Shown: in pieces, positions 1 to 64,000 of the stretch | Position numbering within the stretch: position 1 is the first letter of the stretch | Layout of the letters: every line of letters begins with the position of its first letter | From: Hyphomicrobium sp. 99 | GTDB taxonomy: Bacteria; Pseudomonadota; Alphaproteobacteria; Rhizobiales; Hyphomicrobiaceae | NCBI RefSeq assembly: GCF_000384335.2 | Contig: NZ_KQ031382.1 | Coordinates: 2,987,545-3,051,544 of the forward strand | Length of the DNA: 64,000 bases | Reading direction: 5' to 3' | Notes under the pieces: generated by a model | Told to the model about the DNA's origin: nothing | Database searches by the model: none | The model's input: the letters and a program-made list of their open reading frames with translations, nothing else | Position numbers and translations under genes: made by a program

Positions 1-23
1 CCCGCGAACTGACAATTTTCGAG

Positions 24-455
24 ATGCCGATCTACACCGGTTCCGTCAACCGGCGCCTCACCGGCAGCATTTGGGAAAAAGGCCCAAGAATGATTGAATT
101 CTCGGATTTTCCAGGCGCCCAACACCTTCGATTGACAAAGGTGGTCGCGGCCAAGCACTTGGGTAATACTTTTATCGGCCGTTTCTACACGAGATATCAG
201 AACTACATACTACGCGGGATGGCTATTCGGCTTTGCGTCATTTCGGATAGTGGTTGGCACATGACGTCCATCGGTGATTGGACGAGGTATCGCGACAAAA
301 TTCTCGCATATTCCCACATGGATCGCGCCGACCGAGAAGACTTCAAGTATCGAGAGGCCTTCGAGCGGCGGTTGTCCGAAACGACAACGCCTGTAGACCT
401 CGCCCAGCTTCCTAAATTTGTTCAGGAAAATTCGGAGCGCTTTGCGGTCTCGTGA
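24..455 (+). CDS. Hypothetical protein, possibly 5'-truncated by the window edge
   Basis: The first in-frame ATG gives 143 residues, but the frame is open to the left window edge (an Arg-Glu-Leu-Thr run precedes the ATG), so the true start may lie outside. The protein is hydrophilic, rich in aromatic and basic residues (GRFYTRYQNYILRG around residues 51-64, then a Trp-containing stretch), with no signal peptide or membrane segment. I recognise no family. It stands alone, followed by about 690 bases of repeat-containing non-coding DNA. Codon use is less GC-biased than in the core genes, so it may be accessory. Confidence 0.5.
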   Translation: MPIYTGSVNRRLTGSIWEKGPRMIEFSDFPGAQHLRLTKVVAAKHLGNTFIGRFYTRYQNYILRGMAIRLCVISDSGWHMTSIGDWTRYRDKILAYSHMDRADREDFKYREAFERRLSETTTPVDLAQLPKFVQENSERFAVS

Positions 456-460
456 TCGCT

Positions 461-486
461 GTCCCACCGCGCAGTCCCACCGCGCA
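461..486. repeat. 13-bp tandem direct repeat
   Basis: The unit GTCCCACCGCGCA occurs twice with no spacer, a few bases after the stop codon of the first gene. Two units only, so this is not a CRISPR-type array; replication slippage is the simplest origin. Confidence 0.85.
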
Positions 487-544
487 TTGCTGCCGGCTCG
501 CGGGAACCTCCGCGCGTGGCGGCCAGCGCGGGGGAAAACGTCCT

Positions 545-584
545 GCGCTTGCGGCCGGCTCCGCGACAGCGGAGTCGCAAGCGC
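545..584 (+). repeat. GCCG-bulged hairpin repeat, copy 1
   Basis: Stem GCGCTTGCG (545-553) pairs with CGCAAGCGC (576-584). An unpaired GCCG (554-557) follows, then GCTCCGC (558-564) pairs with GCGGAGT (569-575) around a GACA loop. The architecture is the same as at 9310-9348, 9946-9986, 10080-10122 and 56391-56430, although the outer stem sequence differs each time. An A-rich tract follows the right arm, as in the other copies. Confidence 0.8.
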
Positions 585-597
585 CAACAAACATGCG

Positions 598-643
598 CAA
601 AAAAAACGAACCCCGCCGGATCCTCGGATCGCGCGCGGGGTTC
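598..643 (-). terminator. Terminator-like stem-loop (minus-strand orientation)
   Basis: GAACCCCGC (608-616) pairs with GCGGGGTTC (635-643). The A-run at 598-606 becomes a T-run after the stem when read on the minus strand. No intact minus-strand gene lies just to the right, so it may be a relic or serve a transcript from further off. Confidence 0.5.
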
Positions 644-1141
644 TGACCTTCGATGGATAGCCCAGATTAAAACCGGACTTTGATTGAGGCTGTGGGACCG
701 GCTAGGTCGCCACCCTCATAAAAAATTCAAATTGTTGGTGGGGACAGCTGATTGAGCGCGGCCAGTTCTCGAGAGCGCTCATTTAAGCTGCTGACCTCGC
801 GAACAAGTCCCGAGGTCCCGATGATAACCCGGCGGAGTCATCTCATCTCCTTAACTCGGTTGCTCCGTCACGCCTACCGCCTCCCATGCCAGCTCACTTA
901 CACGCTCATGAACGGACGTGGCTCGCTTTCCAATCCGCAGCTCATCGGCCCATCGACCGAGACGCATTTACCGGAACCGTCAACGAGAGCGGTATCGTCA
1001 CAATAGAAATGTGTGCCTCAAAACAGCTGTCGTCAACCCGTTACAAAGACGAAATCGATCACATTATCGCCCATCTCCATTTCGTCTGCTAAGAGCCGAG
1101 CTACGCAAGCGATCGAAAATCAGCAACGAAAGACGATAGTT

Positions 1142-1534
1142 ATGACGGTACAAAAGACGGGCGGCTGCCTTTGCCAGAGCGTACGTTACGAAATTAACGG
1201 ACCTCTCAATCCCATTCTGGCATGTCACTGCTCGCAATGCGCCAGAACGAGCGGCAACTTCGCGACCATGACGAGTACCGCCGCCGCCAACGTCACCATG
1301 TTGTCAGACGAAACGTTGCGCTGGTTTCAATCATCGGAAAACGTGAACCGCGGCTTCTGCTCGCGCTGCGGCAGCAATCTTTTTTGGAAGCAGACCGGCA
1401 GCCCCGACATCTACATTACCGCCGGCACGATCGATAAACCGACGGGCCTTAGAATTATCGGGCACATCTACGTCGCCTCTAAATCCGACTACTACGACAT
1501 CACCGACGGCTTGCCGCAAAAAGACGAATGGTGA
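1142..1534 (+). CDS. GFA/CENP-V domain protein (glutathione-dependent formaldehyde-activating-like)
   Basis: A 130-residue protein of the GFA (DUF636) family, which uses a beta-tent fold holding zinc; characterised members bind glutathione adducts, but most are of unknown substrate. The Zn ligands are visible: C9 and C11 in GGCLCQSVRYE, C28/C30/C33 in CHCSQC, and C73/C76 in FCSRCGSNLFW, all in the usual order. The ATG at 1142 is chosen because homology starts four residues later; the longer frame to 1013 adds low-complexity sequence unlike the family. It stands alone. Formaldehyde handling would suit a methylotroph, but that link is inference. Confidence 0.88.
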   Translation: MTVQKTGGCLCQSVRYEINGPLNPILACHCSQCARTSGNFATMTSTAAANVTMLSDETLRWFQSSENVNRGFCSRCGSNLFWKQTGSPDIYITAGTIDKPTGLRIIGHIYVASKSDYYDITDGLPQKDEW

Positions 1535-1567
1535 TGTGAACAATCGGACAAGCCCAAGGACGACTCG

Positions 1568-1837
1568 CTAATCTCCTTCAACCGTCATCCCGGCGAAGGC
1601 CGGGATCCAGCCAACGTGCAGCGCATTCGCAATTGCTGTCCGCTCACAGCGAACGGGCTCGCTCTTCTCGACCGAGCCGCGGAAGATCGAAACCGTTTCC
1701 TTCACGCATTGCCGGCCCGACTGAACCACGCGCACGATGTCGTCACCCGCCTTGCCCTGGCAAAGCACGGCGGCGTCCTGCGCGACCTCAAACGGCGGTG
1801 CACAGAACTCGGCGGCCGTCTTGACCCAAGACGAAAC
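1568..1837 (-). pseudogene. 3'-tail fragment of a paralogue of the gene at 2469-3086
   Basis: Read leftwards, this frame encodes a stretch (PFEVAQDAAVLCQGKAG, then CVKETVSIFRGSVEKSEPV) that matches the C-terminal part of the intact protein at 2469-3086 with about 4 differences over 46 aligned residues. It has no start or N-terminal half: a TAA lies just upstream at 1838-1840. The last residues are replaced by a palindromic repeat (1583-1609) that translates as WIPAFAGMT. The intervening P-loop gene (1859-2476) separates the fragment from its intact relative. Confidence 0.8.
1583..1610. repeat. Dispersed palindromic repeat (WIPAFAGMT type)
   Basis: ATCCCGGC (1587-1594) and GCCGGGAT (1599-1606) form a perfect 8-bp stem with a GAAG loop. 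On the minus strand it translates as WIPAFAGMT, a peptide often seen in spurious translations of a short intergenic palindrome spread through many proteobacterial genomes. It has landed in the 3' end of the gene fragment here. Only one copy is seen in this window. Confidence 0.7.
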
Positions 1838-1858
1838 TTAGGAGCAAACCTGAAAGCC

Positions 1859-2476
1859 ATGCCTCTATTCCTAATCACGGGCCACAGCGGAACAGGTAAA
1901 TCGACGCTCGCCGCCGAGTTGTCCCGGCGCGGATTCCGCGCGATCGACGCCGACATCGATTATACCCTTATGCAGTGGAGATGCCTGAAAACAAAGAAGG
2001 CCATCCCAATGCCGGAGCGCCCCTTCGATTTCAGCGAGCACGCGACTTTTTGGAATGAGGAGATAATGGAACGATGGCTTCGCTCATCGAAGCCGAGATT
2101 CATCTGCGGGATTAGCGGCAACGTAGAAACGTACCTGCCGCGCTTCGAGAAGATTTTTGTGCTTGAAGCATCCGAAGCCACGACGCGAGGACGCATCCTT
2201 TCCAGGGCCGACAACGCTTTCGGGAAAAACGCGCTGGAATGGAAAGCGATTGTCGCTACGCGGAAGAAATGGAACCCCTGGTATGCCCATAGGCACACGG
2301 TATTGAACGCCGAAAGTCCCGTTGACGATCTTGCCGAAAAGATCATCGAAACGCTTCCGGCATTGGCGCGTTTCGATGCTTATTTCAGGCGGTCGAAAGC
2401 CGCGTCGCTAGAATTCGCTTTCCTAGTTGCGCATGCTGCAACTACAGTTGCGGAACCTGCGTTTTGCCTCACCTGA
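1859..2476 (+). CDS. P-loop kinase-like ATP-binding protein
   Basis: A 205-residue protein with an N-terminal Walker A motif GHSGTGKST (residues 8-16), followed by an acidic DADID cluster typical of small-molecule (nucleotide or shikimate-type) kinases. A lid-like segment with paired Arg residues follows (TTRGRILSRADNAFGKN). It probably phosphorylates a small substrate that I cannot name. The ATG at 1859 is used because the P-loop must lie near the N-terminus; AGGAG sits about 14 bases upstream, rather far. It overlaps the convergent gene at 2469 by 8 bases and sits between that gene and a copy of that gene's tail, which suggests an insertion. Confidence 0.75.
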   Translation: MPLFLITGHSGTGKSTLAAELSRRGFRAIDADIDYTLMQWRCLKTKKAIPMPERPFDFSEHATFWNEEIMERWLRSSKPRFICGISGNVETYLPRFEKIFVLEASEATTRGRILSRADNAFGKNALEWKAIVATRKKWNPWYAHRHTVLNAESPVDDLAEKIIETLPALARFDAYFRRSKAASLEFAFLVAHAATTVAEPAFCLT

Positions 2477-3086
2477 TCGGACACGCCTTGTCGCAAGGCA
2501 CGGGCTCGCTCTTTTCAACCGAGCCGCGGAAGATCGAAACCGTCTCCTTCACGCACTGCCCGCCCGACTGAACCACACGCACGATGTTGTCGCCCGCCTT
2601 GCCCTGGCAAAGTACGGCTGCGTCCTGCGCGACGTCGAATGGCTTGTCGCCCAGCGCCTGCACCTCATCGGCGAGCGCGCTCGAAATCAGAAGGCTCGCG
2701 AAACCGCCTGCTTTGGAAGCCGGCTTCGGCAGCTGGGAAAACGCGATCCACTCGTAGTTGACTTGCCCGTCGGGACTGCGAACGCGGATCGAAATGTCGC
2801 CGGTCTTCGAGCAAGAGCCGACATCGACGCGCGCATTGCCTTGCGTCGAGAGCGACCGGTATTCGATCTTGCAGTCGAAATTCTTCTCGAGCAGCTCCGC
2901 CTGCGCCAAACGATGATCGACCTGGTTGAACGGCACGTCGTTCTTCCAGGAGAAATAGAGATTGCGCGCCGTCGGAACGGCGGCCGCAACGGAAACCGCA
3001 AGCACCAGCAGCTTGACGACCGAAACGGTCCGATTCACCGGATGCGCGGGGTGCGCAAAATTCAGCAGAGATGGAGCTTCGCTCAT
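2469..3086 (-). CDS. Membrane-anchored hypothetical protein
   Basis: A 205-residue protein starting MSEAPSLLNF, chosen because GGGAGG precedes this ATG; the longer frame to 3314 has no ribosome site. One transmembrane helix lies near residues 23-42 (VSVVKLLVLAVSVAAAVPTA), followed by an exported or periplasmic domain with four cysteines (C in FDCKIEY, GSCSKT, VLCQGK, QCVKET) that could form two disulfides. No family recognised. A partial paralogous copy of its C-terminal third lies at about 1628-1800 on the same strand. Confidence 0.75.
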   Translation of the reverse strand: MSEAPSLLNFAHPAHPVNRTVSVVKLLVLAVSVAAAVPTARNLYFSWKNDVPFNQVDHRLAQAELLEKNFDCKIEYRSLSTQGNARVDVGSCSKTGDISIRVRSPDGQVNYEWIAFSQLPKPASKAGGFASLLISSALADEVQALGDKPFDVAQDAAVLCQGKAGDNIVRVVQSGGQCVKETVSIFRGSVEKSEPVPCDKACPIR

Positions 3087-3374
3087 TGTGTTCCCTCCCG
3101 GTAGCGACGCTTGACTGGTTTCGGCGAGCCATATGATGGCGTCAAGGCTGAATGCTGACGGCTTGCTGACAGACCCGTGAACAGAAGCGCGCGGAGGGCG
3201 TTTGAAATGAAACCGGGCCGGGCCGCCCCACGAGGCTGGCAAGGTTGCAGATCGCGCCCTCCGGCACCTCAGAAAGCGAGCTAAAGCCTTGAAATCCCGA
3301 CGCTCGCGCATCATCTGTGAGCGCTTGCTCCGGTCGCATTGCCGCCCCAGTCCCCCTCGGGTAGACCTTACCTC

Positions 3375-6341
3375 ATGAAATCACCTGCGAAAAAGCCCGC
3401 CCCCCGCGCCGGGTCCGAATTGATGAAGACCATCCACGTGCGTGGCGCGCGTGAACACAACTTGAAAAACGTCGATCTCGAAATCCCGCGCGACGCGCTT
3501 GTCGTGTTCACGGGCCTTTCGGGCTCGGGCAAATCCTCCCTCGCCTTCGACACAATCTACGCCGAGGGACAACGCCGTTATGTCGAAAGCCTCTCGGCTT
3601 ACGCCCGCCAATTCCTCGAGATGATGCAGAAGCCGGACGTCGATCACATCGACGGCCTGTCGCCCGCGATCTCCATCGAGCAGAAGACGACCTCAAAAAA
3701 TCCCCGCTCGACCGTCGGCACGGTGACGGAGATCTACGACTACCTCCGCCTGCTGTTCGCCCGCGTCGGCGTTCCCTATTCCCCCGCGACCGGTCTCCCC
3801 ATCGAGAGCCAGACCGTCGCGCAGATGGTCGATCGCGTGCTCGAGCTGCCAGAAGGCACGCGCCTTCTCATCCTCGCGCCAGTCGTGCGCGGCCGCAAAG
3901 GCGAATACAAAAAGGAAATCGCCGAGTGGCAGAAGAAGGGCTACCAGCGCCTCAAGATCAACGGCACCGTCTACGACATCGGCGACGCCCCGAAGCTCGA
4001 CAAGAAGTACAAGCACGATATCGACGTCGTCGTCGACCGCATCGTCGTGAAGAAAGACTTAGGCGTTCGCCTCGCGGACTCCTTCGAGCAGTCGCTGAAA
4101 TTATCGGACGGCCTCGCGATTGCGGAATACGTCGACAAGCCTTTGTCGAAAGCAGAGACCGAGGGCGCGAACAAATCGAAGAACGATACGCACGAGCGCA
4201 TTCTCTTTTCTTCCCGCTTCGCCTGCCCCGTTTCCGGCTTCACGATCGACGAAATCGAGCCACGGCTCTTCTCGTTCAACGCGCCCGCGGGCGCCTGCCC
4301 CGTATGCGACGGCCTCGGCTCCGAGCTTCGCTTCGAGCCGGACCTCGTCGTGCCCGATGGATCGCTCTCCCTCGAAAAGGGCGCGATCTATCCATGGGCG
4401 AAAACCGGCGTCTCGTCTCCCTATTACGAGCAGACGCTCGAAAGCCTTGCCAAGCACTACAAGATTTCGATGAAGACGCCGTGGGAGCGCCTGCCGAAGC
4501 ACGTGCAGCTCGCGATCCTCTTCGGCTCCGGCGACGAAGACATCGTCTTCACCTACTGGGACGGCAGCCGCAACTACTCAACCGAGAAGCCGTTCGAAGG
4601 CGTCATTGGCAACATCGCCCGCCGCTTCAAGGAAACGGATAGCGACTGGGTCCGCGAAGAGCTCTCGCGCTATCAGGCGGCGCACCCGTGCGAAGGCTGC
4701 GGCGGCTATCGACTGAAACCGCAGGCACTCGCCGTGAAAGTCGGCGGCAAGCATATCGGCGAGGTCTGCGATCTCTCGATCAAGAACGCCAACGACTGGT
4801 TCGCGGAAATCCCCAAGACCTTCACGAAGCAGCAGTCCGAAATCGCGACGCGCATCCTGAAGGAAATCCGCGACCGCCTGAAATTCCTGAACGACGTCGG
4901 CCTGACCTACCTCACGATGTCGCGCGCGTCCGGCACGCTGTCGGGCGGCGAAAGCCAGCGCATTCGTCTCGCCTCGCAAATCGGCTCCGGCCTGACAGGC
5001 GTCCTCTACGTCCTCGACGAGCCGTCGATCGGCCTGCATCAACGCGACAACGACCGCCTGCTCGACACGCTGAAGCACCTGCGCGACATCGGCAACACCG
5101 TCATCGTCGTCGAGCACGACGAGGACGCGATCATGCACGCCGATTACGTCGTCGACGTCGGCCCCGGCGCCGGCATCCACGGCGGCCGCGTCGTCGCTCA
5201 AGGCACCCCGCAAGACATCATGGACAACCCGGCGAGCCTCACCGGCGAATACCTCTCGGGCGTCCGCTACGTGCCGATCCCGAAAACGCGCCGCGCCCCC
5301 GACAAATCGAAATCGCTCACCGTCGTCGGCGCGCGCGAGAACAACCTGAAGAACGTCTCGGCCTCGATCCCCGTCGGCCTCTTCACCTGCATCACCGGCG
5401 TCTCGGGCGGCGGAAAATCGACGCTCCTGATCGACACGCTCTTCAAGGCCGTCGCGAGGAAGCTCAACAACGCCAAGGAGCACCCCGGCGAGCACGACAA
5501 GATCACCGGCATCGAGCACTTCGACAAGATCATCGACATCGACCAGTCGCCGATCGGACGCACGCCGCGCTCGAACCCCGCGACCTACACCGGCGCCTTC
5601 ACGCCGATCCGCGAATGGTTCGCAGGCCTCCCCGAAGCGAAAACGCGCGGCTACGAGCCGGGCCGCTTCTCGTTCAACGTGAAAGGCGGACGCTGCGAAG
5701 TCTGCCAGGGCGACGGCGTCATCAAGATCGAGATGCACTTCCTGCCCGACGTCTACGTCACGTGCGAGGAATGCAAGGGCAAGCGCTACAATCGCGAGAC
5801 GCTCGCCGTCACCTTCAAGGAGAAGTCCATCGCCGACGTGCTCGACATGACCGTCGAGGAAGGCGCCGAGTTCTTCAAGGCCGTGCCGTCGATACGCGAC
5901 AAGCTCGAAACGCTCGCGCGCGTGGGCCTCGGTTACATCCACATCGGCCAACAGGCGACGACGCTATCGGGCGGCGAAGCGCAGCGCATCAAGCTGTCGA
6001 AGGAACTCTCGCGCAGAGCAACGGGACGCACGCTGTACATTCTCGACGAGCCGACGACGGGCCTTCACTTCCACGACGTCGCCAAGCTTCTCGAGGTGCT
6101 GCACGAACTGGCGGACGCGGGCAACACCGTCGTCGTGATCGAGCACAACCTCGAAGTCATCAAGACCGCCGACTGGGTCATCGACCTCGGCCCCGAAGGC
6201 GGCGACGGCGGCGGCACCATCGTCGCGGCCGGAACGCCCGAAGACGTCGCCAAGGTCAAGGAAAGCTATACGGGACAGTACCTGAAGCCGGTGCTGGCGC
6301 GGAAGCCGAAGCCCGCAAACAAGAAGCAGGCGGCGGAGTAG
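3375..6341 (+). CDS. uvrA: Excinuclease ABC subunit UvrA
   Basis: The damage-recognition ATPase of nucleotide excision repair; it dimerises, loads UvrB on lesions and acts in the cytoplasm. About 988 residues from the ATG at 3375; an in-frame ATG at 3423 ([13 protein letters not shown]) is the conserved family start and could be the real one. Two ABC modules: Walker [10 protein letters not shown] (residues 47-55) and GVSGGGKST (about 675), with LSGGE signatures near 522 and 864 and Walker B LDEPS and LDEPT. The second zinc module CEVC...CEEC (about 774) is intact. In the first zinc module one ligand is replaced (CPVS instead of CPxC, about 283), a variant I associate with alphaproteobacteria. 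Its 3' end is repeated twice downstream. Confidence 0.98.
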
Positions 6342-6343
6342 AT

Positions 6344-6829
6344 ATGGCCGACAGCAAGGCAAAGCCGCCTCTCGCAATCGCAGCCGATGCCGCTCCTCTC
6401 CGCACCAAGCCGTCGAACTATCCCGAGCCCTTCTTCAGCCGCATGGGAAAGCGCGAGAAGCGGCCGCTCGGCGACATCTTCGGCCTCAAGAACTTCGGCG
6501 TGAACCTGACGACGCTTCTCCCGGGCGGCGAGTCCGCGCTTCTGCATCGCCACAGCAAGCAGGACGAGTTCGTCTATATTCTCGAAGGCAGACCGACGCT
6601 CGTCACCGACCAGGGTGAGATCGAACTCGCGCCGGGCATATGCGCGGGCTTCCCCGCGGCAGGCATCGCCCATCATCTCGTCAACCGGACCGAGAGCGAC
6701 GTCGTCTATCTCGAGATCGGTGACCGCACACCTGGCGACGAGGGCAGCTATCCCAACGACGACCTCAAGGCCTCGCTCGGCCCCGACGGCAAGTGGATCT
6801 TCACGCGGAAGGATGGGCGGCCCTATTGA
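6344..6829 (+). CDS. Cupin domain protein
   Basis: A 161-residue protein with a single cupin barrel. The metal-binding motif 1 is visible as GESALLHRHSKQDEFVYILEG, matching G-X5-HXH-X4-E-X6-G, and motif 2 follows (PAAGIAHHLVN). The metal and substrate are unknown; family members include sugar isomerases and dioxygenase-like proteins. The ATG lies two bases after the uvrA stop, so it is probably read from the same transcript. It is followed at once by a second copy of the uvrA 3' end, so it appears to be a gene inserted at the uvrA terminus. Confidence 0.9.
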   Translation: MADSKAKPPLAIAADAAPLRTKPSNYPEPFFSRMGKREKRPLGDIFGLKNFGVNLTTLLPGGESALLHRHSKQDEFVYILEGRPTLVTDQGEIELAPGICAGFPAAGIAHHLVNRTESDVVYLEIGDRTPGDEGSYPNDDLKASLGPDGKWIFTRKDGRPY

Positions 6830-6830
6830 A

Positions 6831-6962
6831 GGCGGCACCATCGTCGCCGCAGGCACGCCCGAAGACGTCGCCAAGACCAAGGAAAGCTACACGGGACAGT
6901 ATCTCAAGCCGGTACTGGCGAGGAAGCCGAAGCCCACCACAAGGAAAGCAGCCGCGGACTAA
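6831..6962 (+). pseudogene. Second copy of the uvrA 3' end (fragment)
   Basis: The 44 codons up to the TAA at 6960-6962 match the last 44 codons of uvrA with 37 identical residues by eye ([15 protein letters not shown], then [18 protein letters not shown]). Many DNA differences are synonymous, so the piece looks like the tail of a once-functional, diverged uvrA allele and not a fresh tandem duplication. It begins right after the cupin stop codon and lies in a chimeric frame open from 6615. No start signal of its own. Confidence 0.88.
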
Positions 6963-7019
6963 ATTTCCCTCCCCCTTGCGGGGAGGGTGGCGCGCAGCGC
7001 CGGGGGGGGGTCTCGCCTA
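6963..7019. repeat. G/C-rich hairpin repeat with a nine-G run
   Basis: CCCTCCCC and GGGGAGGG form a stem around CTTGC, followed by a GGCGC/GCGCC pair and a run of nine G at 7002-7010. Elements of this look are common between genes in high-GC proteobacteria. It separates the second uvrA tail from the SnoaL-like remnant and may mark a recombination joint. Confidence 0.6.
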
Positions 7020-7148
7020 GGCCTCAAGCCCAACGGCAAGAAGATCTCATTCTCCGAGCACGTATTCTACAAACTGCGCGACGGCCGGATCAGCGAAGTC
7101 CGCTCCCTCATCGACCGCGACGCGGTGGCTAGGCAGTTAGCGGAGTAG
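7020..7148 (+). pseudogene. C-terminal remnant of a SnoaL-like (ester cyclase type) protein
   Basis: Forty-two codons starting at the GGC at 7020 and ending in TAG read GLKPNGKKISFSEHVFYK, then LRDGRISEVRSLIDRDAVAR. This is the pattern of the last beta strands of SnoaL-like polyketide or ester cyclase proteins (FSGHVFYRLRDGKI-type ending). The N-terminal two thirds are missing and the preceding sequence is a repeat, so the gene is broken. It is followed 35 bases later by a third uvrA-like terminus. Confidence 0.65.
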
Positions 7149-7183
7149 CTTCACGGAGCGGAGTCAGAATCCGCAAGAAAAGT

Positions 7184-7204
7184 AAGAAGCAGGCGGCAGA
7201 GTAG
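7184..7204 (+). repeat. Third copy of the uvrA terminus (21-bp att-like repeat)
   Basis: These 21 bases, which read KKQAAE and stop, match the final 21 bases of uvrA (6321-6341) with a single difference. Together with the tail at 6831-6962 this gives three uvrA ends in a row, each after a different gene. The TIR cassette starts beyond this point. Confidence 0.75.
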
Positions 7205-7446
7205 AAAAGTCGACACTTATCCACAGTTCCCGTAAATTTTTTTGGGCGAAAGCTCGAAACGGAATTCATCAGTACACATTCATATCGCCGCTCTCTTCGC
7301 TTGAGCGACGATATGAAGATTCGTTTTTTTGTCAATTGGGGTGCTTATTTGGGCCTGTAATCATTGAATTATTTTGTGGGCGTTGCCGCGCTTTTTGCTG
7401 TCTGAGCGATTTTGCCATTATCTAATCGTCCTGCAAACTCGCTTTC
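7205..7446. promoter_or_regulatory. AT-rich leader of the TIR cassette with an inverted repeat
   Basis: CATATCG (7281-7287) pairs with CGATATG (7309-7315), with an inner GCTC/GAGC pair, giving a stem-loop about 130 bases ahead of the first cassette gene. The segment is much richer in A and T than the core genome, with T-runs at 7239-7245 and near 7325. A perfect DnaA-box nonamer (TTATCCACA, 7217-7225) is present once. The promoter cannot be fixed by eye. Confidence 0.4.
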
Positions 7447-7845
7447 ATGAAACGAGAACGCGTCAACCAAGCTCTCAAAATCGAGATGCAAATTGCCTCC
7501 ACAAGAAGGCGACTCGCAGTGGCGATGACCACAGCAGCGAACTTGGAAAATCGTCTTCGACTACTCGAGGAACAGCAATTTAGGTTGAATGAAGAAAGTC
7601 AATTGCCACTCGGGCGATCGACGAGAAAAAACCAAAAAAAGTACACCGTCTGGTACAGCGTCCGCGAGGCTCTCAGGGACACTCTATCAGATGGCCTCAC
7701 CACAGCCGAACTGCACCAAGCAGTTTGTGAAGAGCACCGAAACCTAAACATTATCACCTTTAGAGCCTATCTGCGCGAATTTCACTGCGTGAGACACTTA
7801 CTCGATAAGAAACATGATCGCTGGCATCTGGCAAAGCACGCTTGA
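7447..7845 (+). CDS. Coiled-coil / winged-helix-like protein of the TIR cassette
   Basis: A 132-residue basic protein of no family I recognise. Residues about 5-50 (VNQALKIEMQIASTRRR, then MTTAANLENRLRLLEEQQ) have heptad-like spacing of a coiled coil. A basic linker RSTRKNQKK (about 59-67) follows. The C-terminal part (YSVREALRDTLSDG, TTAELHQAV, ITFRAYLREF, then DRWHLAKHA) reads like a three-helix winged helix with a final wing, so DNA or RNA binding is possible. It lies 46 bases before the TIR gene on the same strand, probably in the same operon. Base composition is below the window average, which suggests transfer. Roles as regulator or partner of the TIR protein are inference. Confidence 0.7.
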   Translation: MKRERVNQALKIEMQIASTRRRLAVAMTTAANLENRLRLLEEQQFRLNEESQLPLGRSTRKNQKKYTVWYSVREALRDTLSDGLTTAELHQAVCEEHRNLNIITFRAYLREFHCVRHLLDKKHDRWHLAKHA

Positions 7846-7891
7846 ATGCCAAGACCCATCATTAGATCTTCAACTCGACAAACGGGGTAAT

Positions 7892-8848
7892 ATGTCTAAG
7901 GGACAAAAGATTTTCATATCATATTCCCACTTTGATGAGCATGCCTTGGAGCGATTCAACAAGCATCTCGCGATGCTAAAACGCGACGGCCTGATTTTAG
8001 AGTGGTTTGACCAGAAGATTCTGGCCGGGGGTGATATCGATTCAGAAATTTCCAAACATCTGGACGAATGCGAACTCTTCATTCCGCTGGTTAGCCCCGA
8101 CTTCCTCGCATCTACTTACTGCTACGAAAATGAGATGACGCGAGCATTGGAGCGACATGATCGTGGCACTATGCGCGTTGTTCCGGTCATCATCCAGGCC
8201 TGTGAGTGGAAAGCATCTCCACTTAAAAAACTTAAAGCCTTACCAAGGGACGGCAAACCCATCGCCGATTGGAGGAACGAAAACAACGCTTGGCTGGATG
8301 TCGTCACCCAACTTCGCGACGTCGTTCATGAGCTGACAACAGCTCCGCGCAACGAACCTCGAAGTTCGCCTTCGCAAAAGGCAGAGCGAGCATCAAAATA
8401 CAGAGTAAAACGTGATTTTGACGAAGTAGACAAACTGGAATTCCGACGGCGAGCGTTTTCAACGTTGCTCAAGTATTTTGCTGATGCCACCAAAGAAGTC
8501 GCCGAAGTCGAGAACATAAAGTCCCACTTCGCTTTAATTGGAGACGACGGCTTCACATGCACTGTCGTCAATCGTGCACGAAACCATGGCGTAGCTCACA
8601 TCACAGTTTATTCAAATGGGCGACGCTTATCGTTTGGGGACATTGTCTATTCTTTCGCAGAGAGAGCAGATCGCAACTCCGCGCACGGCTGGTTTGAAAT
8701 AGCGGCCGATGAGTACGAGTTATTTTTGGAGCGGAACGGCATGAACGGCATGCTGCGCGGAAGCGATACGGCGAGGCTCACTCCAGAACAGGCGGCTGCT
8801 GAATTATGGGATGAATTATTGGAAAAAACGGGAATTACTTATGCCTAG
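7892..8848 (+). CDS. TIR domain protein with C-terminal putative sensor domain
   Basis: A 318-residue protein. The ATG at 7892 directly precedes the TIR fold (KIFISYSHFDEHALERF). The domain spans about residues 5-140, with the BB-loop region at ILAGGDI (43-49) and the motif LVSPDFLASTYCYENEM (66-82). E81, with E79 as alternative, sits where the catalytic Glu of NAD-cleaving TIR domains lies. Residues 170-318 form a separate domain (FTCTVVNRARNHG, ITVYSNGRRLSFGDIVYS, WFEIAADEYELFLERNGMNG) resembling the C-terminal part of other uncharacterised bacterial TIR proteins as I remember them. NAD hydrolysis is known for many bacterial TIRs but unproved here. The gene overlaps the next by 8 bases. Confidence 0.9.
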   Translation: MSKGQKIFISYSHFDEHALERFNKHLAMLKRDGLILEWFDQKILAGGDIDSEISKHLDECELFIPLVSPDFLASTYCYENEMTRALERHDRGTMRVVPVIIQACEWKASPLKKLKALPRDGKPIADWRNENNAWLDVVTQLRDVVHELTTAPRNEPRSSPSQKAERASKYRVKRDFDEVDKLEFRRRAFSTLLKYFADATKEVAEVENIKSHFALIGDDGFTCTVVNRARNHGVAHITVYSNGRRLSFGDIVYSFAERADRNSAHGWFEIAADEYELFLERNGMNGMLRGSDTARLTPEQAAAELWDELLEKTGITYA

Positions 8849-9005
8849 CACAATCCGCTTTCGTTGCAATAATTGTGGCCGTCGGTTTGAAACTGAGACC
8901 CTGACGGATGAAGAAAAAAGAAGGGCCGCTCGAGAGCAGCGACCGACTTATGCCGTGAGCTGTCCGGAATGTCGCCGGACCGATATCCGCCGCGGATGGG
9001 AATAA
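8841..9005 (+). CDS. Small zinc-ribbon protein of the TIR cassette
   Basis: A 54-residue protein with two CxxC knuckles, CNNC near residues 9-12 and CPEC near 41-44, separated by a charged helix (TDEEKRRAAREQ). This is a typical zinc ribbon of the kind that binds nucleic acid or protein. The ATG at 8841 overlaps the last 8 bases of the TIR gene, so translation is probably coupled; an upstream ATG at 8811 lies deep within the TIR frame and is less likely. It could be a cofactor or antidote of the TIR protein; nothing in the sequence settles that. Confidence 0.72.
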   Translation: MPSTIRFRCNNCGRRFETETLTDEEKRRAAREQRPTYAVSCPECRRTDIRRGWE

Positions 9006-9024
9006 AAAATCTTATCCCCGCCCT

Positions 9025-9180
9025 CCGCACACGCAGCATAATCCCCTCACCCATCCGGCAAGGGCATCGCGCGAGGCGTCGCGCGGCGCTCGGGTGGGGC
9101 AGCCTCACCCGCTCGCGTCACGCGCGCGATGCGGACAAGGCGGAAGGCAGGTCCGCACGGGGTGAGAAACCCGTGTGCGG
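9025..9180. repeat. Branched inverted-repeat element (structured RNA or mobile DNA candidate)
   Basis: An outer stem CCGCACACG (9025-9033) / CGTGTGCGG (9172-9180) encloses two inner stems. The first is GCATCGCGCG (9064-9073) / CGCGCGATGC (9123-9132), a long imperfect hairpin closed at its tip by CGGGTG/CACCCG. The second is TGCGGAC (9130-9136) / GTCCGCA (9151-9157), which shares three bases with the first and so competes with it. The nested perfect arms are unlikely by chance, but I recognise no known RNA family. Confidence 0.55.
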
Positions 9181-9309
9181 AACATCCCGCTTCATTAAGT
9201 GACCTGCCGGAACCCTGTTCTCAGGCTGTCACGGAGCGGACCGGTTCCGAGACTAAAATTGCGAAGACCCTACGCCGCGGAACCCGTCCGCTTCGTGCTT
9301 TTTTGATTG

Positions 9310-9348
9310 GCGCAACCGACTCGCGTTCCGCGAGCCGGCCGGTTGCGC
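9310..9348 (-). repeat. GCCG-bulged hairpin repeat, copy 2 (reverse)
   Basis: GCGCAACCG (9310-9318) pairs with CGGTTGCGC (9340-9348), and ACTCGCG (9319-9325) with CGCGAGC (9329-9335), leaving CGGC (9336-9339) unpaired. On the minus strand this is the same GCCG-bulge architecture as copy 1, with a different outer stem and the A-rich flank on the same relative side. Confidence 0.8.
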
Positions 9349-9488
9349 ACACCTGTTGCGTCATCCTTCGGTCCCCTCCGGGGAGCCAGCCGCCGTGCGC
9401 GTTTGTCGCTTCGCCGGTACGCCGCGCACCTGTTGCCTCATTCTCCGCAATTATGCACGAAAGAACCAACATCCGGGCGCGCCACGCC

Positions 9489-9531
9489 TCCGGGCTTCCG
9501 GCCGGCTCCCTGCAGAAGAGTCGCCGGGCGC
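9489..9531 (+). repeat. Decayed GCCG-bulged hairpin, just before yjdM
   Basis: The core TTCCG-GCCG-GCTCCC and the right part AGAGT-CGCCGGGCGC are recognisable, but the left outer arm no longer pairs fully. The A-rich flank AATCAAATAAA follows and runs into the ribosome site of the next gene. Confidence 0.5.
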
Positions 9532-9550
9532 AATCAAATAAAGGAACCTC

Positions 9551-9895
9551 ATGAGCACGCTGCCACCCTGCCCAAAATGCTCCTCCGAATTCACCTACGA
9601 GGACCGCAACCTCTGCGTCTGCCCGGAGTGCGCGCACGAGTGGGATCCCCAATCGACCTCCGCGCGCGATGACGAGGACGCGAAGGTCTACCGCGACTCG
9701 GCGGGCAACACATTGCAAGACGGCGATACGATCATCGTCATCAAGGATCTGAAGCTGAAGGGCTCAAGCAAGGTCGTGAAAATGGGCACCAAGGTGAAGA
9801 ACATCCGCCTTGTCGACAGCGATCACGACATCGACTGCAAGATCGAGGGCATCGGCCCCATGAGTCTCAAGTCCGAATTCGTCAAGAAGGCGTAG
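9551..9895 (+). CDS. yjdM: YjdM/PhnA family zinc-ribbon protein
   Basis: A 114-residue protein of the PhnA (YjdM) family, once linked to alkylphosphonate use by its position in E. coli but with no proven enzymatic role. The N-terminal zinc ribbon is complete (CPKC at residues 7-10, CPEC near 25-28), followed by the family linker and a small beta barrel with [16 protein letters not shown] and [31 protein letters not shown] precedes the ATG, a good ribosome site. No phn genes are nearby. It is flanked on both sides by hairpin repeats. Confidence 0.95.
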
Positions 9896-9945
9896 TCCTG
9901 CATAACGCTTTTGGCGCTTCTCGCGCTCCGCTTCCTTTTTTGTTT

Positions 9946-9986
9946 GCACACAGCGACTCCCCTCAGGCGAGCCGGCCGCCGTGTGC
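9946..9986 (-). repeat. GCCG-bulged hairpin repeat, copy 3 (reverse)
   Basis: GCACACAGCG (9946-9955) pairs with CGCCGTGTGC (9977-9986) with one G-U-type position. ACTCCCC (9956-9962) pairs with GGCGAGC (9966-9972) with one mismatch. CGGC (9973-9976) is the bulge. The T-rich tract at 9936-9945 is the A-rich flank on the minus strand. Confidence 0.75.
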
Positions 9987-10043
9987 GTATGCGCGTGCGG
10001 CCGTTGGCGCACGCGTGCTGCTTCTCCCTTCGCAACATCAAAC

Positions 10044-10122
10044 GCGCGGGGCGGCCGGCTCGACGAAGGAGAATAGCCCGGCGCCATCCGGCCGGCTCCG
10101 CAAAGCGGAGTCGGATGGCGCC
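10044..10122 (+). repeat. GCCG-bulged hairpin repeat, copy 4, with a decayed copy beside it
   Basis: The good copy has GGCGCCATCCG (10080-10090) / CGGATGGCGCC (10112-10122), bulge GCCG (10091-10094), and GCTCCGC (10095-10101) / GCGGAGT (10105-10111) around AAA. A weaker copy (GCGGGGCG-GCCG-GCTC) starts at 10044 and runs into it. The flank CAACAAAAAAA follows. The 9896-10196 interval holds nothing else I can name. Confidence 0.8.
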
Positions 10123-10196
10123 AACAAAAAAACTCAAAAAGAAAAGCAGCGAACCGAAGTCCGCTGCTTGATCACTCCCGCTGCCATCAACTTCGA

Positions 10197-10478
10197 TCAG
10201 TAGTCGGGTCCGTAATAGCCACCCGGACCGACGTAGATGCGGACGCCCGGACCGCGGTCATAATAGCCGTAATCGTCTCCGCGATAGCCGCGCCACGAAT
10301 CGTCGTTTCCGCCATACCGGCGAAGATGTTCGCGATCCTGGCGGTTGAGATATCGGCCCTGGCGCTCCTTGGCGCGCGCGCCTTCCACACCAGCGATCGA
10401 ATCCGCCTGCGCCATTGGCGCGACGAACGCCACGATCAACGCGGCTCCCGCCGCAGCCGTCCAATTCCTTTTCATCAT
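10197..10478 (-). CDS. Small exported protein, VE-ARA family (paralogue 1)
   Basis: A 93-residue protein with a signal peptide (MMKRNW, a hydrophobic core, cut near AQADS). It carries the motif SIAGVEGARAKERQGRYLN and a Tyr/Gly/Asp-rich tail (YRGDDYGYYDRG). GGGAG lies 5-6 bases before the first ATG. It shares its motif with the neighbour at 10844-11074 and with 23838-24095, so it belongs to a small paralogous family. Function unknown; periplasmic or secreted location is likely. Confidence 0.7.
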   Translation of the reverse strand: MMKRNWTAAAGAALIVAFVAPMAQADSIAGVEGARAKERQGRYLNRQDREHLRRYGGNDDSWRGYRGDDYGYYDRGPGVRIYVGPGGYYGPDY

Positions 10479-10843
10479 CGGTCTCCCAATCGTCTCTCTC
10501 AAACTCACGGGTTAAACAGACGTCCTTGCCTGCATAGGGTGCCAACGCCATGCACGCGCGCCTGTTCCAACCCACCGGGCGGCGGAAAGACACACCCGGC
10601 GGAAGGGATTCGCGACGATTGAGCATGAAGCCATTCAGGCAGCAGAATAATCCCCGCCTCAGACTCAGCCGCTACAATCAGAAATGTGTACGCGTATCGT
10701 CTGGACCACGGCGAGGTCAGAACAGGGAACTTCGGCTCATTTGCCGAAGCCCCCAAGTCATCAGGCGACGGATGTAACTCCGCCGCCTGCTTTCGCGTCG
10801 CAATGCGCTGCGGTTTCGAATTGTATGGTCCGCAATAGCCGTT
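10479..10843. other. Intergenic stretch, nothing recognised
   Basis: About 365 bases between two paralogous small exported genes on the same strand. Short frames on both strands lack ribosome sites and protein-like composition. Apart from the ribosome site and leader of the gene to its left, I see no feature. Confidence 0.5.
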
Positions 10844-11074
10844 TTACTGGCCCACGCGATTCATGCGCCGATTGCCCTCGGGCCCGACGATGTGCCGCGA
10901 TGGGCCGCCGTAGTGGCGCATAAAATCGCGTTGACGGGGGTTCAGTCGTTCTCCAGTCCGAGCCTTCGCGCGTGCGCCCTCAACACCCGACACCGACTGC
11001 GCATTTGCAATCGGCAGAGCGAACAACGCCACAGCTAGCGCGGCTCCTGAAGCGGCCATCCAGTTCCATTTCAT
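10844..11074 (-). CDS. Small exported protein, VE-ARA family (paralogue 2)
   Basis: A 76-residue protein with a signal peptide (MKWNWMAASGAALAVALFAL, cut near IANAQ) and the motif SVSGVEGARAKARTGERLN followed by QRDFMRHYGG. AAGGAG sits 7 bases before the ATG at 11074; a GTG one codon earlier is less likely. It aligns end to end with the first part of the protein at 10197-10478, so the two come from a tandem duplication. Function unknown. Confidence 0.72.
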   Translation of the reverse strand: MKWNWMAASGAALAVALFALPIANAQSVSGVEGARAKARTGERLNPRQRDFMRHYGGPSRHIVGPEGNRRMNRVGQ

Positions 11075-11224
11075 CACTGAACTCCTTGTTCTATCTCCGG
11101 GCGGCGGGTAATCAGAGATTAATCAGCGGCCGGATGCGTTCGCGTATCGCAGGCAAACTCGATCTCTCCATCACCGTTCCAACGAAACGAACAGCAGTAG
11201 ACGGACCACACAGGGGGAAACATC

Positions 11225-11605
11225 ATGAAAGGTTTGGCGAGCCGATTCTTCGCGTCCGCGCTCATTTACGCCGTGCTCGGAATGTCGCTCGGCGTCATAA
11301 TGGGCATGACGCATGATCACACGCAGATGCCGACGCACGCGCACATTCTCGTCATCGGCTGGGTGAGCTTCGCGTTATTCGGATTTTTTTATCACCTCTT
11401 CCCCGCAGCCGCCCTGACCCGCATCGCCACCGCGCAATTCTGGCTGGCCGAAGTGAGCCTGCTGACCATGGTCGCCGGCCTGTTGCTGATCTTTTCCGGC
11501 CGTCCGGAACTCGGCGAACCGTTCGCGGGCGTTGGTTCGATCGGCGTGCTTTTGTCGACGATCCTTTTCGCGATCAACGCCTGGCCGACAGTTCGGAGCA
11601 GCTGA
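11225..11605 (+). CDS. Small membrane protein resembling part of a haem-copper oxidase subunit I
   Basis: A 126-residue protein with four predicted membrane helices. The sequence MTHDHTQMPTHAHILVIGW, followed by FALFGFFYHLFP, resembles the His-containing helix pair of cytochrome oxidase subunit I and of NnrS-like proteins. Proteins of this size are often labelled cytochrome oxidase-like, but they lack most of the catalytic subunit. A role in haem or copper binding is possible, not shown. No other oxidase genes lie nearby. Confidence 0.75.
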   Translation: MKGLASRFFASALIYAVLGMSLGVIMGMTHDHTQMPTHAHILVIGWVSFALFGFFYHLFPAAALTRIATAQFWLAEVSLLTMVAGLLLIFSGRPELGEPFAGVGSIGVLLSTILFAINAWPTVRSS

Positions 11606-11679
11606 CGCGCGGTGGTTAACCATCGCTCAACCACATCCGTAGCGGATCGCACGTCATTCGGGCGATCCGAGATATCGTT

Positions 11680-12864
11680 ATGGAAAACGGGTGTTCCATG
11701 CGTGTGCTCTTCGCCTTCCTCACCATGCTCGCGATCTTGGATTTCCCGGCGACCGTCCGCGCCGAGGACAGCCTGAACGCGCTCCTCGATCCGATCCGGA
11801 CGAAATACCAGCTCCCCGCCATCGCGGCCGCCGTTATGAAAGATGGAAAGCTCGTCGCCGACGGCGCCGTCGGCGTCCGCGTTGCAGGCCAAGATATTCC
11901 GGTAACGATCGACGACCCCTTCCATCTCGGCTCCGACACGAAAGCGATGACGGCGACGCTCGCGGGCATGATGGTCGAGGAAGGCAAGCTTCGCTGGGAT
12001 TCGACAATCCAGGAGGTGCTCGGCCCCATCCTTCCCGGCTTGCGTCCCAAGTTCGGCGCCATCACGCTCCGCGAGCTTCTCTCACACACAAGCGGTTTGC
12101 CGGCCGACAACGAAGAGATCGGCCGGCTCTATTTCAATCCCGACGCCGCCGACCATCCGCTGACAGACTGGCGACTGCGGATGATTTCAAACTGGGGCTC
12201 GAAACACGACCCGACCTTTGCGAATGCCGGAAAGTTCCAATACGCGAACCTCGGCTACATCATAGCCGGCGCGATGATCGAGAAGGCCTCGGGCAAGCCC
12301 TGGGAACGGTTGATGTTCGAGCGCATCTTCGTGCCGCTCGAACTTAAGTCCGCCGGCCTCGGCGCGCAGGCGACCTTCGGCGAGTACGACGCCCCCGTGG
12401 GTCACCGCATCGACGACAAGGGCAAGGTCACGCCCTTCCCGTGGGGCGAATCCGCCGATCTGCCGGGCTCCCTCGGACCGGCAGGCCTCGCACACATGAG
12501 CATCAAGGATTTCGCGACCTGGGCCGCATGGAACGCAGGCGAAGGCAAGCGTGGCCCCGCGCTCGTGAAGCCGGAAACGCTAAAGATCATTCACAAACCC
12601 GTCATCGATATGCAGATCAAGGACCCCAAACCTGGAACGCCGAAGACAGGTTCTTACGCGCTCGGCTGGGGGCTATCGAAATTTGATTGGTCGGATAAAC
12701 CGCTGTTGACGCACAACGGCTCGAACGGCATGAACTTCGCGTCGATTCTGCTCGACGTCGATCATGATCTGGCGATCGTCGTGACGACCAATATCGCCGG
12801 CCCCCACGCCGATCCTGCTACACTCGATGTGATGAAGGCGCTCTATGCGAAGTATGCGCAGTGA
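11680..12864 (+). CDS. Serine hydrolase of the beta-lactamase / class C fold
   Basis: A 394-residue exported protein of the AmpC / D-aminopeptidase / esterase family. A signal peptide is visible when read from the second ATG at 11698 (MRVLFAFLTMLAILDFPATV, cut near RAED), which may be the true start. The active-site Ser-x-x-Lys is SDTK (S85, K88), the Tyr-x-Asn motif is YAN (Y188, N190), and the third motif is HNG near 345, as in non-beta-lactamase members. Substrate unknown: peptides, esters or cell-wall fragments are all possible, and resistance should not be assumed. Confidence 0.9.
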   Translation: MENGCSMRVLFAFLTMLAILDFPATVRAEDSLNALLDPIRTKYQLPAIAAAVMKDGKLVADGAVGVRVAGQDIPVTIDDPFHLGSDTKAMTATLAGMMVEEGKLRWDSTIQEVLGPILPGLRPKFGAITLRELLSHTSGLPADNEEIGRLYFNPDAADHPLTDWRLRMISNWGSKHDPTFANAGKFQYANLGYIIAGAMIEKASGKPWERLMFERIFVPLELKSAGLGAQATFGEYDAPVGHRIDDKGKVTPFPWGESADLPGSLGPAGLAHMSIKDFATWAAWNAGEGKRGPALVKPETLKIIHKPVIDMQIKDPKPGTPKTGSYALGWGLSKFDWSDKPLLTHNGSNGMNFASILLDVDHDLAIVVTTNIAGPHADPATLDVMKALYAKYAQ

Positions 12865-12935
12865 CGGAGGACTAGGACGGTAATCTCGGCGCAAGGCCTG
12901 CACTGCAAATTCAGAAAAAAGTCGGATCGATCTCC

Positions 12936-13130
12936 ATGTACCACCTTCCCTTCTGGCAGCGGCTGATCATCACCATCGTCGCGATGCTGGCGGCGAGCTA
13001 TCTCATCTCTCTCGGGTGGCAACAGCTGTTCGACTTTCCGCTCCCGATCTATCTCGGCGGCGTCATCGGCGGCCTGACGGCATTGCCTGTGTGGGATTTC
13101 CTGAAACGGATTAGACCGACCGGAGTGTGA
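12936..13130 (+). CDS. Small two-helix membrane protein
   Basis: A 64-residue protein with two hydrophobic segments (LIITIVAMLAASYLISLGW and LPIYLGGVIGGLTALPVW) joined by a short loop, and a basic C-terminus that suggests both ends lie in the cytoplasm. No family recognised. It lies 71 bases after the hydrolase on the same strand. Confidence 0.6.
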   Translation: MYHLPFWQRLIITIVAMLAASYLISLGWQQLFDFPLPIYLGGVIGGLTALPVWDFLKRIRPTGV

Positions 13131-13206
13131 GCAATTCCGCCGGCATCCCATCTGATGCGCGGAGGCCTCGGCATGGCATGATGACGAGGCCTCGCGATAA
13201 CAATCT

Positions 13207-13494
13207 TTAATCGCGGAGTACCGACCGGATCTGGTCCTCGTACTGCTTCACCGCCTCGAGCGCCCGCGCCTTCATCACGGGATCCGAACCGGCATGCGAG
13301 GTGAAGCCCTCGATAGCCGCGCGTGCGTTGGTCACGATCGTTGTGGCGGACGCCTGGGGGTTCATCTCGCGGCTGGCAATCTTCTGCAGCAACTGGGTGA
13401 GGATGACACCCGTGGCAAGCGATAGGCCCGAGAGCTCGGCGACTTCGCGCTTCAAACCCGCGATTGCCTCTTTCGTGTCGATGTTGTCCGCCAT
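13207..13494 (-). CDS. Hypothetical cytoplasmic protein
   Basis: A 95-residue protein starting MADNIDTKEAIAGL; the frame extends to 13668, but that part overlaps the opposite bactofilin leader and has no ribosome site, while AAGGAG precedes this ATG. It is helical, without a signal peptide (LKREVAELSGLSLATGVILT, then an Arg/Glu-rich C-terminus). No family recognised. Confidence 0.65.
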   Translation of the reverse strand: MADNIDTKEAIAGLKREVAELSGLSLATGVILTQLLQKIASREMNPQASATTIVTNARAAIEGFTSHAGSDPVMKARALEAVKQYEDQIRSVLRD

Positions 13495-13712
13495 GTCTCT
13501 CAAAGCTCCTTCACTACCGAATTCGGGGTTGCCTAATACGATTGCCCATAGGCGCGCAAGCCCACGTTCGCGGCAGGCTCCGCCCAGCAGCGTCGCGGTC
13601 GCCGAAAAAGAACGCGTGATGAACCTAGCCCCGTTCGCCAGCCCGAAATTTGCCACCAATGTTTCCAAAATTGCTGTCGCGGGAATGGGGCATCAGCTAT
13701 GGGGCGATATCA

Positions 13713-14066
13713 ATGATCGAGCGAAAGCCGGCAAGCATCGGCCGGACGCTTTCCATCCCGCGCAGCGCGACAATCGAAGGTGGCGTAGACTATCCAGGCC
13801 CCGTGGTCATCGAGGGAACCGTCCTCGGCGACGTTAATTGTCTTTCGCTCATCGTCGCAGAACGAGGCGTGATCGAAGGTACGATCAAGTCCGAGGAAGT
13901 GACCGTCATGGGCGAGGTCACCGGGGAAATATTTGCCAACCAGCTGACACTCAAGGCCGCGTGCTTGGTGAACGCGGATATTGTGCACAAACGGCTTTTG
14001 CTGGAAGACGGCTCGTTCTTCGAGGGCAAATCGCGCCGTCACACAGATCCGCTACAATTGCTATAG
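13713..14066 (+). CDS. Bactofilin family protein
   Basis: A polymer-forming cytoskeletal protein of the bactofilin family (DUF583), which builds filaments at the inner membrane for cell shape or stalk and pole functions. The beta-helix repeats are plain: IEGGVDYPGPVVIEGTVLGD, SLIVAERGVIEGTIKSEEVT, then GEVTGEIFANQLTL and ADIVHKRLLLEDG. About 117 residues from this ATG; upstream in-frame starts at 13650 and 13659 would add up to 21 residues and cannot be excluded. No peptidase partner (LmdC-type) is next to it, but an L,D-transpeptidase and a deacetylase lie elsewhere in the window. Confidence 0.85.
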   Translation: MIERKPASIGRTLSIPRSATIEGGVDYPGPVVIEGTVLGDVNCLSLIVAERGVIEGTIKSEEVTVMGEVTGEIFANQLTLKAACLVNADIVHKRLLLEDGSFFEGKSRRHTDPLQLL

Positions 14067-14223
14067 CGCGCAAAGAACTGCTCACCACCCTGCTTTGATT
14101 CTGCGGTTGCCATCAACAAAGTCTGCACTGGCGGGCGAATCCCGTGCATATACGCATGGGACAGGGACGCACTTCTATGTCTATGGTTCCGGCGCAGTCC
14201 CTTCGAACCGACGGAGGAAAGCT

Positions 14224-14931
14224 ATGCTCTCACGGCGCCATTTTTGCTGCAGCGGTGCGATCGCCGCGAGTCTGTTCACCGTTGATCGGGCCCTTGCCGC
14301 CGACCAGTGCGAGGCATTTACGCGAACCGAACAGTCCGCGCTCACACCCGATGAGGCCCTGGCGAAGCTAAAAGAAGGAAATGAGCGCTTCATCGCTGGG
14401 AAGTCGCTCAATTGCGATCTCATGGCGCAAGTTCATGCCACAGCGCACGGACAGTATCCGTCCTCGATCGTGATCGGCTGCATCGATTCCCGCGTTCCGC
14501 CAGAACTGGTGTTCGATCAGCGCATCGGCGATATCTTTAGCGCGCGCGTCGCGGGCAACGTCGTCAACGACGACATCATAGGAAGCTCGGAGTTCGCGAC
14601 CAAACTCGCTGGAGCGAAACTCATCGTCGTACTTGGCCACAGTGAATGCGGCGCCGTGAAAGGCGCGATCGACGGAGCCAAGCTCGGCTTGCTGACGGAG
14701 CTTCTCGCGAAGATCAAACCCGCCGTGGAAGCGAATAAGAATGCGCCCGGCGAGCACACCGCAAAGAACCACGAGTTCGTACAAGAAGTGGCAACCACGA
14801 ACGCTAGGCTCGGAGCCGAAGATCTGACAAAGAAGAGCAGCGTGCTCTCCGATCTCGTGGCCGATAAGAAATTGAAGATCGTGTCAGCAATGCACGATAT
14901 CGCCACAGGCCGCGTCACGTTCCTGGACTAA
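14224..14931 (+). CDS. Beta-class carbonic anhydrase, exported
   Basis: A 235-residue enzyme that interconverts CO2 and bicarbonate. Zinc ligands are C86 (GCIDSRV, with D88-R90 as the catalytic dyad), H139 and C142 (GHSECGAV). The N-terminus MLSRRHFCCSGAIAASLF is a twin-arginine-like signal, so the enzyme probably works in the periplasm. ACGGAGGAAAGCT before the ATG at 14224 fixes the start, although the frame is open further upstream. It stands alone, with no bicarbonate transporter or carboxysome genes. Confidence 0.95.
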   Translation: MLSRRHFCCSGAIAASLFTVDRALAADQCEAFTRTEQSALTPDEALAKLKEGNERFIAGKSLNCDLMAQVHATAHGQYPSSIVIGCIDSRVPPELVFDQRIGDIFSARVAGNVVNDDIIGSSEFATKLAGAKLIVVLGHSECGAVKGAIDGAKLGLLTELLAKIKPAVEANKNAPGEHTAKNHEFVQEVATTNARLGAEDLTKKSSVLSDLVADKKLKIVSAMHDIATGRVTFLD

Positions 14932-15243
14932 TCGCCGGGCCACCCAAATGCCCCCGACCGGCTAACTGACCGCGTGCACGAATGGCAGGCGGCTTTGTCG
15001 CAAGCCATGCGCGACCAGAATCACCTCCGGCCCGGGGAGCCGGCCGCATCACATCGAACCTGCGAGCCGGCGGGTTCACAGACGAGATGCTTCGCGACCG
15101 GCACCGCGAGCCAGAAGCCGATGCCTCCCACTGAAGCACCGCCATGCCCGGCTCTCTGTTCCCTGGGGAACAGCGCGGCCTCGCCCACATGAAGCCCGTG
15201 GCGTAATATTGCCGGAAACAGCATCTGCAGCGGAGGTTTCATA
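14932..15243. other. Intergenic stretch with decayed hairpin repeats and a palindrome
   Basis: Contains two broken pieces of the GCCG-bulged hairpin family (GGGGAGC-CGGC-CGC near 15036, GCGAGC-CGGC near 15062) and a perfect palindrome at 15156-15173. No gene is supported. Confidence 0.5.
15156..15173. promoter_or_regulatory. Perfect 8-bp palindrome upstream of the SDR gene
   Basis: CTGTTCCC and GGGAACAG flank TG, centred about 79 bases before the SDR start. The spacing and symmetry suit an operator for a dimeric regulator. No regulator gene adjoins, so its partner is unknown. Confidence 0.45.
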
Positions 15244-16089
15244 ATGCCAACGGTTCTCATCACTGGAACATCGTCCGGCTTCGGCCTCGTGACAGCTGTC
15301 GAGCTTGCAAAACGCGGCTGGGACGTCATCGCCACAATGCGGGATGTCGCTAAGCGAAAGCCACTCGATCTCGAATTGGCGGCTGCGGGCGTGAGCTCGA
15401 AGGTCCGCGTCGAACAGCTCGATGTGACGGATGCTGCATCGATCGATCGTGCGGTGGCGAGCCTCGATCTTCCCAATCATCCGCTCGACGCCGTCATCCA
15501 CAATGCCGGCGTCGCCGTTGGCGGAGCGTTCGAGGATTTGGACGATGAGCACGTCCGTCGCGTCATGGAGGTCAATTTTTTCGGAGTGTTGGCGCTGACG
15601 AAGCGCTTGCTCCCCTCATTCCGCGCCCAGAGGCGGGGTCGCATCGTCATCATGTCGAGCGAAGCGGCCTTCGCCGGCCTGCCCGGTAACTCACCGTACG
15701 GCGCCGCGAAGTGGGCAATCGAAGGCTGGGCGGAATCGCTTGCCTACGAGGTCGAGCACTTCAACATCGATATCATTCTGATCGAGCCCGGCGCATATCG
15801 CACGAACATCTGGGAAAGTTCGCCGCGGGTGTTACCGAAGACGAGCGCCTATTATCCGCTTCTTCGTCACCTCGAGGTGACGGTCGACGCGCACGTCGCC
15901 AAAACAGCACGCGATCCCATCGAGGTCGCCAAAGCCGTCGCGAATGCTCTCGAATCCCCGCGGCCCCGATTTCGAAATCCGGTGGGACCGACGGCCAAGA
16001 TCATGCACTTCACGCGCGGCAAACTGCCAAGCACCACGGTGCGGAAATTCTTTAGCCGATTTTTCTCACTGAATAAGGTTCGCTGGTAA
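15244..16089 (+). CDS. Short-chain dehydrogenase/reductase
   Basis: A 281-residue NAD(P)-dependent oxidoreductase of the classical SDR type. The cofactor motif is TGTSSGFG (residues 7-14), the NAG motif is at 87-89, the catalytic set is S139, Y152 and K156 (PYGAAK), and the PG motif follows (IEPGAYRTN). R33 after the second strand hints at NADP. GCGGAGGTTTCATA precedes the ATG. Substrate unknown; the C-terminal extension of about 40 residues (RGKLPSTTVRKFF) is typical of retinol-dehydrogenase-like SDRs. It stands alone. Confidence 0.92.
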   Translation: MPTVLITGTSSGFGLVTAVELAKRGWDVIATMRDVAKRKPLDLELAAAGVSSKVRVEQLDVTDAASIDRAVASLDLPNHPLDAVIHNAGVAVGGAFEDLDDEHVRRVMEVNFFGVLALTKRLLPSFRAQRRGRIVIMSSEAAFAGLPGNSPYGAAKWAIEGWAESLAYEVEHFNIDIILIEPGAYRTNIWESSPRVLPKTSAYYPLLRHLEVTVDAHVAKTARDPIEVAKAVANALESPRPRFRNPVGPTAKIMHFTRGKLPSTTVRKFFSRFFSLNKVRW

Positions 16090-16127
16090 CCGCGTCCGGT
16101 GATTTAAGCATCGGGCACCAGCCGGAG

Positions 16128-16154
16128 CCGCCGCCCGCGTCGAGCAGGCGGCGG
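16128..16154. terminator. GC-rich stem between convergent genes
   Basis: CCGCCGCC (16128-16135) pairs with GGCGGCGG (16147-16154) between the SDR gene and the minus-strand gene at 16180. There is no T-run, so it is at best a weak terminator. Confidence 0.35.
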
Positions 16155-16179
16155 TTAGTTCGAAACGAGCTGACGCTGA

Positions 16180-16440
16180 CTACTTCCGTTCGCGCTTGTA
16201 TTGCTCGATGTCGGCTTGCGTGACCTCGGTCGATTTTCCGAGCGCCTGAATGCAGCCATCAGTCAGCATTTTGCGGTGCTCGCGCATGCACTGTCTTGCC
16301 GGTTCCGTGCCAACCTTGTGCTGGCTGCAATAGGCTGCGTAATCCGAAGAGCACGCATCCTTGACGGCTTGACTGACCGCGAAAGCACAACCCGACGACA
16401 AGCCAAGCGTCAACGCCGCCAGAATTGCGACCTTCTGCAT
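16180..16440 (-). CDS. Small exported cysteine-containing protein
   Basis: An 86-residue protein with a signal peptide (MQKVAILAALTLGLSSGCAF, cut near FAV). The mature part has four Cys (DACSSDY, AAYCSQH, RQCMREH, DGCIQAL) in two pairs, likely disulfide-bonded in the periplasm, and a charged C-terminus. The Cys spacing recalls small cysteine-rich-repeat proteins common in Rhizobiales. Function unknown. Confidence 0.72.
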   Translation of the reverse strand: MQKVAILAALTLGLSSGCAFAVSQAVKDACSSDYAAYCSQHKVGTEPARQCMREHRKMLTDGCIQALGKSTEVTQADIEQYKRERK

Positions 16441-16757
16441 ATTGAATCATCCTTCAATGCTTTTCCCCTGACGCAACGCAAATGACCTGACGTTGTTCCG
16501 CGGTCAAGGGCGACAAACTGAAACGCAACAGGGCAAGAAGGATGTGAAAATAAACGACCGCGCTTAGCGCAGATCTGCAAACTTTTCTTGCATGAAGAAT
16601 GCGCGCACGTTGCCCGAAGCTACACGAACCGCACAAGATATGTGCTCTCACGCATTAAAAGATGACACCTTCATCACGCGATCCGCGAGCGCACGCCGTG
16701 ATCAAATTTTATACGATTTGAAAGTCTGGCGCTTCCGCGTCTCAATCTCGCGCGGCA
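16441..16757. other. Intergenic stretch, nothing recognised
   Basis: About 317 bases, more AT-rich than the genes, between two minus-strand genes. A plus-strand frame at 16592-16879 runs into the cyclase gene antisense and lacks a ribosome site. No stems or repeats stand out. Confidence 0.5.
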
Positions 16758-18005
16758 TCATTTCATGCGAAACTTACGGTCTGTCATATCGACGACGTCC
16801 GCGATCGGCAGTCGTGGTGAGACCTGATTGCGCCCGTTGCGTTTCGCCGCATAGAGCGCCGAGTCGGCTGCCGAAATGATGGCTCCCACCCGCACCTCCC
16901 GGCTTACGATGGCGGACGCCACGCCCATGCTCACGGTCACCACTTCGCCGAGCGCCAGCGCCGGATGAGGAATGGCAGCATCCTCGATGGCGCACCGGAT
17001 ACGCTCTGAAATTTTGATTGCGGTCGGCAGGTCTATTCCGCGTAGGACCAGGATGAACTCCTCGCCGCCGAATCGGAACGCCGCGTCGACATGATCTCGA
17101 AGTTCGCTTTGTATGATGCCGGCAACCCGCTTGAGGCAGACGTCGCCCGCCTGATGACCCGCGGTGTCGTTGAACGCCTTGAAATGGTCGATGTCGAGCA
17201 GCACGATAGCCAGCTCTTCACCAATAGCCTTGCACTGATTGCAGACCTCGATCACCTCATCGAGCGAGCGGCGATTGCGAAGTCCGGTCAACGGATCGCG
17301 GCGACTTTCGACGTCGAGATCGCGTCGCTGCAATCGCCCGCGCAGGGATAGGAGGAAGTTCATCCGCATCTCGCGCTCAAGCACATACGATGCGAAGATC
17401 GATAGGATGACGGCACAGCCGAAAACGGCGTTCGCCGAAACCTGAAATTCAAAGGGATAGGCGGGCAGCATTGCCAAGCCCACGGCGTGCATCGCGACGC
17501 ATCCGAGGCAAGCCGCCACCGCGTACCAGAAACGTACACGCTGCACCATCGTGATGAAAAGCACGATGAGAATGATAATCTGGCGCTGAGCATCATGATG
17601 CGGACTATGGCCGATCAGCATCAAATAGAGGTTGCTTCCTCCGCCCAGGATGACCGCGCCGGCCGCCACCAGAAATTCGCGAACGGCAACAGGCGGGTTC
17701 AAAAACAGAGCCGCAATCAACAAAAATCCAATTGGCGTAATGATGCCGAGACGCAGCCCCACCGCCGTTTGAAAGGTATCGGGCGCGGTCAGCCAGTCCG
17801 ATATCAAGAACAGATTGTAGAGAACAATGCCGAACAGCCCGCCGATCGCGAGCTGTCGGCACCGATCAGCGCCGACCTCGCGCTCGAATGCAGCCTCGAG
17901 TCGCCGGGGGAACATCAATAAGGGAAAGCCGGAGTCAATCGTCCTCTCGACAATCGTCGAGTCGATCCCGGCAGGTATTGTTTCGACGGTCACTCGGTCC
18001 ATCAT
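16758..18005 (-). CDS. Membrane diguanylate cyclase (GGDEF)
   Basis: A 415-residue protein. Residues about 50-225 hold five to six membrane helices (for example LAIGGLFGIVLYNLFLIS and LGIITPIGFLLIAALFL), followed by a GGDEF domain from about 235 (DPLTGLRNRRSLDE; IVLLDIDHFKAFND). The active-site motif is GGEEF at 313-317 with the usual RFGG lead, so c-di-GMP synthesis is expected. The inhibitory RxxD site five residues upstream is absent (DHVD there), so product inhibition is probably weak. It has no nearby EAL or PilZ partner. The signal sensed by the membrane part is unknown. Confidence 0.92.
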   Translation of the reverse strand: MMDRVTVETIPAGIDSTIVERTIDSGFPLLMFPRRLEAAFEREVGADRCRQLAIGGLFGIVLYNLFLISDWLTAPDTFQTAVGLRLGIITPIGFLLIAALFLNPPVAVREFLVAAGAVILGGGSNLYLMLIGHSPHHDAQRQIIILIVLFITMVQRVRFWYAVAACLGCVAMHAVGLAMLPAYPFEFQVSANAVFGCAVILSIFASYVLEREMRMNFLLSLRGRLQRRDLDVESRRDPLTGLRNRRSLDEVIEVCNQCKAIGEELAIVLLDIDHFKAFNDTAGHQAGDVCLKRVAGIIQSELRDHVDAAFRFGGEEFILVLRGIDLPTAIKISERIRCAIEDAAIPHPALALGEVVTVSMGVASAIVSREVRVGAIISAADSALYAAKRNGRNQVSPRLPIADVVDMTDRKFRMK

Positions 18006-18328
18006 ACGCAGTTCTGCTCAGTTTGCAGCTTGAGCAAAAGCAACGTTAAGGCCGGGCCCCTTAATAGGAGGTACACAGAATAGCTGATCAGAAGAGTCGA
18101 AATTTGTCAGTTATGAACATTTCCTAGAACCGGCCTCCATGTTGAGGACCGCTCAAAAAGGAAATGCCAGCCAACTGTTAGAAAATGCCGTTTCTTTTCA
18201 GATGACTAGAGCATCCGCAGTTTCTGAAGAAATCCGGATACATCGGCCAAGTTTCGATTAAGAAAACCAAAAGCGATTACCCAACCCTGCAGCGGATTTT
18301 TAGAAGAATGATTGCAGGATGCTTAATG
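18006..18328. other. Intergenic stretch, nothing recognised
   Basis: About 323 bases between the cyclase and the MFS gene, AT-rich, without clear stems, repeats or frames. It should hold the cyclase promoter, but I cannot place it. Confidence 0.5.
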
Positions 18329-19600
18329 TCATTCATGAACGACTGCTTCATCGAGCATCGCAGCGCGCGTCCGTCCTGGTCTAGAGCGGAGGCCCGGCTT
18401 GACCAGTAGAAGCAGAAGGCCCGCCACGAGGATCATTCCGCTCGCAGCCTGAAAGGTCGCGCTGAACGGTATGTGCTGCTCCTTCAAACGGCCGCCGACA
18501 TAAGTCATGACGCCGCCGGCCGTCGTACCTGCAAAATTCAACAGACCGTACGCGGTCGCCCGGAAGCGAAAATCGACGACCGTGCATGTTGCCGGCATCA
18601 GGTTGGCATCGAGAAATCCCTGCGACATGCCCGCAACGACGATGCACCCGAGAATGATCGGGACGTATTCAACGGCTCCCATAAGAAACAGACAAGGCGA
18701 AGCGATGATAAACCCAATCGCTGGCACCAGAGCGCGCGCCCGCACATTCCATCCCGCCCACCAGTCCGAGACATTGCTCGCGATCAGCATTCCGAGAAAC
18801 GCCGCGCCGTTGAACGTCATCGGGCCGTAAACCCCGGCCCACGCCGGATCGACGCCGAGTTCGGACCGGAAGAACTCCGCGAGCCAGTTCCGAACCGGCC
18901 AATAGGCGGCGCCGTCCAGCACGTTCATCGCGAGCAGCAGGAGAAAGCCCGGCGTCGATAAGAGTGACGCGAACGCGGACGCCCCCGTCGAAGGAGCGTT
19001 GACATCCTCCCGAGCAGCTGAAGCCTCGACCTCTACCCGAGACGGAAAAATAATCGTCAGCAGAAGCGCGTAGGCGACTCCGATACCGCCGATGATGAGA
19101 AAGACCGGGCGCCATCCGAACGCTTCGGCCATGAAGCCGCCGAGACCTCCGAGCACCGAACCCGCGTAGACCCCACTCAAATGCAAGCCCGTTGCCCGGC
19201 TGCGCGTCGGTCCGCGATGATATTCGACGATCAACGCGACCGCCGCCGGCATATAGAAGGCTTCACTAACGCCAAGGGTCGCGCGCGCAGCAAGCATGCC
19301 CCAGAATGAGGTGACGAGACCGCTCGCAAAGGTGGCGACGGACCAGACGACGAGACTGGCCAAAATGACCTTCTTCTTGCCGACGCGATCAGCGACGTAC
19401 CCGGCGAGCGGGGAGCAGAAGCCGTAAACCCAAAGGAAAACCGACGACAAGAGGCCGAATTTCTCGTCACCGAGATGGAGATCGGCCTTGATGTGACCAG
19501 GCATCGTAACGACGAGTTGCCGGTCGAGATAATTGAGCAGCGCGACAGCCCACAGCAAGCCGACAATCGCCCACGCCGTGCGGCTCGCTTTTGTCGTCAT
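18329..19600 (-). CDS. MFS transporter, anion/sugar-acid symporter-like
   Basis: A 423-residue carrier with 12 predicted helices. The N-terminal pattern (LLWAVALLNYLDRQLV, then GLLSSVFLWVYGFCSPLAGY and ADRVGKKKVI) is that of the anion:cation symporter branch, whose members take up organic or sugar acids; the substrate here cannot be told. The conserved loop 2-3 motif ADRVGKKK is present. A cytoplasmic linker rich in Ala and Glu splits the two halves. Transcribed alone; no catabolic genes adjoin. Confidence 0.88.
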   Translation of the reverse strand: MTTKASRTAWAIVGLLWAVALLNYLDRQLVVTMPGHIKADLHLGDEKFGLLSSVFLWVYGFCSPLAGYVADRVGKKKVILASLVVWSVATFASGLVTSFWGMLAARATLGVSEAFYMPAAVALIVEYHRGPTRSRATGLHLSGVYAGSVLGGLGGFMAEAFGWRPVFLIIGGIGVAYALLLTIIFPSRVEVEASAAREDVNAPSTGASAFASLLSTPGFLLLLAMNVLDGAAYWPVRNWLAEFFRSELGVDPAWAGVYGPMTFNGAAFLGMLIASNVSDWWAGWNVRARALVPAIGFIIASPCLFLMGAVEYVPIILGCIVVAGMSQGFLDANLMPATCTVVDFRFRATAYGLLNFAGTTAGGVMTYVGGRLKEQHIPFSATFQAASGMILVAGLLLLLVKPGLRSRPGRTRAAMLDEAVVHE

Positions 19601-19647
19601 TCCCCGTCGCGCCCCGATCCCCGTCGCGACTTACGCCGAAGCGAGCC

Positions 19648-19932
19648 TCACCGCAACCGGTAGCAATTGTGAAAGACGCGCGGAGATCGCGTGACGTCGT
19701 AACCGGCCAGGCATTGAACGAGATAATTTTCGTTGGGTTTCTTGAACAGGATGAAGGTCGAACGGTTGTCGGAGTTGCTGGCGTAGCCCGCGATCTGCCA
19801 GCCCGCTGTCATCAGCTGCTCGATCGATCCGGCGGATTCATCCGAGATCGCATCGGCGTCGGCAGCAGCGACGGAAACAACCGACGAGATCGAAATACCA
19901 GCAATGAAAACGGCGAACGCGCGAGTGAACAT
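19648..19932 (-). CDS. Small exported protein
   Basis: A 94-residue protein from the ATG at 19932, preceded by GGGAGA seven to eight bases upstream. Signal peptide MFTRAFAVFIAGISISSVV, cut near AAADA. The mature part (IEQLMTAGWQIAGYASN, FILFKKPNENYLVQCLAGYD) looks like a small beta-rich periplasmic domain with two Cys near the end. Proteins of this look are frequent and unstudied in Rhizobiales. Confidence 0.7.
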   Translation of the reverse strand: MFTRAFAVFIAGISISSVVSVAAADADAISDESAGSIEQLMTAGWQIAGYASNSDNRSTFILFKKPNENYLVQCLAGYDVTRSPRVFHNCYRLR

Positions 19933-19955
19933 CGCATGATCTCCCGGCATAGAGT

Positions 19956-20543
19956 TCAGCTGCCGGAAGTGAGCGCCTCATGAGAACGCAGTCTCCGGCA
20001 ATCCGATGATACCATGTTGAAGCCGAGTAGTCCCGCTACCGTGACCTGCCACGGAAGCAACAGGACAACACCGCCATCGTAATAATTCGTCGCCGGCAAC
20101 AGCAGACCGAGCAAAGCTCCGGTCACGACCAAGCTGGCGCAAGCAAGCTTCGTTCTTAACGACGGCACGTAGACAGCTGCCCCCGCCCAGGTGATACCCG
20201 CTCCCACCAAGCCCGCAACGAAGCCCGCGAAATATGATTTCAAAAAACTCGGCCCTGTCGCCTCAAATAGCGGTCCGTCGATCTGGATCGCGACGTTGAC
20301 CGCCGCTTCCCACGCAACCCACGTCGTCAAAATGACCGTGATCGCACTGCCGGGAGAAACGTTTCCAAATCGCCAAACTCCGAGACCAACAACGAGGCCG
20401 AACCACAATCCGGTCAAAACCAGATAGAGGCCCGGTTGTGGCGCGGCCCCATAGTTGCCGCCAACGATTTGGCTGCCGAGAAGCGCCGACAGCGCTCCGC
20501 AGACGGCGAGAACGAACGCGGGATGGCGGAGAAGCGCTGACAT
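19956..20543 (-). CDS. Hypothetical membrane protein
   Basis: A 195-residue protein with about six hydrophobic helices (FVLAVCGALSALLGSQIV, LYLVLTGLWFGLVVGLGVW, FAGFVAGLVGAGITWAGA and others) and a short polar tail. No family recognised. It ends 23 bases before the small exported gene that follows it on the same strand, so the two may share a transcript. Confidence 0.65.
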   Translation of the reverse strand: MSALLRHPAFVLAVCGALSALLGSQIVGGNYGAAPQPGLYLVLTGLWFGLVVGLGVWRFGNVSPGSAITVILTTWVAWEAAVNVAIQIDGPLFEATGPSFLKSYFAGFVAGLVGAGITWAGAAVYVPSLRTKLACASLVVTGALLGLLLPATNYYDGGVVLLLPWQVTVAGLLGFNMVSSDCRRLRSHEALTSGS

Positions 20544-20731
20544 TTAAGAGCACTCGCCGAGATGACATCGATCGGATTAAAGCGCGTCGCGATGGCTAGA
20601 GAATGTTCGAGAAAAGGCCGTGCGCTGTCTATTCAGCGAACTTGGTAACCAGGGAACAACCTTAATCGACTAGACGTTACTCGCCTACGCTCATTCATTC
20701 CTGCCTAATCAGTCACACCGGGAGAAGTCCA

Positions 20732-20863
20732 ATGAAAGTCGCTGCTCTTGGAATATGCATTGCCGCGTTGATGCTCGGAGCCTGCCGTCGTGAAACGCCG
20801 GAATACACACCGATGAAGCTCGGTGGACCAGCATCGGTTTCTCAAGACGCTACGCAGCGCTAA
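20732..20863 (+). CDS. 43-residue lipoprotein
   Basis: A short gene with a strong ribosome site (GGGAGAAG, seven bases before the ATG). The product begins MKVAALGICIAALMLGAC, giving a lipobox L-G-A-C and lipidated Cys at residue 18, followed by RRETPEYTPMKLGGP, a short exposed peptide. Very small outer-membrane lipoproteins of this type are common. The positive residues after Cys do not suggest inner-membrane retention. Confidence 0.65.
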   Translation: MKVAALGICIAALMLGACRRETPEYTPMKLGGPASVSQDATQR

Positions 20864-21097
20864 CACATCACTTCCTGCAGTAATTTCACGTTCAATTCGT
20901 AGTTCAGCATCAATAAAGTGCAGCGCCGGCGCCACGCATTGCGCGTATCGTCAGCGCTGCTTCACTTTGGCAATTGAGACAGCACCCGAGTCGAACGTAC
21001 GCTTGTTTCAACGTCTGAAAAAACTTTTCGGGGTCACGCACAAGTTGGGATCGAGCGGCAGATCAGCTGCCGCATCGGTGGACGATTTGGAGCGATC

Positions 21098-21217
21098 ATG
21101 ACGGAAAAGACCGACGCTATCTTTGCCATTGCTCTCCTCATCTTGACGATCGTCGGTTTGGCTATCTCATCAGCCGCGCACGCTGACGAGGCGCGCTTCC
21201 TTACATATCTTCACTGA
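21098..21217 (+). CDS. 39-residue membrane peptide
   Basis: ATG at 21098 with GGAG five bases upstream; the product MTEKTDAIFAIALLILTIVG continues with a small polar tail (AAHADEARFLTYLH), giving one membrane helix. The ATG overlaps, as ATGA, the stop of an open frame that runs from 20823 and whose last 30 codons (VRLFQRLKKLFGVTHK) look protein-like, so a coupled upstream peptide starting at a TTG near 20965 is possible but unproved. Confidence 0.45.
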   Translation: MTEKTDAIFAIALLILTIVGLAISSAAHADEARFLTYLH

Positions 21218-21264
21218 TCAAATTTTATTACGGCGCTCGAGCGCGACCCGGTTAGTCGCCCGTA

Positions 21265-22302
21265 TCAGTCGTAGATATACGTGACCATGAACGTGCGGTC
21301 GGCAAGATTGGAACCGGCCGGCGGTATCGGATAGCTCGTCTGCTTGGCGGCGAACACCACGTCCTGATTGAGCGACGGATCCTTCGCGCCTGAGAGCAAC
21401 TTGACCTCGACGACATTGCCGCTTTCCGAAAGCAGAATTCTCACCGTGACGCGGCCAAGCGCGTTGGTGAGCTGCGGCATGGTCTGCTGTAGCGCACGGA
21501 TCACCGCCCGCGCGAAAGCGTCATTAAGGCCGGATCGCGTAATACCGGGCGGCCGTTGAAACGCAGCCCCGCCGCCTCCACCGAACGACGGCGCCACCGG
21601 TGCCGAAAGATCGAGAGCCGCAAGATTCTGCTTTTTCGCCTTCGCCGGTGGCTTGGGCGCAGGCTTGGCGGCCTTCTTCGTCTCAGGCTTCGGTTCAGTC
21701 TTGGTCTCGGGCTTCGCCTCAGGATTGGGCTTCGGCTTGTCCTGGCTCTGCATCTTCGACGGATCTTCATTCTCAAGCGAGAACAGATCCGGAGGATTGC
21801 TGTCCGGGCTCGTATCGTCGAGCTTGGCGACCGCCTGCTCCGGCTTCACAGGGTCGGGCTCCGCCGTCTCCTCCGGAACGGGAGGCGTCTCGGGCTGGGG
21901 CTTCTCCTGGGCTTGCGGAGGCGGCGGCTGGGGTTCGGACTGAGGCTCTTGCTTGGCCTCTTCCGGCTTCGGCGTAGGAACAGGCTGCGGCGGCGGCTTC
22001 GCCTCCTGCGTCGGAGCAGGTGGGCCGGGCGGTGGCGTGACCGGCTCATCCGCCATCGCGCGATCTTTGAGATCGGACTCTGTCACCAGCGAAACGCTGA
22101 TCGCATCGTCGGCGCCAGTCTCGCTGCCTAGACGCTTTGGATTGCCGTGCGTGATGGCGCTTATGAAAAACGAAGCGTGGAATATCACTGCACACGCAAG
22201 CGCGATGTAGAAATTCCGCTCGCGGTTCGACGTGCCCGCGCCCCAGCGCGCGAAGCCCGCAACAGAAAGACCAGCCGTTGTTCCCACGTCTTCGGCAGTC
22301 AT
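21265..22302 (-). CDS. TonB-family energy transducer
   Basis: A 345-residue protein from the ATG at 22302; a TTG at 22338 would add 12 residues. A short cytoplasmic N-terminus, one membrane helix (FYIALACAVIFHASFFISAI), then a long Pro/Glu/Lys-rich periplasmic spacer and a C-terminal TonB/TolA-like domain of about 90 residues (RVTVRILLSESGNVVEVKLLSG, then TSYPIPPAGSNLADRTFMV). It should couple inner-membrane energy to an outer-membrane receptor, or play a TolA-like role. No ExbB/ExbD or receptor gene is nearby. A Gly run precedes the C-terminal domain. Confidence 0.85.
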   Translation of the reverse strand: MTAEDVGTTAGLSVAGFARWGAGTSNRERNFYIALACAVIFHASFFISAITHGNPKRLGSETGADDAISVSLVTESDLKDRAMADEPVTPPPGPPAPTQEAKPPPQPVPTPKPEEAKQEPQSEPQPPPPQAQEKPQPETPPVPEETAEPDPVKPEQAVAKLDDTSPDSNPPDLFSLENEDPSKMQSQDKPKPNPEAKPETKTEPKPETKKAAKPAPKPPAKAKKQNLAALDLSAPVAPSFGGGGGAAFQRPPGITRSGLNDAFARAVIRALQQTMPQLTNALGRVTVRILLSESGNVVEVKLLSGAKDPSLNQDVVFAAKQTSYPIPPAGSNLADRTFMVTYIYD

Positions 22303-22511
22303 ATTTCTATGTTCGATCCCAACGGTAGCTAATTTCAATTCTTGCCCCGGCCCGAACCAGAGATGATAGTTGATCGGCGGAAAAACGCCGAGATGGCATG
22401 TAAGCGATTATCTGTGATGCGCCCTGAGGTCGCGGGAAAAAGACCGTCGCATTCAAACTAGGCGATTCGCTGAAGCTGGTGATTGGAGCTCTCGCATCAT
22501 GAAGGCGCCCT

Positions 22512-23333
22512 ATGTCCCGTAAAAAGAAGGAAACTGGGGGGGAAATCCGCGCCGGCATCGGCGGTTGGACATTCGAACCCTGGCGCGGCGTTTTCTATCC
22601 CGACGGCCTTCCCCATGCAAAAGAGCTGGAATACGCTAGCCACCATCTTGCCACGATTGAGGTCAACGGCACCTACTATCGAACGCAGACGCCGTCGACG
22701 TTTGAGAGCTGGGCGAAGCAAAGTCCCGATAATTTTGTCTTTTCCTTGAAAGGTCCGCGCTTCACGACGAACCGTCGCGTCCTGGCGGAAGCGGGAGATT
22801 CCATCCAGCGCTTTATCGATTCGGGCATAACCGAACTCGGATCAAAGCTTGGTCCCCTGCTTTGGCAATTCGCGCCGACGAAAAAGTTCGACGAAGCGGA
22901 CTTCGGCGCTTTCCTCGATCTCCTACCCGCGAAGGTCGGGGGGCACGAGTTGAAGCATGCAGTCGAACCGCGTCATCCGTCTTTTTGCACACCGGAGTTC
23001 ATAAAACTCGCGCGGAAGGAGTCCGTCGCCATCGTCTTCGCCGATCACGCGACTTACCCTGCAATCGCCGACGTCACGAGCGACTTCGTATACGCGCGGC
23101 TGCAGACCGGTAACGACTCGATCCCAACGGCATACAAGCCGAAGGTACTCGACCAATGGGCCGAACGCGCGAAAGCTTGGGCCTCCGGCGGCGCGCCTCC
23201 CGATCTTCCGATCATCGACGCGAGCGCAAAGCCCACGCATTCGCCGCGCGATGTCTTCATCTACTTCATTCACGAAGGCAAAGTGCGCGCTCCGGCTGCC
23301 GCAATGGCGTTTCAGGAGCGCGTCTCAGGCTGA
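22512..23333 (+). CDS. DUF72 family protein (YecE-like)
   Basis: A 273-residue protein with a TIM-barrel-like DUF72 fold; no enzymatic activity has been settled for the family. Typical signatures are GIGGWTFEPWRGVFYP at the start, YASHHLATIEVNGTYYR, FSLKGPRFTTNRR, LLWQFAPTKKFD and VEPRHPSF. Length is normal for the family. It stands alone, convergent with msrB (26 bases between stops). Confidence 0.9.
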   Translation: MSRKKKETGGEIRAGIGGWTFEPWRGVFYPDGLPHAKELEYASHHLATIEVNGTYYRTQTPSTFESWAKQSPDNFVFSLKGPRFTTNRRVLAEAGDSIQRFIDSGITELGSKLGPLLWQFAPTKKFDEADFGAFLDLLPAKVGGHELKHAVEPRHPSFCTPEFIKLARKESVAIVFADHATYPAIADVTSDFVYARLQTGNDSIPTAYKPKVLDQWAERAKAWASGGAPPDLPIIDASAKPTHSPRDVFIYFIHEGKVRAPAAAMAFQERVSG

Positions 23334-23358
23334 GAGCCTGATCGCGGGTCAACGGCGG

Positions 23359-23775
23359 CTACTTCTTAGCCGCCGCGTCTCCGTCTTCATCGAGATTAAG
23401 ACAGACGGAGTTGATGCAATAGCGTTTCCCGCTCTCCGTCGGGCCATCATCGAAAACGTGGCCGAGATGCGAGCCGCAGCGCGCACACGTGATCTCAGTG
23501 CGAACCATGCCGTGCGTGGTGTCGGTATGATATTCGACCGCCCCCGGAAGCGCCTCGTCGAAGGACGGCCAGCCAGTTCCGGAATCGAACTTTGCATCGG
23601 ATGAAAACAGCGGGTTGCCGCAAGCCGCGCACGTGAACGTGCCGTCGCTATCGACCTCGAGATATTCGCCCGTGAACGGCCGTTCCGTGCCCTTCTCGCG
23701 TAGCACGCGATACTGCTCAGGCGTCAATCGCTTGCGCCACTCGGACTCGTCCACCGGCATCGATTTCTTTTCCAT
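23359..23775 (-). CDS. msrB: Peptide methionine (R)-S-oxide reductase
   Basis: A 138-residue enzyme that reduces methionine-R-sulfoxide in proteins with thioredoxin. The four zinc cysteines are in CAACGN and CARCGSH, and the catalytic Cys is in RYCINSVCLN, followed by a further Cys three residues on. The GTGWPSF and HLGHVFDDGP motifs are intact. No signal peptide, so cytoplasmic. The ATG at 23775 gives the standard N-terminus; the frame continues six residues further. msrA is not in the window. Confidence 0.96.
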   Translation of the reverse strand: MEKKSMPVDESEWRKRLTPEQYRVLREKGTERPFTGEYLEVDSDGTFTCAACGNPLFSSDAKFDSGTGWPSFDEALPGAVEYHTDTTHGMVRTEITCARCGSHLGHVFDDGPTESGKRYCINSVCLNLDEDGDAAAKK

Positions 23776-23837
23776 GCGCCCTATATCCGTCAACTGCTGT
23801 TGAGCTGCAAGTGGATACGCTGCGGCGTCGGCAATCG

Positions 23838-24095
23838 TTACCTGCGGGCGCGCCAGTCGGGCCTACGAAGATAGAAAGGTCTCGGCGGAGGTGCTCGCTC
23901 GTAGCAAAATCGCGAATAGCAGCCGCTCGGCCATCCCCATCGATCCATCAGATCCGCATTCTCGGGCGTCAACCGCCCCGCACGATATTCGGCACGAGCA
24001 TGCTCGACGTCGAATATTGAATCCCCAGCCGCGGCAGCATTGGAGAGCATCACGGCTAGCAGAAAAGGAGCAGCGATGCGCAGTGCAGTCCTCAT
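23838..24095 (-). CDS. Small exported protein, VE-ARA family (paralogue 3)
   Basis: An 85-residue protein with a signal peptide (MRTALRIAAPFLLAVMLSNA, cut near AAAGDS) and the motif SIFDVEHARAEYRAGRL, then a Trp/Pro/Arg-rich tail (FYLRRPDWRARR). AAGGAATGGGTT precedes the ATG. It aligns in the motif region with the tandem pair at 10.2-11.1 kb. Function unknown. Confidence 0.7.
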   Translation of the reverse strand: MRTALRIAAPFLLAVMLSNAAAAGDSIFDVEHARAEYRAGRLTPENADLMDRWGWPSGCYSRFCYERAPPPRPFYLRRPDWRARR

Positions 24096-24372
24096 AACCC
24101 ATTCCTTGTTCCGAGATGTTCAGCGGCCGGCGTAACAGCCCAGAAGCTAGCTCGCTCGGCTAAGCTCTGCTCCGACAAGCCGAAACGTGGTGAGCAATGA
24201 GTTTCGATGGCGCGACGAAATCATCAGAAATGGCATAAGCCCTGGCTGTTCCACGCGCACTCGATGCCTCGCCATTGCCACGTTGGTGGAGCGAATCTGG
24301 TAAACAGGGAGAATAAATCCGGGGCTCCGTGGCGACGCCGTGCCCCTTCGCCGAAACAATGAGGAGCACATC

Positions 24373-24657
24373 ATGTCGGACCGGACCCAACTCGCTATTG
24401 GCCGCAATTCGATATCCGTACCTCGCATGACGAAAAGGCTCGTTGAAGCCGTCATCGCAACAGGACTGACTTCGCTCGTCGCATTCGTCATCTTGGTCTT
24501 GAACAACGTGCTGACCAACAGGGGCGGATGGCTCGAAGGCTTCGACGTTTGGCGCGCCTTCATGCGTCAGCCCGCGATCCTTGGAACGATGTTTCTGACG
24601 GCGCTTGTCACAGTCATGTTTCTGACATGGCAGCGCGATCGCCTCACGAAGCGCTGA
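24373..24657 (+). CDS. Small two-helix membrane protein
   Basis: A 94-residue protein from the ATG at 24373, behind GAGGAG. A polar N-terminus of about 28 residues is followed by two hydrophobic helices (AVIATGLTSLVAFVILVL and AILGTMFLTALVTVMFLTW) and a basic end (QRDRLTKR). No family recognised. An opposite-strand frame at 24147-24563 covers part of it but lacks a ribosome site. Confidence 0.6.
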   Translation: MSDRTQLAIGRNSISVPRMTKRLVEAVIATGLTSLVAFVILVLNNVLTNRGGWLEGFDVWRAFMRQPAILGTMFLTALVTVMFLTWQRDRLTKR

Positions 24658-24681
24658 ACTGGCTTACTCTATTTCGTGAAA

Positions 24682-24714
24682 TAAAAAAAAACGGCGAGAT
24701 GAAAATCTCGCCGT
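24682..24714 (-). terminator. Rho-independent terminator for the gene at 24760
   Basis: ACGGCGAGAT (24691-24700) and ATCTCGCCGT (24705-24714) form a perfect 10-bp stem with a GAAA loop. The A-run at 24683-24690 gives the T-tract on the minus strand, so it ends the transcript coming from 24760-25191. Confidence 0.88.
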
Positions 24715-24759
24715 TGCCGTTTCAGGAGAGTCGTTCGTGGAGAGGCGCTGCAGCGCTGA

Positions 24760-25191
24760 CTATTTCTTCAGCGAAGCGTTGCACTGGCTGTAATAGCCGC
24801 CACCCTTCTGGATCCACTTGAGACCGCCGTTGGCGTTATTGGCCTTGTTGGCTCTGTATTGATCGAGGCAGGTGTGCATACGAGCCTTGCCTGCCGTCTC
24901 CTTGGAATATTTCGAATCGACCGCCTTCGGGAAAACGGCCCCGCCGGAAGGCGCCGCGGTCTCGGTTTTGGCCGCGGGCTTTTCCTCGGTCGTGGCAGGT
25001 GCCGCCGTATCAGCACCGGCGCACTCTTTCTTCCGGAATTCGTTCCAGGTCTCGCCGTTCAAAGTGCCGGCAGACTTCGCTGCCTGGTACTTCACGCTGC
25101 ATTCTTTGGTCGAAAGTGCAAAGCTCGGTCCGGCGCCCACGGCAGCAAACGCCGCGAACACAGCTGCCGATACGAGAAAGCGTGAGGTCAT
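24760..25191 (-). CDS. Exported protein with two cysteine-containing repeats
   Basis: A 143-residue protein starting MTSRFLVSAAVFAAFAAVG (signal peptide, cut near SFALS), with AAGGAG six to seven bases before the ATG at 25191. Two segments with spaced Cys flank an Ala/Pro/Thr/Lys linker: KECSVKYQAAKSAGTLNG with WNEFRKKECAG, and MHTCLDQYRANKANN with YYSQCNASLKK. The first type is frequent in uncharacterised Rhizobiales exported proteins. Periplasmic, function unknown. Confidence 0.75.
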   Translation of the reverse strand: MTSRFLVSAAVFAAFAAVGAGPSFALSTKECSVKYQAAKSAGTLNGETWNEFRKKECAGADTAAPATTEEKPAAKTETAAPSGGAVFPKAVDSKYSKETAGKARMHTCLDQYRANKANNANGGLKWIQKGGGYYSQCNASLKK

Positions 25192-25448
25192 CTGAAGTCT
25201 CCTTGGACGGCGATGAATAAACCGGCCCACTACAAATCGATATCCCTGACCAGCAGCAAGCACAAAGACAGGGGTTGCGCTTTCAGCAACGCGGGTACGG
25301 TATAAGCTTTCGATGATGCTGCGGAAATGCGGATTCGGGTCTACTTACTAAAAAGTATAGGCATGACGCACACTTTCAGACGAAGGGGAAAGGCCAAGCC
25401 CGTTCCAGACACCATTGAATTGCTGATACAATGATATCGGAGGAAGCA

Positions 25449-25889
25449 ATGAACCTTGGGCGCTATAGAGGCCTGAGATCCATAATCGGTGTAATTACAA
25501 TGAGCCTGTGCTGGGGTGCAGCGGCGGCCGATGCTCCTGAGGATATCGTCGCCACGACGCGTGCAGCCGTTGCGAGCGCCCGTCTGACACCTCGGGACAC
25601 TGGATCTCGCTACGGCCAGGCATTGGGCGCCGTCGAACTCTGCACCGGCGCCAAAGTCACGGACAAGGCGTCGACGCTTCCCGCCCTCTATTCGGGCGAA
25701 GAACTCGACATATTCAACGCTCAGCAAAAAAAGATCTACGACGCCTGGATCAGGGTGAAGCATTGCGTCCGCGAGGATGACCCGAACCAGTGCAAGGTCA
25801 TTATCGATGAAAGCTGCGCGGCAGCCTTGACGGAAATCGGCCCTAAAGGAACGGCCTTCCCCGGATTGTTGGAATTCAACCGGCCTTGA
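25449..25889 (+). CDS. Exported hypothetical protein
   Basis: A 146-residue protein from the ATG at 25449 (GGAGGA before it; the frame opens at 25431). Signal-like segment IIGVITMSLCWGAAAA. The mature part has four Cys (ELCTGAK, KHCVRED, NQCKVII, ESCAAAL), likely paired, and is otherwise helical. No family recognised. Confidence 0.68.
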   Translation: MNLGRYRGLRSIIGVITMSLCWGAAAADAPEDIVATTRAAVASARLTPRDTGSRYGQALGAVELCTGAKVTDKASTLPALYSGEELDIFNAQQKKIYDAWIRVKHCVREDDPNQCKVIIDESCAAALTEIGPKGTAFPGLLEFNRP

Positions 25890-25893
25890 GAAG

Positions 25894-26193
25894 CTATCGC
25901 CTGAAAAGCAGCGCCACGCTCTCGACGACCGCCCAAAACATCAGAACAGCTGCCAATACCGGGAACGTGATTTTGCCCAGCCCGGCCGTCAGGAACAGGG
26001 TCGACAACAATGGCCCAAGATCAAACCCGAACGCGGCGCAGGCATTCCTGGCTGCATCGTTAATCTCACAACCGGCAACTAACGCCCCGAGAGCCGCCAC
26101 AATGATGCCGGCGAACGGCACCAGCGCCAGCACCATCGAAAATGCGATCATGAACCAGCGAAAGCGATAGAGCACACGTCCCCCAGAGACCAA
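25894..26193 (-). CDS. Hypothetical membrane protein
   Basis: Up to 99 residues with three hydrophobic segments (WFMIAFSMVLALVPFAGIIV, an Ala-rich second helix, and FPVLAAVLMFWAVVESVALL). There is no ATG at the start: a TTG at 26193 has AAAGG six bases ahead, and a GTG at 26175 or an ATG at 26151 are alternatives. No family recognised. Confidence 0.5.
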   Translation of the reverse strand: MVSGGRVLYRFRWFMIAFSMVLALVPFAGIIVAALGALVAGCEINDAARNACAAFGFDLGPLLSTLFLTAGLGKITFPVLAAVLMFWAVVESVALLFRR

Positions 26194-26358
26194 GCCGGAC
26201 CTTTCTCAAGTCCTGCCTACCTTGGTTGCTCGAGTGTTCGATGTGCATCGACTTACACCATCGAGGTTAACGCCGAACACAAACCGTCACCCATCCTCCC
26301 TATTGATCAATGGGATTTCGCGCCTTAAGGCCTGCGGACGAACACGAACAGGACGAAA

Positions 26359-26769
26359 ATGGTTGATTTATCATCGCTGAGGGTAGGACTAGAGGGATCG
26401 GCAAGCGCCCTTGTCACGGAGGAGCGCCTCGCGACGAATGTCGGCAGCGGAAACGTGCCCGTGTTTGCGAGCCCGATGCTTCTTGCCTTGATGGAAGCCG
26501 CAGCAGTCGACTGCCTTGATGGTCATCTGCCGGAGGATTACCAGAGCCTGGGCGTCCAGCTCAACGTGGCGCATACTGCCCCCACTCCGATCGGCTTCAC
26601 CGTTACGGCCAAAGCAACGTTGAAGGCGATCGAGGGACGCAAGGTGACGTTCGATGTCGTCGCCAACGACGGCACCGAACAGATTGGATCGGGTGTCCAC
26701 ACACGTATTATCGTCGACACGCCCCGTTTCATGGCCCGCCTCGCCGCCAAATCTCTGCCACGACGTTAG
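26359..26769 (+). CDS. Hot-dog thioesterase, FlK-like
   Basis: A 136-residue protein of the thioesterase family that includes fluoroacetyl-CoA thioesterase FlK. Candidate catalytic residues are S38 (Thr in FlK), E46 in LMEAAAV and H72 in NVAHTAPTPIG. Length and order fit the family. Many bacteria carry such genes without meeting fluoroacetate, so a general acyl-CoA clearing role is more likely. It precedes the EipA-like gene by about 80 bases on the same strand. Confidence 0.85.
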   Translation: MVDLSSLRVGLEGSASALVTEERLATNVGSGNVPVFASPMLLALMEAAAVDCLDGHLPEDYQSLGVQLNVAHTAPTPIGFTVTAKATLKAIEGRKVTFDVVANDGTEQIGSGVHTRIIVDTPRFMARLAAKSLPRR

Positions 26770-26850
26770 AGGAAGGCTGCGGCATGCGCCTCGGCCCGTA
26801 CGACTCGCTTTCAGTACGCCATAAGGCAACATCACCGGAGTGACAGGGTA

Positions 26851-28071
26851 ATGCGATTGTTGCCAGCTCTCTTTGCTCTCGCCGCGTCGCTGACTATCGC
26901 CGCAGCAGCCGCGGCAGCTGAGTCCTGCACCACGAAGGATTTTGCGGCTGCAATCGACCAGTCCGGAGCCAGCCTCAGAGCGCTGACGCTTGAAGCCCAA
27001 CCAAAGCTTCAAGAGCGCATGCAGCGCTATCGGGCTGCTCTCAAGCTCAGCGATACCGACTACGAGGACGCAGCCCTCAACGCGATCCAGGATTCCGCAC
27101 TTGAGGAGCTCGATAGGAAGAGCAGTGCTCTGCTGTTGAGGGTCGATTCCCTCGGCCGCGTACCCGATGGCGTGCAGCCCGATTGCGCCAAGCTCGAAGA
27201 ATTGCGAGCCGCCGCGACCGAGCTCAATGGCGTCATCAAGGGCAAGTCCGACCTCATGCTGAAGCGTCTCGACGAGAAGATCGCCGAGGCTGAACGCAAC
27301 GCTGGGCCCCCCAAGCCCATCGCATCAACGGCGCCTCCAAAGCCGGCTCCGCAACCCTCAAGCCAGCCAGCAGCCCAAGCTCCGAGCCAAAATCCGGCAT
27401 CGAGTGCTCCGAAGCCCAAAAAGACCGTGCAGCCCGAGGTCGTGACGAAGGCGCCCCTCCCGCCGGCACATGGCTGGGACGCAAGCACCAAACACGATGA
27501 GGCAGTCGCACCACCGGTCGTCGCGATGAAGGAGCCGGATCAGGGTTCGCAGCCCTTCCCTGCTCCTCCGCCCCTACCCGCGCCCGAAGGCTACACGATC
27601 GATGAAATCCGCAACGCGACGCAGGGGTTCTTCGGAACCGTTTCGACAAACCTGGCGAGCGTCATCGAGCATGCGTTCAAGCAGTTCGGACGTCCGACTG
27701 CCTACGTGCTTGGGATTGAGGGCGGCGGCGCCTTCCTGGCCGGCCTTCGCTTCGGCCAGGGCAGCCTCTTCATGCGTTCGCAACCCGGCGTCAAAAAAGT
27801 CTATTGGCACGGACCTTCCCTCGGCACCGACTTCGGCGCTTCGGGATCTCGAACACTGTTCCTCATCTACAATATGGATGATCCGGCGGCGCTCTATCGC
27901 AATTTCACCGGCATCGACGGCTCGGCTTATTTCGTCGGCGGCGTCGGTCTGACTGTACTCAAAGGCGGACCGGTTATCATGGCGCCCATCCGTTCCGGCG
28001 TCGGAATGCGTCTCGGTGCCAACCTCGGGTATCTGGGCTTCACGGAAAAGCCGACCTGGAATCCGTTCTGA
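26851..28071 (+). CDS. eipA: EipA/DUF1134 envelope protein with long N-terminal extension
   Basis: A 406-residue exported protein. The C-terminal 160 residues (from about 248, YTIDEIRNATQGFFG) are DUF1134, the beta-barrel periplasmic domain of Brucella EipA, needed for envelope integrity. Typical pieces are AYVLGIEGGGAFLAGLRFG, VYWHGPSLGTDFG and SAYFVGGVGLTVL. Ahead of it lie a signal peptide (1-22), a helical probably coiled-coil segment (about 25-145) and a Pro/Ala/Lys-rich linker (about 150-245). As I recall, EipA itself is only about 200 residues, so the N-terminal half is an addition. It ends at a shared terminator. Confidence 0.88.
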   Translation: MRLLPALFALAASLTIAAAAAAAESCTTKDFAAAIDQSGASLRALTLEAQPKLQERMQRYRAALKLSDTDYEDAALNAIQDSALEELDRKSSALLLRVDSLGRVPDGVQPDCAKLEELRAAATELNGVIKGKSDLMLKRLDEKIAEAERNAGPPKPIASTAPPKPAPQPSSQPAAQAPSQNPASSAPKPKKTVQPEVVTKAPLPPAHGWDASTKHDEAVAPPVVAMKEPDQGSQPFPAPPPLPAPEGYTIDEIRNATQGFFGTVSTNLASVIEHAFKQFGRPTAYVLGIEGGGAFLAGLRFGQGSLFMRSQPGVKKVYWHGPSLGTDFGASGSRTLFLIYNMDDPAALYRNFTGIDGSAYFVGGVGLTVLKGGPVIMAPIRSGVGMRLGANLGYLGFTEKPTWNPF

Positions 28072-28098
28072 AACCCGGCCCCGAAAACGGCAAATAAA

Positions 28099-28123
28099 AA
28101 AGGCCCGGAAACACCGGGCCTTT
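28099..28123. terminator. Bidirectional terminator between eipA and the L,D-transpeptidase
   Basis: AAAGGCCCGG (28099-28108) and CCGGGCCTTT (28114-28123) make a 10-bp stem around AAACA, with an A-run on the left and T-rich TTTCTTTTTC on the right. It can stop transcripts from both convergent genes. Confidence 0.92.
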
Positions 28124-28165
28124 CTTTTTCTCAGGAATTGCCTTCGACGATAATCGTCGCGTCGC

Positions 28166-29032
28166 TCAATTGGCATATCCGTAGGTGTAGTAATATTTCT
28201 TCGGACGGGGCGGTACTTTGTAGACGTAATCGCCGTTCTTCCTCCGGTAGACCTTTGTCGGCACGCCGTCGATCATGACGTAGCCAGCCGCCTTGAGATC
28301 TTTCTTTTTGAGCGGCCGGGTGTCGTAGGCTGAATCATCACTTCCCCAGCTGTTGCCCCAAAACCAATTGCTCGAGCCGCTGCTTGCAACGTCCTCATCC
28401 CTGCGCTGATCGCGATCCCGCCGGCTGGCAATGGCACCACCATCACGCCAATTCGGACGCCCATGAACGCTGACGCGCGTCATCGTCAGCCCATGACTCT
28501 GCACAAGATTGTAAAAGGTTTTCGCATTCGCAGGCGCAAGACGGATACAGCCGTGCGACGCGGGACTTCCAAGCGCCGCCAGATGATAGGTCCCATGCAC
28601 AGCGACGCCGCCATTGATGAAAACAGCATGCGGCATCGGCGCATTATCGTATTTGCGCGAGTACCACATTTTGGATGTCCATTGCGGATGGAAATTTCCC
28701 GTGGGCGTCGGATATTGTGACGTGCCCGATGAGATCACCCAGCTGTAACGCGGCTCGCCGTTGACGGAAACGGACATCGTCTGGCGGCTCAAATCAATCG
28801 ACGCCGTCAGCGTCGGCGGCGGCAGCGGTTTCGGTTTGGCGGCAACCGGCGCAGGTTTCTCCGTGGCCGCTTCGGGAGTGGACTTACTCGCGTCCCCGAA
28901 AAACGTCGTTGTGCCCGATTGGCTCTCGGTGGCGGGGCCCGCCGCCTTGGTTTCGTTGTCTGACGGCGCAGCGAGCACCGAAACCGAATGAACGGCAGCG
29001 AAAATCGCCACCAACGCAAATGCCCGCAACAT
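28166..29032 (-). CDS. L,D-transpeptidase (YkuD domain)
   Basis: A 288-residue exported enzyme from the ATG at 29032, which has GGGGAG upstream; the longer frame to 29134 lacks one. Signal peptide MLRAFALVAIFAAVHSV, then a Pro/Ala/Lys spacer and the YkuD domain (about 75-190) with H146 in VHGTYH and the catalytic SHGCIRL (H160, C162). It makes 3-3 peptidoglycan crosslinks or attaches proteins to the wall. A C-terminal Tyr-rich tail (YYYTYGYAN) with an Arg/Asp-rich linker is extra and may anchor or bind. Convergent with eipA. Confidence 0.93.
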   Translation of the reverse strand: MLRAFALVAIFAAVHSVSVLAAPSDNETKAAGPATESQSGTTTFFGDASKSTPEAATEKPAPVAAKPKPLPPPTLTASIDLSRQTMSVSVNGEPRYSWVISSGTSQYPTPTGNFHPQWTSKMWYSRKYDNAPMPHAVFINGGVAVHGTYHLAALGSPASHGCIRLAPANAKTFYNLVQSHGLTMTRVSVHGRPNWRDGGAIASRRDRDQRRDEDVASSGSSNWFWGNSWGSDDSAYDTRPLKKKDLKAAGYVMIDGVPTKVYRRKNGDYVYKVPPRPKKYYYTYGYAN

Positions 29033-29236
29033 CACAGCTCCCCACGCAATACGCGATCGCTTCTTCCCACTACGATAATATCCCGAAAGATGCCGAAACG
29101 TTAAGAAAATCACGATTGAATGTCTTGGAATCAAGCCGCCGAATTCAAATAGATTACGAAATCGTTTCTTATATCGAGTTGAGCATTTCGCCCCAATGCT
29201 CGGGCGAGTCCCAACAGCTTGAATGCATTCTCTTAA

Positions 29237-30700
29237 TTAGGATCGCTTCGCTAATTTGGAAGTGCCCTTTATTTGCTCATATGCCTGAAGAGCGCGGCCG
29301 CGCGCGTGCCCATGATCGATGATGGGCCTGGGATATGACTTTCCGAGCACAACTCCAGACTGTGCCAATTCGGCGGCGGACAGAGTCCAAGGCGCATGAA
29401 TTGCCTTCGCCGGTAATTTCGCGAGTTCCGGAACCCACTTCCGAACGTAGTCACCGTTCGGATCAAATTTCTGACCCTGCAAAATTGGATTGAAAATCCG
29501 AAAATAAGGCGCCGCATCGGCGCCACAACCGGCGACCCACTGCCAGCTCGCGGAGTTGTTCGCGAGATCGGCATCGACAAGCGTGTCCCAAAACCATGCT
29601 TCACCTTTGGTCCATGGGATGAGCAAATGCTTGACGAGAAACGACGCGGTGATCATCCGCGCCCGGTTGTGCATATAGCCCGTCACCCACAATTCCCGCA
29701 TCCCGGCATCGACAATCGGATAGCCGGTCTTTCCGCGCTGCCATGCCTTCAATTGCGCCGGCTCATCTCGCCAGGGAAACGCCGCAAACTCGGGACGGAG
29801 CGGCGCCTCGGGCAATTTCGGAAACTGCATGAGCAGCGAATATGAAAACTCGCGCCAGGCGAGTTCTTTCATGAACGTCTCGATCGATTGATCGAGCACG
29901 CCCTTCCCCTTGGCGGCGTCGGTCGCAGCCCGCCAGCAGGCAGCCAGTGAAATCTCTCCGAACGCCAGATGCGGCGACAGTCGCGAAGTTCCCTCCCTGT
30001 CGAGCCGATCACGATCGCCTTTATAGGCCGCGAGGTGCTTTTTGAACTTCGTGAGGCGGACCCGCGCCCCGCCTTCACCCGGCTCCCAAGTCTCGCCGAG
30101 ACCGCCTGACCAGTCAGGCTTTGTGGGCGAGAGCTCCCAATCGCGGAGGTCGTCGGATTTCGGCAAGCGCTGCGGCGACTTTATCTGATCCGGTGCATCA
30201 GATGCTCGATGCAGCTCGAGATCCTTGACGAATGCTCGCCAGAATGGCGTGAAAACCTGATAGGCGCCGTTCGCATTGGTTCGCACGTCCTCAGGCTCGC
30301 GAAGCAACCGGCCGCCGTAACGCTTGAACGCAACGCCCATCTCATCGAAATGCAACTTCAGTTGGCCTTCGAGTGCAACTGCCCAAGGCTCGTAGCTTCG
30401 CGTGAAATAGATCGCCGTCGCGCCCGTCTCTTCGACAAACCGCGGCAACTCACGAAGAATGGCGCCACGACGCAGAATGAGCCGCCCGCCGTGATCGGCG
30501 ATGTCGCGGCCTAAAGCGTCCAGACTTTTCGCCAGCCACCACCGCGACGCACCGCCGAGCCCCCAATCCCCCGGCGTTTCGTCGTCCAGAATGTAAAGCG
30601 GAACGACAGGCGCGCCGCTTGCAACGGCCGCACTCAATGCCGAGTGATCGCGCAGGCGAAAGTCGTTGCGAAACCAGACAATGACAGGTGCACTGCTCAT
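29237..30700 (-). CDS. phr: Deoxyribodipyrimidine photolyase
   Basis: A 487-residue light-driven DNA repair enzyme that reverses cyclobutane pyrimidine dimers with FAD. The N-terminal antenna domain opens with VIVWFRNDFRLRDHSAL. The FAD-binding domain carries RLSPHLAFGEIS, ELAWREFSYSLL, the GYPIVDAGMREL segment and WQWVAGCGADAAPYFRIFNP. Length and order match class I CPD photolyases. It starts 37 bases after the TPR gene ends, on the same strand, so co-transcription is possible but not functionally obvious. Confidence 0.97.
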   Translation of the reverse strand: MSSAPVIVWFRNDFRLRDHSALSAAVASGAPVVPLYILDDETPGDWGLGGASRWWLAKSLDALGRDIADHGGRLILRRGAILRELPRFVEETGATAIYFTRSYEPWAVALEGQLKLHFDEMGVAFKRYGGRLLREPEDVRTNANGAYQVFTPFWRAFVKDLELHRASDAPDQIKSPQRLPKSDDLRDWELSPTKPDWSGGLGETWEPGEGGARVRLTKFKKHLAAYKGDRDRLDREGTSRLSPHLAFGEISLAACWRAATDAAKGKGVLDQSIETFMKELAWREFSYSLLMQFPKLPEAPLRPEFAAFPWRDEPAQLKAWQRGKTGYPIVDAGMRELWVTGYMHNRARMITASFLVKHLLIPWTKGEAWFWDTLVDADLANNSASWQWVAGCGADAAPYFRIFNPILQGQKFDPNGDYVRKWVPELAKLPAKAIHAPWTLSAAELAQSGVVLGKSYPRPIIDHGHARGRALQAYEQIKGTSKLAKRS

Positions 30701-30737
30701 TCAGCCGCGCAACCTCGTGCTGACGACCACACCTGCA

Positions 30738-32468
30738 TCAATTCCCGAACAAGAGATCGAATATGGACTTCGGCTTTGATCGGCGTTGCGAACGCTGCTC
30801 AGACTTTGGCGTAGGGTCGAAGCCGAATGGCTGGTCCCATGAACCGGCCGTACCTGCCTGACCGGCGCCGTAGGGTCGCCGCTGTCCAACGACCGCGACG
30901 TTGACGGGGCGAAGCTGATATTGGTCCGTGGCGCCGTCGACGCTTGCAACGAGCAGACTGTCACCATCCCATGTCCAGGTCGCCACCCGGTTACCCTGCT
31001 TATGGGGTTCGATCGCGATGACTTTTGCCTGAGCGATATCGACGAGCGCTGCAAGCTCCGCGTCCTCGAACCCGCCGCCCTTTACCGGCACGCGTCCACC
31101 CGAAAAGCGCAATATCCCGTAAGCCGCGTACGGCGGTGGCCGGACTTCCCAATCAAGGAGTTTCGGCAGCCCTTCGCCCGTCATCTCCAGCGGAACACGG
31201 ATCTGCGGGTACTCATCGCTCGTGGCCACGTAATCTTTGCCGTGCTGCACGACGTGCCATTTGCCGAGATCGAGAGAGGGGACCGCTTTGTCGTCGGCAT
31301 CATCGGCAGACGCGCCGAGCCTCTTCAAGGCGTCACTTGCGAAGCGCCAGCTCGGACGCAACTGCAGAACGCGGCGAAGATCCGTTATCGCCGTATCGGC
31401 CTGTCCGGTGGCTTCCTCGATTTCGCCCCGCGCCCAAAGCGCTTCCGGCGAGTTCGCGTCGAGCTTGATCGCCGTTTGCACGTCCTTGGCGCCGATATCC
31501 GGCTGACCGCTCTGCTTGTACACGAACGCCCGAAACGCGAATGCAACCGGCGAGCGCGGATCGAGCTCTATCGCGCGGTTGAGATCGGCATAGGCATCAT
31601 CCGATGCTTCAGCGATCCCATTGGAGAGACCGCGTCCCTCGTATGCTGCGCTCGATTTGGCATCGAGTTCGATGGCGCGCGAGAAATCCTTGATCGCCGA
31701 CGCGGTATTGCCGCCGAGCAGATATGCATAACCACGAACGACATAAAGCTCGCTGTTGCTCACGTCGAAGGCGACGGCACGGGAAAGATCTTCGATCGCC
31801 TCTTCACTTTGCCCGACTGCCAAGCGCGCCTCCGCGCGATTGCGATAGGCGGAGGCGAAGCGCGCATCAGCATTCACCGCGCGCGAAAAATCGCGTATCG
31901 CCGCATGCGGTTTTCCAACTGTGAGATAAGCAAGACCCCGGCCCGAAAGCGGTGGCGCACTGGCCGGCATCAACTCGATCGCCTTGGTGAAATCGAGGAT
32001 GGCATCGCGCGTCTTGCCGGCCTTCATCCGTGCATTGCCCCGGTTCGAATAGGCCGCAGCGTAACCGGGCGCCAGCACGATGGCGCGGTCAAAATCCTTC
32101 GTTGCCTCGCTGTATTGCCCCAGCGCCAAAAGCAGGTTGCCCCGATTGTTGTAGGCGACCGGATATTCCGGAAAAAGTTCGACCGCGCGATTGTAGTCTT
32201 CAAGCGCCAGCTTCGTTTCACCGAGGCGCACGTTCGCGACACCGCGATCATTGAGGATCGTCGCGCGCCGATCGTTGGCAAGCCCCGTGTCCTTCAGCGC
32301 TTCGGTATAAGTTGCAACCGCTTTTGCGACGTCGCCGCGAACGAGTTGAGCCGCGCCTTCTTCGACCTGCGACGGCACCGAAACGCCATCGGCGGCAAAT
32401 GCCTGCCCCATCGCGATCGACCAGGCCAAAGCAATGAACACCGGCGCTGCGTAAAAGCCCCTTATCAT
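30738..32468 (-). CDS. Exported tetratricopeptide-repeat protein
   Basis: A 576-residue protein from the ATG at 32468 (signal peptide MIRGFYAAPVFIALAWSIAM, cut near AFAAD). About ten TPR units run from about residue 25 to 400 with the pattern AYxNRGxxxxxxGxxxxAIxDFxxAI (for example YPVAYNNRGNLLLALGQYSE). The C-terminal third is not TPR and ends in a Gln/Pro/Arg-rich tail. A protein-binding scaffold in the periplasm is expected; partners unknown. The longer frame to 32786 overlaps the divergent thioesterase gene and is unlikely. Confidence 0.88.
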   Translation of the reverse strand: MIRGFYAAPVFIALAWSIAMGQAFAADGVSVPSQVEEGAAQLVRGDVAKAVATYTEALKDTGLANDRRATILNDRGVANVRLGETKLALEDYNRAVELFPEYPVAYNNRGNLLLALGQYSEATKDFDRAIVLAPGYAAAYSNRGNARMKAGKTRDAILDFTKAIELMPASAPPLSGRGLAYLTVGKPHAAIRDFSRAVNADARFASAYRNRAEARLAVGQSEEAIEDLSRAVAFDVSNSELYVVRGYAYLLGGNTASAIKDFSRAIELDAKSSAAYEGRGLSNGIAEASDDAYADLNRAIELDPRSPVAFAFRAFVYKQSGQPDIGAKDVQTAIKLDANSPEALWARGEIEEATGQADTAITDLRRVLQLRPSWRFASDALKRLGASADDADDKAVPSLDLGKWHVVQHGKDYVATSDEYPQIRVPLEMTGEGLPKLLDWEVRPPPYAAYGILRFSGGRVPVKGGGFEDAELAALVDIAQAKVIAIEPHKQGNRVATWTWDGDSLLVASVDGATDQYQLRPVNVAVVGQRRPYGAGQAGTAGSWDQPFGFDPTPKSEQRSQRRSKPKSIFDLLFGN

Positions 32469-32649
32469 TATCTGAGCAAAATCCTTTTGGGTGGCCTTAG
32501 ACCGCGATTCACATCTTACACAACCTAAGGTGCCATTGTGACCCTTGGGCGGGCAACGGACAAATCCGGCAGCGGCCGTCCGTCCAGTTGACGCATACGT
32601 AAAAGCTGCCCTAGGAGGCCAGAGAAGACTTGCTCCGGAGACCCGCGAC

Positions 32650-33210
32650 ATGAACCTTTGGCTCAGGCTCATATGGGTTCTGCTGACGGCTAAGGGCCGC
32701 GGCCACCTCGACGTGCCCCGCGAAACATCCGTGCTTCCGTTTCGCGTCTGGCCGCACGACCTCGACATCTCCCTGCATATGAACAACGGCCGCTATCTGA
32801 CATTGATGGACCTCGGCCGTCTGGATTTCATGGTGCGCTCCGGACTCTGGCGCGAAGTGCTGCGCCATCGATGGACGCCCATTGCGAGCGCCATCACCGT
32901 CCGCTTTCAGCGCGAGCTCCGCACGTTTCAGAAGCTCCGGCTCGAAACGCGCCTCCTCTGCTGGGATGCAGCGCTCGTCGTAATGGAACAGAAGTTCGTC
33001 ATCGACGGCGGAACGCGCGACGGACAAGCCGCGGCACGAGCCCTATTCAAAGGCGGCCTCTACGATCGAAAAGAAAAGAAGTTCGTCGAAATTTCCCGCT
33101 TGATGGCACTCCTCGGCGTTTCCGAAGTCAGTCCTCCTTCCACGCCCGAGGTCGAGGCGTTTTTGCATGCCGACGATCAACTCAAGCAGGCGGGTCGCGT
33201 TTCGACCTAG
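32650..33210 (+). CDS. Acyl-CoA thioesterase, 4HBT/THEM6-like
   Basis: A 186-residue hot-dog protein. The segment WPHDLDISLHMNNGRYLTLMD is the typical substrate-binding helix signature of this thioesterase branch. It starts at the ATG at 32650 behind CCGGAG; an upstream ATG at 32545 adds non-conserved sequence. It overlaps the end of the convergent nnr gene by 4 bases. Substrate unknown, probably acyl-CoA. Confidence 0.85.
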   Translation: MNLWLRLIWVLLTAKGRGHLDVPRETSVLPFRVWPHDLDISLHMNNGRYLTLMDLGRLDFMVRSGLWREVLRHRWTPIASAITVRFQRELRTFQKLRLETRLLCWDAALVVMEQKFVIDGGTRDGQAAARALFKGGLYDRKEKKFVEISRLMALLGVSEVSPPSTPEVEAFLHADDQLKQAGRVST

Positions 33211-34775
33211 GGTCGGCCCGCTGGCTTCGTGGCTTGATGAAGTTTCTGCAGAACGCCCGGCAAAAGGTCGGGCAGATCTTCGGCAATCAACCCGATACCG
33301 AAAGCGGCGGCACATTCCCCGTGCAGCCATACCGCCGCCGACGCCGCTTCGAATGCCGGCACTCGCTGCGCGAGTAGCCCGGTGACGAAACCGGCGAGGA
33401 CGTCTCCCGATCCGGCCGTCGCGAGCCACGCCGGAGCGTTTGAATTGATGATGGCCCGTCCGTCGGGCGCAGCGACGACCGTATCCGAACCTTTGAGAAG
33501 AATGACGGCGCCCGATTGCGCCGCTGCCGTCCGCGCACGCTCGACCTTGGAGCCGGGAAGCTCGCCGAAGAGTCGTCTGAATTCGCCCTCGTGCGGCGTC
33601 ATCACAACCGGCGCTTGACGCTCCTTAATCGCTGCGAAAAGCGTGGATGGCTGAGCCGGTCCCCGATCGCCATTGCGGGCAAGAAACCCCATGCTGGCCT
33701 CGCCCCGATCCCCGTCGTCCTCAGGATCAGCGAACGACGTCAACGCGTCGGCGTCGAGCACGACTGAAGCCGAAGACTCTAGAATGGCCAGAACATCGGC
33801 CGCCGTGTCCGAACCCACAGACGCACCCGGACCGATCAGAACCGCATTGCGGCGCTGATCGCGCAGGAATTCCGAAAGCGCCTTGGCGCCTGAAACGGAC
33901 CGCACCATGATCGACGTGATCTGCGTCGCGATGATCGCCGTCGCGGTCGCGTTGCCAACCAGGGTGACAACGCCTGCCCCGACCCTCAGAGCGCCGCGTG
34001 CACCAAGCCGCGCCGCCCCGGTTTGAAGCGCCGGACCCGACACAACGACCGCATGTCCACGATCGTATTTATGACCACCGTCCTTCGGCCAATTGAGATG
34101 GGAGATCCAAAGCAAGGGCCCGTTCTCATGCAGGCGGGGCTTCAAGGTTTCGAGCACTTTCTCCGGGATGCCGATATCTGCAACCGTCACCTCACCGCAA
34201 AGCTCTCGCCCCGGCATCAACAGATGGCCGGGCTTCTTCCGGAAGAACGTCACCGTCCGGCGCGCATGGATCGCGACGCCCCTCACCTCGCCGCTTGCCC
34301 CATCGAGGCCGCTCGGCACGTCGACGGCAAGCACCGGCAGCCCGCTGGCATTCACCGCCTCGACCAACTCGGCCGCTTCCCCCTCGAGTGGACGCGAAAG
34401 CCCGGCCCCAAACAGCGCGTCGATAACGAGGTGCATGCTCTGCAGTGCGTCGGGCGTCGCCGGCCGGATGGGCAACGGCCAGCGGCGAGCCATTTCCGCG
34501 GCATCGCCCTTGAGCGCCGACTTTTCACCGAGAAGGAACACCCGCACGTCGAAGCCATGATCGCGCAACAGTCGAGCCGCCACGAAGCCGTCGCCGCCGT
34601 TGTTGCCGGGCCCGCACAGAACGGCAATGCGCGTATCCGGCCCGCGTGTCATGAGGGTCGCGACGTCCGCGACCGCTTTTCCCGCGCGCGCCATCAGGTC
34701 GAGGCTTGCTACATTCTCAACCGCCGCTAATCGATCAGCTTCCGCCGTTTCCGCGGGGGTCAGCAATTCATTCAT
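33207..34775 (-). CDS. nnr: Bifunctional NAD(P)HX epimerase/dehydratase
   Basis: A 522-residue repair enzyme for hydrated NADH/NADPH. The N-terminal epimerase domain has LCGPGNNGGDGFVAARLL and DVPSGLDGASG; the C-terminal ADP/ATP-dependent dehydratase domain has VVMTPHEGEFRRLFG and the nucleotide motif WLATAGSGDVLAGFVTG. Both parts are complete. The ATG at 34775 (MNELLTPAE) is the family start. It is divergent from glnB, with about 300 bases between them that hold the glnB promoter. Confidence 0.96.
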   Translation of the reverse strand: MNELLTPAETAEADRLAAVENVASLDLMARAGKAVADVATLMTRGPDTRIAVLCGPGNNGGDGFVAARLLRDHGFDVRVFLLGEKSALKGDAAEMARRWPLPIRPATPDALQSMHLVIDALFGAGLSRPLEGEAAELVEAVNASGLPVLAVDVPSGLDGASGEVRGVAIHARRTVTFFRKKPGHLLMPGRELCGEVTVADIGIPEKVLETLKPRLHENGPLLWISHLNWPKDGGHKYDRGHAVVVSGPALQTGAARLGARGALRVGAGVVTLVGNATATAIIATQITSIMVRSVSGAKALSEFLRDQRRNAVLIGPGASVGSDTAADVLAILESSASVVLDADALTSFADPEDDGDRGEASMGFLARNGDRGPAQPSTLFAAIKERQAPVVMTPHEGEFRRLFGELPGSKVERARTAAAQSGAVILLKGSDTVVAAPDGRAIINSNAPAWLATAGSGDVLAGFVTGLLAQRVPAFEAASAAVWLHGECAAAFGIGLIAEDLPDLLPGVLQKLHQATKPAGRP

Positions 34776-35418
<643 letters not shown>

Positions 35419-35522
35419 CACGATAGCACTATAAAAAAACTGACCGCGCCTGACATGGCCTCGCTGGGCCAACGATCCGGCATGCGTGTGTAAAAAACGA
35501 AACGTCTAGACAGGGAGTGTCT

Positions 35523-36932
35523 ATGAAAAACGCGAGTGACGTCCTGAAGTTTATCAAGGACAAGGAAGCCAAGTTCGTGGACTTTCGCTTCACGGACACC
35601 AAGGGCAAGATGCAGCACGTCACCGCCGACGTCAGTTGCGTCGACGACAGTATCTTCACCGACGGTTACGCCTTCGACGGCTCGTCGATCGCCGGATGGA
35701 AGTCGATCGAAGCGTCCGACATGACGCTGATGCCGGATCCGGCAACGGCGCATATCGATCCCTTCTTCGCGCAGACGACCGTCGCGATTTTCTGCGACGT
35801 GCTCGAGCCCTCGACCGGCCAGCCCTATGAGCGCGACCCGCGCTCGGTCGCCAAGAAGGCCGAAGCCTACATGATGTCGCTTGGGATTGGCGACAAAGTC
35901 TACTTCGGTCCGGAAGCCGAATTCTTCATCTTTGATGACGTGCGGTTCTCGACCGACATGTACTCGGTCGGCTTCGAGATCGACTCGAGCGAACTGCCCT
36001 CGAATACGGGCGCAGACGTCGAGACGGGCAACCTCGGCCATCGCCCCCGCGTGAAGGGCGGCTACTTCCCCGTTCCTCCGATCGATAGCGCCCAGGACAT
36101 CCGTTCTGAGATGCTCTCGGTTCTGTCCGAGATGGGCGTCGCCGTCGAAAAGCATCACCACGAAGTTGCCGCCGCTCAGCACGAGCTCGGCGTCAAGTTC
36201 GGCCCGATGATCACGATGGCCGACCATATGCAGATCTACAAGTACGTCGTGCACAACGTTGCGCAGGCCTACGGCAAGACGGCGACGTTCATGCCGAAGC
36301 CCGTCTATGGCGACAACGGCTCGGGCATGCACGTCCACCAGTCGATCTGGAAAGGCAGCACCCCGATGTTCGCCGGCGACAAGTACGCCGACCTCTCGCA
36401 GATGTGCCTCTACTACATCGGCGGCATCCTGAAACACGCGAAGGCCATCAACGCCTTCACCAACCCGCTGACCAACTCCTACAAGCGTTTGGTTCCGGGC
36501 TTCGAGGCGCCGGTGCTGCTCGCTTACTCGGCGCGCAACCGTTCCGCGTCGTGCCGCATTCCGCACGTCACGAGCCCGAAGGCAAAGCGCATCGAAGTCC
36601 GCTTCCCGGATCCCGGCGCGAACCCCTACCTCGCCTTCACGGCGATGCTGATGGCCGGCCTCGACGGCATTCAGAACAAGATCGATCCCGGCCCGGCGAT
36701 GGACAAGAACCTCTACGACTTGCCACCGGCCGAACTTGCCAAGATCCCGACTGTCGCCGCTTCGCTGCGCGAAGCTCTCGACAGCCTCGACAAGGATCGC
36801 GACTTCCTGAAAGCCGGCGGCGTTATGAACGACGACATGATCGACGCCTACATCGCTCTGCGCATGGAAGAAAACATGCGCTACGAGATGACGCCGCATC
36901 CCGTCGAGTACGACATGTACTACTCGGTCTGA
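35523..36932 (+). CDS. glnA: Glutamine synthetase type I
   Basis: A 469-residue dodecameric enzyme making glutamine from glutamate, ammonia and ATP. Metal and substrate motifs are present ([59 protein letters not shown]). Y398 in NLYDLPP is the adenylylation site, so this is the GS-I-beta form under GlnE control. The start is the ATG at 35523 after CAGGGAG. It probably shares the glnB sigma-54 transcript; I saw no second -24/-12 site in the gap. Confidence 0.98.
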
Positions 36933-36960
36933 GGCTCTCTCAGCGATTTGAAATACGAAG

Positions 36961-36986
36961 AGGCGGCTCGAAAGGGCCGCCTTTTT
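36961..36986 (+). terminator. Rho-independent terminator after glnA
   Basis: AGGCGGC (36961-36967) pairs with GCCGCCT (36976-36982), followed by five T, 28 bases past the glnA stop. The convergent gene at 36998 starts its 3' end just beyond. Confidence 0.88.
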
Positions 36987-36997
36987 CTATTATCCGC

Positions 36998-37306
36998 TCA
37001 ATAGAAGAACAGCACTCCGCCGCAGACGGCGATCAGCGCGTAATAAAAGAACTTCTGCTCGCGAACGAGGAACCACGTGACGATGCGGCGTGGAATGTCG
37101 GACCAGTTGCAGCGGCCGACCGCCCCCAGCGTCAAGCCGAGCACCAAGCCAATGATGAGCGAGTTAAACTCCAGACCCTGCGTCACAGAGCGAACGCTTT
37201 CGGGCACATGATCTGAAAACCACGGCATCAGGGCAAAGAAGGCAGCCGCCGTCATCGCGCCGAACGCGAGCACGGAGAAGAACGACAGGATGGACCGCAC
37301 GATCAT
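36998..37306 (-). CDS. Hypothetical membrane protein
   Basis: A 102-residue protein with three hydrophobic helices (ILSFFSVLAFGAMTAAAFFA, LIIGLVLGLTLGAVG, FYYALIAVCGGVLFFY). An Arg-rich stretch sits before the last helix. No family recognised. It is convergent with glnA. Confidence 0.62.
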   Translation of the reverse strand: MIVRSILSFFSVLAFGAMTAAAFFALMPWFSDHVPESVRSVTQGLEFNSLIIGLVLGLTLGAVGRCNWSDIPRRIVTWFLVREQKFFYYALIAVCGGVLFFY

Positions 37307-37385
37307 GGTCGATCTCGGAATAAATCCGCTACGCTGAACCTTGCACGAGGCTAGCGCCGAGACGCAAATAAACCGTTAACCATGA

Positions 37386-38573
37386 TCAAGCCTGCGCACG
37401 AGCGCGGCGGCGCTCGATCCGATCGAAGATAAGCAAGGCCGGACCGGTTATAGCCATTGTCACGATCACGATCGCGACGAAACCCTGAACGGCATTATCC
37501 GTCATCGCGATGCCGGCGAAGAGCGGACCGACCAGACCGCCGCACTGATACATGATGATAAATGCGGCGTTCGCGGCAGCCAGATCGGCGCCGCTTACAC
37601 GTTCCCCGATGATCGCGAGCCCCAGCGCGTAGAACCCAAGAATGACACCACCGATGAGAAACGCCGTCACCAGTCCGGCGACCGTATCATTCAGTGCAAA
37701 CGGCAGCGCGAGTGCCAGCGCGATGAAAATGACCACGAATGCGACCATCATGGTGAATCGGGACATGAGGTCCGACAGCCAGCCGATGGGATATTGAAGC
37801 ACGATCCCCCCCAAAGTCGTGACGGTCAGCATCGTGAGCGCAAGTTGCTCGGACCATCCGCCGGCGAGCGCTACGTTGGGGATCAACGAAAGAATGGTGA
37901 TCTCCGAAAAGCCACCGATAAAAGCGCCAACCATTGCCACCGGAGACATTCGAAGGGCCGAGGCAACGTTGACCGAACTGCCGTGAGTTGTCGGGGGAGC
38001 AAGCCGCCGCCCGAGCACGATCGGCAATCCGGAGAGGCCCGTCACGATGGCAGCTGCGAGGAACGGCCATGGCCAAACCAGGCCGAGCGCCTGGAGCAAA
38101 ATCGGCCCCACCGCGTAGCCCGTAAAAAAGACCATGGCGTAGACTGCGATGACACGCCCGCGCGTCTCCTCACGCGCGACTGCATTGATCCACGTCTCTC
38201 CCGCAAGCCACGGCATCGCGAACCCGGCGCTCATCAGAACGCGGATTGCAATCCAGGCCCAAGGCGATTGAAAAAGCCCCAGCGCCACGAATCCCAAGCC
38301 GCCGATGAGGCATCCAAGCGCGATCGCCCGGACCGATCCAAGTTTTGCAATCACCCGAGGCGCGATCGGAAGCGCCAAAAGAATAGCAAATGGCGGCGCC
38401 GCGCCTGCCAGTCCGATCATCCAGCTCGGCTGGCCCCACATCTCGAAGGTCAGCGAGATCAGCGGAAAGCCTATGCCGAAGGAAATGCCGGTGCCGAATG
38501 ACGTCGACAAGACGGCCGCAAGGCTCAATAGCCTCTGACGCGCCGTGAACTCCCCATCGATGGTAGACGCCAT
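37386..38573 (-). CDS. MFS transporter, probable efflux pump
   Basis: A 395-residue carrier with about 12 helices (FGTGISFGIGFPLISLTFEM at the first helix; YPIGWLSDLMSRFTMMV in the middle loop, matching the conserved MFS loop motif). It resembles the YcaD-type/sugar-efflux branch by general look; substrate unknown. It is divergent from a TetR regulator whose candidate operators lie in the shared gap, which suggests drug or metabolite-induced expression. Confidence 0.9.
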   Translation of the reverse strand: MASTIDGEFTARQRLLSLAAVLSTSFGTGISFGIGFPLISLTFEMWGQPSWMIGLAGAAPPFAILLALPIAPRVIAKLGSVRAIALGCLIGGLGFVALGLFQSPWAWIAIRVLMSAGFAMPWLAGETWINAVAREETRGRVIAVYAMVFFTGYAVGPILLQALGLVWPWPFLAAAIVTGLSGLPIVLGRRLAPPTTHGSSVNVASALRMSPVAMVGAFIGGFSEITILSLIPNVALAGGWSEQLALTMLTVTTLGGIVLQYPIGWLSDLMSRFTMMVAFVVIFIALALALPFALNDTVAGLVTAFLIGGVILGFYALGLAIIGERVSGADLAAANAAFIIMYQCGGLVGPLFAGIAMTDNAVQGFVAIVIVTMAITGPALLIFDRIERRRARAQA

Positions 38574-38592
38574 TCCCTCGCCGCCCTACTTA

Positions 38593-38658
38593 TTTCAACA
38601 GTGTTGGAATAGTGCTTGACTTGCCGATCCGCAAGGGCAAATTTCAACAGTGATGAAA
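38593..38658. promoter_or_regulatory. Two TetR-type operators between the MFS and TetR genes
   Basis: Site 1, TTTCAACAGTGTTGGAA (38593-38609), and site 2, TTTCAACAGTGATGAAA (38642-38658), are near-perfect inverted repeats sharing their first 11 bases. Site 1 lies 20 bases before the MFS start; site 2 covers the TetR start codon. TTGACT near 38615 with CAAATT 16 bases later is a possible tetR promoter. Confidence 0.72.
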
Positions 38659-39366
38659 ACGAAACCCACCCGCGGCAAAAGAGGTCTTATCGAAGCGGAC
38701 CTCGTCCAGGCTTCACTCATGGAAGTTGAGCGCGGTGGCCTCGACGGTTTCGGTCTTCGTTGTGCGGCAAGAGCCATTGGCTGCGACGTCGCGACATTGA
38801 GCTATCGCTTCGGCTCCAAGGAAGGCCTGGAGCGCGCCATCGCCGATCGGTTGCACCATGAGGTCGCGCGCCCTAAGCCGCACATGAAGTGGCAGGATCG
38901 TCTCTCGGAAATGGCAAGGGCGTACAGGAAGATCGCGAAGCGATATCCCAACGCATTCCGTTTGTTGCTCCGCTTCTGGAGCACCGGACCGCGCGAACTG
39001 CAACTCGGCGAAGAATGGCACCGGGCTCTGTTGGATGCGGGCCTGCGCGAAGCCGATGTCCCGGCGGTCGGATTTGCGACTTATGCAGCCATACTCGGTG
39101 TGTGCGCGGGAGAAATCGACGGCTTGCTCAACAAGCCCGGCGCCGAAGCTCTACGTGAAATTGAAGGGCAGAGCGATCTGCCGCTCACAAAGAAGTTGTT
39201 GCCGATCTTTGCCGATCTCGGTGACGACGAAGTTTTCGATGCCGCGATCAAAATCCTCATTTCAGGGATCGAAGTTGAGGCTGCGAAGCAGAGCCGGCCG
39301 CGACAGAAGCCACTGCCTCGGAGCGCGACGAGTCGGCGCGTCACGCGTGCCGATCGTCAGGCATGA
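38653..39366 (+). CDS. TetR/AcrR family regulator
   Basis: A 237-residue repressor. The helix-turn-helix lies at about residues 25-60 (GGLDGFGLRCAARAIGCDVA, then LSYRFGSKEGLERAI). The C-terminal ligand domain is of the TetR_C type with GVCAGEIDGLL. The ATG at 38653 follows a GTG at 38650. It overlaps the convergent aminotransferase gene by 10 bases at its 3' end. Its targets are inferred to be its own promoter and the divergent MFS gene. Confidence 0.92.
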   Translation: MKTKPTRGKRGLIEADLVQASLMEVERGGLDGFGLRCAARAIGCDVATLSYRFGSKEGLERAIADRLHHEVARPKPHMKWQDRLSEMARAYRKIAKRYPNAFRLLLRFWSTGPRELQLGEEWHRALLDAGLREADVPAVGFATYAAILGVCAGEIDGLLNKPGAEALREIEGQSDLPLTKKLLPIFADLGDDEVFDAAIKILISGIEVEAAKQSRPRQKPLPRSATSRRVTRADRQA

Positions 39367-40463
39367 ACCGAGGCCAGTACGTCAGCTAACGCAGAAGCGA
39401 AAATATCGAGGTCCTCGTCCTTTCCGTACGAAACGCGGATGAATTGTTCCAGTCCCTTCGCGACCGGCTTTCTCACGAAAACATCTCGCTCCAAAAGGCC
39501 CGCTAGCACGCGTGCCGCGAACGCGCCATCCGCTCCGCAGTCGATGGCGACGAAGCTCGCGGCAGACGAAAGCGATGAAAGACCATTCGCCTCGGCGATA
39601 GCGCCGATCCGACTTCGCGACGCTGCAATTTGCGCGACTGCCCGCTTCAGGTAATCCTGATCGAGAAGCGCCGCGCGCGCGCCAAGCTGCCCGACGCGAT
39701 TGATACCGTAGTGATTGCGAACCTTGTCGAACGCCTCGATGGTGCTCCGCTCGCCAATCGCATACCCGATACGGGCCCCCGCGAGTCCGTAAGCCTTCGA
39801 GAACGTGCGATAGCGGATCACTTGAGCGTTCGACACGTCGATCGGCGGGGACGTCGCCTCTGGCGCCGTGTCGCAATAGGCTTCATCGAGAATGAGGAGT
39901 GCCTCGGGCGGAAGCTCGGCAATGAATGCGGCGATATCGCTGGCGCCCCACCACGTTCCCATCGGACTGTTCGGATTGGATACGTAGATGAGGGCAGCAC
40001 CGGTCGCTTTCGCCGTGTCGATAAGCCGGGGCACGTCCTCACGAAACGAACGCATCGGAACGGCATGCACCTTCCCGCCATGCGCGAGAACGTGAAAATT
40101 GAAAGTCGGATAAGCGCCGTCCGTCGTCACGACACCGCTGCCCGGCGTCAGAAACAATGAGCAGGTGAGGCCGAGAAGTCCGTCGATGCCTTCGCCAACC
40201 ACGACGCACTCGATCGGCACCTGATGATAGGCAGCGATCGCCGAGCGCAGCTCATAGCTTTCGGGATCGGAATATTTCCAATTCTCGGCCGCCGCATCGC
40301 GCATGGCCGCCACCGCAAGCGGCGAAGCACCAAAAACGCTTTCATTCGCCCCAATCCGCGCCCGAAAGGGCCTGCCCCGTGCGCGCTCCATCGCTTCGGG
40401 CCCAACGAAAGGAACGAGCTTCGGCAGGGCTGCAACCGTCGGCGTGAAGGGAGGGCGGGACAT
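39357..40463 (-). CDS. Histidinol-phosphate aminotransferase family protein
   Basis: A 368-residue PLP-dependent class I/II aminotransferase. Visible elements are ANESVFGASPLAVAAM at the start of the fold, YVSNPNSPMGTW, the PLP-binding DEAYCD (Asp193) and the Schiff-base Lys K223 in RTFSKAYGLAGARIGYAIG. The overall pattern is HisC-like, but it is not in a his operon and could act on aromatic or other amino acids, so I give no symbol. Probably first of a minus-strand pair with the DUF1489 gene upstream. Confidence 0.88.
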   Translation of the reverse strand: MSRPPFTPTVAALPKLVPFVGPEAMERARGRPFRARIGANESVFGASPLAVAAMRDAAAENWKYSDPESYELRSAIAAYHQVPIECVVVGEGIDGLLGLTCSLFLTPGSGVVTTDGAYPTFNFHVLAHGGKVHAVPMRSFREDVPRLIDTAKATGAALIYVSNPNSPMGTWWGASDIAAFIAELPPEALLILDEAYCDTAPEATSPPIDVSNAQVIRYRTFSKAYGLAGARIGYAIGERSTIEAFDKVRNHYGINRVGQLGARAALLDQDYLKRAVAQIAASRSRIGAIAEANGLSSLSSAASFVAIDCGADGAFAARVLAGLLERDVFVRKPVAKGLEQFIRVSYGKDEDLDIFASALADVLASVHA

Positions 40464-40490
40464 GAATGGCTCTGGAATAGCTGTTGAATT

Positions 40491-40928
40491 TCAAATCAGA
40501 CCCAAGTCGGCAAGCTTCTTACGCATATCCGCCGGCATGGATGCAATCTGATCGCTTTTGCCCGCCGCAAGATCGGGAGGCGCGTCGTCCGCACCGAGAT
40601 ACCGCCATCCTTGGAAGGCGCGCCGAGGCGTCGGACGCACAGGGACAAGCCCCGGCGAAATGAGGAGAAGACAGCAGGGCGTGCCATCGTCCTTGGTGCC
40701 GTCTTCAAAGCCGACGAGCTCCTGCCGAACGAGAATTACGCCCTTGATGACCCAATAGATCGACCCCCCGTCGAGCAGTTCGGCCTGTCGCTTCGGCGAC
40801 TGGAACGTCCGGTGATAAACGCAGCGCTTACCGTCCCGCAGCTTATACGGACGATGTTCGGTCTGCCAGGCTGCAAGATCTTCGATCGTGCTAGCGCCGA
40901 CGCAGAGCTTGACGAGGTGCAATGTCAT
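40491..40928 (-). CDS. DUF1489 family protein
   Basis: A 145-residue cytoplasmic protein conserved in alphaproteobacteria. Typical segments are MTLHLVKLCVGASTIEDLAAW, YHRTFQSPKRQAELLDGGS, YWVIKGVILVRQELVGFED and LLISPGLVPVRPTPRRAFQGW. The ATG at 40928 gives the usual start; the frame continues 16 residues further. Function unknown. It lies 27 bases upstream of the aminotransferase gene on the same strand. Confidence 0.88.
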   Translation of the reverse strand: MTLHLVKLCVGASTIEDLAAWQTEHRPYKLRDGKRCVYHRTFQSPKRQAELLDGGSIYWVIKGVILVRQELVGFEDGTKDDGTPCCLLLISPGLVPVRPTPRRAFQGWRYLGADDAPPDLAAGKSDQIASMPADMRKKLADLGLI

Positions 40929-40982
40929 GGCAGGGTTTTGCATCAGCACCGGGGGAACGGCAACCGGCCTGTCCACATCCGA

Positions 40983-41423
40983 TCAAGGCTTGGCGACACA
41001 GCTTCCAGCATATTGGGCAAAAACCGGCTGCCCAAAAAGGCCAAAGTGCCGTGAATGCACCGCCGGAAACTTTCCGGTCGCAGGGTCCCGGTCATAAATC
41101 GTCGTGAGATTGAGAAAACCCTCGTTGACGACCTCGAGGAAATGGTTGGCGTTGATCGCCCGCACGATTTTGAGATTGGCGGCCGTGTGCCCGTCAAGAA
41201 TAAGAGACGCCGACTGATGGTCGAGATCGATGCCGCCGATCTCAAATGTCAGATCCGAAGGTGGAGCGGACTGGTACTTCCCTTGATCGTAGGTCCAAGA
41301 GTAACCCTTGTCGAAATCGCACATGACATGGGTTGGCATGTTGTCCTGGGCAGAAGCCGATAGGCTCGCCAGAAGCACCCCCGAAAAAGCCGCGATTACT
41401 GCCCACAACCGGCAATTCAACAT
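40983..41423 (-). CDS. Exported hypothetical protein
   Basis: A 146-residue protein from the ATG at 41423 (signal peptide MLNCRLWAVIAAFSGVLLAS, cut near SASAQD). The mature part looks like a small beta barrel (YSWTYDQGKYQSAPPSDLTF, ASLILDGHTAANLKIV, LNLTTIYDRD) with Cys near both ends. Such proteins are common in Rhizobiales without a known role. A TTG at 41456 is an alternative start. Confidence 0.7.
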   Translation of the reverse strand: MLNCRLWAVIAAFSGVLLASLSASAQDNMPTHVMCDFDKGYSWTYDQGKYQSAPPSDLTFEIGGIDLDHQSASLILDGHTAANLKIVRAINANHFLEVVNEGFLNLTTIYDRDPATGKFPAVHSRHFGLFGQPVFAQYAGSCVAKP

Positions 41424-41606
41424 TTGCAAAATCCCGTCTCGCAAGAAGTCCCCCAACCGCGTTCAGATACGCCGTAAAAACCTACCAGCAGAATTTAAAG
41501 CCGCCGTCTTCGATACCCGCGGCCAGTTCGACCGTACTCGCGGTTTGCCTTTAGACTGCCGCGGATATGTTATGGGTTGCGAATGTAACACTTACGGCGA
41601 GTGGCC

Positions 41607-42056
41607 ATGCGATCAACAGCTCTAATCACCCTGCTCTGTTTGGCGACAGCCCTGCCGTCTGCCGCCTACGCAAAGAAGTCGAAACCCGACACGCCGGACG
41701 ACAAGCTCAATTGCAAACAGATTTCCGGGCGGATGCAAGTGCGCATTCTGCAACTCCGCGGATTCGACGATCGGAAGCAGGCATCGAGCCTCTCCCGCGG
41801 CATACAGGCAGGCATGGCGGCGACGTTCGGTAATCTGTCGCACGGTGTCGACCCTCAGGGCGAGCACGCCGCGGAAATTCAGTCGCTGCAGGCTTACAAC
41901 CAGCGCCTCGTGGCACTGGGTTGCAAAAGCTACGACCTCGAGAAGGAACTGAACGAAAAAGATCCGCACGAAACGCCGGCGCCGACCATCCCGGCTCCGA
42001 AAAAGAAGAAGGTGCCAGCCGCTCCGCCCGCAGCAACGGCCAAACCCGTCCCCTGA
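41607..42056 (+). CDS. Exported hypothetical protein
   Basis: A 149-residue protein from the ATG at 41607; a GTG two codons earlier is possible. Signal peptide MAMRSTALITLLCLATALPS, cut near AYAKK. The middle is helical and charged with two Cys (LNCKQIS and ALGCKSYDLE), and the tail is Pro/Ala/Lys-rich (PAPKKKKVPAAPPAA), which may bind peptidoglycan or membrane. No family recognised. Confidence 0.7.
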   Translation: MRSTALITLLCLATALPSAAYAKKSKPDTPDDKLNCKQISGRMQVRILQLRGFDDRKQASSLSRGIQAGMAATFGNLSHGVDPQGEHAAEIQSLQAYNQRLVALGCKSYDLEKELNEKDPHETPAPTIPAPKKKKVPAAPPAATAKPVP

Positions 42057-42115
42057 TGGAGCGGTGAGCTTCGCATCGGGCTGACCGCGAGGACATTTGG
42101 CGATAAGCTAGCCGA

Positions 42116-42607
42116 ATGACCGATCGCAACCCTGCCTCATCAGCTATCGCGCCCGCCACGATCGTCCCTTGGCCGCCGCTTTTATTGGCCGGCGTCGTCA
42201 TGATCGCATGGGCGCTCACGGTAATGGCGCCCTTGCCGTGGCCGGGGACCGATGACGCGCCGGCCCACTGGCTGGGCCTGAGCTTCGGCATTCTTGGACT
42301 TCTGCTGATCGTCTTCGCGTTGAAAACCCTCGTCGCGCATCGAACGACAATTCTGCCGAACAAGACCCCGACGGCGCTTGTCACGACCGGCCCCTATGTC
42401 AGGTTTCGCAATCCAATTTACCTTGGCGAAGTCCTCCTGCTCCTTTATGGAGCGGAAATCACCAAATCGATCTGGTTCGCCGTCGCAGCAGCGGTGTTCG
42501 CTGTCCTTGTGACGGCGCTGCAAATCATCCCAGAGGAACGCCACCTGGAAGCGATCTTTGGCGACGCGTATACAAACTATAAGTCCCGCTCACGGCGTTG
42601 GATTTGA
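42116..42607 (+). CDS. Isoprenylcysteine carboxyl methyltransferase-like membrane protein
   Basis: A 163-residue integral membrane methyltransferase of the ICMT/PEMT family. Four helices are visible, and the signature GPYVRFRNPIYLGEVLLLLY with EERHLEAIFGDAYTNYKSR near the end marks the SAM-binding and active region. In bacteria the substrate is usually unknown; phospholipids or small molecules are more likely than prenylated proteins. It precedes the next gene by 12 bases, likely one transcript. Confidence 0.88.
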   Translation: MTDRNPASSAIAPATIVPWPPLLLAGVVMIAWALTVMAPLPWPGTDDAPAHWLGLSFGILGLLLIVFALKTLVAHRTTILPNKTPTALVTTGPYVRFRNPIYLGEVLLLLYGAEITKSIWFAVAAAVFAVLVTALQIIPEERHLEAIFGDAYTNYKSRSRRWI

Positions 42608-42619
42608 TATTTCACCGCC

Positions 42620-43321
42620 ATGAGTAACGATCTCGCCGAAAAGGAACGTGAGTTTATAGCCGGGCTTGCGGAGGACACGGGCCGCGACCTCGCGGGCTGG
42701 ATGGCCGCAATCGCCGAAACCGGCCTCAACCAACGCAATGACATTATCGATTGGCTCAGACACCAGGGCTTCCAGTTCGCATGGGCCTCGTGGCTCGAGC
42801 GCATCCATCACAACGACGGCCGGCTCATCTATGCTGAGAACGGCGACCGCGCGCCCGCCCCCGTTCGCCGCCCTTCCCCCTCTCTGAGAGAACAAAGCGA
42901 CGAGCCCCCTGCCCGCGCGCGGCCTTTTCGCGATTGGAAACCTCAACCACCGCCTTCACCAGCGCCCGCCGCAGCAATGACCGGCGACCCAATTCAACAT
43001 CTCTTGAGCGAAGCCAAAGGATTGAGGCCGCTTGCCGATCATGTGCTCCGCGAGGTTCTCCGCGCCGTCCCGGGCACTGAATTCGCAGCCACAGGCATCT
43101 TTATCATGATGTCCGCGCCCAACCGCTTCGCAGCGCTGCATGCTGGACCAAGGAAACTTCGGCTCTACGCAAACTTCGGAACGGCCGGCGCCAAGCGCAG
43201 CAAGCCCGCCGAACCGGCCAACAAAGCCGCCCCGCCGTTCCGCGAGATGCTTGAGCTGGACGACGTCCGCCTGATCGACGAGGACTTCCAGCGGCTGATC
43301 CGTGCCGCAGCTGCTCGATAG
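42620..43321 (+). CDS. DUF4287-type protein with C-terminal DUF5655-like domain
   Basis: A 233-residue cytoplasmic protein. The N-terminal helical part (GLAEDTGRDLAGWMAAIAET, then QRNDIIDWLRHQGFQFAWAS) matches the DUF4287 look, and the C-terminal part (FAATGIFIMMSAPNRFAALH, KLRLYANFG) resembles DUF5655, a pair of domains often found together. The linker is Pro/Arg-rich. Function unknown. Confidence 0.72.
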   Translation: MSNDLAEKEREFIAGLAEDTGRDLAGWMAAIAETGLNQRNDIIDWLRHQGFQFAWASWLERIHHNDGRLIYAENGDRAPAPVRRPSPSLREQSDEPPARARPFRDWKPQPPPSPAPAAAMTGDPIQHLLSEAKGLRPLADHVLREVLRAVPGTEFAATGIFIMMSAPNRFAALHAGPRKLRLYANFGTAGAKRSKPAEPANKAAPPFREMLELDDVRLIDEDFQRLIRAAAAR

Positions 43322-43415
43322 GATTGTCAGCATCCGTTTAGATTGCATCTACCGTGAACGATCGGCACCATTGATTTGCCGGAATTTTCGCGCCATTGCG
43401 GCTGTGGAGGCGTCG

Positions 43416-44753
43416 ATGTCGGCAAAGCAGGGACCCGCAAGGGCTCGATATCTCGCAATTATTTTGATGGTGGCGTTGTCGAGCGGCGCGGATGCGCAGA
43501 CCGCCAAGCGCGACGCCATAGGCGACTGGCTGAAAAAGATCGAAGGCAAGACTGCCTCGGAAGCTCCCGCAACCGCGCTCGATCCGACCAAAAAACCTTC
43601 AAAGCCCGACGATACGCCTCCGGCCGAAATCGCCGATCCGCGCGACGGCGATCCGCAATACGAACAAGCCAAGGCGCTGATGACCGCCATCGACGCGATC
43701 CTGAGAGATGCGGCGACGACGCGCGTCGGAGCGAGCAAGCTGCCCAGCCGCGACGAGTACATCATTCCACCCTTTTGGAAGGAGACGCGCGAAGATCGCA
43801 ACGCCAAGGTCCGCGATCTCCTGGACGCTGCATTGGCGATCGTCACCAATGCGCCGGTCGTCGAGGTGCAAAAGCGCGTCGAAGTGCTTCGTCACAACAT
43901 CCGCGAACTCGAGGATGCGAACGTGAAGCTGAAGGAGAAGCAGCTCGTCGCACCGAAAGACGCAACGCTGCCCGGAATCCTGAACGACACGATCGCCTCG
44001 ATCGAGGACCAGATTACCGAAAACAAGAAGCGTATCGAAGCCAACCGCACCGAGATCAAAAATCAGAAAGCCGAGATCGCTTCGGCTTTGAAAAATTCCG
44101 GCATCGACCTCGCCCCGGAGCAAGTCGATCTGTTGCTCGACAGCGTGCTCTCCGGCGATCTCGTTCGCCTCGTCGCCGTTTTCAACGCGGCGAAAACGAT
44201 TGATGGTCAGCTGGCCAAGCTGATCGGAACGACCGGCGACAATATGGAAGCGGCCCGGCGTTATTTCGCCATGCACGCCGCGCTGTTCGCAATGCTGGTC
44301 CAGGCGCAAGACGCGACGATCACCAAAATCGACACACAGTACCTTCCCAAACTCGACGCCATCATCGCCGACATAGCCGCCGCCCGCACGCGAACGGCAG
44401 AACTGATGAAGGCCGAAAACCGGCCCGACCAGCAGCGCGCTCTCGAGTCCAATCGCGCAAGCCAGCAAGTCGCGGACGAAGCGGCAAAGGCCTACCGGCG
44501 CTATCTGCAGCAACAGCGCGAACAAATAGCCGGCGCTCGGCTCAAGGCGACGCACGATCTGAAAATTGCAGACAACACCTACGATACGGTCGAAGCGAGC
44601 GTGCAGCTTCGAAATTTGATTCGAGAGAGTTCGACATCGTTCGAGGCGATTCAAAAACTCGAAGCGCCAAGCTTCGATCAAATCTTCAAAAGCGACGAGT
44701 TGCGTAGGGAATTCGAGGATTTGACGCGCAAGCTTGACGTTCCGGCAAGCTGA
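43416..44753 (+). CDS. Exported coiled-coil protein
   Basis: A 445-residue protein from the ATG at 43416, preceded by GGAGG; the longer frame to 43302 has no such site. Signal peptide RYLAIILMVALSSGADA. Long helical, coiled-coil-like stretches follow (VEVQKRVEVLRHNIRELEDA, IASIEDQITENKKRIEANRT, EAAKAYRRYLQQQREQIAGA). The layout suggests a periplasmic rod or bundle; partners unknown. It precedes the next gene by 51 bases. Confidence 0.75.
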   Translation: MSAKQGPARARYLAIILMVALSSGADAQTAKRDAIGDWLKKIEGKTASEAPATALDPTKKPSKPDDTPPAEIADPRDGDPQYEQAKALMTAIDAILRDAATTRVGASKLPSRDEYIIPPFWKETREDRNAKVRDLLDAALAIVTNAPVVEVQKRVEVLRHNIRELEDANVKLKEKQLVAPKDATLPGILNDTIASIEDQITENKKRIEANRTEIKNQKAEIASALKNSGIDLAPEQVDLLLDSVLSGDLVRLVAVFNAAKTIDGQLAKLIGTTGDNMEAARRYFAMHAALFAMLVQAQDATITKIDTQYLPKLDAIIADIAAARTRTAELMKAENRPDQQRALESNRASQQVADEAAKAYRRYLQQQREQIAGARLKATHDLKIADNTYDTVEASVQLRNLIRESSTSFEAIQKLEAPSFDQIFKSDELRREFEDLTRKLDVPAS

Positions 44754-44804
44754 AAACCCTGTGTAACTAGCCGCTGAGGCTTCTGTTTCCGTGCCGCATC
44801 GACT

Positions 44805-45857
44805 ATGTTTCGGCTCGGACTATTACGTTGTCCCATGATCAGGCATGCGATGGTATTTTCGGGGCAAATCAGAGAGAGCGCAGCGGCGACACGGACGTTC
44901 GCGCAGCTCCGTATCGACAGACGTGTGCTGTCGACACCAACACGCACCATCGCGATTTCCAATATTTCGACCGTCAGTGTCGGAACGCACGTCACGGCGA
45001 GACCGACAGGGCTCTTCTGGCTGCTAGCCGCTTTTTTCCTCGTGATGGCCTTGGGTTCGATGCGGCCGGACTTCTCCTGGGGTCCTCTGGCGCCGACGGG
45101 CGCGACGGTCGTTCTCGGGTTCATCGCTCTCGGATTCGCCGGGCTCGCGGTTCGCCCCGAAGACAAAACGCACTATCTGCTGATCTCATCGAGCGATGGC
45201 ATCATCTCCCGATTTACCGCTCCCGATCGGTCCATTCTCGAAGAAGTCCGCAGCATTCTCACCGAGAAGATCAACCGCAACGACGAGTCGATGACGTTCA
45301 ACGTCAACTTCGAGCGCGGTCAGATCGAAAATGTCGGGCCTTCCCACGCGGGCGGCCAGCCGGCCAACCAACCTCATGTCACGACCGGCGGACATCCAGC
45401 GCAGCCGGGGAGTAGCGGCGGCCTGCAGGATCGTATTTCGCAATCCGCGGCTCAAAGACCGCGACCGTCGCCAGGACCGGCGGAGCACCCGGGCCCGGCA
45501 GCCGCTCCTCGTCAATCACAGCCGCAGGCCCACCCGCAACCGCAGCCCCAACGAGCCCAGCCAGCACTTTCACCGGCTGTGAACGGGTCGGCAGCATCCA
45601 TCGCGACGGCCGATGGCTTTGTCGATTACACGGGCGTCCTTCCCGCGATCGTTGAAATGCATCGCTTCTATGCGCGCCAGACCGGCACGCAACATCTCGA
45701 ACAGCGGCTGTCGGAACTCGAGTTGCTCATGCGTGCGGGAACACCGACGTCGGCGCAGAAAGTTCGGCTGCGGGAACTATCGGGTGAGATGTCCCAGATT
45801 CTCGGGGCCTACCCGCAGGCCGTCGAACTCTTCGATCACATCAACGGCCTCGTCTGA
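44805..45857 (+). CDS. Membrane protein with disordered Pro/Gln linker (DUF6232-like)
   Basis: A 350-residue protein; starts at 44835 or 44850 are also possible. The N-terminal part (VLSTPTRTIAISNISTVSVG) with two adjacent helices (LFWLLAAFFLVMALGS and VVLGFIALGFAGLAV) and a following cytoplasmic part (YLLISSSDGIISRFTAPDRS) resembles DUF6232. Then come a long Pro/Gln/His/Ala-rich linker and a helical C-terminal domain (VEMHRFYARQTGTQHLEQRL). Function unknown; the assignment to DUF6232 is from memory. Confidence 0.68.
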   Translation: MFRLGLLRCPMIRHAMVFSGQIRESAAATRTFAQLRIDRRVLSTPTRTIAISNISTVSVGTHVTARPTGLFWLLAAFFLVMALGSMRPDFSWGPLAPTGATVVLGFIALGFAGLAVRPEDKTHYLLISSSDGIISRFTAPDRSILEEVRSILTEKINRNDESMTFNVNFERGQIENVGPSHAGGQPANQPHVTTGGHPAQPGSSGGLQDRISQSAAQRPRPSPGPAEHPGPAAAPRQSQPQAHPQPQPQRAQPALSPAVNGSAASIATADGFVDYTGVLPAIVEMHRFYARQTGTQHLEQRLSELELLMRAGTPTSAQKVRLRELSGEMSQILGAYPQAVELFDHINGLV

Positions 45858-45863
45858 CGCAAG

Positions 45864-46304
45864 TCACCGCCGGTACTGGACGAACTCCGTTAGTTGACCG
45901 ACGCTATCGTAAAGCTTGCGGGCAGTCGCGTTGTCATCTTGGGTTGCCCAATACGTCCGGTTCACACCGCGCCGGTCGGCTTCCGCATAGGTCGCCTCGA
46001 TGAGCGCGCGCCCCACGCCCTGCCCGCGCGCCTCCGAAGCAACAAAGAGATCCTCGAGATAGCAGTACCAAGTCGGCGACCACGTCGATCGATGGAAGAT
46101 GAGAGCCGCGATCCCAAGCGCTTGCCCGGCGTCATCGCGAGCGATCAGCGCCATCATGTTGTCCTCTTGCCCAAGAAGACGCTGCCACGTCTGCGCGATG
46201 ACCTCCTCAGGCACGCTCGCCTTGTAGAAGGCGATATAATCGCGAAAAAGCGCCAGCCACTCTTGTTCGTCGCTCGCCACAATTGGCCTGACGTTAACTG
46301 TCAT
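45864..46304 (-). CDS. GNAT family N-acetyltransferase
   Basis: A 146-residue acetyl-CoA-dependent acetyltransferase. The acetyl-CoA loop EARGQGVGRALIE is the family motif A; YCYLEDLFV ahead of it forms beta strand 4 and NATARKLYDSVG is the last helix. Substrate unknown. It is convergent with the gene to its left (6 bases between stops). Confidence 0.9.
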   Translation of the reverse strand: MTVNVRPIVASDEQEWLALFRDYIAFYKASVPEEVIAQTWQRLLGQEDNMMALIARDDAGQALGIAALIFHRSTWSPTWYCYLEDLFVASEARGQGVGRALIEATYAEADRRGVNRTYWATQDDNATARKLYDSVGQLTEFVQYRR

Positions 46305-46517
46305 CTGCCGCCTTCCCTCTGAAATTCCGGGTGTTTCTATGAAGCACCAAGCGCGTCATGTCAGCCGTGCTTGCCACCCCCGACAAGCAGTCCCGCCCGC
46401 CATCGCGGCTATTCAGTAACAGGCGCGATCCGATCGAAGCCCGGTAATGCCCATTCCTTGAACATTCATATGCTCGCCCGTACAAGTCCGGCTCGGTTCT
46501 AAGGACGAAGCGAAGAT

Positions 46518-47630
46518 ATGCGGCAGCTTTCCATTTACATCGCGGCGTTGGTGTCATTGTTTGCGCTTGCAGCGTACGACCCGCTTTCGGCTGAGATTGA
46601 AGCCGGCGGCTCGGTTAATGTGGACGCCTGCTCCGGCGATCCCACGCGCCTCGGCGTATCGCGCGTCGTCGAAATAGATTCGGCTGGCGGCCCCAATGTC
46701 GGCGGCGACATGCGCGGCGCCCAGCAGCTGCTCAACGATGGCGAAGTCGTCCTGACGTTTGACGATGGCCCGATGCGGTCCGTGACGAAGCCCATTCTCA
46801 AGGCGCTTGCAGACCAATGCACCAAAGCCACCTTCTTCATGGTCGGCCAAATGGCGCTGGCCGATGCCGCGATGGTGCGCGAAGTTGCAGCCGCCGGTCA
46901 CACCGTCGCCACGCATACCTGGTCGCACAAAAACATCCGCGCCATCTCGCTGGCCAAATCCCAGCAGGAGATCGAGGCTGCGATCTCGACCGTATCGCAG
47001 GCCAAGGGAACGCCCGTCGCGCCCCTCTTCCGCTTTCCGTATCTGAATTCGACGAAACAGACTGAGAGCTATCTCAAGGGCCGGAATATCGCGGCCATCT
47101 GGATCGACGTCGATTCAAAGGATTATATGACGCGCAGCCCGAAAGTTGCACTGCAGCGCATCCTTGCGCAGCTCGCGGCAACCAAGAAGGGCATCATCTT
47201 GATGCACGACATTCACGCTTGGACCGCTGCAATGGTCCCTGACCTCTTGAAGGAACTTCACGACCGCGGCTTCAAAGTCGTCCACTTCGTACCGAAGGGC
47301 CAGATCGAGACGATCGCCTCCTACGACGAAGCCGCCCAAAAGGCTCTCGCTGCCAAGGCTGCAAAGAAAGCCGCAAATCCAATCGCGACGCGCTCGATTG
47401 TCTGGCCAATGTCACCAGCTCCAACGCCGTTGGAGGAGACTGACGTCGCCGCGGTGGCTGTTCCAGGGGCCAAGCACAAGGCAAACCGCTATAAGAAAGT
47501 TTCGACCAAGCCTTCGATTACCGATGGTCTAACGGGCGAAACTTCGGAAACTCCCGCGCAGGCCGCAAAAAACAAAAAGGCGGTCAAGCCGAAGGAACCG
47601 GAATCGGTCTGGCCCTCCTTCTTCAACTGA
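46518..47630 (+). CDS. Polysaccharide deacetylase (NodB domain)
   Basis: A 370-residue exported enzyme (CE4 family) that removes N-acetyl groups from polysaccharide or peptidoglycan. Signal peptide MRQLSIYIAALVSLFALAAY. Catalytic motifs are TFDDGP (D82, D83), HTWSHKN (H133, H137), RFPY, and LMHDIH near the end of the barrel. A C-terminal Lys/Ala/Pro-rich tail of about 90 residues is extra. Whether the target is peptidoglycan or a capsule cannot be told. Confidence 0.93.
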   Translation: MRQLSIYIAALVSLFALAAYDPLSAEIEAGGSVNVDACSGDPTRLGVSRVVEIDSAGGPNVGGDMRGAQQLLNDGEVVLTFDDGPMRSVTKPILKALADQCTKATFFMVGQMALADAAMVREVAAAGHTVATHTWSHKNIRAISLAKSQQEIEAAISTVSQAKGTPVAPLFRFPYLNSTKQTESYLKGRNIAAIWIDVDSKDYMTRSPKVALQRILAQLAATKKGIILMHDIHAWTAAMVPDLLKELHDRGFKVVHFVPKGQIETIASYDEAAQKALAAKAAKKAANPIATRSIVWPMSPAPTPLEETDVAAVAVPGAKHKANRYKKVSTKPSITDGLTGETSETPAQAAKNKKAVKPKEPESVWPSFFN

Positions 47631-47650
47631 TCCGACGGCGAAGCTAACTC

Positions 47651-48229
47651 TCAAGACGTCAGATTTGGGTTTGCACCGGCCGGCGGAGAGGTCCCCGGCG
47701 GTGGCGGAGTTGTCGTCGAACTCTCTGGAAGCGGAGGCGGAGGCACGTGAGCCGAAATCGCCTCTCGCAATGCTTGCTCCTTCGTATGATCGAGCGACGT
47801 CTGCAGTAGCTCGCCCCCGGTCCCCCTGATTGCTTCCAGAACCTTGTCTTCCGTCATTTTCCTGATCTCGACGAAAAGAGCAGCGCTTCCCGGCGTCAGC
47901 TTGGACGCAAGGTTCTTCATGAAGTCGTCGTTGATCCCGTAGTCTGAGAGCGCGCCGCCCAGCGCGCCCGAGGCAGCGCCGACCGCCGCGCCGAGAAGCG
48001 GCATTAGAAAGATCAAGCCAACCAGCGTTCCCCAAAAGCCGCCGGATATCGCCCCGGCTGCCGTCGTATTCATCAGCTGATTGAGCTTCACCCTGCCGTC
48101 TTCACGCCTGACCGCGATTACGGCATCGCCGATCTCGATCAGGTACTCATTTTGAAGTTGGAGCAACTTCGTGCGCATTTCTTCGGCTTTCGCCTCGTTC
48201 GGATAGACGATGACCACGAGATCGGACAT
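47651..48229 (-). CDS. DUF1269 membrane protein
   Basis: A 192-residue protein from the ATG at 48229 with GGAGAT upstream. The N-terminal part (VVIVYPNEAKAEEMRTKLLQ; AVIAVRREDGRVKLNQL) is the DUF1269 fold, followed by a Gly/Ala-rich membrane segment (FWGTLVGLIFLMPLLGAAVG) and a soluble helical part. The tail is Pro/Thr-rich (PPPPLPESSTTTPPPPG). Function unknown. Confidence 0.88.
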   Translation of the reverse strand: MSDLVVIVYPNEAKAEEMRTKLLQLQNEYLIEIGDAVIAVRREDGRVKLNQLMNTTAAGAISGGFWGTLVGLIFLMPLLGAAVGAASGALGGALSDYGINDDFMKNLASKLTPGSAALFVEIRKMTEDKVLEAIRGTGGELLQTSLDHTKEQALREAISAHVPPPPLPESSTTTPPPPGTSPPAGANPNLTS

Positions 48230-48522
48230 GGGGCGTATCTCCAGCGTTGAAGGCCAGGATGATTTTGCCCCGAACGATCCAACTCCTTTGCCAAAGAAAT
48301 AGATCAAATTGGAGAATGTAGGCCGGCGCCAGTTCACCCGTTAATCATCGTGTTGGTCTGGACGGTGGGCCATTTCGGTACCGCAGACGCCGTCCTCACT
48401 CCGCTTTGCTTTCCTATTTTTAAGGCGTTGGACGGCTTCCGGAAAGCTTGGCTCCGCCAAACTGCCTTCATCCCCCCGATGCGCAGCATGCGCACGTCCC
48501 GCATTGATCAGGAACGACGAAG

Positions 48523-50058
48523 ATGGATGACACGACGGCAAGCCGCCCGAAGTCAACGGGCACAATCACTTCGCATAAACGGACACTGGCAGCCTGCGCT
48601 GCAATCATCGCCGCGCTCGGCACGACGGCAGTCCTTGCCAACAACAGCAACCTTCCCGGCTCGTCTATGGTGACGCCCGTCGCCGATCTGAGCGCCACCA
48701 CTCAGGACAGCCGGAGCGAGCCAGGTTTCGCGGACCTTGTCGACCGCGTGAAACCAGCCGTCGTTTCGGTGTTTGTGAAAGCAGACCAGATTGACGAAGT
48801 CGCTGACGCGACGGACGGATCGTCGGACGGACAAGAGGGTGACAACCCGCTTCAGGGCTTGCCTTTCGACTTCCGTCAATTCGGTCCTCAATCGAATAAC
48901 GGCAACACCAAGCCTCAGCACCATCTCATGCAGGCGCAGGGCTCCGGCTTCTTCATTTCTGCCGACGGTTATTTGATTACGAACAATCACGTCGTCGATC
49001 ACGCCAAGAGCGTTGAGGTCACGATGGGGGATGGAAAACGCTATAAGGCCAAGGTGGCCGGCACCGATCCGAAGACGGACATCGCCCTCCTGAAAGTCGA
49101 GGGATCGTCCGACTTCCCGTTCGTGCGCTTCGCGTCTTCGACGCCGCGCATCGGCGACTGGGTCGTCGCGATGGGCAACCCGTTTGGTCTCGGCGGCACT
49201 GTCACGGCTGGCATCGTATCGGCCAATGGCCGCGACATCGGAGCCGGTCCTTATGATGATTTCATTCAGATCGACGCCCCGATCAACAAAGGCAATTCGG
49301 GCGGCCCGACGTTCAATCAAAAGGGCGAAGTCGTTGGCGTGAACACCGCCATCTTCTCTCCGTCCGGCGGCTCGGTCGGGATTGCGTTCGACATTCCAGC
49401 CGAAACTGCAAAACGCGTTTCCGATGAGTTGAAATCATCAGGTCAGGTCATTCGCGGTTGGATCGGCGTAGCGATCCAGCCCGTGACGGCCGATATCGCA
49501 GACAGTCTCGGACTGAAGGAGGCGAAGGGCGCGTTGGTTGACGAGCCCCAGGACGGCGGACCGGCAGCCGCCGCCGGCATCAAGGCGCAGGACGTGATCG
49601 TTTCCGTAGATGGAAAGCCGGTCAAGGACGGACGCGACCTTGCCCGCATGATCGCCGGTATATCGCCGGGTAAATCGGCAACCCTCGCCCTCATTCGCGA
49701 CGGAAAGCAGCGGACGATCAATCTGACGGTCGGCACCTTCCCGAAGGACAAGACCGCCCAGCTTGACCACTCCGCCGGCACCGATACGCAGCTCGGCATG
49801 ACGCTCGCCCCCGCCGATGAGGTTCAGGGCGCGGGCTCGCACGGCGCCGTAGTCGTGAATGTCGATCCCGACGGCCCTGCCGCCGAGAAGGGCATTCAGC
49901 AGGGCGACATCATCCTGTCGGTCGGAGGAAAATCTGTTTCTGGCCCGCACGACGTAACGAAAGCGCTACGCGAGGCCAAGAGCCAGAGTAAGCGCGCGGT
50001 GCTGATGCAGCTGAAGACCGCCAACGGCGATCGCTACGTTGCCATACCCACTGCCTGA
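48523..50058 (+). CDS. degP: DegP/HtrA-type periplasmic serine protease
   Basis: A 511-residue quality-control protease and chaperone of the envelope. A signal or anchor helix lies at residues 20-40. The triad is H156 (NNHVVDH), D186 (KTDIALLK) and S259 (GNSGGP). Two PDZ domains follow (from about 305, VIRGWIGVAIQPVTADIADS, and from about 420). The ribosome site AGGAACGACGAAG sits before the ATG. An acidic/Gln-rich insertion is present near the LA loop region. It is followed by a long terminator stem shared with the tRNA. Confidence 0.96.
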   Translation: MDDTTASRPKSTGTITSHKRTLAACAAIIAALGTTAVLANNSNLPGSSMVTPVADLSATTQDSRSEPGFADLVDRVKPAVVSVFVKADQIDEVADATDGSSDGQEGDNPLQGLPFDFRQFGPQSNNGNTKPQHHLMQAQGSGFFISADGYLITNNHVVDHAKSVEVTMGDGKRYKAKVAGTDPKTDIALLKVEGSSDFPFVRFASSTPRIGDWVVAMGNPFGLGGTVTAGIVSANGRDIGAGPYDDFIQIDAPINKGNSGGPTFNQKGEVVGVNTAIFSPSGGSVGIAFDIPAETAKRVSDELKSSGQVIRGWIGVAIQPVTADIADSLGLKEAKGALVDEPQDGGPAAAAGIKAQDVIVSVDGKPVKDGRDLARMIAGISPGKSATLALIRDGKQRTINLTVGTFPKDKTAQLDHSAGTDTQLGMTLAPADEVQGAGSHGAVVVNVDPDGPAAEKGIQQGDIILSVGGKSVSGPHDVTKALREAKSQSKRAVLMQLKTANGDRYVAIPTA

Positions 50059-50092
50059 GGCGCACGGCGTTTAGATAACCGGCCAAAAAAAA

Positions 50093-50128
50093 CGGAGCCC
50101 TACCGTCAATAGCTGACGGAGGGCTCCG
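50093..50128. terminator. Strong terminator between degP and tRNA-Leu
   Basis: CGGAGCCC (50093-50100) / GGGCTCCG (50121-50128) with an inner CCGTCA/TGACGG pair makes an almost uninterrupted 14-bp stem. The A-run at 50085-50092 gives a T-tract for transcripts from the minus-strand tRNA; degP is stopped by the same stem. Confidence 0.9.
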
Positions 50129-50173
50129 AAACTTTTGAGCCTTGCTCAAGTACATAAGCACTTGAAAATAAAA

Positions 50174-50260
50174 TGGTGCGGTTGAAAGGACTCGAACCTT
50201 CACGCCGTTTCCAGCGCTACCACCTCAAGGTAGTGCGTCTACCAATTCCGCCACAACCGC
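50174..50260 (-). tRNA. tRNA-Leu (GAG)
   Basis: The minus strand reads GCGGTTGTGGCGGAATTGG at the 5' end and ends TTTCAACCGCACCA, so the CCA is encoded. The acceptor stem GCGGTTG/CAACCGC is perfect. The anticodon stem CTACC/GGTAG encloses TTGAGGT, giving anticodon GAG for CUC/CUU leucine codons. A long variable arm marks it as class II. No integrase or repeated 3' end is seen beside it. Confidence 0.97.
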
Positions 50261-50515
50261 AGTTCAGACCCGTAGGATCTGGAATTCGCGAAAGGGCGTT
50301 TGGCGCTGCCCAATTCCGCGAAGACCGCCCACGTAACAGAGCGTTATCACAAACGCAAGCGGCAGTTTGCCAGGGGCCTATCGAACCATTCGCCTCGGAC
50401 TCACTCTATATAATGCCGGGATCGCTATCGTCGCACGTCAGACCGCCGGAATAGCCCCGGAATTAGCCGACTTTCGAGGTTCGCCGTCGCTCAAGAACCA
50501 TCCAGATTAACGCCG

Positions 50516-51220
50516 ATGCCATCCAAATTATCGATCGCAAAATCATCCGGCGCCGTCGATTGGGCCATCAGCAATGGCTATGTCGAATACGAACATGCCC
50601 TCGCTGTTATGGCGCGCCGGACAGAGGCAATTCGCGAAGGCCGCGCGAAGGAACTCATCTGGCTTCTGGAGCATCCGCCGCTTTACACCGCAGGGACCGG
50701 CGCGAAGGAACAGGACCTTCTCAATCCCGGATCGCTCCCCGTTTATCACACCAACCGCGGCGGCCAGTTCACCTACCACGGACCGGGTCAACGCGTGGCC
50801 TACGTCATGCTCGACCTCGAAACCCGGGGCCGCGATATCCGCAGCCTGATCACCCATCTCGAGAAATGGCTGATCGATACGCTCGCCGACTTCAACGTGA
50901 TCGGCGAAACGCGGCCTGACCGGGTCGGCATATGGGTAAGACGACCATCAAAGGGCGAGATGGTCGAAGATAAGATCGCGGCGATAGGTCTTCGGGTTAG
51001 CCGATGGGTGTCGAGCCACGGCGTAGCTCTGAACGTCGACCCGGATCTGTCTCAGTTTGGTGGGATTGTCCCGTGCGGCATCCGCGATCACGGTGTGACG
51101 AGCCTCGCCGACCTCGGTTTGCCCGTGACCCTCTACGACGTGGACGTCGCACTGCGCAGAAGTTTTCAACAGATTTTCGGACCGACGAGGCTCATTGAAG
51201 CCAACGGGCTCGAAATTTAG
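50516..51220 (+). CDS. lipB: Octanoyltransferase LipB
   Basis: A 234-residue cytoplasmic enzyme that moves octanoyl from ACP to lipoate-dependent enzymes. The signature [22 protein letters not shown]153 ([11 protein letters not shown]) and the catalytic C187 (GIVPCGI) are all present. The ATG at 50516 gives normal length. lipA is not in the window. Confidence 0.97.
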
Positions 51221-51328
51221 TCCGAAAACGGACGATCGGCGGGGGGCTATAGTCAGGCGGCAAAAAGAAAAAGGCGCCTGCATCCGAGGGGACACAAGCG
51301 CCAAACAGGCGATGCCGCAACCTTTTCT

Positions 51329-51706
51329 CTACCTTATTTTCCCCTCTCCCTCTTTCGAGGCGCTGCCAGCGGGCGGCGCGAGCCCCTTTTCGGAAGAATC
51401 GTAGTAGAGAAATCCCCCTTCGACCGAGACGTTTTCCGAACCGTCGAGCTCGTATTCGTCATTGACGTTGTCGTTGAGGCGGATGATGCAGCTCTTCTGA
51501 CAGACCCCGCCGATCACCTTACCTATTGGCAGAACCACGTCTTGATGGGACGAGCCCTGGGTGATGGTGAGTTTGACCTCGTTATCACCTCGGTTGGTAA
51601 TCGTGGCTGCGGAAGCAGCCGAGGTCATAAGAAGAACTGCGATCGCACGAACCGTAAGAGCCAGAAGGTCAGAACGGCCGCTCCTGCGATCGCGGCAGAA
51701 ATTCAT
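51329..51706 (-). CDS. Exported hypothetical protein
   Basis: A 125-residue protein with an Arg-rich n-region (MNFCRDRRSGRSDLLAL) and a hydrophobic segment cut near SAASAA. The mature part is beta-rich (ATITNRGDNEVKLTITQGSS, SCIIRLNDNVNDEYEL) with two Cys close together. Its ATG shares one base with the stop of the Lys/Ala peptide gene (TAATG), so the two are translationally coupled. Conserved in Rhizobiales by look, function unknown. Confidence 0.75.
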   Translation of the reverse strand: MNFCRDRRSGRSDLLALTVRAIAVLLMTSAASAATITNRGDNEVKLTITQGSSHQDVVLPIGKVIGGVCQKSCIIRLNDNVNDEYELDGSENVSVEGGFLYYDSSEKGLAPPAGSASKEGEGKIR

Positions 51707-51774
51707 TACTTCTTCTTCTTAGCTGCCTTCTTGGCAGGAGCCTTCTTGGCGGCTTTCTTTGCAGCTTTAGCCAT
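51706..51774 (-). CDS. 22-residue Lys/Ala-rich peptide
   Basis: ATG at 51774 behind GGAAGGA, encoding MAKAAKKAAKKAPAKKAAKK and two further Lys. It resembles the Lys/Ala/Pro tails of histone-H1-like bacterial proteins and could bind nucleic acid or membranes. The frame continues upstream to 51927, but that part lacks a ribosome site and overlaps the palindromes. Its stop overlaps the start of the next gene. It is too short to be sure it is a functional protein and not a leader peptide; a Lys/Ala stretch could in principle sense translation. Confidence 0.55.
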   Translation of the reverse strand: MAKAAKKAAKKAPAKKAAKKKK

Positions 51775-51802
51775 TTTAAATCGTCCTTCCGTTTGGATCG
51801 TT

Positions 51803-51840
51803 GACAGACGCACGTCTGTCGACCCGACTCGAGTCAGGTC
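51803..51840. promoter_or_regulatory. Two abutting palindromes upstream of the Lys/Ala peptide operon
   Basis: GACAGACG-CA-CGTCTGTC (51803-51820) is a perfect inverted repeat, and it is followed without gap by GACC-C-GACTCGAGTC-A-GGTC (51821-51840), a 20-bp near-perfect one. They lie 29-66 bases before the peptide start. They could be operators or leader RNA stems. Confidence 0.6.
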
Positions 51841-51913
51841 GCATTGACATTGATAAGATTCAAGACAATGCACAAACGAAATTTGGCGTTTGGTGATATC
51901 GGAAATTTCGATA

Positions 51914-51932
51914 GATGAGTTTTCCACTCATC
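51914..51932. promoter_or_regulatory. Palindrome ahead of the LysR gene
   Basis: GATGAGT and ACTCATC flank TTTCC, 18 bases before the LysR start. Position and size suit autoregulation by a LysR-type protein, although LysR sites often have a T-N11-A core that is not strict here. Confidence 0.5.
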
Positions 51933-51949
51933 GATGAGGATCCCACGCG

Positions 51950-52798
51950 ATGGACGTCAATCTCGCTCGCACATTTCTCGTCGTCGCTGAGACCGGAAGC
52001 TTCGTCGATACGGCGCGTAAGTTGAACATCACCCAATCAACCGTCTCCGCACGCATCAAAGGCCTCGAAGATCTGCTCGGACGGCCTCTTTTCACCCGCT
52101 CGAAGTCAGGCGCTGAGCTAACAGGCGCCGGCGAACTCTTTCAGAAGCATGCGCTCGCGATGGTCCGCGTCTGGCAACAAGCCCAGCTTCAAGTCTCGCT
52201 TGCAGATCAGCATCCCGAACACATTTCCGTCGGCGCACCGTTGAGCCTATGGGGCGGATTCCTGCTGAAATGGACCGCAGGATTGCGAGTTCAGATCCCG
52301 GGGATCGCTGTTTCCGCGACTGCCGGAGCCTCGGCCATGTTGAGCCAGCGCTTGATTGAAGGAACGCTCGATCTCGCGATCATGTACCGGCCATCACCCC
52401 CGCCCGGCCTGACGATCGAACATTTGTTCGACGAGGAGTTTGTTTTGGTCTCGTCATCGAAAGCAACGGCGCGACGGGGCGTTAACGACTATCTGCTCGT
52501 CGATTGGGGAACGGATTTCTTGCAGGACCACGCCGCTGCATTTCCCGAGCACGCGAACCCCGCGATCAGCCTCGATCTCGGACCGATGGGCCTCGATTAT
52601 CTTCTCGCGAATGAATGCTCGGGGTATTTTCCAGCGCGCATGGTGCGCAAACTGATCGCTCGAGGGCGGGTGAGAGAGCCCAAACGAGCGCGGAAATTCG
52701 TTTATCCGGTCTACATGGTCTACCCGGAGACCCGAAACGAAGAGGCTTATGAGCCTATTCTGCGCGGTTTGAGGCGGGCGGCCGCCAAGCTCGGCTGA
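51950..52798 (+). CDS. LysR family transcriptional regulator
   Basis: A 282-residue regulator. The winged helix is at residues 1-60 (LARTFLVVAETGSFVDTARK, ITQSTVSARIKGLEDLLGRP), and a substrate-binding domain follows (HISVGAPLSLWGGFLLKWTA, EGTLDLAIMYRPSPPPGLTI). It is divergent from the Lys/Ala peptide operon, and a palindrome lies just before its start. Inducer unknown. Confidence 0.93.
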   Translation: MDVNLARTFLVVAETGSFVDTARKLNITQSTVSARIKGLEDLLGRPLFTRSKSGAELTGAGELFQKHALAMVRVWQQAQLQVSLADQHPEHISVGAPLSLWGGFLLKWTAGLRVQIPGIAVSATAGASAMLSQRLIEGTLDLAIMYRPSPPPGLTIEHLFDEEFVLVSSSKATARRGVNDYLLVDWGTDFLQDHAAAFPEHANPAISLDLGPMGLDYLLANECSGYFPARMVRKLIARGRVREPKRARKFVYPVYMVYPETRNEEAYEPILRGLRRAAAKLG

Positions 52799-52863
52799 TT
52801 GCCAGGCCGCCTGCCTCACACATTGTTTCTATTCCTGACGCCCACCGGCTCAGGCGAGCGCGC

Positions 52864-54882
<2,019 letters not shown>

Positions 54883-55098
54883 CGGCGGGTCTCGGTCCTT
54901 CCCGTAAACTCATTCAGGTGCCTCAGCTTGTCGCAAGGCTTCACGCCGTTCTAGAGCCTGCAGAAGGCCGCGTAAACACGCCAGGAGATGGACCGAAGTC
55001 ACTGACTATGCGATCCGCTGCCGCACAGGAAATGATCGTCGGCAAGCAGCCGTTGCCTGCCAGATCGGGCGTTAATCGAGCCCTGCCTCTTTATCTCA

Positions 55099-56109
55099 TC
55101 AGGCTGCGTCGCCGAGCCGGCACACAGCCTCGGTGAGAACAGGGTGAATCCGGGGACTTTCGCGATTGAGATACGAGACCAGCGCCTTCTCGCTCGGGCT
55201 CAAACGGCCGTTGCGCCCGAGGCGGCTGACGAGCCAAGTCGCCTCCGCTTCGGTGATTTCCTCGTGCGTGATGATCTCGATTCGCTGGTGCTCGAGGCGC
55301 GCCAGAGCCCTCTCCTCAGCAGTCTGATCGAGATAAGCGTCCTGCACGGAGGCTAGGTTCGACTGCACCATGGATAGGAGAGCGGCGAGGATAGACGTCT
55401 CCTCTTCCTGGTCCTCGAACGTCGCTTCCTGCTTCAGCGCCTCTTCGCGCGAGGGAACCGCGTAGCCTGATGCCGCCATCATCACATTGGCGATCGCCTT
55501 CACGAAAAGATCTGTCCACGCGGGATTAGGCGCGCCGCTCGAAATGGCTTCGTCGATATCAAATAGAACATCCGCCTCGGCCCGTGTCACGGCGACGGCC
55601 CCATCCCCCGCAAAAGCGTAGAGCATGCGCCGAATAAGATCGACCTCAGCTTCGCTGATGCTGCCATCCGGCAGAGCTTTGCCTCTGCGCAATGGCCCGG
55701 TCCCTTCGATGACCGCGTGCTTCACCTGCTCGAGCGCAAACTTGACGAGGCTGACGGGCGCCCAGCGCGCCTTGTCGAGAATGTTGACGACGAGATCAAG
55801 TTCGGTTTTTCGATCAATCTTCCCGTCTTTCGAAACGCGATCGATCAGCCATTTGGCGTTGGCCGCCGTGATGTAGCCCCGCGGCGCTTCCTGAAAGACG
55901 ATATAATCGGTGATGGCTTCAATGAAGAAATCGGGCCACTCCGGGTTATACCTGCCGCAAGCGTCATTCAGCGCGAAAAGCAGATCGGCTTCATCCGATG
56001 AGATGATCCCGTCTTCATAGAAGACGCGCCGAAAATGCAAAATATCGATCAGATCGATCGTTCCGCGCTTCGAAATCTCGTCTATCGGCAGCGACCGCAG
56101 CCCACTCAT
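55099..56109 (-). CDS. Conserved repeat-containing cytoplasmic protein
   Basis: A 336-residue protein from the ATG at 56109 (GGGGG upstream). It carries internally repeated modules: ISSDEADLLFALNDACGRYN with PEWPDFFIEAITDYIV, and VTRAEADVLFDIDEAISSGA with PAWTDLFVKAIANVMM. Each looks like a pair of helices with an acidic turn, so an EF-hand or TerB-like relative is possible. Proteins like it occur in Rhizobiales; function unknown. Confidence 0.78.
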   Translation of the reverse strand: MSGLRSLPIDEISKRGTIDLIDILHFRRVFYEDGIISSDEADLLFALNDACGRYNPEWPDFFIEAITDYIVFQEAPRGYITAANAKWLIDRVSKDGKIDRKTELDLVVNILDKARWAPVSLVKFALEQVKHAVIEGTGPLRRGKALPDGSISEAEVDLIRRMLYAFAGDGAVAVTRAEADVLFDIDEAISSGAPNPAWTDLFVKAIANVMMAASGYAVPSREEALKQEATFEDQEEETSILAALLSMVQSNLASVQDAYLDQTAEERALARLEHQRIEIITHEEITEAEATWLVSRLGRNGRLSPSEKALVSYLNRESPRIHPVLTEAVCRLGDAA

Positions 56110-56673
56110 CGAATGCCCCCACACCCAGGACTAAACTGTGGCCTAGAGCGTAGGTCGCGATGTTTAATTGCACCTTAAGAGGCGCACGGAAAATGAACAC
56201 CCGAAAGCCGGTGACGTAGATAGTGGCCGCGCCGTCACAAGCTTCAAAAACGTTCGGGGGCCGCAGCTCCCCGCTGCGACCCCCGTAACCCCCCGCCGTG
56301 CTCCCGCGTGCGCGACGGGTAAGTCTCAATAGAGTTATCTACACCTCAGAATGAACAGTTGCTGAAGGCGTCCGCGTCCGGCGGGTTCCCGCGTCCGGCG
56401 GCCGGCTCCCACAGGGGAGTCGCCGGACGCAAATATAAAGCCCGTCCGGAAGGGGGGATTTCCGAACGGGCATGCCGGCTGAGTACGATATCGGACGCAC
56501 GCGGCCAGTTGAAAAGCACCGGCGGCAAAAAAGAACTCCGCGGTGCGAACAGTTTCTGCCGTCGCGTGATCCCGCATTCACATGGTCCGGCAGTGGCTAG
56601 AAGAACGGACTTCGGCCGGATACCCGTCGCGAACGCTCTGACGAAGAGCAGGAAAAGACTCCTCAATCGGATC
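56110..56673. other. Non-coding stretch with a bulged hairpin
   Basis: About 564 bases left of recO. It contains a GCCG-bulged hairpin (56391-56430) and GC-rich low-complexity sequence near 56260-56320. Frames on both strands around 56339-56697 follow the repeat and have no ribosome site. I see no gene. Confidence 0.55.
56391..56430 (+). repeat. GCCG-bulged hairpin repeat, copy 5
   Basis: GCGTCCGGCG (56391-56400) / CGCCGGACGC (56421-56430), bulge GCCG (56401-56404), GCTCCC (56405-56410) / GGGAGT (56415-56420) around ACAG. A partial direct repeat of the left arm (GCGTCCGGCGG) lies just before it. The A-rich flank AAATATAAAG follows. Confidence 0.8.
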
Positions 56674-57393
56674 TCAGGCGGCCAGCTGGGCCAGTAGCCG
56701 GGCGCGCGATTGCGGGAGCGATTGGCCGCGCGGGAGCAGAAGATGCTTCTCGATGAAATGTCCCGTCAGCACGAACCCGAGATTGACGTCTTGCGCCGTC
56801 ACCGGTCCCGATCGCTGCTTCGTCAGGAACTGAGGCAACGCCAGAAGTTTATCGCGGTAGGGCTCACCCGCGGAGGCGGACACGGCGCGGCCCGACTTCG
56901 GCGAAACATAGATGAGCTGGTCGTTGCTTCCCGTCGCCGCGCATTGACTGAGATCGAGGCCGAAGCCGAGCTCATCGAGAAGTGCCATCTCCCATCGGAC
57001 GAGCAGCGCTGGCCACACGGTCGCGTCATTGAGAAAGCCAAGAACGAACAGCGTGATTTCATAAAGATTAGGATGGGGATCGCGCTCGGGCAAAAGCCGC
57101 GTCAGGGCGGTGATCGATGAAAGCGCCATCAACGCCTGCGCATCGTCCATCGTCTCGGCGGCGAAGGCTCGGCGCATCTCGACGCTCATGGTCCCGAGCT
57201 GGTCGGCGAGACGCGCCTTCCATTCCGCATCGACATGATTGCCGGGTTGAAGAATTGGCCTTAGGCGCCGCGAACGCCCGCCATGTACGAGCCCCATGTG
57301 CCGCCCATGCGCCCTCGTCCACAAATCGACGACCGCGGCAGTCTCGCCGTGGGCTTTTACCGAAAGAACGATGCCTTCATCGGACCATTGCAT
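56674..57393 (-). CDS. recO: DNA repair protein RecO
   Basis: A 239-residue mediator that helps RecA load on single-stranded gaps. It starts MQWSDEGIVLSVKAHGETAA with the usual OB-fold strands and continues with the helical domain (FAAETMDDAQALMALSSITA, LLDELGFGLDLSQCAATG). Length is normal. It follows era by 20 bases on the same strand, the last gene of the block. Confidence 0.95.
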   Translation of the reverse strand: MQWSDEGIVLSVKAHGETAAVVDLWTRAHGRHMGLVHGGRSRRLRPILQPGNHVDAEWKARLADQLGTMSVEMRRAFAAETMDDAQALMALSSITALTRLLPERDPHPNLYEITLFVLGFLNDATVWPALLVRWEMALLDELGFGLDLSQCAATGSNDQLIYVSPKSGRAVSASAGEPYRDKLLALPQFLTKQRSGPVTAQDVNLGFVLTGHFIEKHLLLPRGQSLPQSRARLLAQLAA

Positions 57394-57413
57394 ATGGCTG
57401 AATAGCCGGCGCC

Positions 57414-58352
57414 TTACGATTTGGGGAAAGGAAGACCCATTTCCCGATAACGCTCGGGGTCGCTTTCCCAGTTCTCACGCACTTTGACGAATAGGAAGAG
57501 ATGCACCCGGTGGCCAGCCATCTCTTCGATCGCGTGCCGGGCCGTACTCGATATCTTCTTGATCGTGTCGCCACCCTTGCCGAGCACGATCTTCTTCTGG
57601 CTGTCGCGTTCGACATAAATCGTCTGCTCGACGCGCGCTGATCCGTCTTTCAGAGTCTTCCAATCCGTGGTCTCGACCGTCGTCGTGTACGGAAGCTCCT
57701 GATGCAGGAAGCGGTAGACGCTTTCGCGCGTCATCTCGGCGGCTTGCGTTCGCATCGGCACGTCGGTGACGTCGTCTTCCGAATAGTGCCACGGCCCCTT
57801 GGGGACGAGATTTGCGAGATGCGTCCGCAAATCCTTGATGCCCTGACCCTCAGTGGCCGAGATCATGAAGATGCGATCGGGCGCGAGAAGCTCATCGACC
57901 ATTTTTGCCAGCGACAGCAGCCTCGGCTTGTCGTCCACGCGGTCGATTTTATTCAAAATCGCAATCTTCGGCATCCGCGCGGACTTCAGCCGCTCGATGA
58001 TACCCCTGACATCATCGTCGATCCCGGCCGCCGCATCGATGACGAGCAGCACCGCATCCGCGTCTTCGAGGCCGCCCCACGCCGCGTCCACCATCGCGCG
58101 ATCCAAGCGGCGCTTCGGGTTGAAGATGCCGGCCGTATCGATGAAGACGATCTGGCTATTGCCCTCGATCGCGATACCGCGAATGGGCGCGCGGGTCGTT
58201 TGAACCTTGTGAGAGACGATCGCGACCTTGGCGCCGACGAGCGCGTTGACGAGCGTCGACTTGCCGGCGTTCGTCGGCCCAATGACGGCAACGAAACCGC
58301 AGCGCTGATCGGCTGGGTCGGGCGGCGAAGAAACTGTTTTGTTGTCAGACAT
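57414..58352 (-). CDS. era: GTPase Era
   Basis: A 312-residue ribosome-assembly GTPase. The G1 motif is GPTNAGKST (residues 25-33), G3 is DTAGI, G4 is NKID, and the C-terminal KH domain (about 220-300; VLGKGGDTIKKISSTAR) binds 16S rRNA. Its start overlaps the end of rnc by 8 bases, as often seen. The first 15 residues are a variable extension. Confidence 0.97.
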   Translation of the reverse strand: MSDNKTVSSPPDPADQRCGFVAVIGPTNAGKSTLVNALVGAKVAIVSHKVQTTRAPIRGIAIEGNSQIVFIDTAGIFNPKRRLDRAMVDAAWGGLEDADAVLLVIDAAAGIDDDVRGIIERLKSARMPKIAILNKIDRVDDKPRLLSLAKMVDELLAPDRIFMISATEGQGIKDLRTHLANLVPKGPWHYSEDDVTDVPMRTQAAEMTRESVYRFLHQELPYTTTVETTDWKTLKDGSARVEQTIYVERDSQKKIVLGKGGDTIKKISSTARHAIEEMAGHRVHLFLFVKVRENWESDPERYREMGLPFPKS

Positions 58353-59052
58353 CGCCTATGCGGGCTCCTACGCCTTCTCGAGTTAGTAGCGCAGTTGCTG
58401 CGGCCTGCTCAGCAATCCGCTTCGAAGCCCCCTCGCCCTGCGCGGGCGCTTTTCCGGTAATCAAGACTTCGGCCGTGAAGCGAGGCGCGTGATCGGGCCC
58501 ATTGCGCGCAACGACCGTATATCGTGGCAGCGCCAAGCCCTGCCCTTGCGCCCATTCCTGCAACGCCGATTTGGCATCAACCGCCACCTCGGGAACGAGT
58601 TCGCTTTGTTCCTGCCAGAGCCGGTGTACGACACCGCGCGCCTTTTCGAAACCGCCATCGATGAACACGGCGCCCAGAAGGGCCTCGGCCGCGTCAGCTA
58701 GAATAGTCGTTTTGTTGCGGCCGCCGCTATCGGCTTCGCTTTCCGAAAGAATAAGATGGGCGCCAAGCCCGATATTACGAGCCACCTTGGCGCACGCCTC
58801 GCCTCTAACAAGACGATTGTAACGCCGCGCTAGTTCCCCTTCGCTGGCGTCGGGATATTGCCCGTTGAGGGCCTCGGCGATCGCGAGACCAAGAACGCGG
58901 TCGCCGATAAACTCCAGCCGCTCGTTGTCGAACCGGGCAACCTTGCCGCCGCGCACGCTCGCGTGTGTCAGCGCACGCTCCAGGAGCGCGGGATCCTTGA
59001 ACTTGTATCCGAGTTTCGTCTCGAGTTCTTTAAACTTGCGAGGTCTCAGCAT
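58345..59052 (-). CDS. rnc: Ribonuclease III
   Basis: A 235-residue double-strand RNA endonuclease. The signature NERLEFIGD (43-51) carries E47 and D51; D120 and E123 (ADAAEALLGAVF) complete the metal site. The dsRNA-binding domain covers about 160-232 (KSALQEWAQGQGLALPRYTV). It lies 21 bases after lepB and overlaps era. Confidence 0.97.
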   Translation of the reverse strand: MLRPRKFKELETKLGYKFKDPALLERALTHASVRGGKVARFDNERLEFIGDRVLGLAIAEALNGQYPDASEGELARRYNRLVRGEACAKVARNIGLGAHLILSESEADSGGRNKTTILADAAEALLGAVFIDGGFEKARGVVHRLWQEQSELVPEVAVDAKSALQEWAQGQGLALPRYTVVARNGPDHAPRFTAEVLITGKAPAQGEGASKRIAEQAAATALLTREGVGARIGDV

Positions 59053-59073
59053 GGCGCGAATGCCGATTTGCGG

Positions 59074-59832
59074 TCACCGCACGAGAGTGAAGAACCTGTT
59101 CCAGCGGATGTCAAACGGCCAAGTCCAGGGCGCATACCATCTGAAGGCATCGGGCTCGTCGACTTTGGCGGAGAAGAAGATGATCTCGGCACGACCGATA
59201 AAGTTCTCGTAAGGGACGAACCCGACAGCGCTGCGCACCCGGCTGTCGGTTGAGTTGTCGCGGTTGTCACCCATCATGAAGTAATGACCCTCGGGAACCT
59301 TGTAGACCCCCGTATTGTCGTAGGGGCCATTCGGGTCGCTATCGAGAACCTTGTACTTCACGCCGTTGGGAAGCGTTTCCTCAAATACCGCAATCGTTCG
59401 CTCGCGACCATCCTCGAATGTAGTGAATTCACCCGCGGGCTGCTTCGGTATCGCCTGCCCGTTGATGAAGAGCTGACCACTCTTCATCTGAATTTCATCA
59501 CCCGGCAGACCGATGACCCGCTTGATGTAGTCGGTCGAGTTGTCCCGCGGCAGCTTGAAGACGGCGACGTCTCCGCGCTTTGGCTCCCCACCGAAGATGC
59601 GTCCCTCAAAGAGGTTCGGACTGAAGGGAAAAGAAAACTTGCTGTAACCGTAGGATAGCTTCGAGACGAACAGGTAATCGCCGATCAGCAGCGTCTCCTT
59701 CATCGAGCCCGAGGGAATATTGAAGGGCTGATAAAAGAAGACGCGGACGAACATCGCAATGGCGAGTGCTTCGACGACGATGATGAGGGTTTCAGACCAA
59801 CTCGATCTCGACGCCTTGATACCAACGCTCAT
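59074..59832 (-). CDS. lepB: Signal peptidase I
   Basis: A 252-residue membrane serine protease that cuts Sec and Tat signal peptides. One N-terminal membrane helix (LIIVVEALAIAMFVRVFFY), then S43 (PSGSMKETL) and K104 (TDYIKRVIGLPGDE) as the catalytic dyad, and the GDNRDNSTDSR box. The end (PFDIRWNRFFTLVR) is the common Rhizobiales form. Confidence 0.97.
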   Translation of the reverse strand: MSVGIKASRSSWSETLIIVVEALAIAMFVRVFFYQPFNIPSGSMKETLLIGDYLFVSKLSYGYSKFSFPFSPNLFEGRIFGGEPKRGDVAVFKLPRDNSTDYIKRVIGLPGDEIQMKSGQLFINGQAIPKQPAGEFTTFEDGRERTIAVFEETLPNGVKYKVLDSDPNGPYDNTGVYKVPEGHYFMMGDNRDNSTDSRVRSAVGFVPYENFIGRAEIIFFSAKVDEPDAFRWYAPWTWPFDIRWNRFFTLVR

Positions 59833-60031
59833 CCAGAGGCTCCTCTGCGCCGCCGAGCGGCATTGGCCGGGGCTCGCTTCATGTTAGGCGGTCCGCTATA
59901 GCGAGTTTGCTCCTGAGCCGCAACGACGGGCACAAACCTGACAAAACCGTAAGGAATAACAGTAACTCAGCGCTGCATCGGGCATTTAGGCAGGTAAGCG
60001 CTCTGAGGCGATTTTAACCGCGGCGAAATAG

Positions 60032-60448
60032 TCAGTCGCGTCGATTTCCCTCATCCCGGACCGCGGAGATGATCACGATGGCTTGGGCAAGCGGATATTC
60101 GTCCGTCAGGGTGACGTCGATGCGCGCCTCGTAGCCCTCGGGGATCAAGTGCGCTAGGCGCTGCGCCGCGCCACCGGTAAGCGCCAAGGTCGGACGACCC
60201 GACAAAGCATTCACGACGCCGATGTCTTTCAAATACACGCCGTAGCGAAAGCCGGTCCCGAGAGCTTTCGAAGCCGCTTCCTTCGCGGCAAAGCGCTTTG
60301 CAAACGTTCGAGCCGAATGGGCCCGCGAGAACGCCTTGCGGCGCTCTTCCGCCGTGAATACCCGCTGAAGAAAGCGGTCGCCATAGCGCTCGATCGTCCG
60401 CTCTATCCGTCGGATATCGCAGAGATCATTGCCTATGCCGATGATCAT
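60032..60448 (-). CDS. acpS: Holo-ACP synthase
   Basis: A 138-residue 4'-phosphopantetheinyl transferase that activates acyl carrier protein. D8 (GIGNDLCDI) and E57 ([13 protein letters not shown]) bind magnesium; the trimer-forming core is complete. Its ATG overlaps the pdxJ stop (60445-60448, ATGA). lepB follows after about 200 bases. Confidence 0.96.
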
Positions 60449-61275
60449 CGCCCTCTCTGCGCCGACAACGCCTCACGCGCTTCGTCCATCAGAACGCGCA
60501 TGCGGCGGACGGCCATGGAAAGGCCGCCGAAAATCGCCTCTCCGATCAGGAAGTGCCCGATGTTGAGCTCCACGATCTCGGGGATGCGCGCAATGGGCTG
60601 CACTGTGTTGTAGGTAAGGCCGTGTCCGGCATGAACTTCAAGTCCCACCGACGCGGCAGCGCTCGCCGCTTTCCTGTGCCGCTCGATCTCGAAGGCGACG
60701 CCGGCAGCATCGTGTTCAAGCGCGAGATTGCAATACCTGCCGGTATGAAGTTCGACGATATCGGCGCCCACATCCGACGACGCCTCTATCGTCTTGATGT
60801 CGGGCTCGATGAACAATGAAACCCGGATGCCCGCATCCTTGAGCTTGGCTACGAACGGCTTGAGCGTCTTCGCCGCTCCCTGCACGTCGAGGCCGCCTTC
60901 GGTCGTCCGCTCCTCGCGCCTTTCCGGCACGAGGCAGCACGCGTTTGGCACATGCCGCAACGCGATCTGGAGCATTTCGTCCGTGGCCGCCATTTCGAGA
61001 TTGAGCGGACGCGTCAGCTCATTCTTGAGGCGCGTGATGTCGGTATCAGAAATGTGCCGGCGGTCTTCCCTGAGATGCGCGGTGATGCCGTCGGCACCAC
61101 CTTCGATCGCGAGATGGGCCGCACGAAGCGGATCAGGATGCATGCCGCCGCGCGCATTCCTGAGCGTCGCGACATGATCGATGTTTACGCCGAGCCGCAA
61201 CGCACGAACGGGCGTTGACGCTTGGCCAGTTTCCGAGACTTTGCGGTTTGCCGCCACGTGCTTCACTGCCACCAA
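60445..61275 (-). CDS. pdxJ: Pyridoxine 5'-phosphate synthase
   Basis: A 276-residue TIM-barrel enzyme closing the DXP-dependent vitamin B6 pathway. The signature [33 protein letters not shown], and the H-containing ELHTGRYCN and [10 protein letters not shown] loops are present. There is no ATG at the start; TTG at 61275, GTG at 61272 or GTG at 61266 could serve, with about 25 residues before the conserved core. Coupled to acpS by an ATGA overlap. Confidence 0.95.
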
Positions 61276-61311
61276 TGAAAATGAGGGATTTGTTCTGCCG
61301 CCGCCGATAGT

Positions 61312-61872
61312 TCAGCGGAGCCTGCGGTGCCGTTGGAAAACGCGCACCGCTCGGCGTGTAGGATAGTAGCTAAATATCGCGGCTATCAAGCCGACGAGAA
61401 GACCACCCACGATCATCGGCTCCACGATGGGCGAAAGATGATCGACGGCCGTATTGAGGGTCTCTGGCGAGGGGGCACTCAACGTTGCGCCAAGCGCATT
61501 GGCCGTATCGGTAAAATGATCGGCGGCATAGGCGGGATCTTGACCGAGAAGCAATGCGCCCGCGACGTACGACCCGCTCCAGATCGCGGGCCAGCTCAAG
61601 GGGTTGCCGATGAATGTCCCGAGCAGTGCCGCGGGCATGCTGACACGCAGGACGAAGGCGAGCGCAAGCGCGAGGATCGTTTGAACGCCGAGAAACGGCG
61701 TGCACGCACTGAACACCCCGAGCGCGAAGCCCAGCGCCACCTCATGCGGTGTTGCCCGAAGCAGAAGGATGCGCCGCCAGAAGAAGCGAAGCTTGTTCCG
61801 CAGCCCGGCCGCCCTGAACGGCCATAGGGTCTCACGCGCTCCAGCTGCTGTAGGCTTCTCGTTCAACGACAC
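61312..61872 (-). CDS. DUF2062 membrane protein
   Basis: A 186-residue protein from a GTG at 61872 that has AGGA ahead of it; the frame continues to 61980, inside the rsh 3' end. Hydrophobic segments and the pattern RATPHEVALGFALGVFSACT, PFLGVQTILALALAFVLRVS and TFIGNPLSWPAIWSGSYVAG are those of DUF2062, commonly next to pdxJ in alphaproteobacteria. Function unknown. Confidence 0.88.
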   Translation of the reverse strand: MSLNEKPTAAGARETLWPFRAAGLRNKLRFFWRRILLLRATPHEVALGFALGVFSACTPFLGVQTILALALAFVLRVSMPAALLGTFIGNPLSWPAIWSGSYVAGALLLGQDPAYAADHFTDTANALGATLSAPSPETLNTAVDHLSPIVEPMIVGGLLVGLIAAIFSYYPTRRAVRVFQRHRRLR

Positions 61873-61924
61873 GGTTCCTATCGACGCTTCGAAAAGCCTC
61901 AATCCAGTGAAGGCATAGAATAGC

Positions 61925-64000
61925 TCACTCGAACAGGCGTTCCACCTTCGCAACGGAGGATTTCGCCCTGAGTCCAGCAACGATGTGGTTCAAATGCACC
62001 AAATCGAAAACCTCAAGCTCAATATGCATCACCGTGAAGTCTGCCGCACGGCGAGCCATCTTGATATTGTCGATATTGCCACCCGTCTCGCCGATCACTT
62101 TGGCGATCTCAGCCAGTGAGCCCGGCGCGTTAACCGCGGTGACACTGATTCTTGCCGGGAAACGCTGGGGCCGCTCGGGATCGACGTCCCAAGTCACGTC
62201 GATCCAATGCTCTTCCTCGTATTCCTTCAGACGTGGTGAATGGATCTGGAACACCCGGATGCCCTCGCCGGGCGCCATGACACCGACGATCCGGTCACCC
62301 GGAACCGCGCCGCCGGGTTCGAATGCGACCGGTAATTCCTGACTTGGACCGCCAATCGACACAGCCGTCGTGCTGTCTATTTCGGACGTCCGGAATTTAA
62401 GGCTTTTGACCTTTTCGATATTGAACCAGCCGTCTTGCTCGCGGGCGCGCCCGAAGCGCCGCGTCGGCTTGTACCCTTCGTCACCAGGCGCTTGCCCGTG
62501 CGGCAGGATCGCGCCGAGCACGTCCTGCAGCGGAATATCGTTCCGCCCGACGGCCGCCAGTAGATCGTCAGCCGTCTTGAAGCCAACCTTCGGCGCCGCG
62601 GCTTTGACCTTCTCCTCTGAGTAATCGACCTCGAGCCCCGCAAGCGTCGAAGTAACGAGCTGCCGCCCGAGTTCCATGAAGCGCCGGCGTTCGGCCTCGC
62701 GGGCCGCTCGTCGTATCGCCGCTCGTGCACGCCCCGTAACAGCGAAGGCCTCCCACGCCGCCGGTCGGATATGTCCCTTCGACGTCTCGATGACGACCTC
62801 GTCGCCGTTGCGCAGATGCGTATCGATCGGAACGTGACGGCCATTGATGTAGGCCGCGATCGCTTCGTTGCCGATGTCGGTATGCACGGCATAGGCGAAA
62901 TCGAGCGGCGTAGCCCCGCGCGGAAGCGCGATGAGCCGGCCCTTCGGCGTGAAGCAGAAGACCTGATCGTGAAACAGTTCGAGCTTCGTGTGCTCGAGAA
63001 ATTCCTCCGGATTCGCGGCCTCAAGCAGCGACGAGATCATCACTCGAAGTCGCCCATACGGGCTGTCGTCCCCGTCCAATGTAGACTCGAAGTCGTGGCC
63101 ATTGACGCGGCCGTGCTGCTGATCCTTGTAGAGCGCATGCGCAGCGATACCGAACTCGGCGATATGCTGCATGTCGTAGGTACGAATCTGCAGCTCGACG
63201 CGTTGATGGCGCGGACCGTAAACGGTCGTGTGGATCGACTGATAATTGTTCCGCTTCGGAGCCGATATGTAGTCTTTGAATCGGCCGGGAACCGTGCTCC
63301 ACGTGGTGTGCACGATGCCGAGCACCCGGTAGCAGTCTTCGATCGAATGTACGACCACCCGAAACCCGTAGATGTCGGACAGCTGCTCCAGGCTGATCTG
63401 CTTATGCTCCATCTTGCTCCAGATGGCATAAGGCTTTTTCTCTCTCCCGAAGGTCTCGGCCTTGATGCCGGCATCGGCGCATTTGCGCGCGATCGCTTGC
63501 CGGATCTCCTCGACAAGCCCGCGATTACGCTCCCGCATTTCTCCGAGCTTTTCGGTAAGCGCGTCATGCGCCTCGGGATGCAGCCAGCGAAAGGCGTGAT
63601 CCTCGAGCTCCTCGCGTAGCGCCTGCATGCCCATCATGCCGGCAAGCGGCGCGTAGATGTCGAGCGTCTCTTCCGAATTGCGGCGGCGACTCTCGGGCTT
63701 CATGTGCTCGAGCGTCCGCATGTTGTGCAAACGGTCCGCGAGCTTGACGAGAAGCACCCGGATATCGCTCGAGATCGCGATGAGGAGCTTCCGGAAACTT
63801 TCCGCCTGTTCGGCCTTTTTGGAAACGAGATCGAGGCGTTTGATCTTTGTCAGACCATCAACGAGGCTGCCGATCTCCGGCCCGAACATCTGGTCGATTT
63901 CGGCTCGCGTCGCATCCGTATCCTCGATCACATCATGGAGAAGCGCCGTCGCAATGGTTGCGTCGTCGAGCTTCAGGTCTGTGAGAATGGCCGCCACTTC
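61925..64000 (-). CDS. rsh: (p)ppGpp synthetase/hydrolase Rsh, 5' end cut by the window
   Basis: The C-terminal 690 or so residues of a RelA/SpoT homologue; the start lies beyond 64000. Present are the hydrolase HD region (ALLHDVIEDTDATRAEIDQM; LVKLADRLHNMRTL), the synthetase domain (YGFRVVVHSIEDCYRVLG; KRNNYQSIHTTVYGP), the TGS domain (VFCFTPKGRLIALPRGATPL) and the C-terminal ACT domain. Both enzyme activities look intact, as in the single bifunctional Rsh of alphaproteobacteria. It controls the stringent response. Confidence 0.97.
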   Translation of the reverse strand, partial: EVAAILTDLKLDDATIATALLHDVIEDTDATRAEIDQMFGPEIGSLVDGLTKIKRLDLVSKKAEQAESFRKLLIAISSDIRVLLVKLADRLHNMRTLEHMKPESRRRNSEETLDIYAPLAGMMGMQALREELEDHAFRWLHPEAHDALTEKLGEMRERNRGLVEEIRQAIARKCADAGIKAETFGREKKPYAIWSKMEHKQISLEQLSDIYGFRVVVHSIEDCYRVLGIVHTTWSTVPGRFKDYISAPKRNNYQSIHTTVYGPRHQRVELQIRTYDMQHIAEFGIAAHALYKDQQHGRVNGHDFESTLDGDDSPYGRLRVMISSLLEAANPEEFLEHTKLELFHDQVFCFTPKGRLIALPRGATPLDFAYAVHTDIGNEAIAAYINGRHVPIDTHLRNGDEVVIETSKGHIRPAAWEAFAVTGRARAAIRRAAREAERRRFMELGRQLVTSTLAGLEVDYSEEKVKAAAPKVGFKTADDLLAAVGRNDIPLQDVLGAILPHGQAPGDEGYKPTRRFGRAREQDGWFNIEKVKSLKFRTSEIDSTTAVSIGGPSQELPVAFEPGGAVPGDRIVGVMAPGEGIRVFQIHSPRLKEYEEEHWIDVTWDVDPERPQRFPARISVTAVNAPGSLAEIAKVIGETGGNIDNIKMARRAADFTVMHIELEVFDLVHLNHIVAGLRAKSSVAKVERLFE

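Follow-up and report, generated by a model that had tools for sequence, protein, structure and literature searches.

What is a small, low-GC cassette with a TIR gene at its centre doing in the genome of Hyphomicrobium sp. 99, and which of its genes form a unit? A sequence-only reading of the locus had proposed a three-gene TIR system with a likely role in defence that matched no named system. Here we ask in turn whether the cassette is an import, which of its genes travel together, whether it is a known system and how it might act.

The cassette and its flanks

The window analysed is a stretch of 64,000 nucleotides, whose relevant features are as follows (window positions).

6831-6964, plus strand: duplicate of the uvrA 3′ end, 84% identical to 6210-6343; debris of the left flank
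7184-7205, plus strand: third scrap of the uvrA 3′ end, 95% identical over 22 nt to 6321-6342
7447-7845, plus strand: open reading frame of 132 residues, not found beside other TIR copies; possible coiled coil and winged helix (weak)
7892-8848, plus strand: TIR protein of 318 residues, matching the PADLOC model ThsB1/ThsB (PDLC00420) over residues 6-310
7892-8341, plus strand: TIR domain, residues 1-150 (Pfam TIR_2), with the codon of the candidate catalytic Glu81 at 8132-8134
8399-8845, plus strand: C-terminal domain, residues 170-318, candidate sensor or gate; no Pfam family
8841-9005, plus strand: zinc ribbon of 54 residues (CxxC...CxxC), a conserved partner whose start codon falls within the 3′ end of the TIR gene (8-base overlap)
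9005-9090, no strand: resumption of homology to congeneric regions (4 of 6 fetched regions), starting at the zinc-ribbon stop codon

The three plus-strand frames, the second and third of which start at ATG, were confirmed as described, with a gap of 46 bases between the first two and an overlap of 8 bases between the second and third. Their low GC was also borne out, at 0.489, 0.491 and 0.545 in order of position compared with 0.594 for the window, and their third-position GC of 0.49-0.52 differs still more from that of the neighbouring uvrA, cupin and PhnA-type genes (0.82-0.86; names assigned via Pfam). By this foreign base composition the small cassette was apparently imported.

The gene debris that had been seen on the left proved to be the duplicate of the uvrA 3′ end and the 22-nt scrap. 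The 84% copy sits after a cupin gene and the full copy lies at 6210-6343, so that there are three versions of the uvrA 3′ end, a pattern that repeated integration at the site could leave. On the right, where hairpin repeats had been noted, there is an inverted repeat of 44 nt that is 70% complementary (9299-9342/9498-9541).

A slot with varied cargo

The cassette occupies a slot between uvrA and the PhnA-type gene (window 6341-9551). The PhnA-type gene was found in eight of 22 genomes, the window's own and seven congeners, from which six regions were fetched (G768 was left out because its contig is short). Homology with the window resumes at 9004/9005 in four of these regions and, in G763, at 9037, and the segment 9005-9090 recurs in some of the regions where it resumes. 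In the sixth region (G766), uvrA was not found next to the PhnA-type gene.

The slot holds different cargo in each of the other five congeners (L129-L132, L139): a CBASS cyclase with a 2TM effector in G771; a CAP12-type TIR protein, scored as PDC-S35, in G769; PDC-M28A, B and C in G760, where the slot is bounded by a uvrA scrap instead of uvrA; a protein of 710 residues that PADLOC does not match and that has a HATPase match below threshold, in G774; and a protein of 390 residues, also without a PADLOC match, in G763. Judged by these profile matches, three congeners have CBASS genes or PADLOC candidates as cargo and two have unclassified cargo, and the 710- and 390-residue proteins are candidate new defence genes. 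That the slot holds other defence genes in congeners lends support to the defence role that had been thought likely for the cassette, and makes the uvrA/PhnA slot of this genus a place to seek further such genes. The cassette shares with the TIR effectors of CBASS and Pycsar (CAP12/PCTIR) a TIR-type protein, and in G769 even the slot, but it has no cyclase and its TIR protein matches TIR_2, not the CAP12 family.

The 132-residue frame lies outside the core

Is the cassette a three-gene system in which the 132-residue protein is an essential sensor or regulator? The same strand, the close spacing and a third-position GC like that of the TIR gene would fit such a role. However, the protein was found in its own genome only among 297 genomes of the order and 103 family-rank genomes, and no relative was detected in plasmid, phage or viral contig records. 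Nothing convincing was found upstream of TIR genes elsewhere either: the best match among the 105 open reading frames whose ends lie no more than 250 bases before one of 81 other TIR genes had an E value of 0.057, and the best among all fetched loci one of 0.55. A PDB sequence search with the protein returned nothing. The small upstream genes of other TIR loci are not constant but vary from clade to clade. For these reasons we regard the three-gene explanation as highly improbable; by sequence comparison the 132-residue frame is outside the conserved core unit, and is perhaps a lineage-specific regulator or a passenger. The coiled-coil and winged-helix features ascribed to its product are weak, the Pfam matches being sub-threshold throughout (YkuI_C, E 0.026; WHD_ORC2, E 0.1).

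Among the small upstream genes is a DUF2188 gene (67.7 bits) at 1251-1487 of L004, from a genome shared with L030, and DUF2188-related frames, recognised by similarity or by eye, occur in L031, L032, L036, L051 and L117; in several ribbon-bearing loci such a gene either ends shortly before the TIR start or overlaps it. A 30-residue match to the 132-residue protein in L117 had an E value of 0.004 when two small loci were searched but of 0.89 when all loci were, and was set aside, also because it lies in another frame than the DUF2188-like one there.

The TIR gene and the zinc ribbon form a conserved pair

The search for conserved three-gene neighbourhoods, which had been suggested as a check, left the 132-residue gene without a convincing second copy and yielded a conserved pair. 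By profile search, 52 of 81 relatives have the ribbon next to the TIR gene, a share that is not a population frequency because the relatives, 80 genome loci (the best 80 of 521) and one viral contig, were selected by similarity to the window's protein and several of them are near copies of each other; the partial L110 lies outside these counts. Eight ribbons served as the seed of the profile, and at least three of them come from genomes that recur among the 81. In 46 of the 52 loci the match spans at least 49 residues with at least four cysteines. The 52 loci give 55 matches, including three extra pieces in L033, L037 and L039; 42 of the 55 start at the 8-base overlap seen in the window, four at an 11-base and one at a 14-base overlap, while one lies upstream and seven lack an initial Met. 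The TIR gene and the ribbon are separated by a gene of about 160 residues in two loci, L093 and L095.

The association was also seen in samples of genomes and plasmids. Within the order, where ribbons were found in seven and TIR matches in 18 of 297 genomes, all seven ribbon genomes have an adjacent TIR gene, with the ribbon downstream of it in five and upstream in two; the hypergeometric probability of this link is 8e-10 if genomes are treated as independent, a value that is too small because they are related. Within the class, the ribbon was found in two of 385 genomes, our own included, and both copies adjoin a TIR gene, although misses are possible in these ribbon searches, to which each genome contributed no more than 17 or 22 scored candidates at a threshold of E 1e-6. 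Of 72,556 plasmid records nine carry the ribbon, eight of them next to a TIR gene and the ninth, pNGR234a, next to a TIR remnant. In seven of the nine records the ribbon is missing from the gene table and only the overlapping TIR gene is shown, the PLSDB table being incomplete. The ribbon of pNGR234a (L118, 2694-3159) looks intact and follows only a C-terminal remnant of a TIR gene.

Across 34 aligned rows, C12, C41 and C44 of the ribbon are invariant and C9 is kept in at least 90%, and a zinc ribbon is predicted. The ribbon dN/dS was 0.04-0.28 in all 12 hand-chosen pairs, some of which differ by only 2-4 changes and three of which have a dS above 1.4, and these values indicate that the ribbon is under purifying selection. 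Could it simply be one of the small FmdB / Zn_ribbon_8 zinc ribbons, with which it shares two CxxC knuckles and a length of about 50 residues? The window's ribbon scored 23 bits in an FmdB-type test, below the curated cut-offs of 34.4 (Pfam) and 31.3 (NCBIfam), and unlike those ribbons it was found, in the samples searched, only beside TIR genes or a remnant of one.

We conclude that the TIR-ribbon pair is almost certainly a real, conserved two-gene unit. Judged from searches that covered genome, plasmid, phage and viral collections, the pair is widespread, and it goes beyond the earlier three-gene view; we found no description of a TIR-zinc-ribbon pair in literature covered as titles and abstract openings, mostly without subscription papers.

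The TIR protein and the question of Thoeris

The TIR fold that had been read from the sequence holds: the Pfam TIR_2 match scores 57.7 bits, above the cut-off of 28, and the predicted structure agrees. Of the two glutamates put forward as catalytic, E81 stands, as all 63 rows of the TIR alignment have it, and E79 falls, not being the invariant one; from its alignment position we take Glu81 to be the probable equivalent of the known catalytic Glu. The separate C-terminal domain that had been proposed is likewise upheld by a confident model of residues 170-318 as an alpha/beta fold consisting of a long helix, six strands and a helix. The relative arrangement of the two domains is not predicted, since the full-length pTM is only 0.54. 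The C-terminal domain has no Pfam family and no clear solved relative, frataxin and E2 folds being among those compared, and a PDB sequence search with it gave nothing convincing (one match, E 0.58). Among the best 80 of 521 matches, the closest named relative of the whole protein comes from a Hyphomicrobium MAG (L029; 59% identity); no match was found in phage records, and viral contigs contained two relatives, L109 and the partial L110.

The statement that the cassette matches no named system survives only in part. The PADLOC ThsB model PDLC00420 matches the TIR protein with 229.5 bits over nearly its full length, and it matches all 63 aligned rows of the family. Is the protein then an orphan or trans-acting ThsB of Thoeris, making an ADP-ribose signal that activates a ThsA encoded elsewhere? 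The profile match extends into the C-terminal region, the TIR fold and the invariant Glu are shared, and published ThsB subfamilies include some members with extra domains (PMC11204291). However, the genome of the window, which has one ThsB-type match, gave no match to the ThsA models PDLC00407 and PF20016, which represent the two classes searched, SIR2-SLOG and macro, and the TIR gene has a conserved zinc-ribbon partner. Of the 81 TIR-family genomes, with our own among them, one (G833, 514 bits) has a full-length SIR2-SLOG ThsA, 22 others have matches to part of that model and four have a macro ThsA, so that five of the 81 have one of the two classes and 76 have neither. Each of the four macro ThsA genes has a neighbour that, by its position, is presumed to be thsB; this neighbour encodes a short protein of 183-187 residues, and the window's TIR protein has no match within these four short loci. 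Only in Reyranella (L075) do a macro ThsA and its presumed ThsB of 184 residues lie near the family TIR gene, apparently about 4-5 kb away, and this single genome of the 81 speaks for the Thoeris explanation. Taken together, we think it unlikely that the protein works as a ThsB in trans, and on these profile searches the cassette is not Thoeris as defined. The PADLOC ThsB model thus labels a family that is mostly without a searched ThsA, and with 76 of 81 genomes in this state the orphan ThsB calls of surveys may represent a separate system.

The ribbon as a probable accessory of the TIR domain

Although the pair is conserved, it is not always kept, as the ribbon genes of L039 and L061 look damaged. 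No recognisable ribbon was found in 29 of the 81 TIR loci, including all 13 Bacteroidota rows of the tree, and therefore the TIR family as such does not need it. In the reduced tree set, 35 of 63 rows, the window included, have a ribbon, and on a quick tree the ribbon label needs eight changes, six of them forced by starred branches.

Do these losses fit a toxin-antitoxin pair, in which the TIR protein is the toxin and the ribbon a bound inhibitor that is lost on phage shut-off or proteolysis? A tiny protein with an overlapping start, in a fixed order in most ribbon loci and always accompanied, in three samples, by a TIR gene or what remains of one, is much what one would expect of an antitoxin. 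TIR genes without a ribbon are, however, common. In addition, a Bradyrhizobium locus (L061) has an open TIR frame followed by a short scrap of the ribbon, whereas an essential antitoxin should not be the first to go. The plasmid pNGR234a shows the reverse, with a ribbon next to what is left of a TIR gene. The losses suggest that the ribbon is not an indispensable antitoxin, and we would give the toxin-antitoxin explanation only a small chance.

In G250 (L010) and pCMU01 (L119), the ribbon precedes TIR proteins that resemble the window's over the TIR domain only, which suggests that the ribbon's working partner is the TIR domain, not the C-terminal domain. We infer from its distribution that the ribbon is an accessory. 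In one locus (L074) the TIR-ribbon pair is followed, at a distance of about 0.9 kb, by a second TIR gene (8023-8802), which encodes 260 residues (PDLC00420, 115 bits, TIR part).

Neighbouring genes

Is there a further constant partner? The PADLOC scan took in 110 neighbours, out of 257 listed, that belong to 40 of the 52 ribbon loci, and 25 of 59 families are listed, at E 1e-10; among the families listed, no constant third gene was seen. A fixed third gene is also rejected because the downstream genes differ, encoding proteins of 150, 173 and about 160 residues and a pAgo-associated nuclease.

These results bear on another explanation, that the TIR protein synthesises a signal for an effector encoded elsewhere and that the ribbon regulates expression or nucleic-acid sensing. 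The ribbon profile does resemble nucleic-acid-binding zinc fingers, weakly and over few residues, and an effector elsewhere would agree with the lack of a constant third gene as effector among the families listed for the ribbon loci. Nevertheless, such a synthase would as a rule need an effector near by, and among the families listed no co-occurring candidate was seen; we consider this explanation very unlikely, although sequence cannot tell NAD+-depleting from signal-making TIR proteins.

Elsewhere, the TIR family has pAgo, DndC, MADS and type I R-M genes among its neighbours. The R-M genes directly adjoin the family TIR gene in three loci, as a methylase in L009 and L089 and a specificity subunit in L107; the second neighbour in L009 is also a specificity subunit, judged by eye. 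On a Microvirga terrae plasmid (pR24_2; L023, 4709-6945), an HTH gene, a reverse transcriptase gene and a family TIR gene stand in a row, and as the reverse transcriptase falls in the PADLOC retron type VI class (301.5 bits) this is a possible retron with a TIR effector. For the cassette itself a retron was discarded, no reverse transcriptase having been seen by eye among the window's open reading frames near it, though L023 has one upstream of its family TIR gene. Members of a second TIR subfamily are followed by a conserved gene of about 160 residues (L027, L028, L103, L007, L093 and L095, related by BLAST); two of these proteins scanned in PADLOC and one in Pfam gave no match.

A proposed mode of action

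We somewhat favour the reading that the cassette is a horizontally acquired abortive-infection module, made up of a TIR NADase with its own sensor domain and an accessory zinc-ribbon subunit. The parts of this reading that we infer are NADase activity, triggering, abortive infection or defence, and what the ribbon does. The core would be a two-gene unit of the TIR protein and a co-translated zinc-ribbon subunit. Before infection the TIR domains would be separated or misaligned, and the C-terminal alpha/beta domain would probably act as their gate. Once the C-terminal domain, the zinc ribbon or both had bound a phage component, the TIR domains would associate and a composite active site with Glu81 would form, and cleavage of NAD+ would leave the infected cell no longer able to support the phage. 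The zinc ribbon would act with the TIR domain, as an accessory subunit for trigger recognition or assembly.

The nearest parallel is SpbK, a single-protein TIR NADase of B. subtilis, which is not known to have a zinc-ribbon partner. Both proteins combine a TIR domain with a candidate trigger-binding domain, and on this reading the window's protein, like SpbK, would need no separate effector. The order of the domains differs, since the window's protein has its TIR domain first and an alpha/beta second domain at its C terminus, whereas SpbK has an N-terminal four-helix bundle before the TIR domain (PMC12847820). The trigger-driven clustering described for SpbK serves as the model for the TIR activation proposed above (PMC12847820).

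Does the TIR-ribbon pair then constitute an immune system of its own? We raise, tentatively and as something short of an even chance, the proposal that it is a distinct and unnamed two-gene system that has spread horizontally, mainly through the Alphaproteobacteria, and in which the ribbon of about 50 residues is a dedicated subunit for trigger recognition or licensing that can be swapped between TIR proteins with different second domains. If this is true, the ribbon would be the bacterial counterpart of an adaptor that is separate from its TIR effector. Tied to one TIR family yet dispensable in some of its branches, the ribbon may offer a handle on how bacterial TIR proteins are silenced and triggered.
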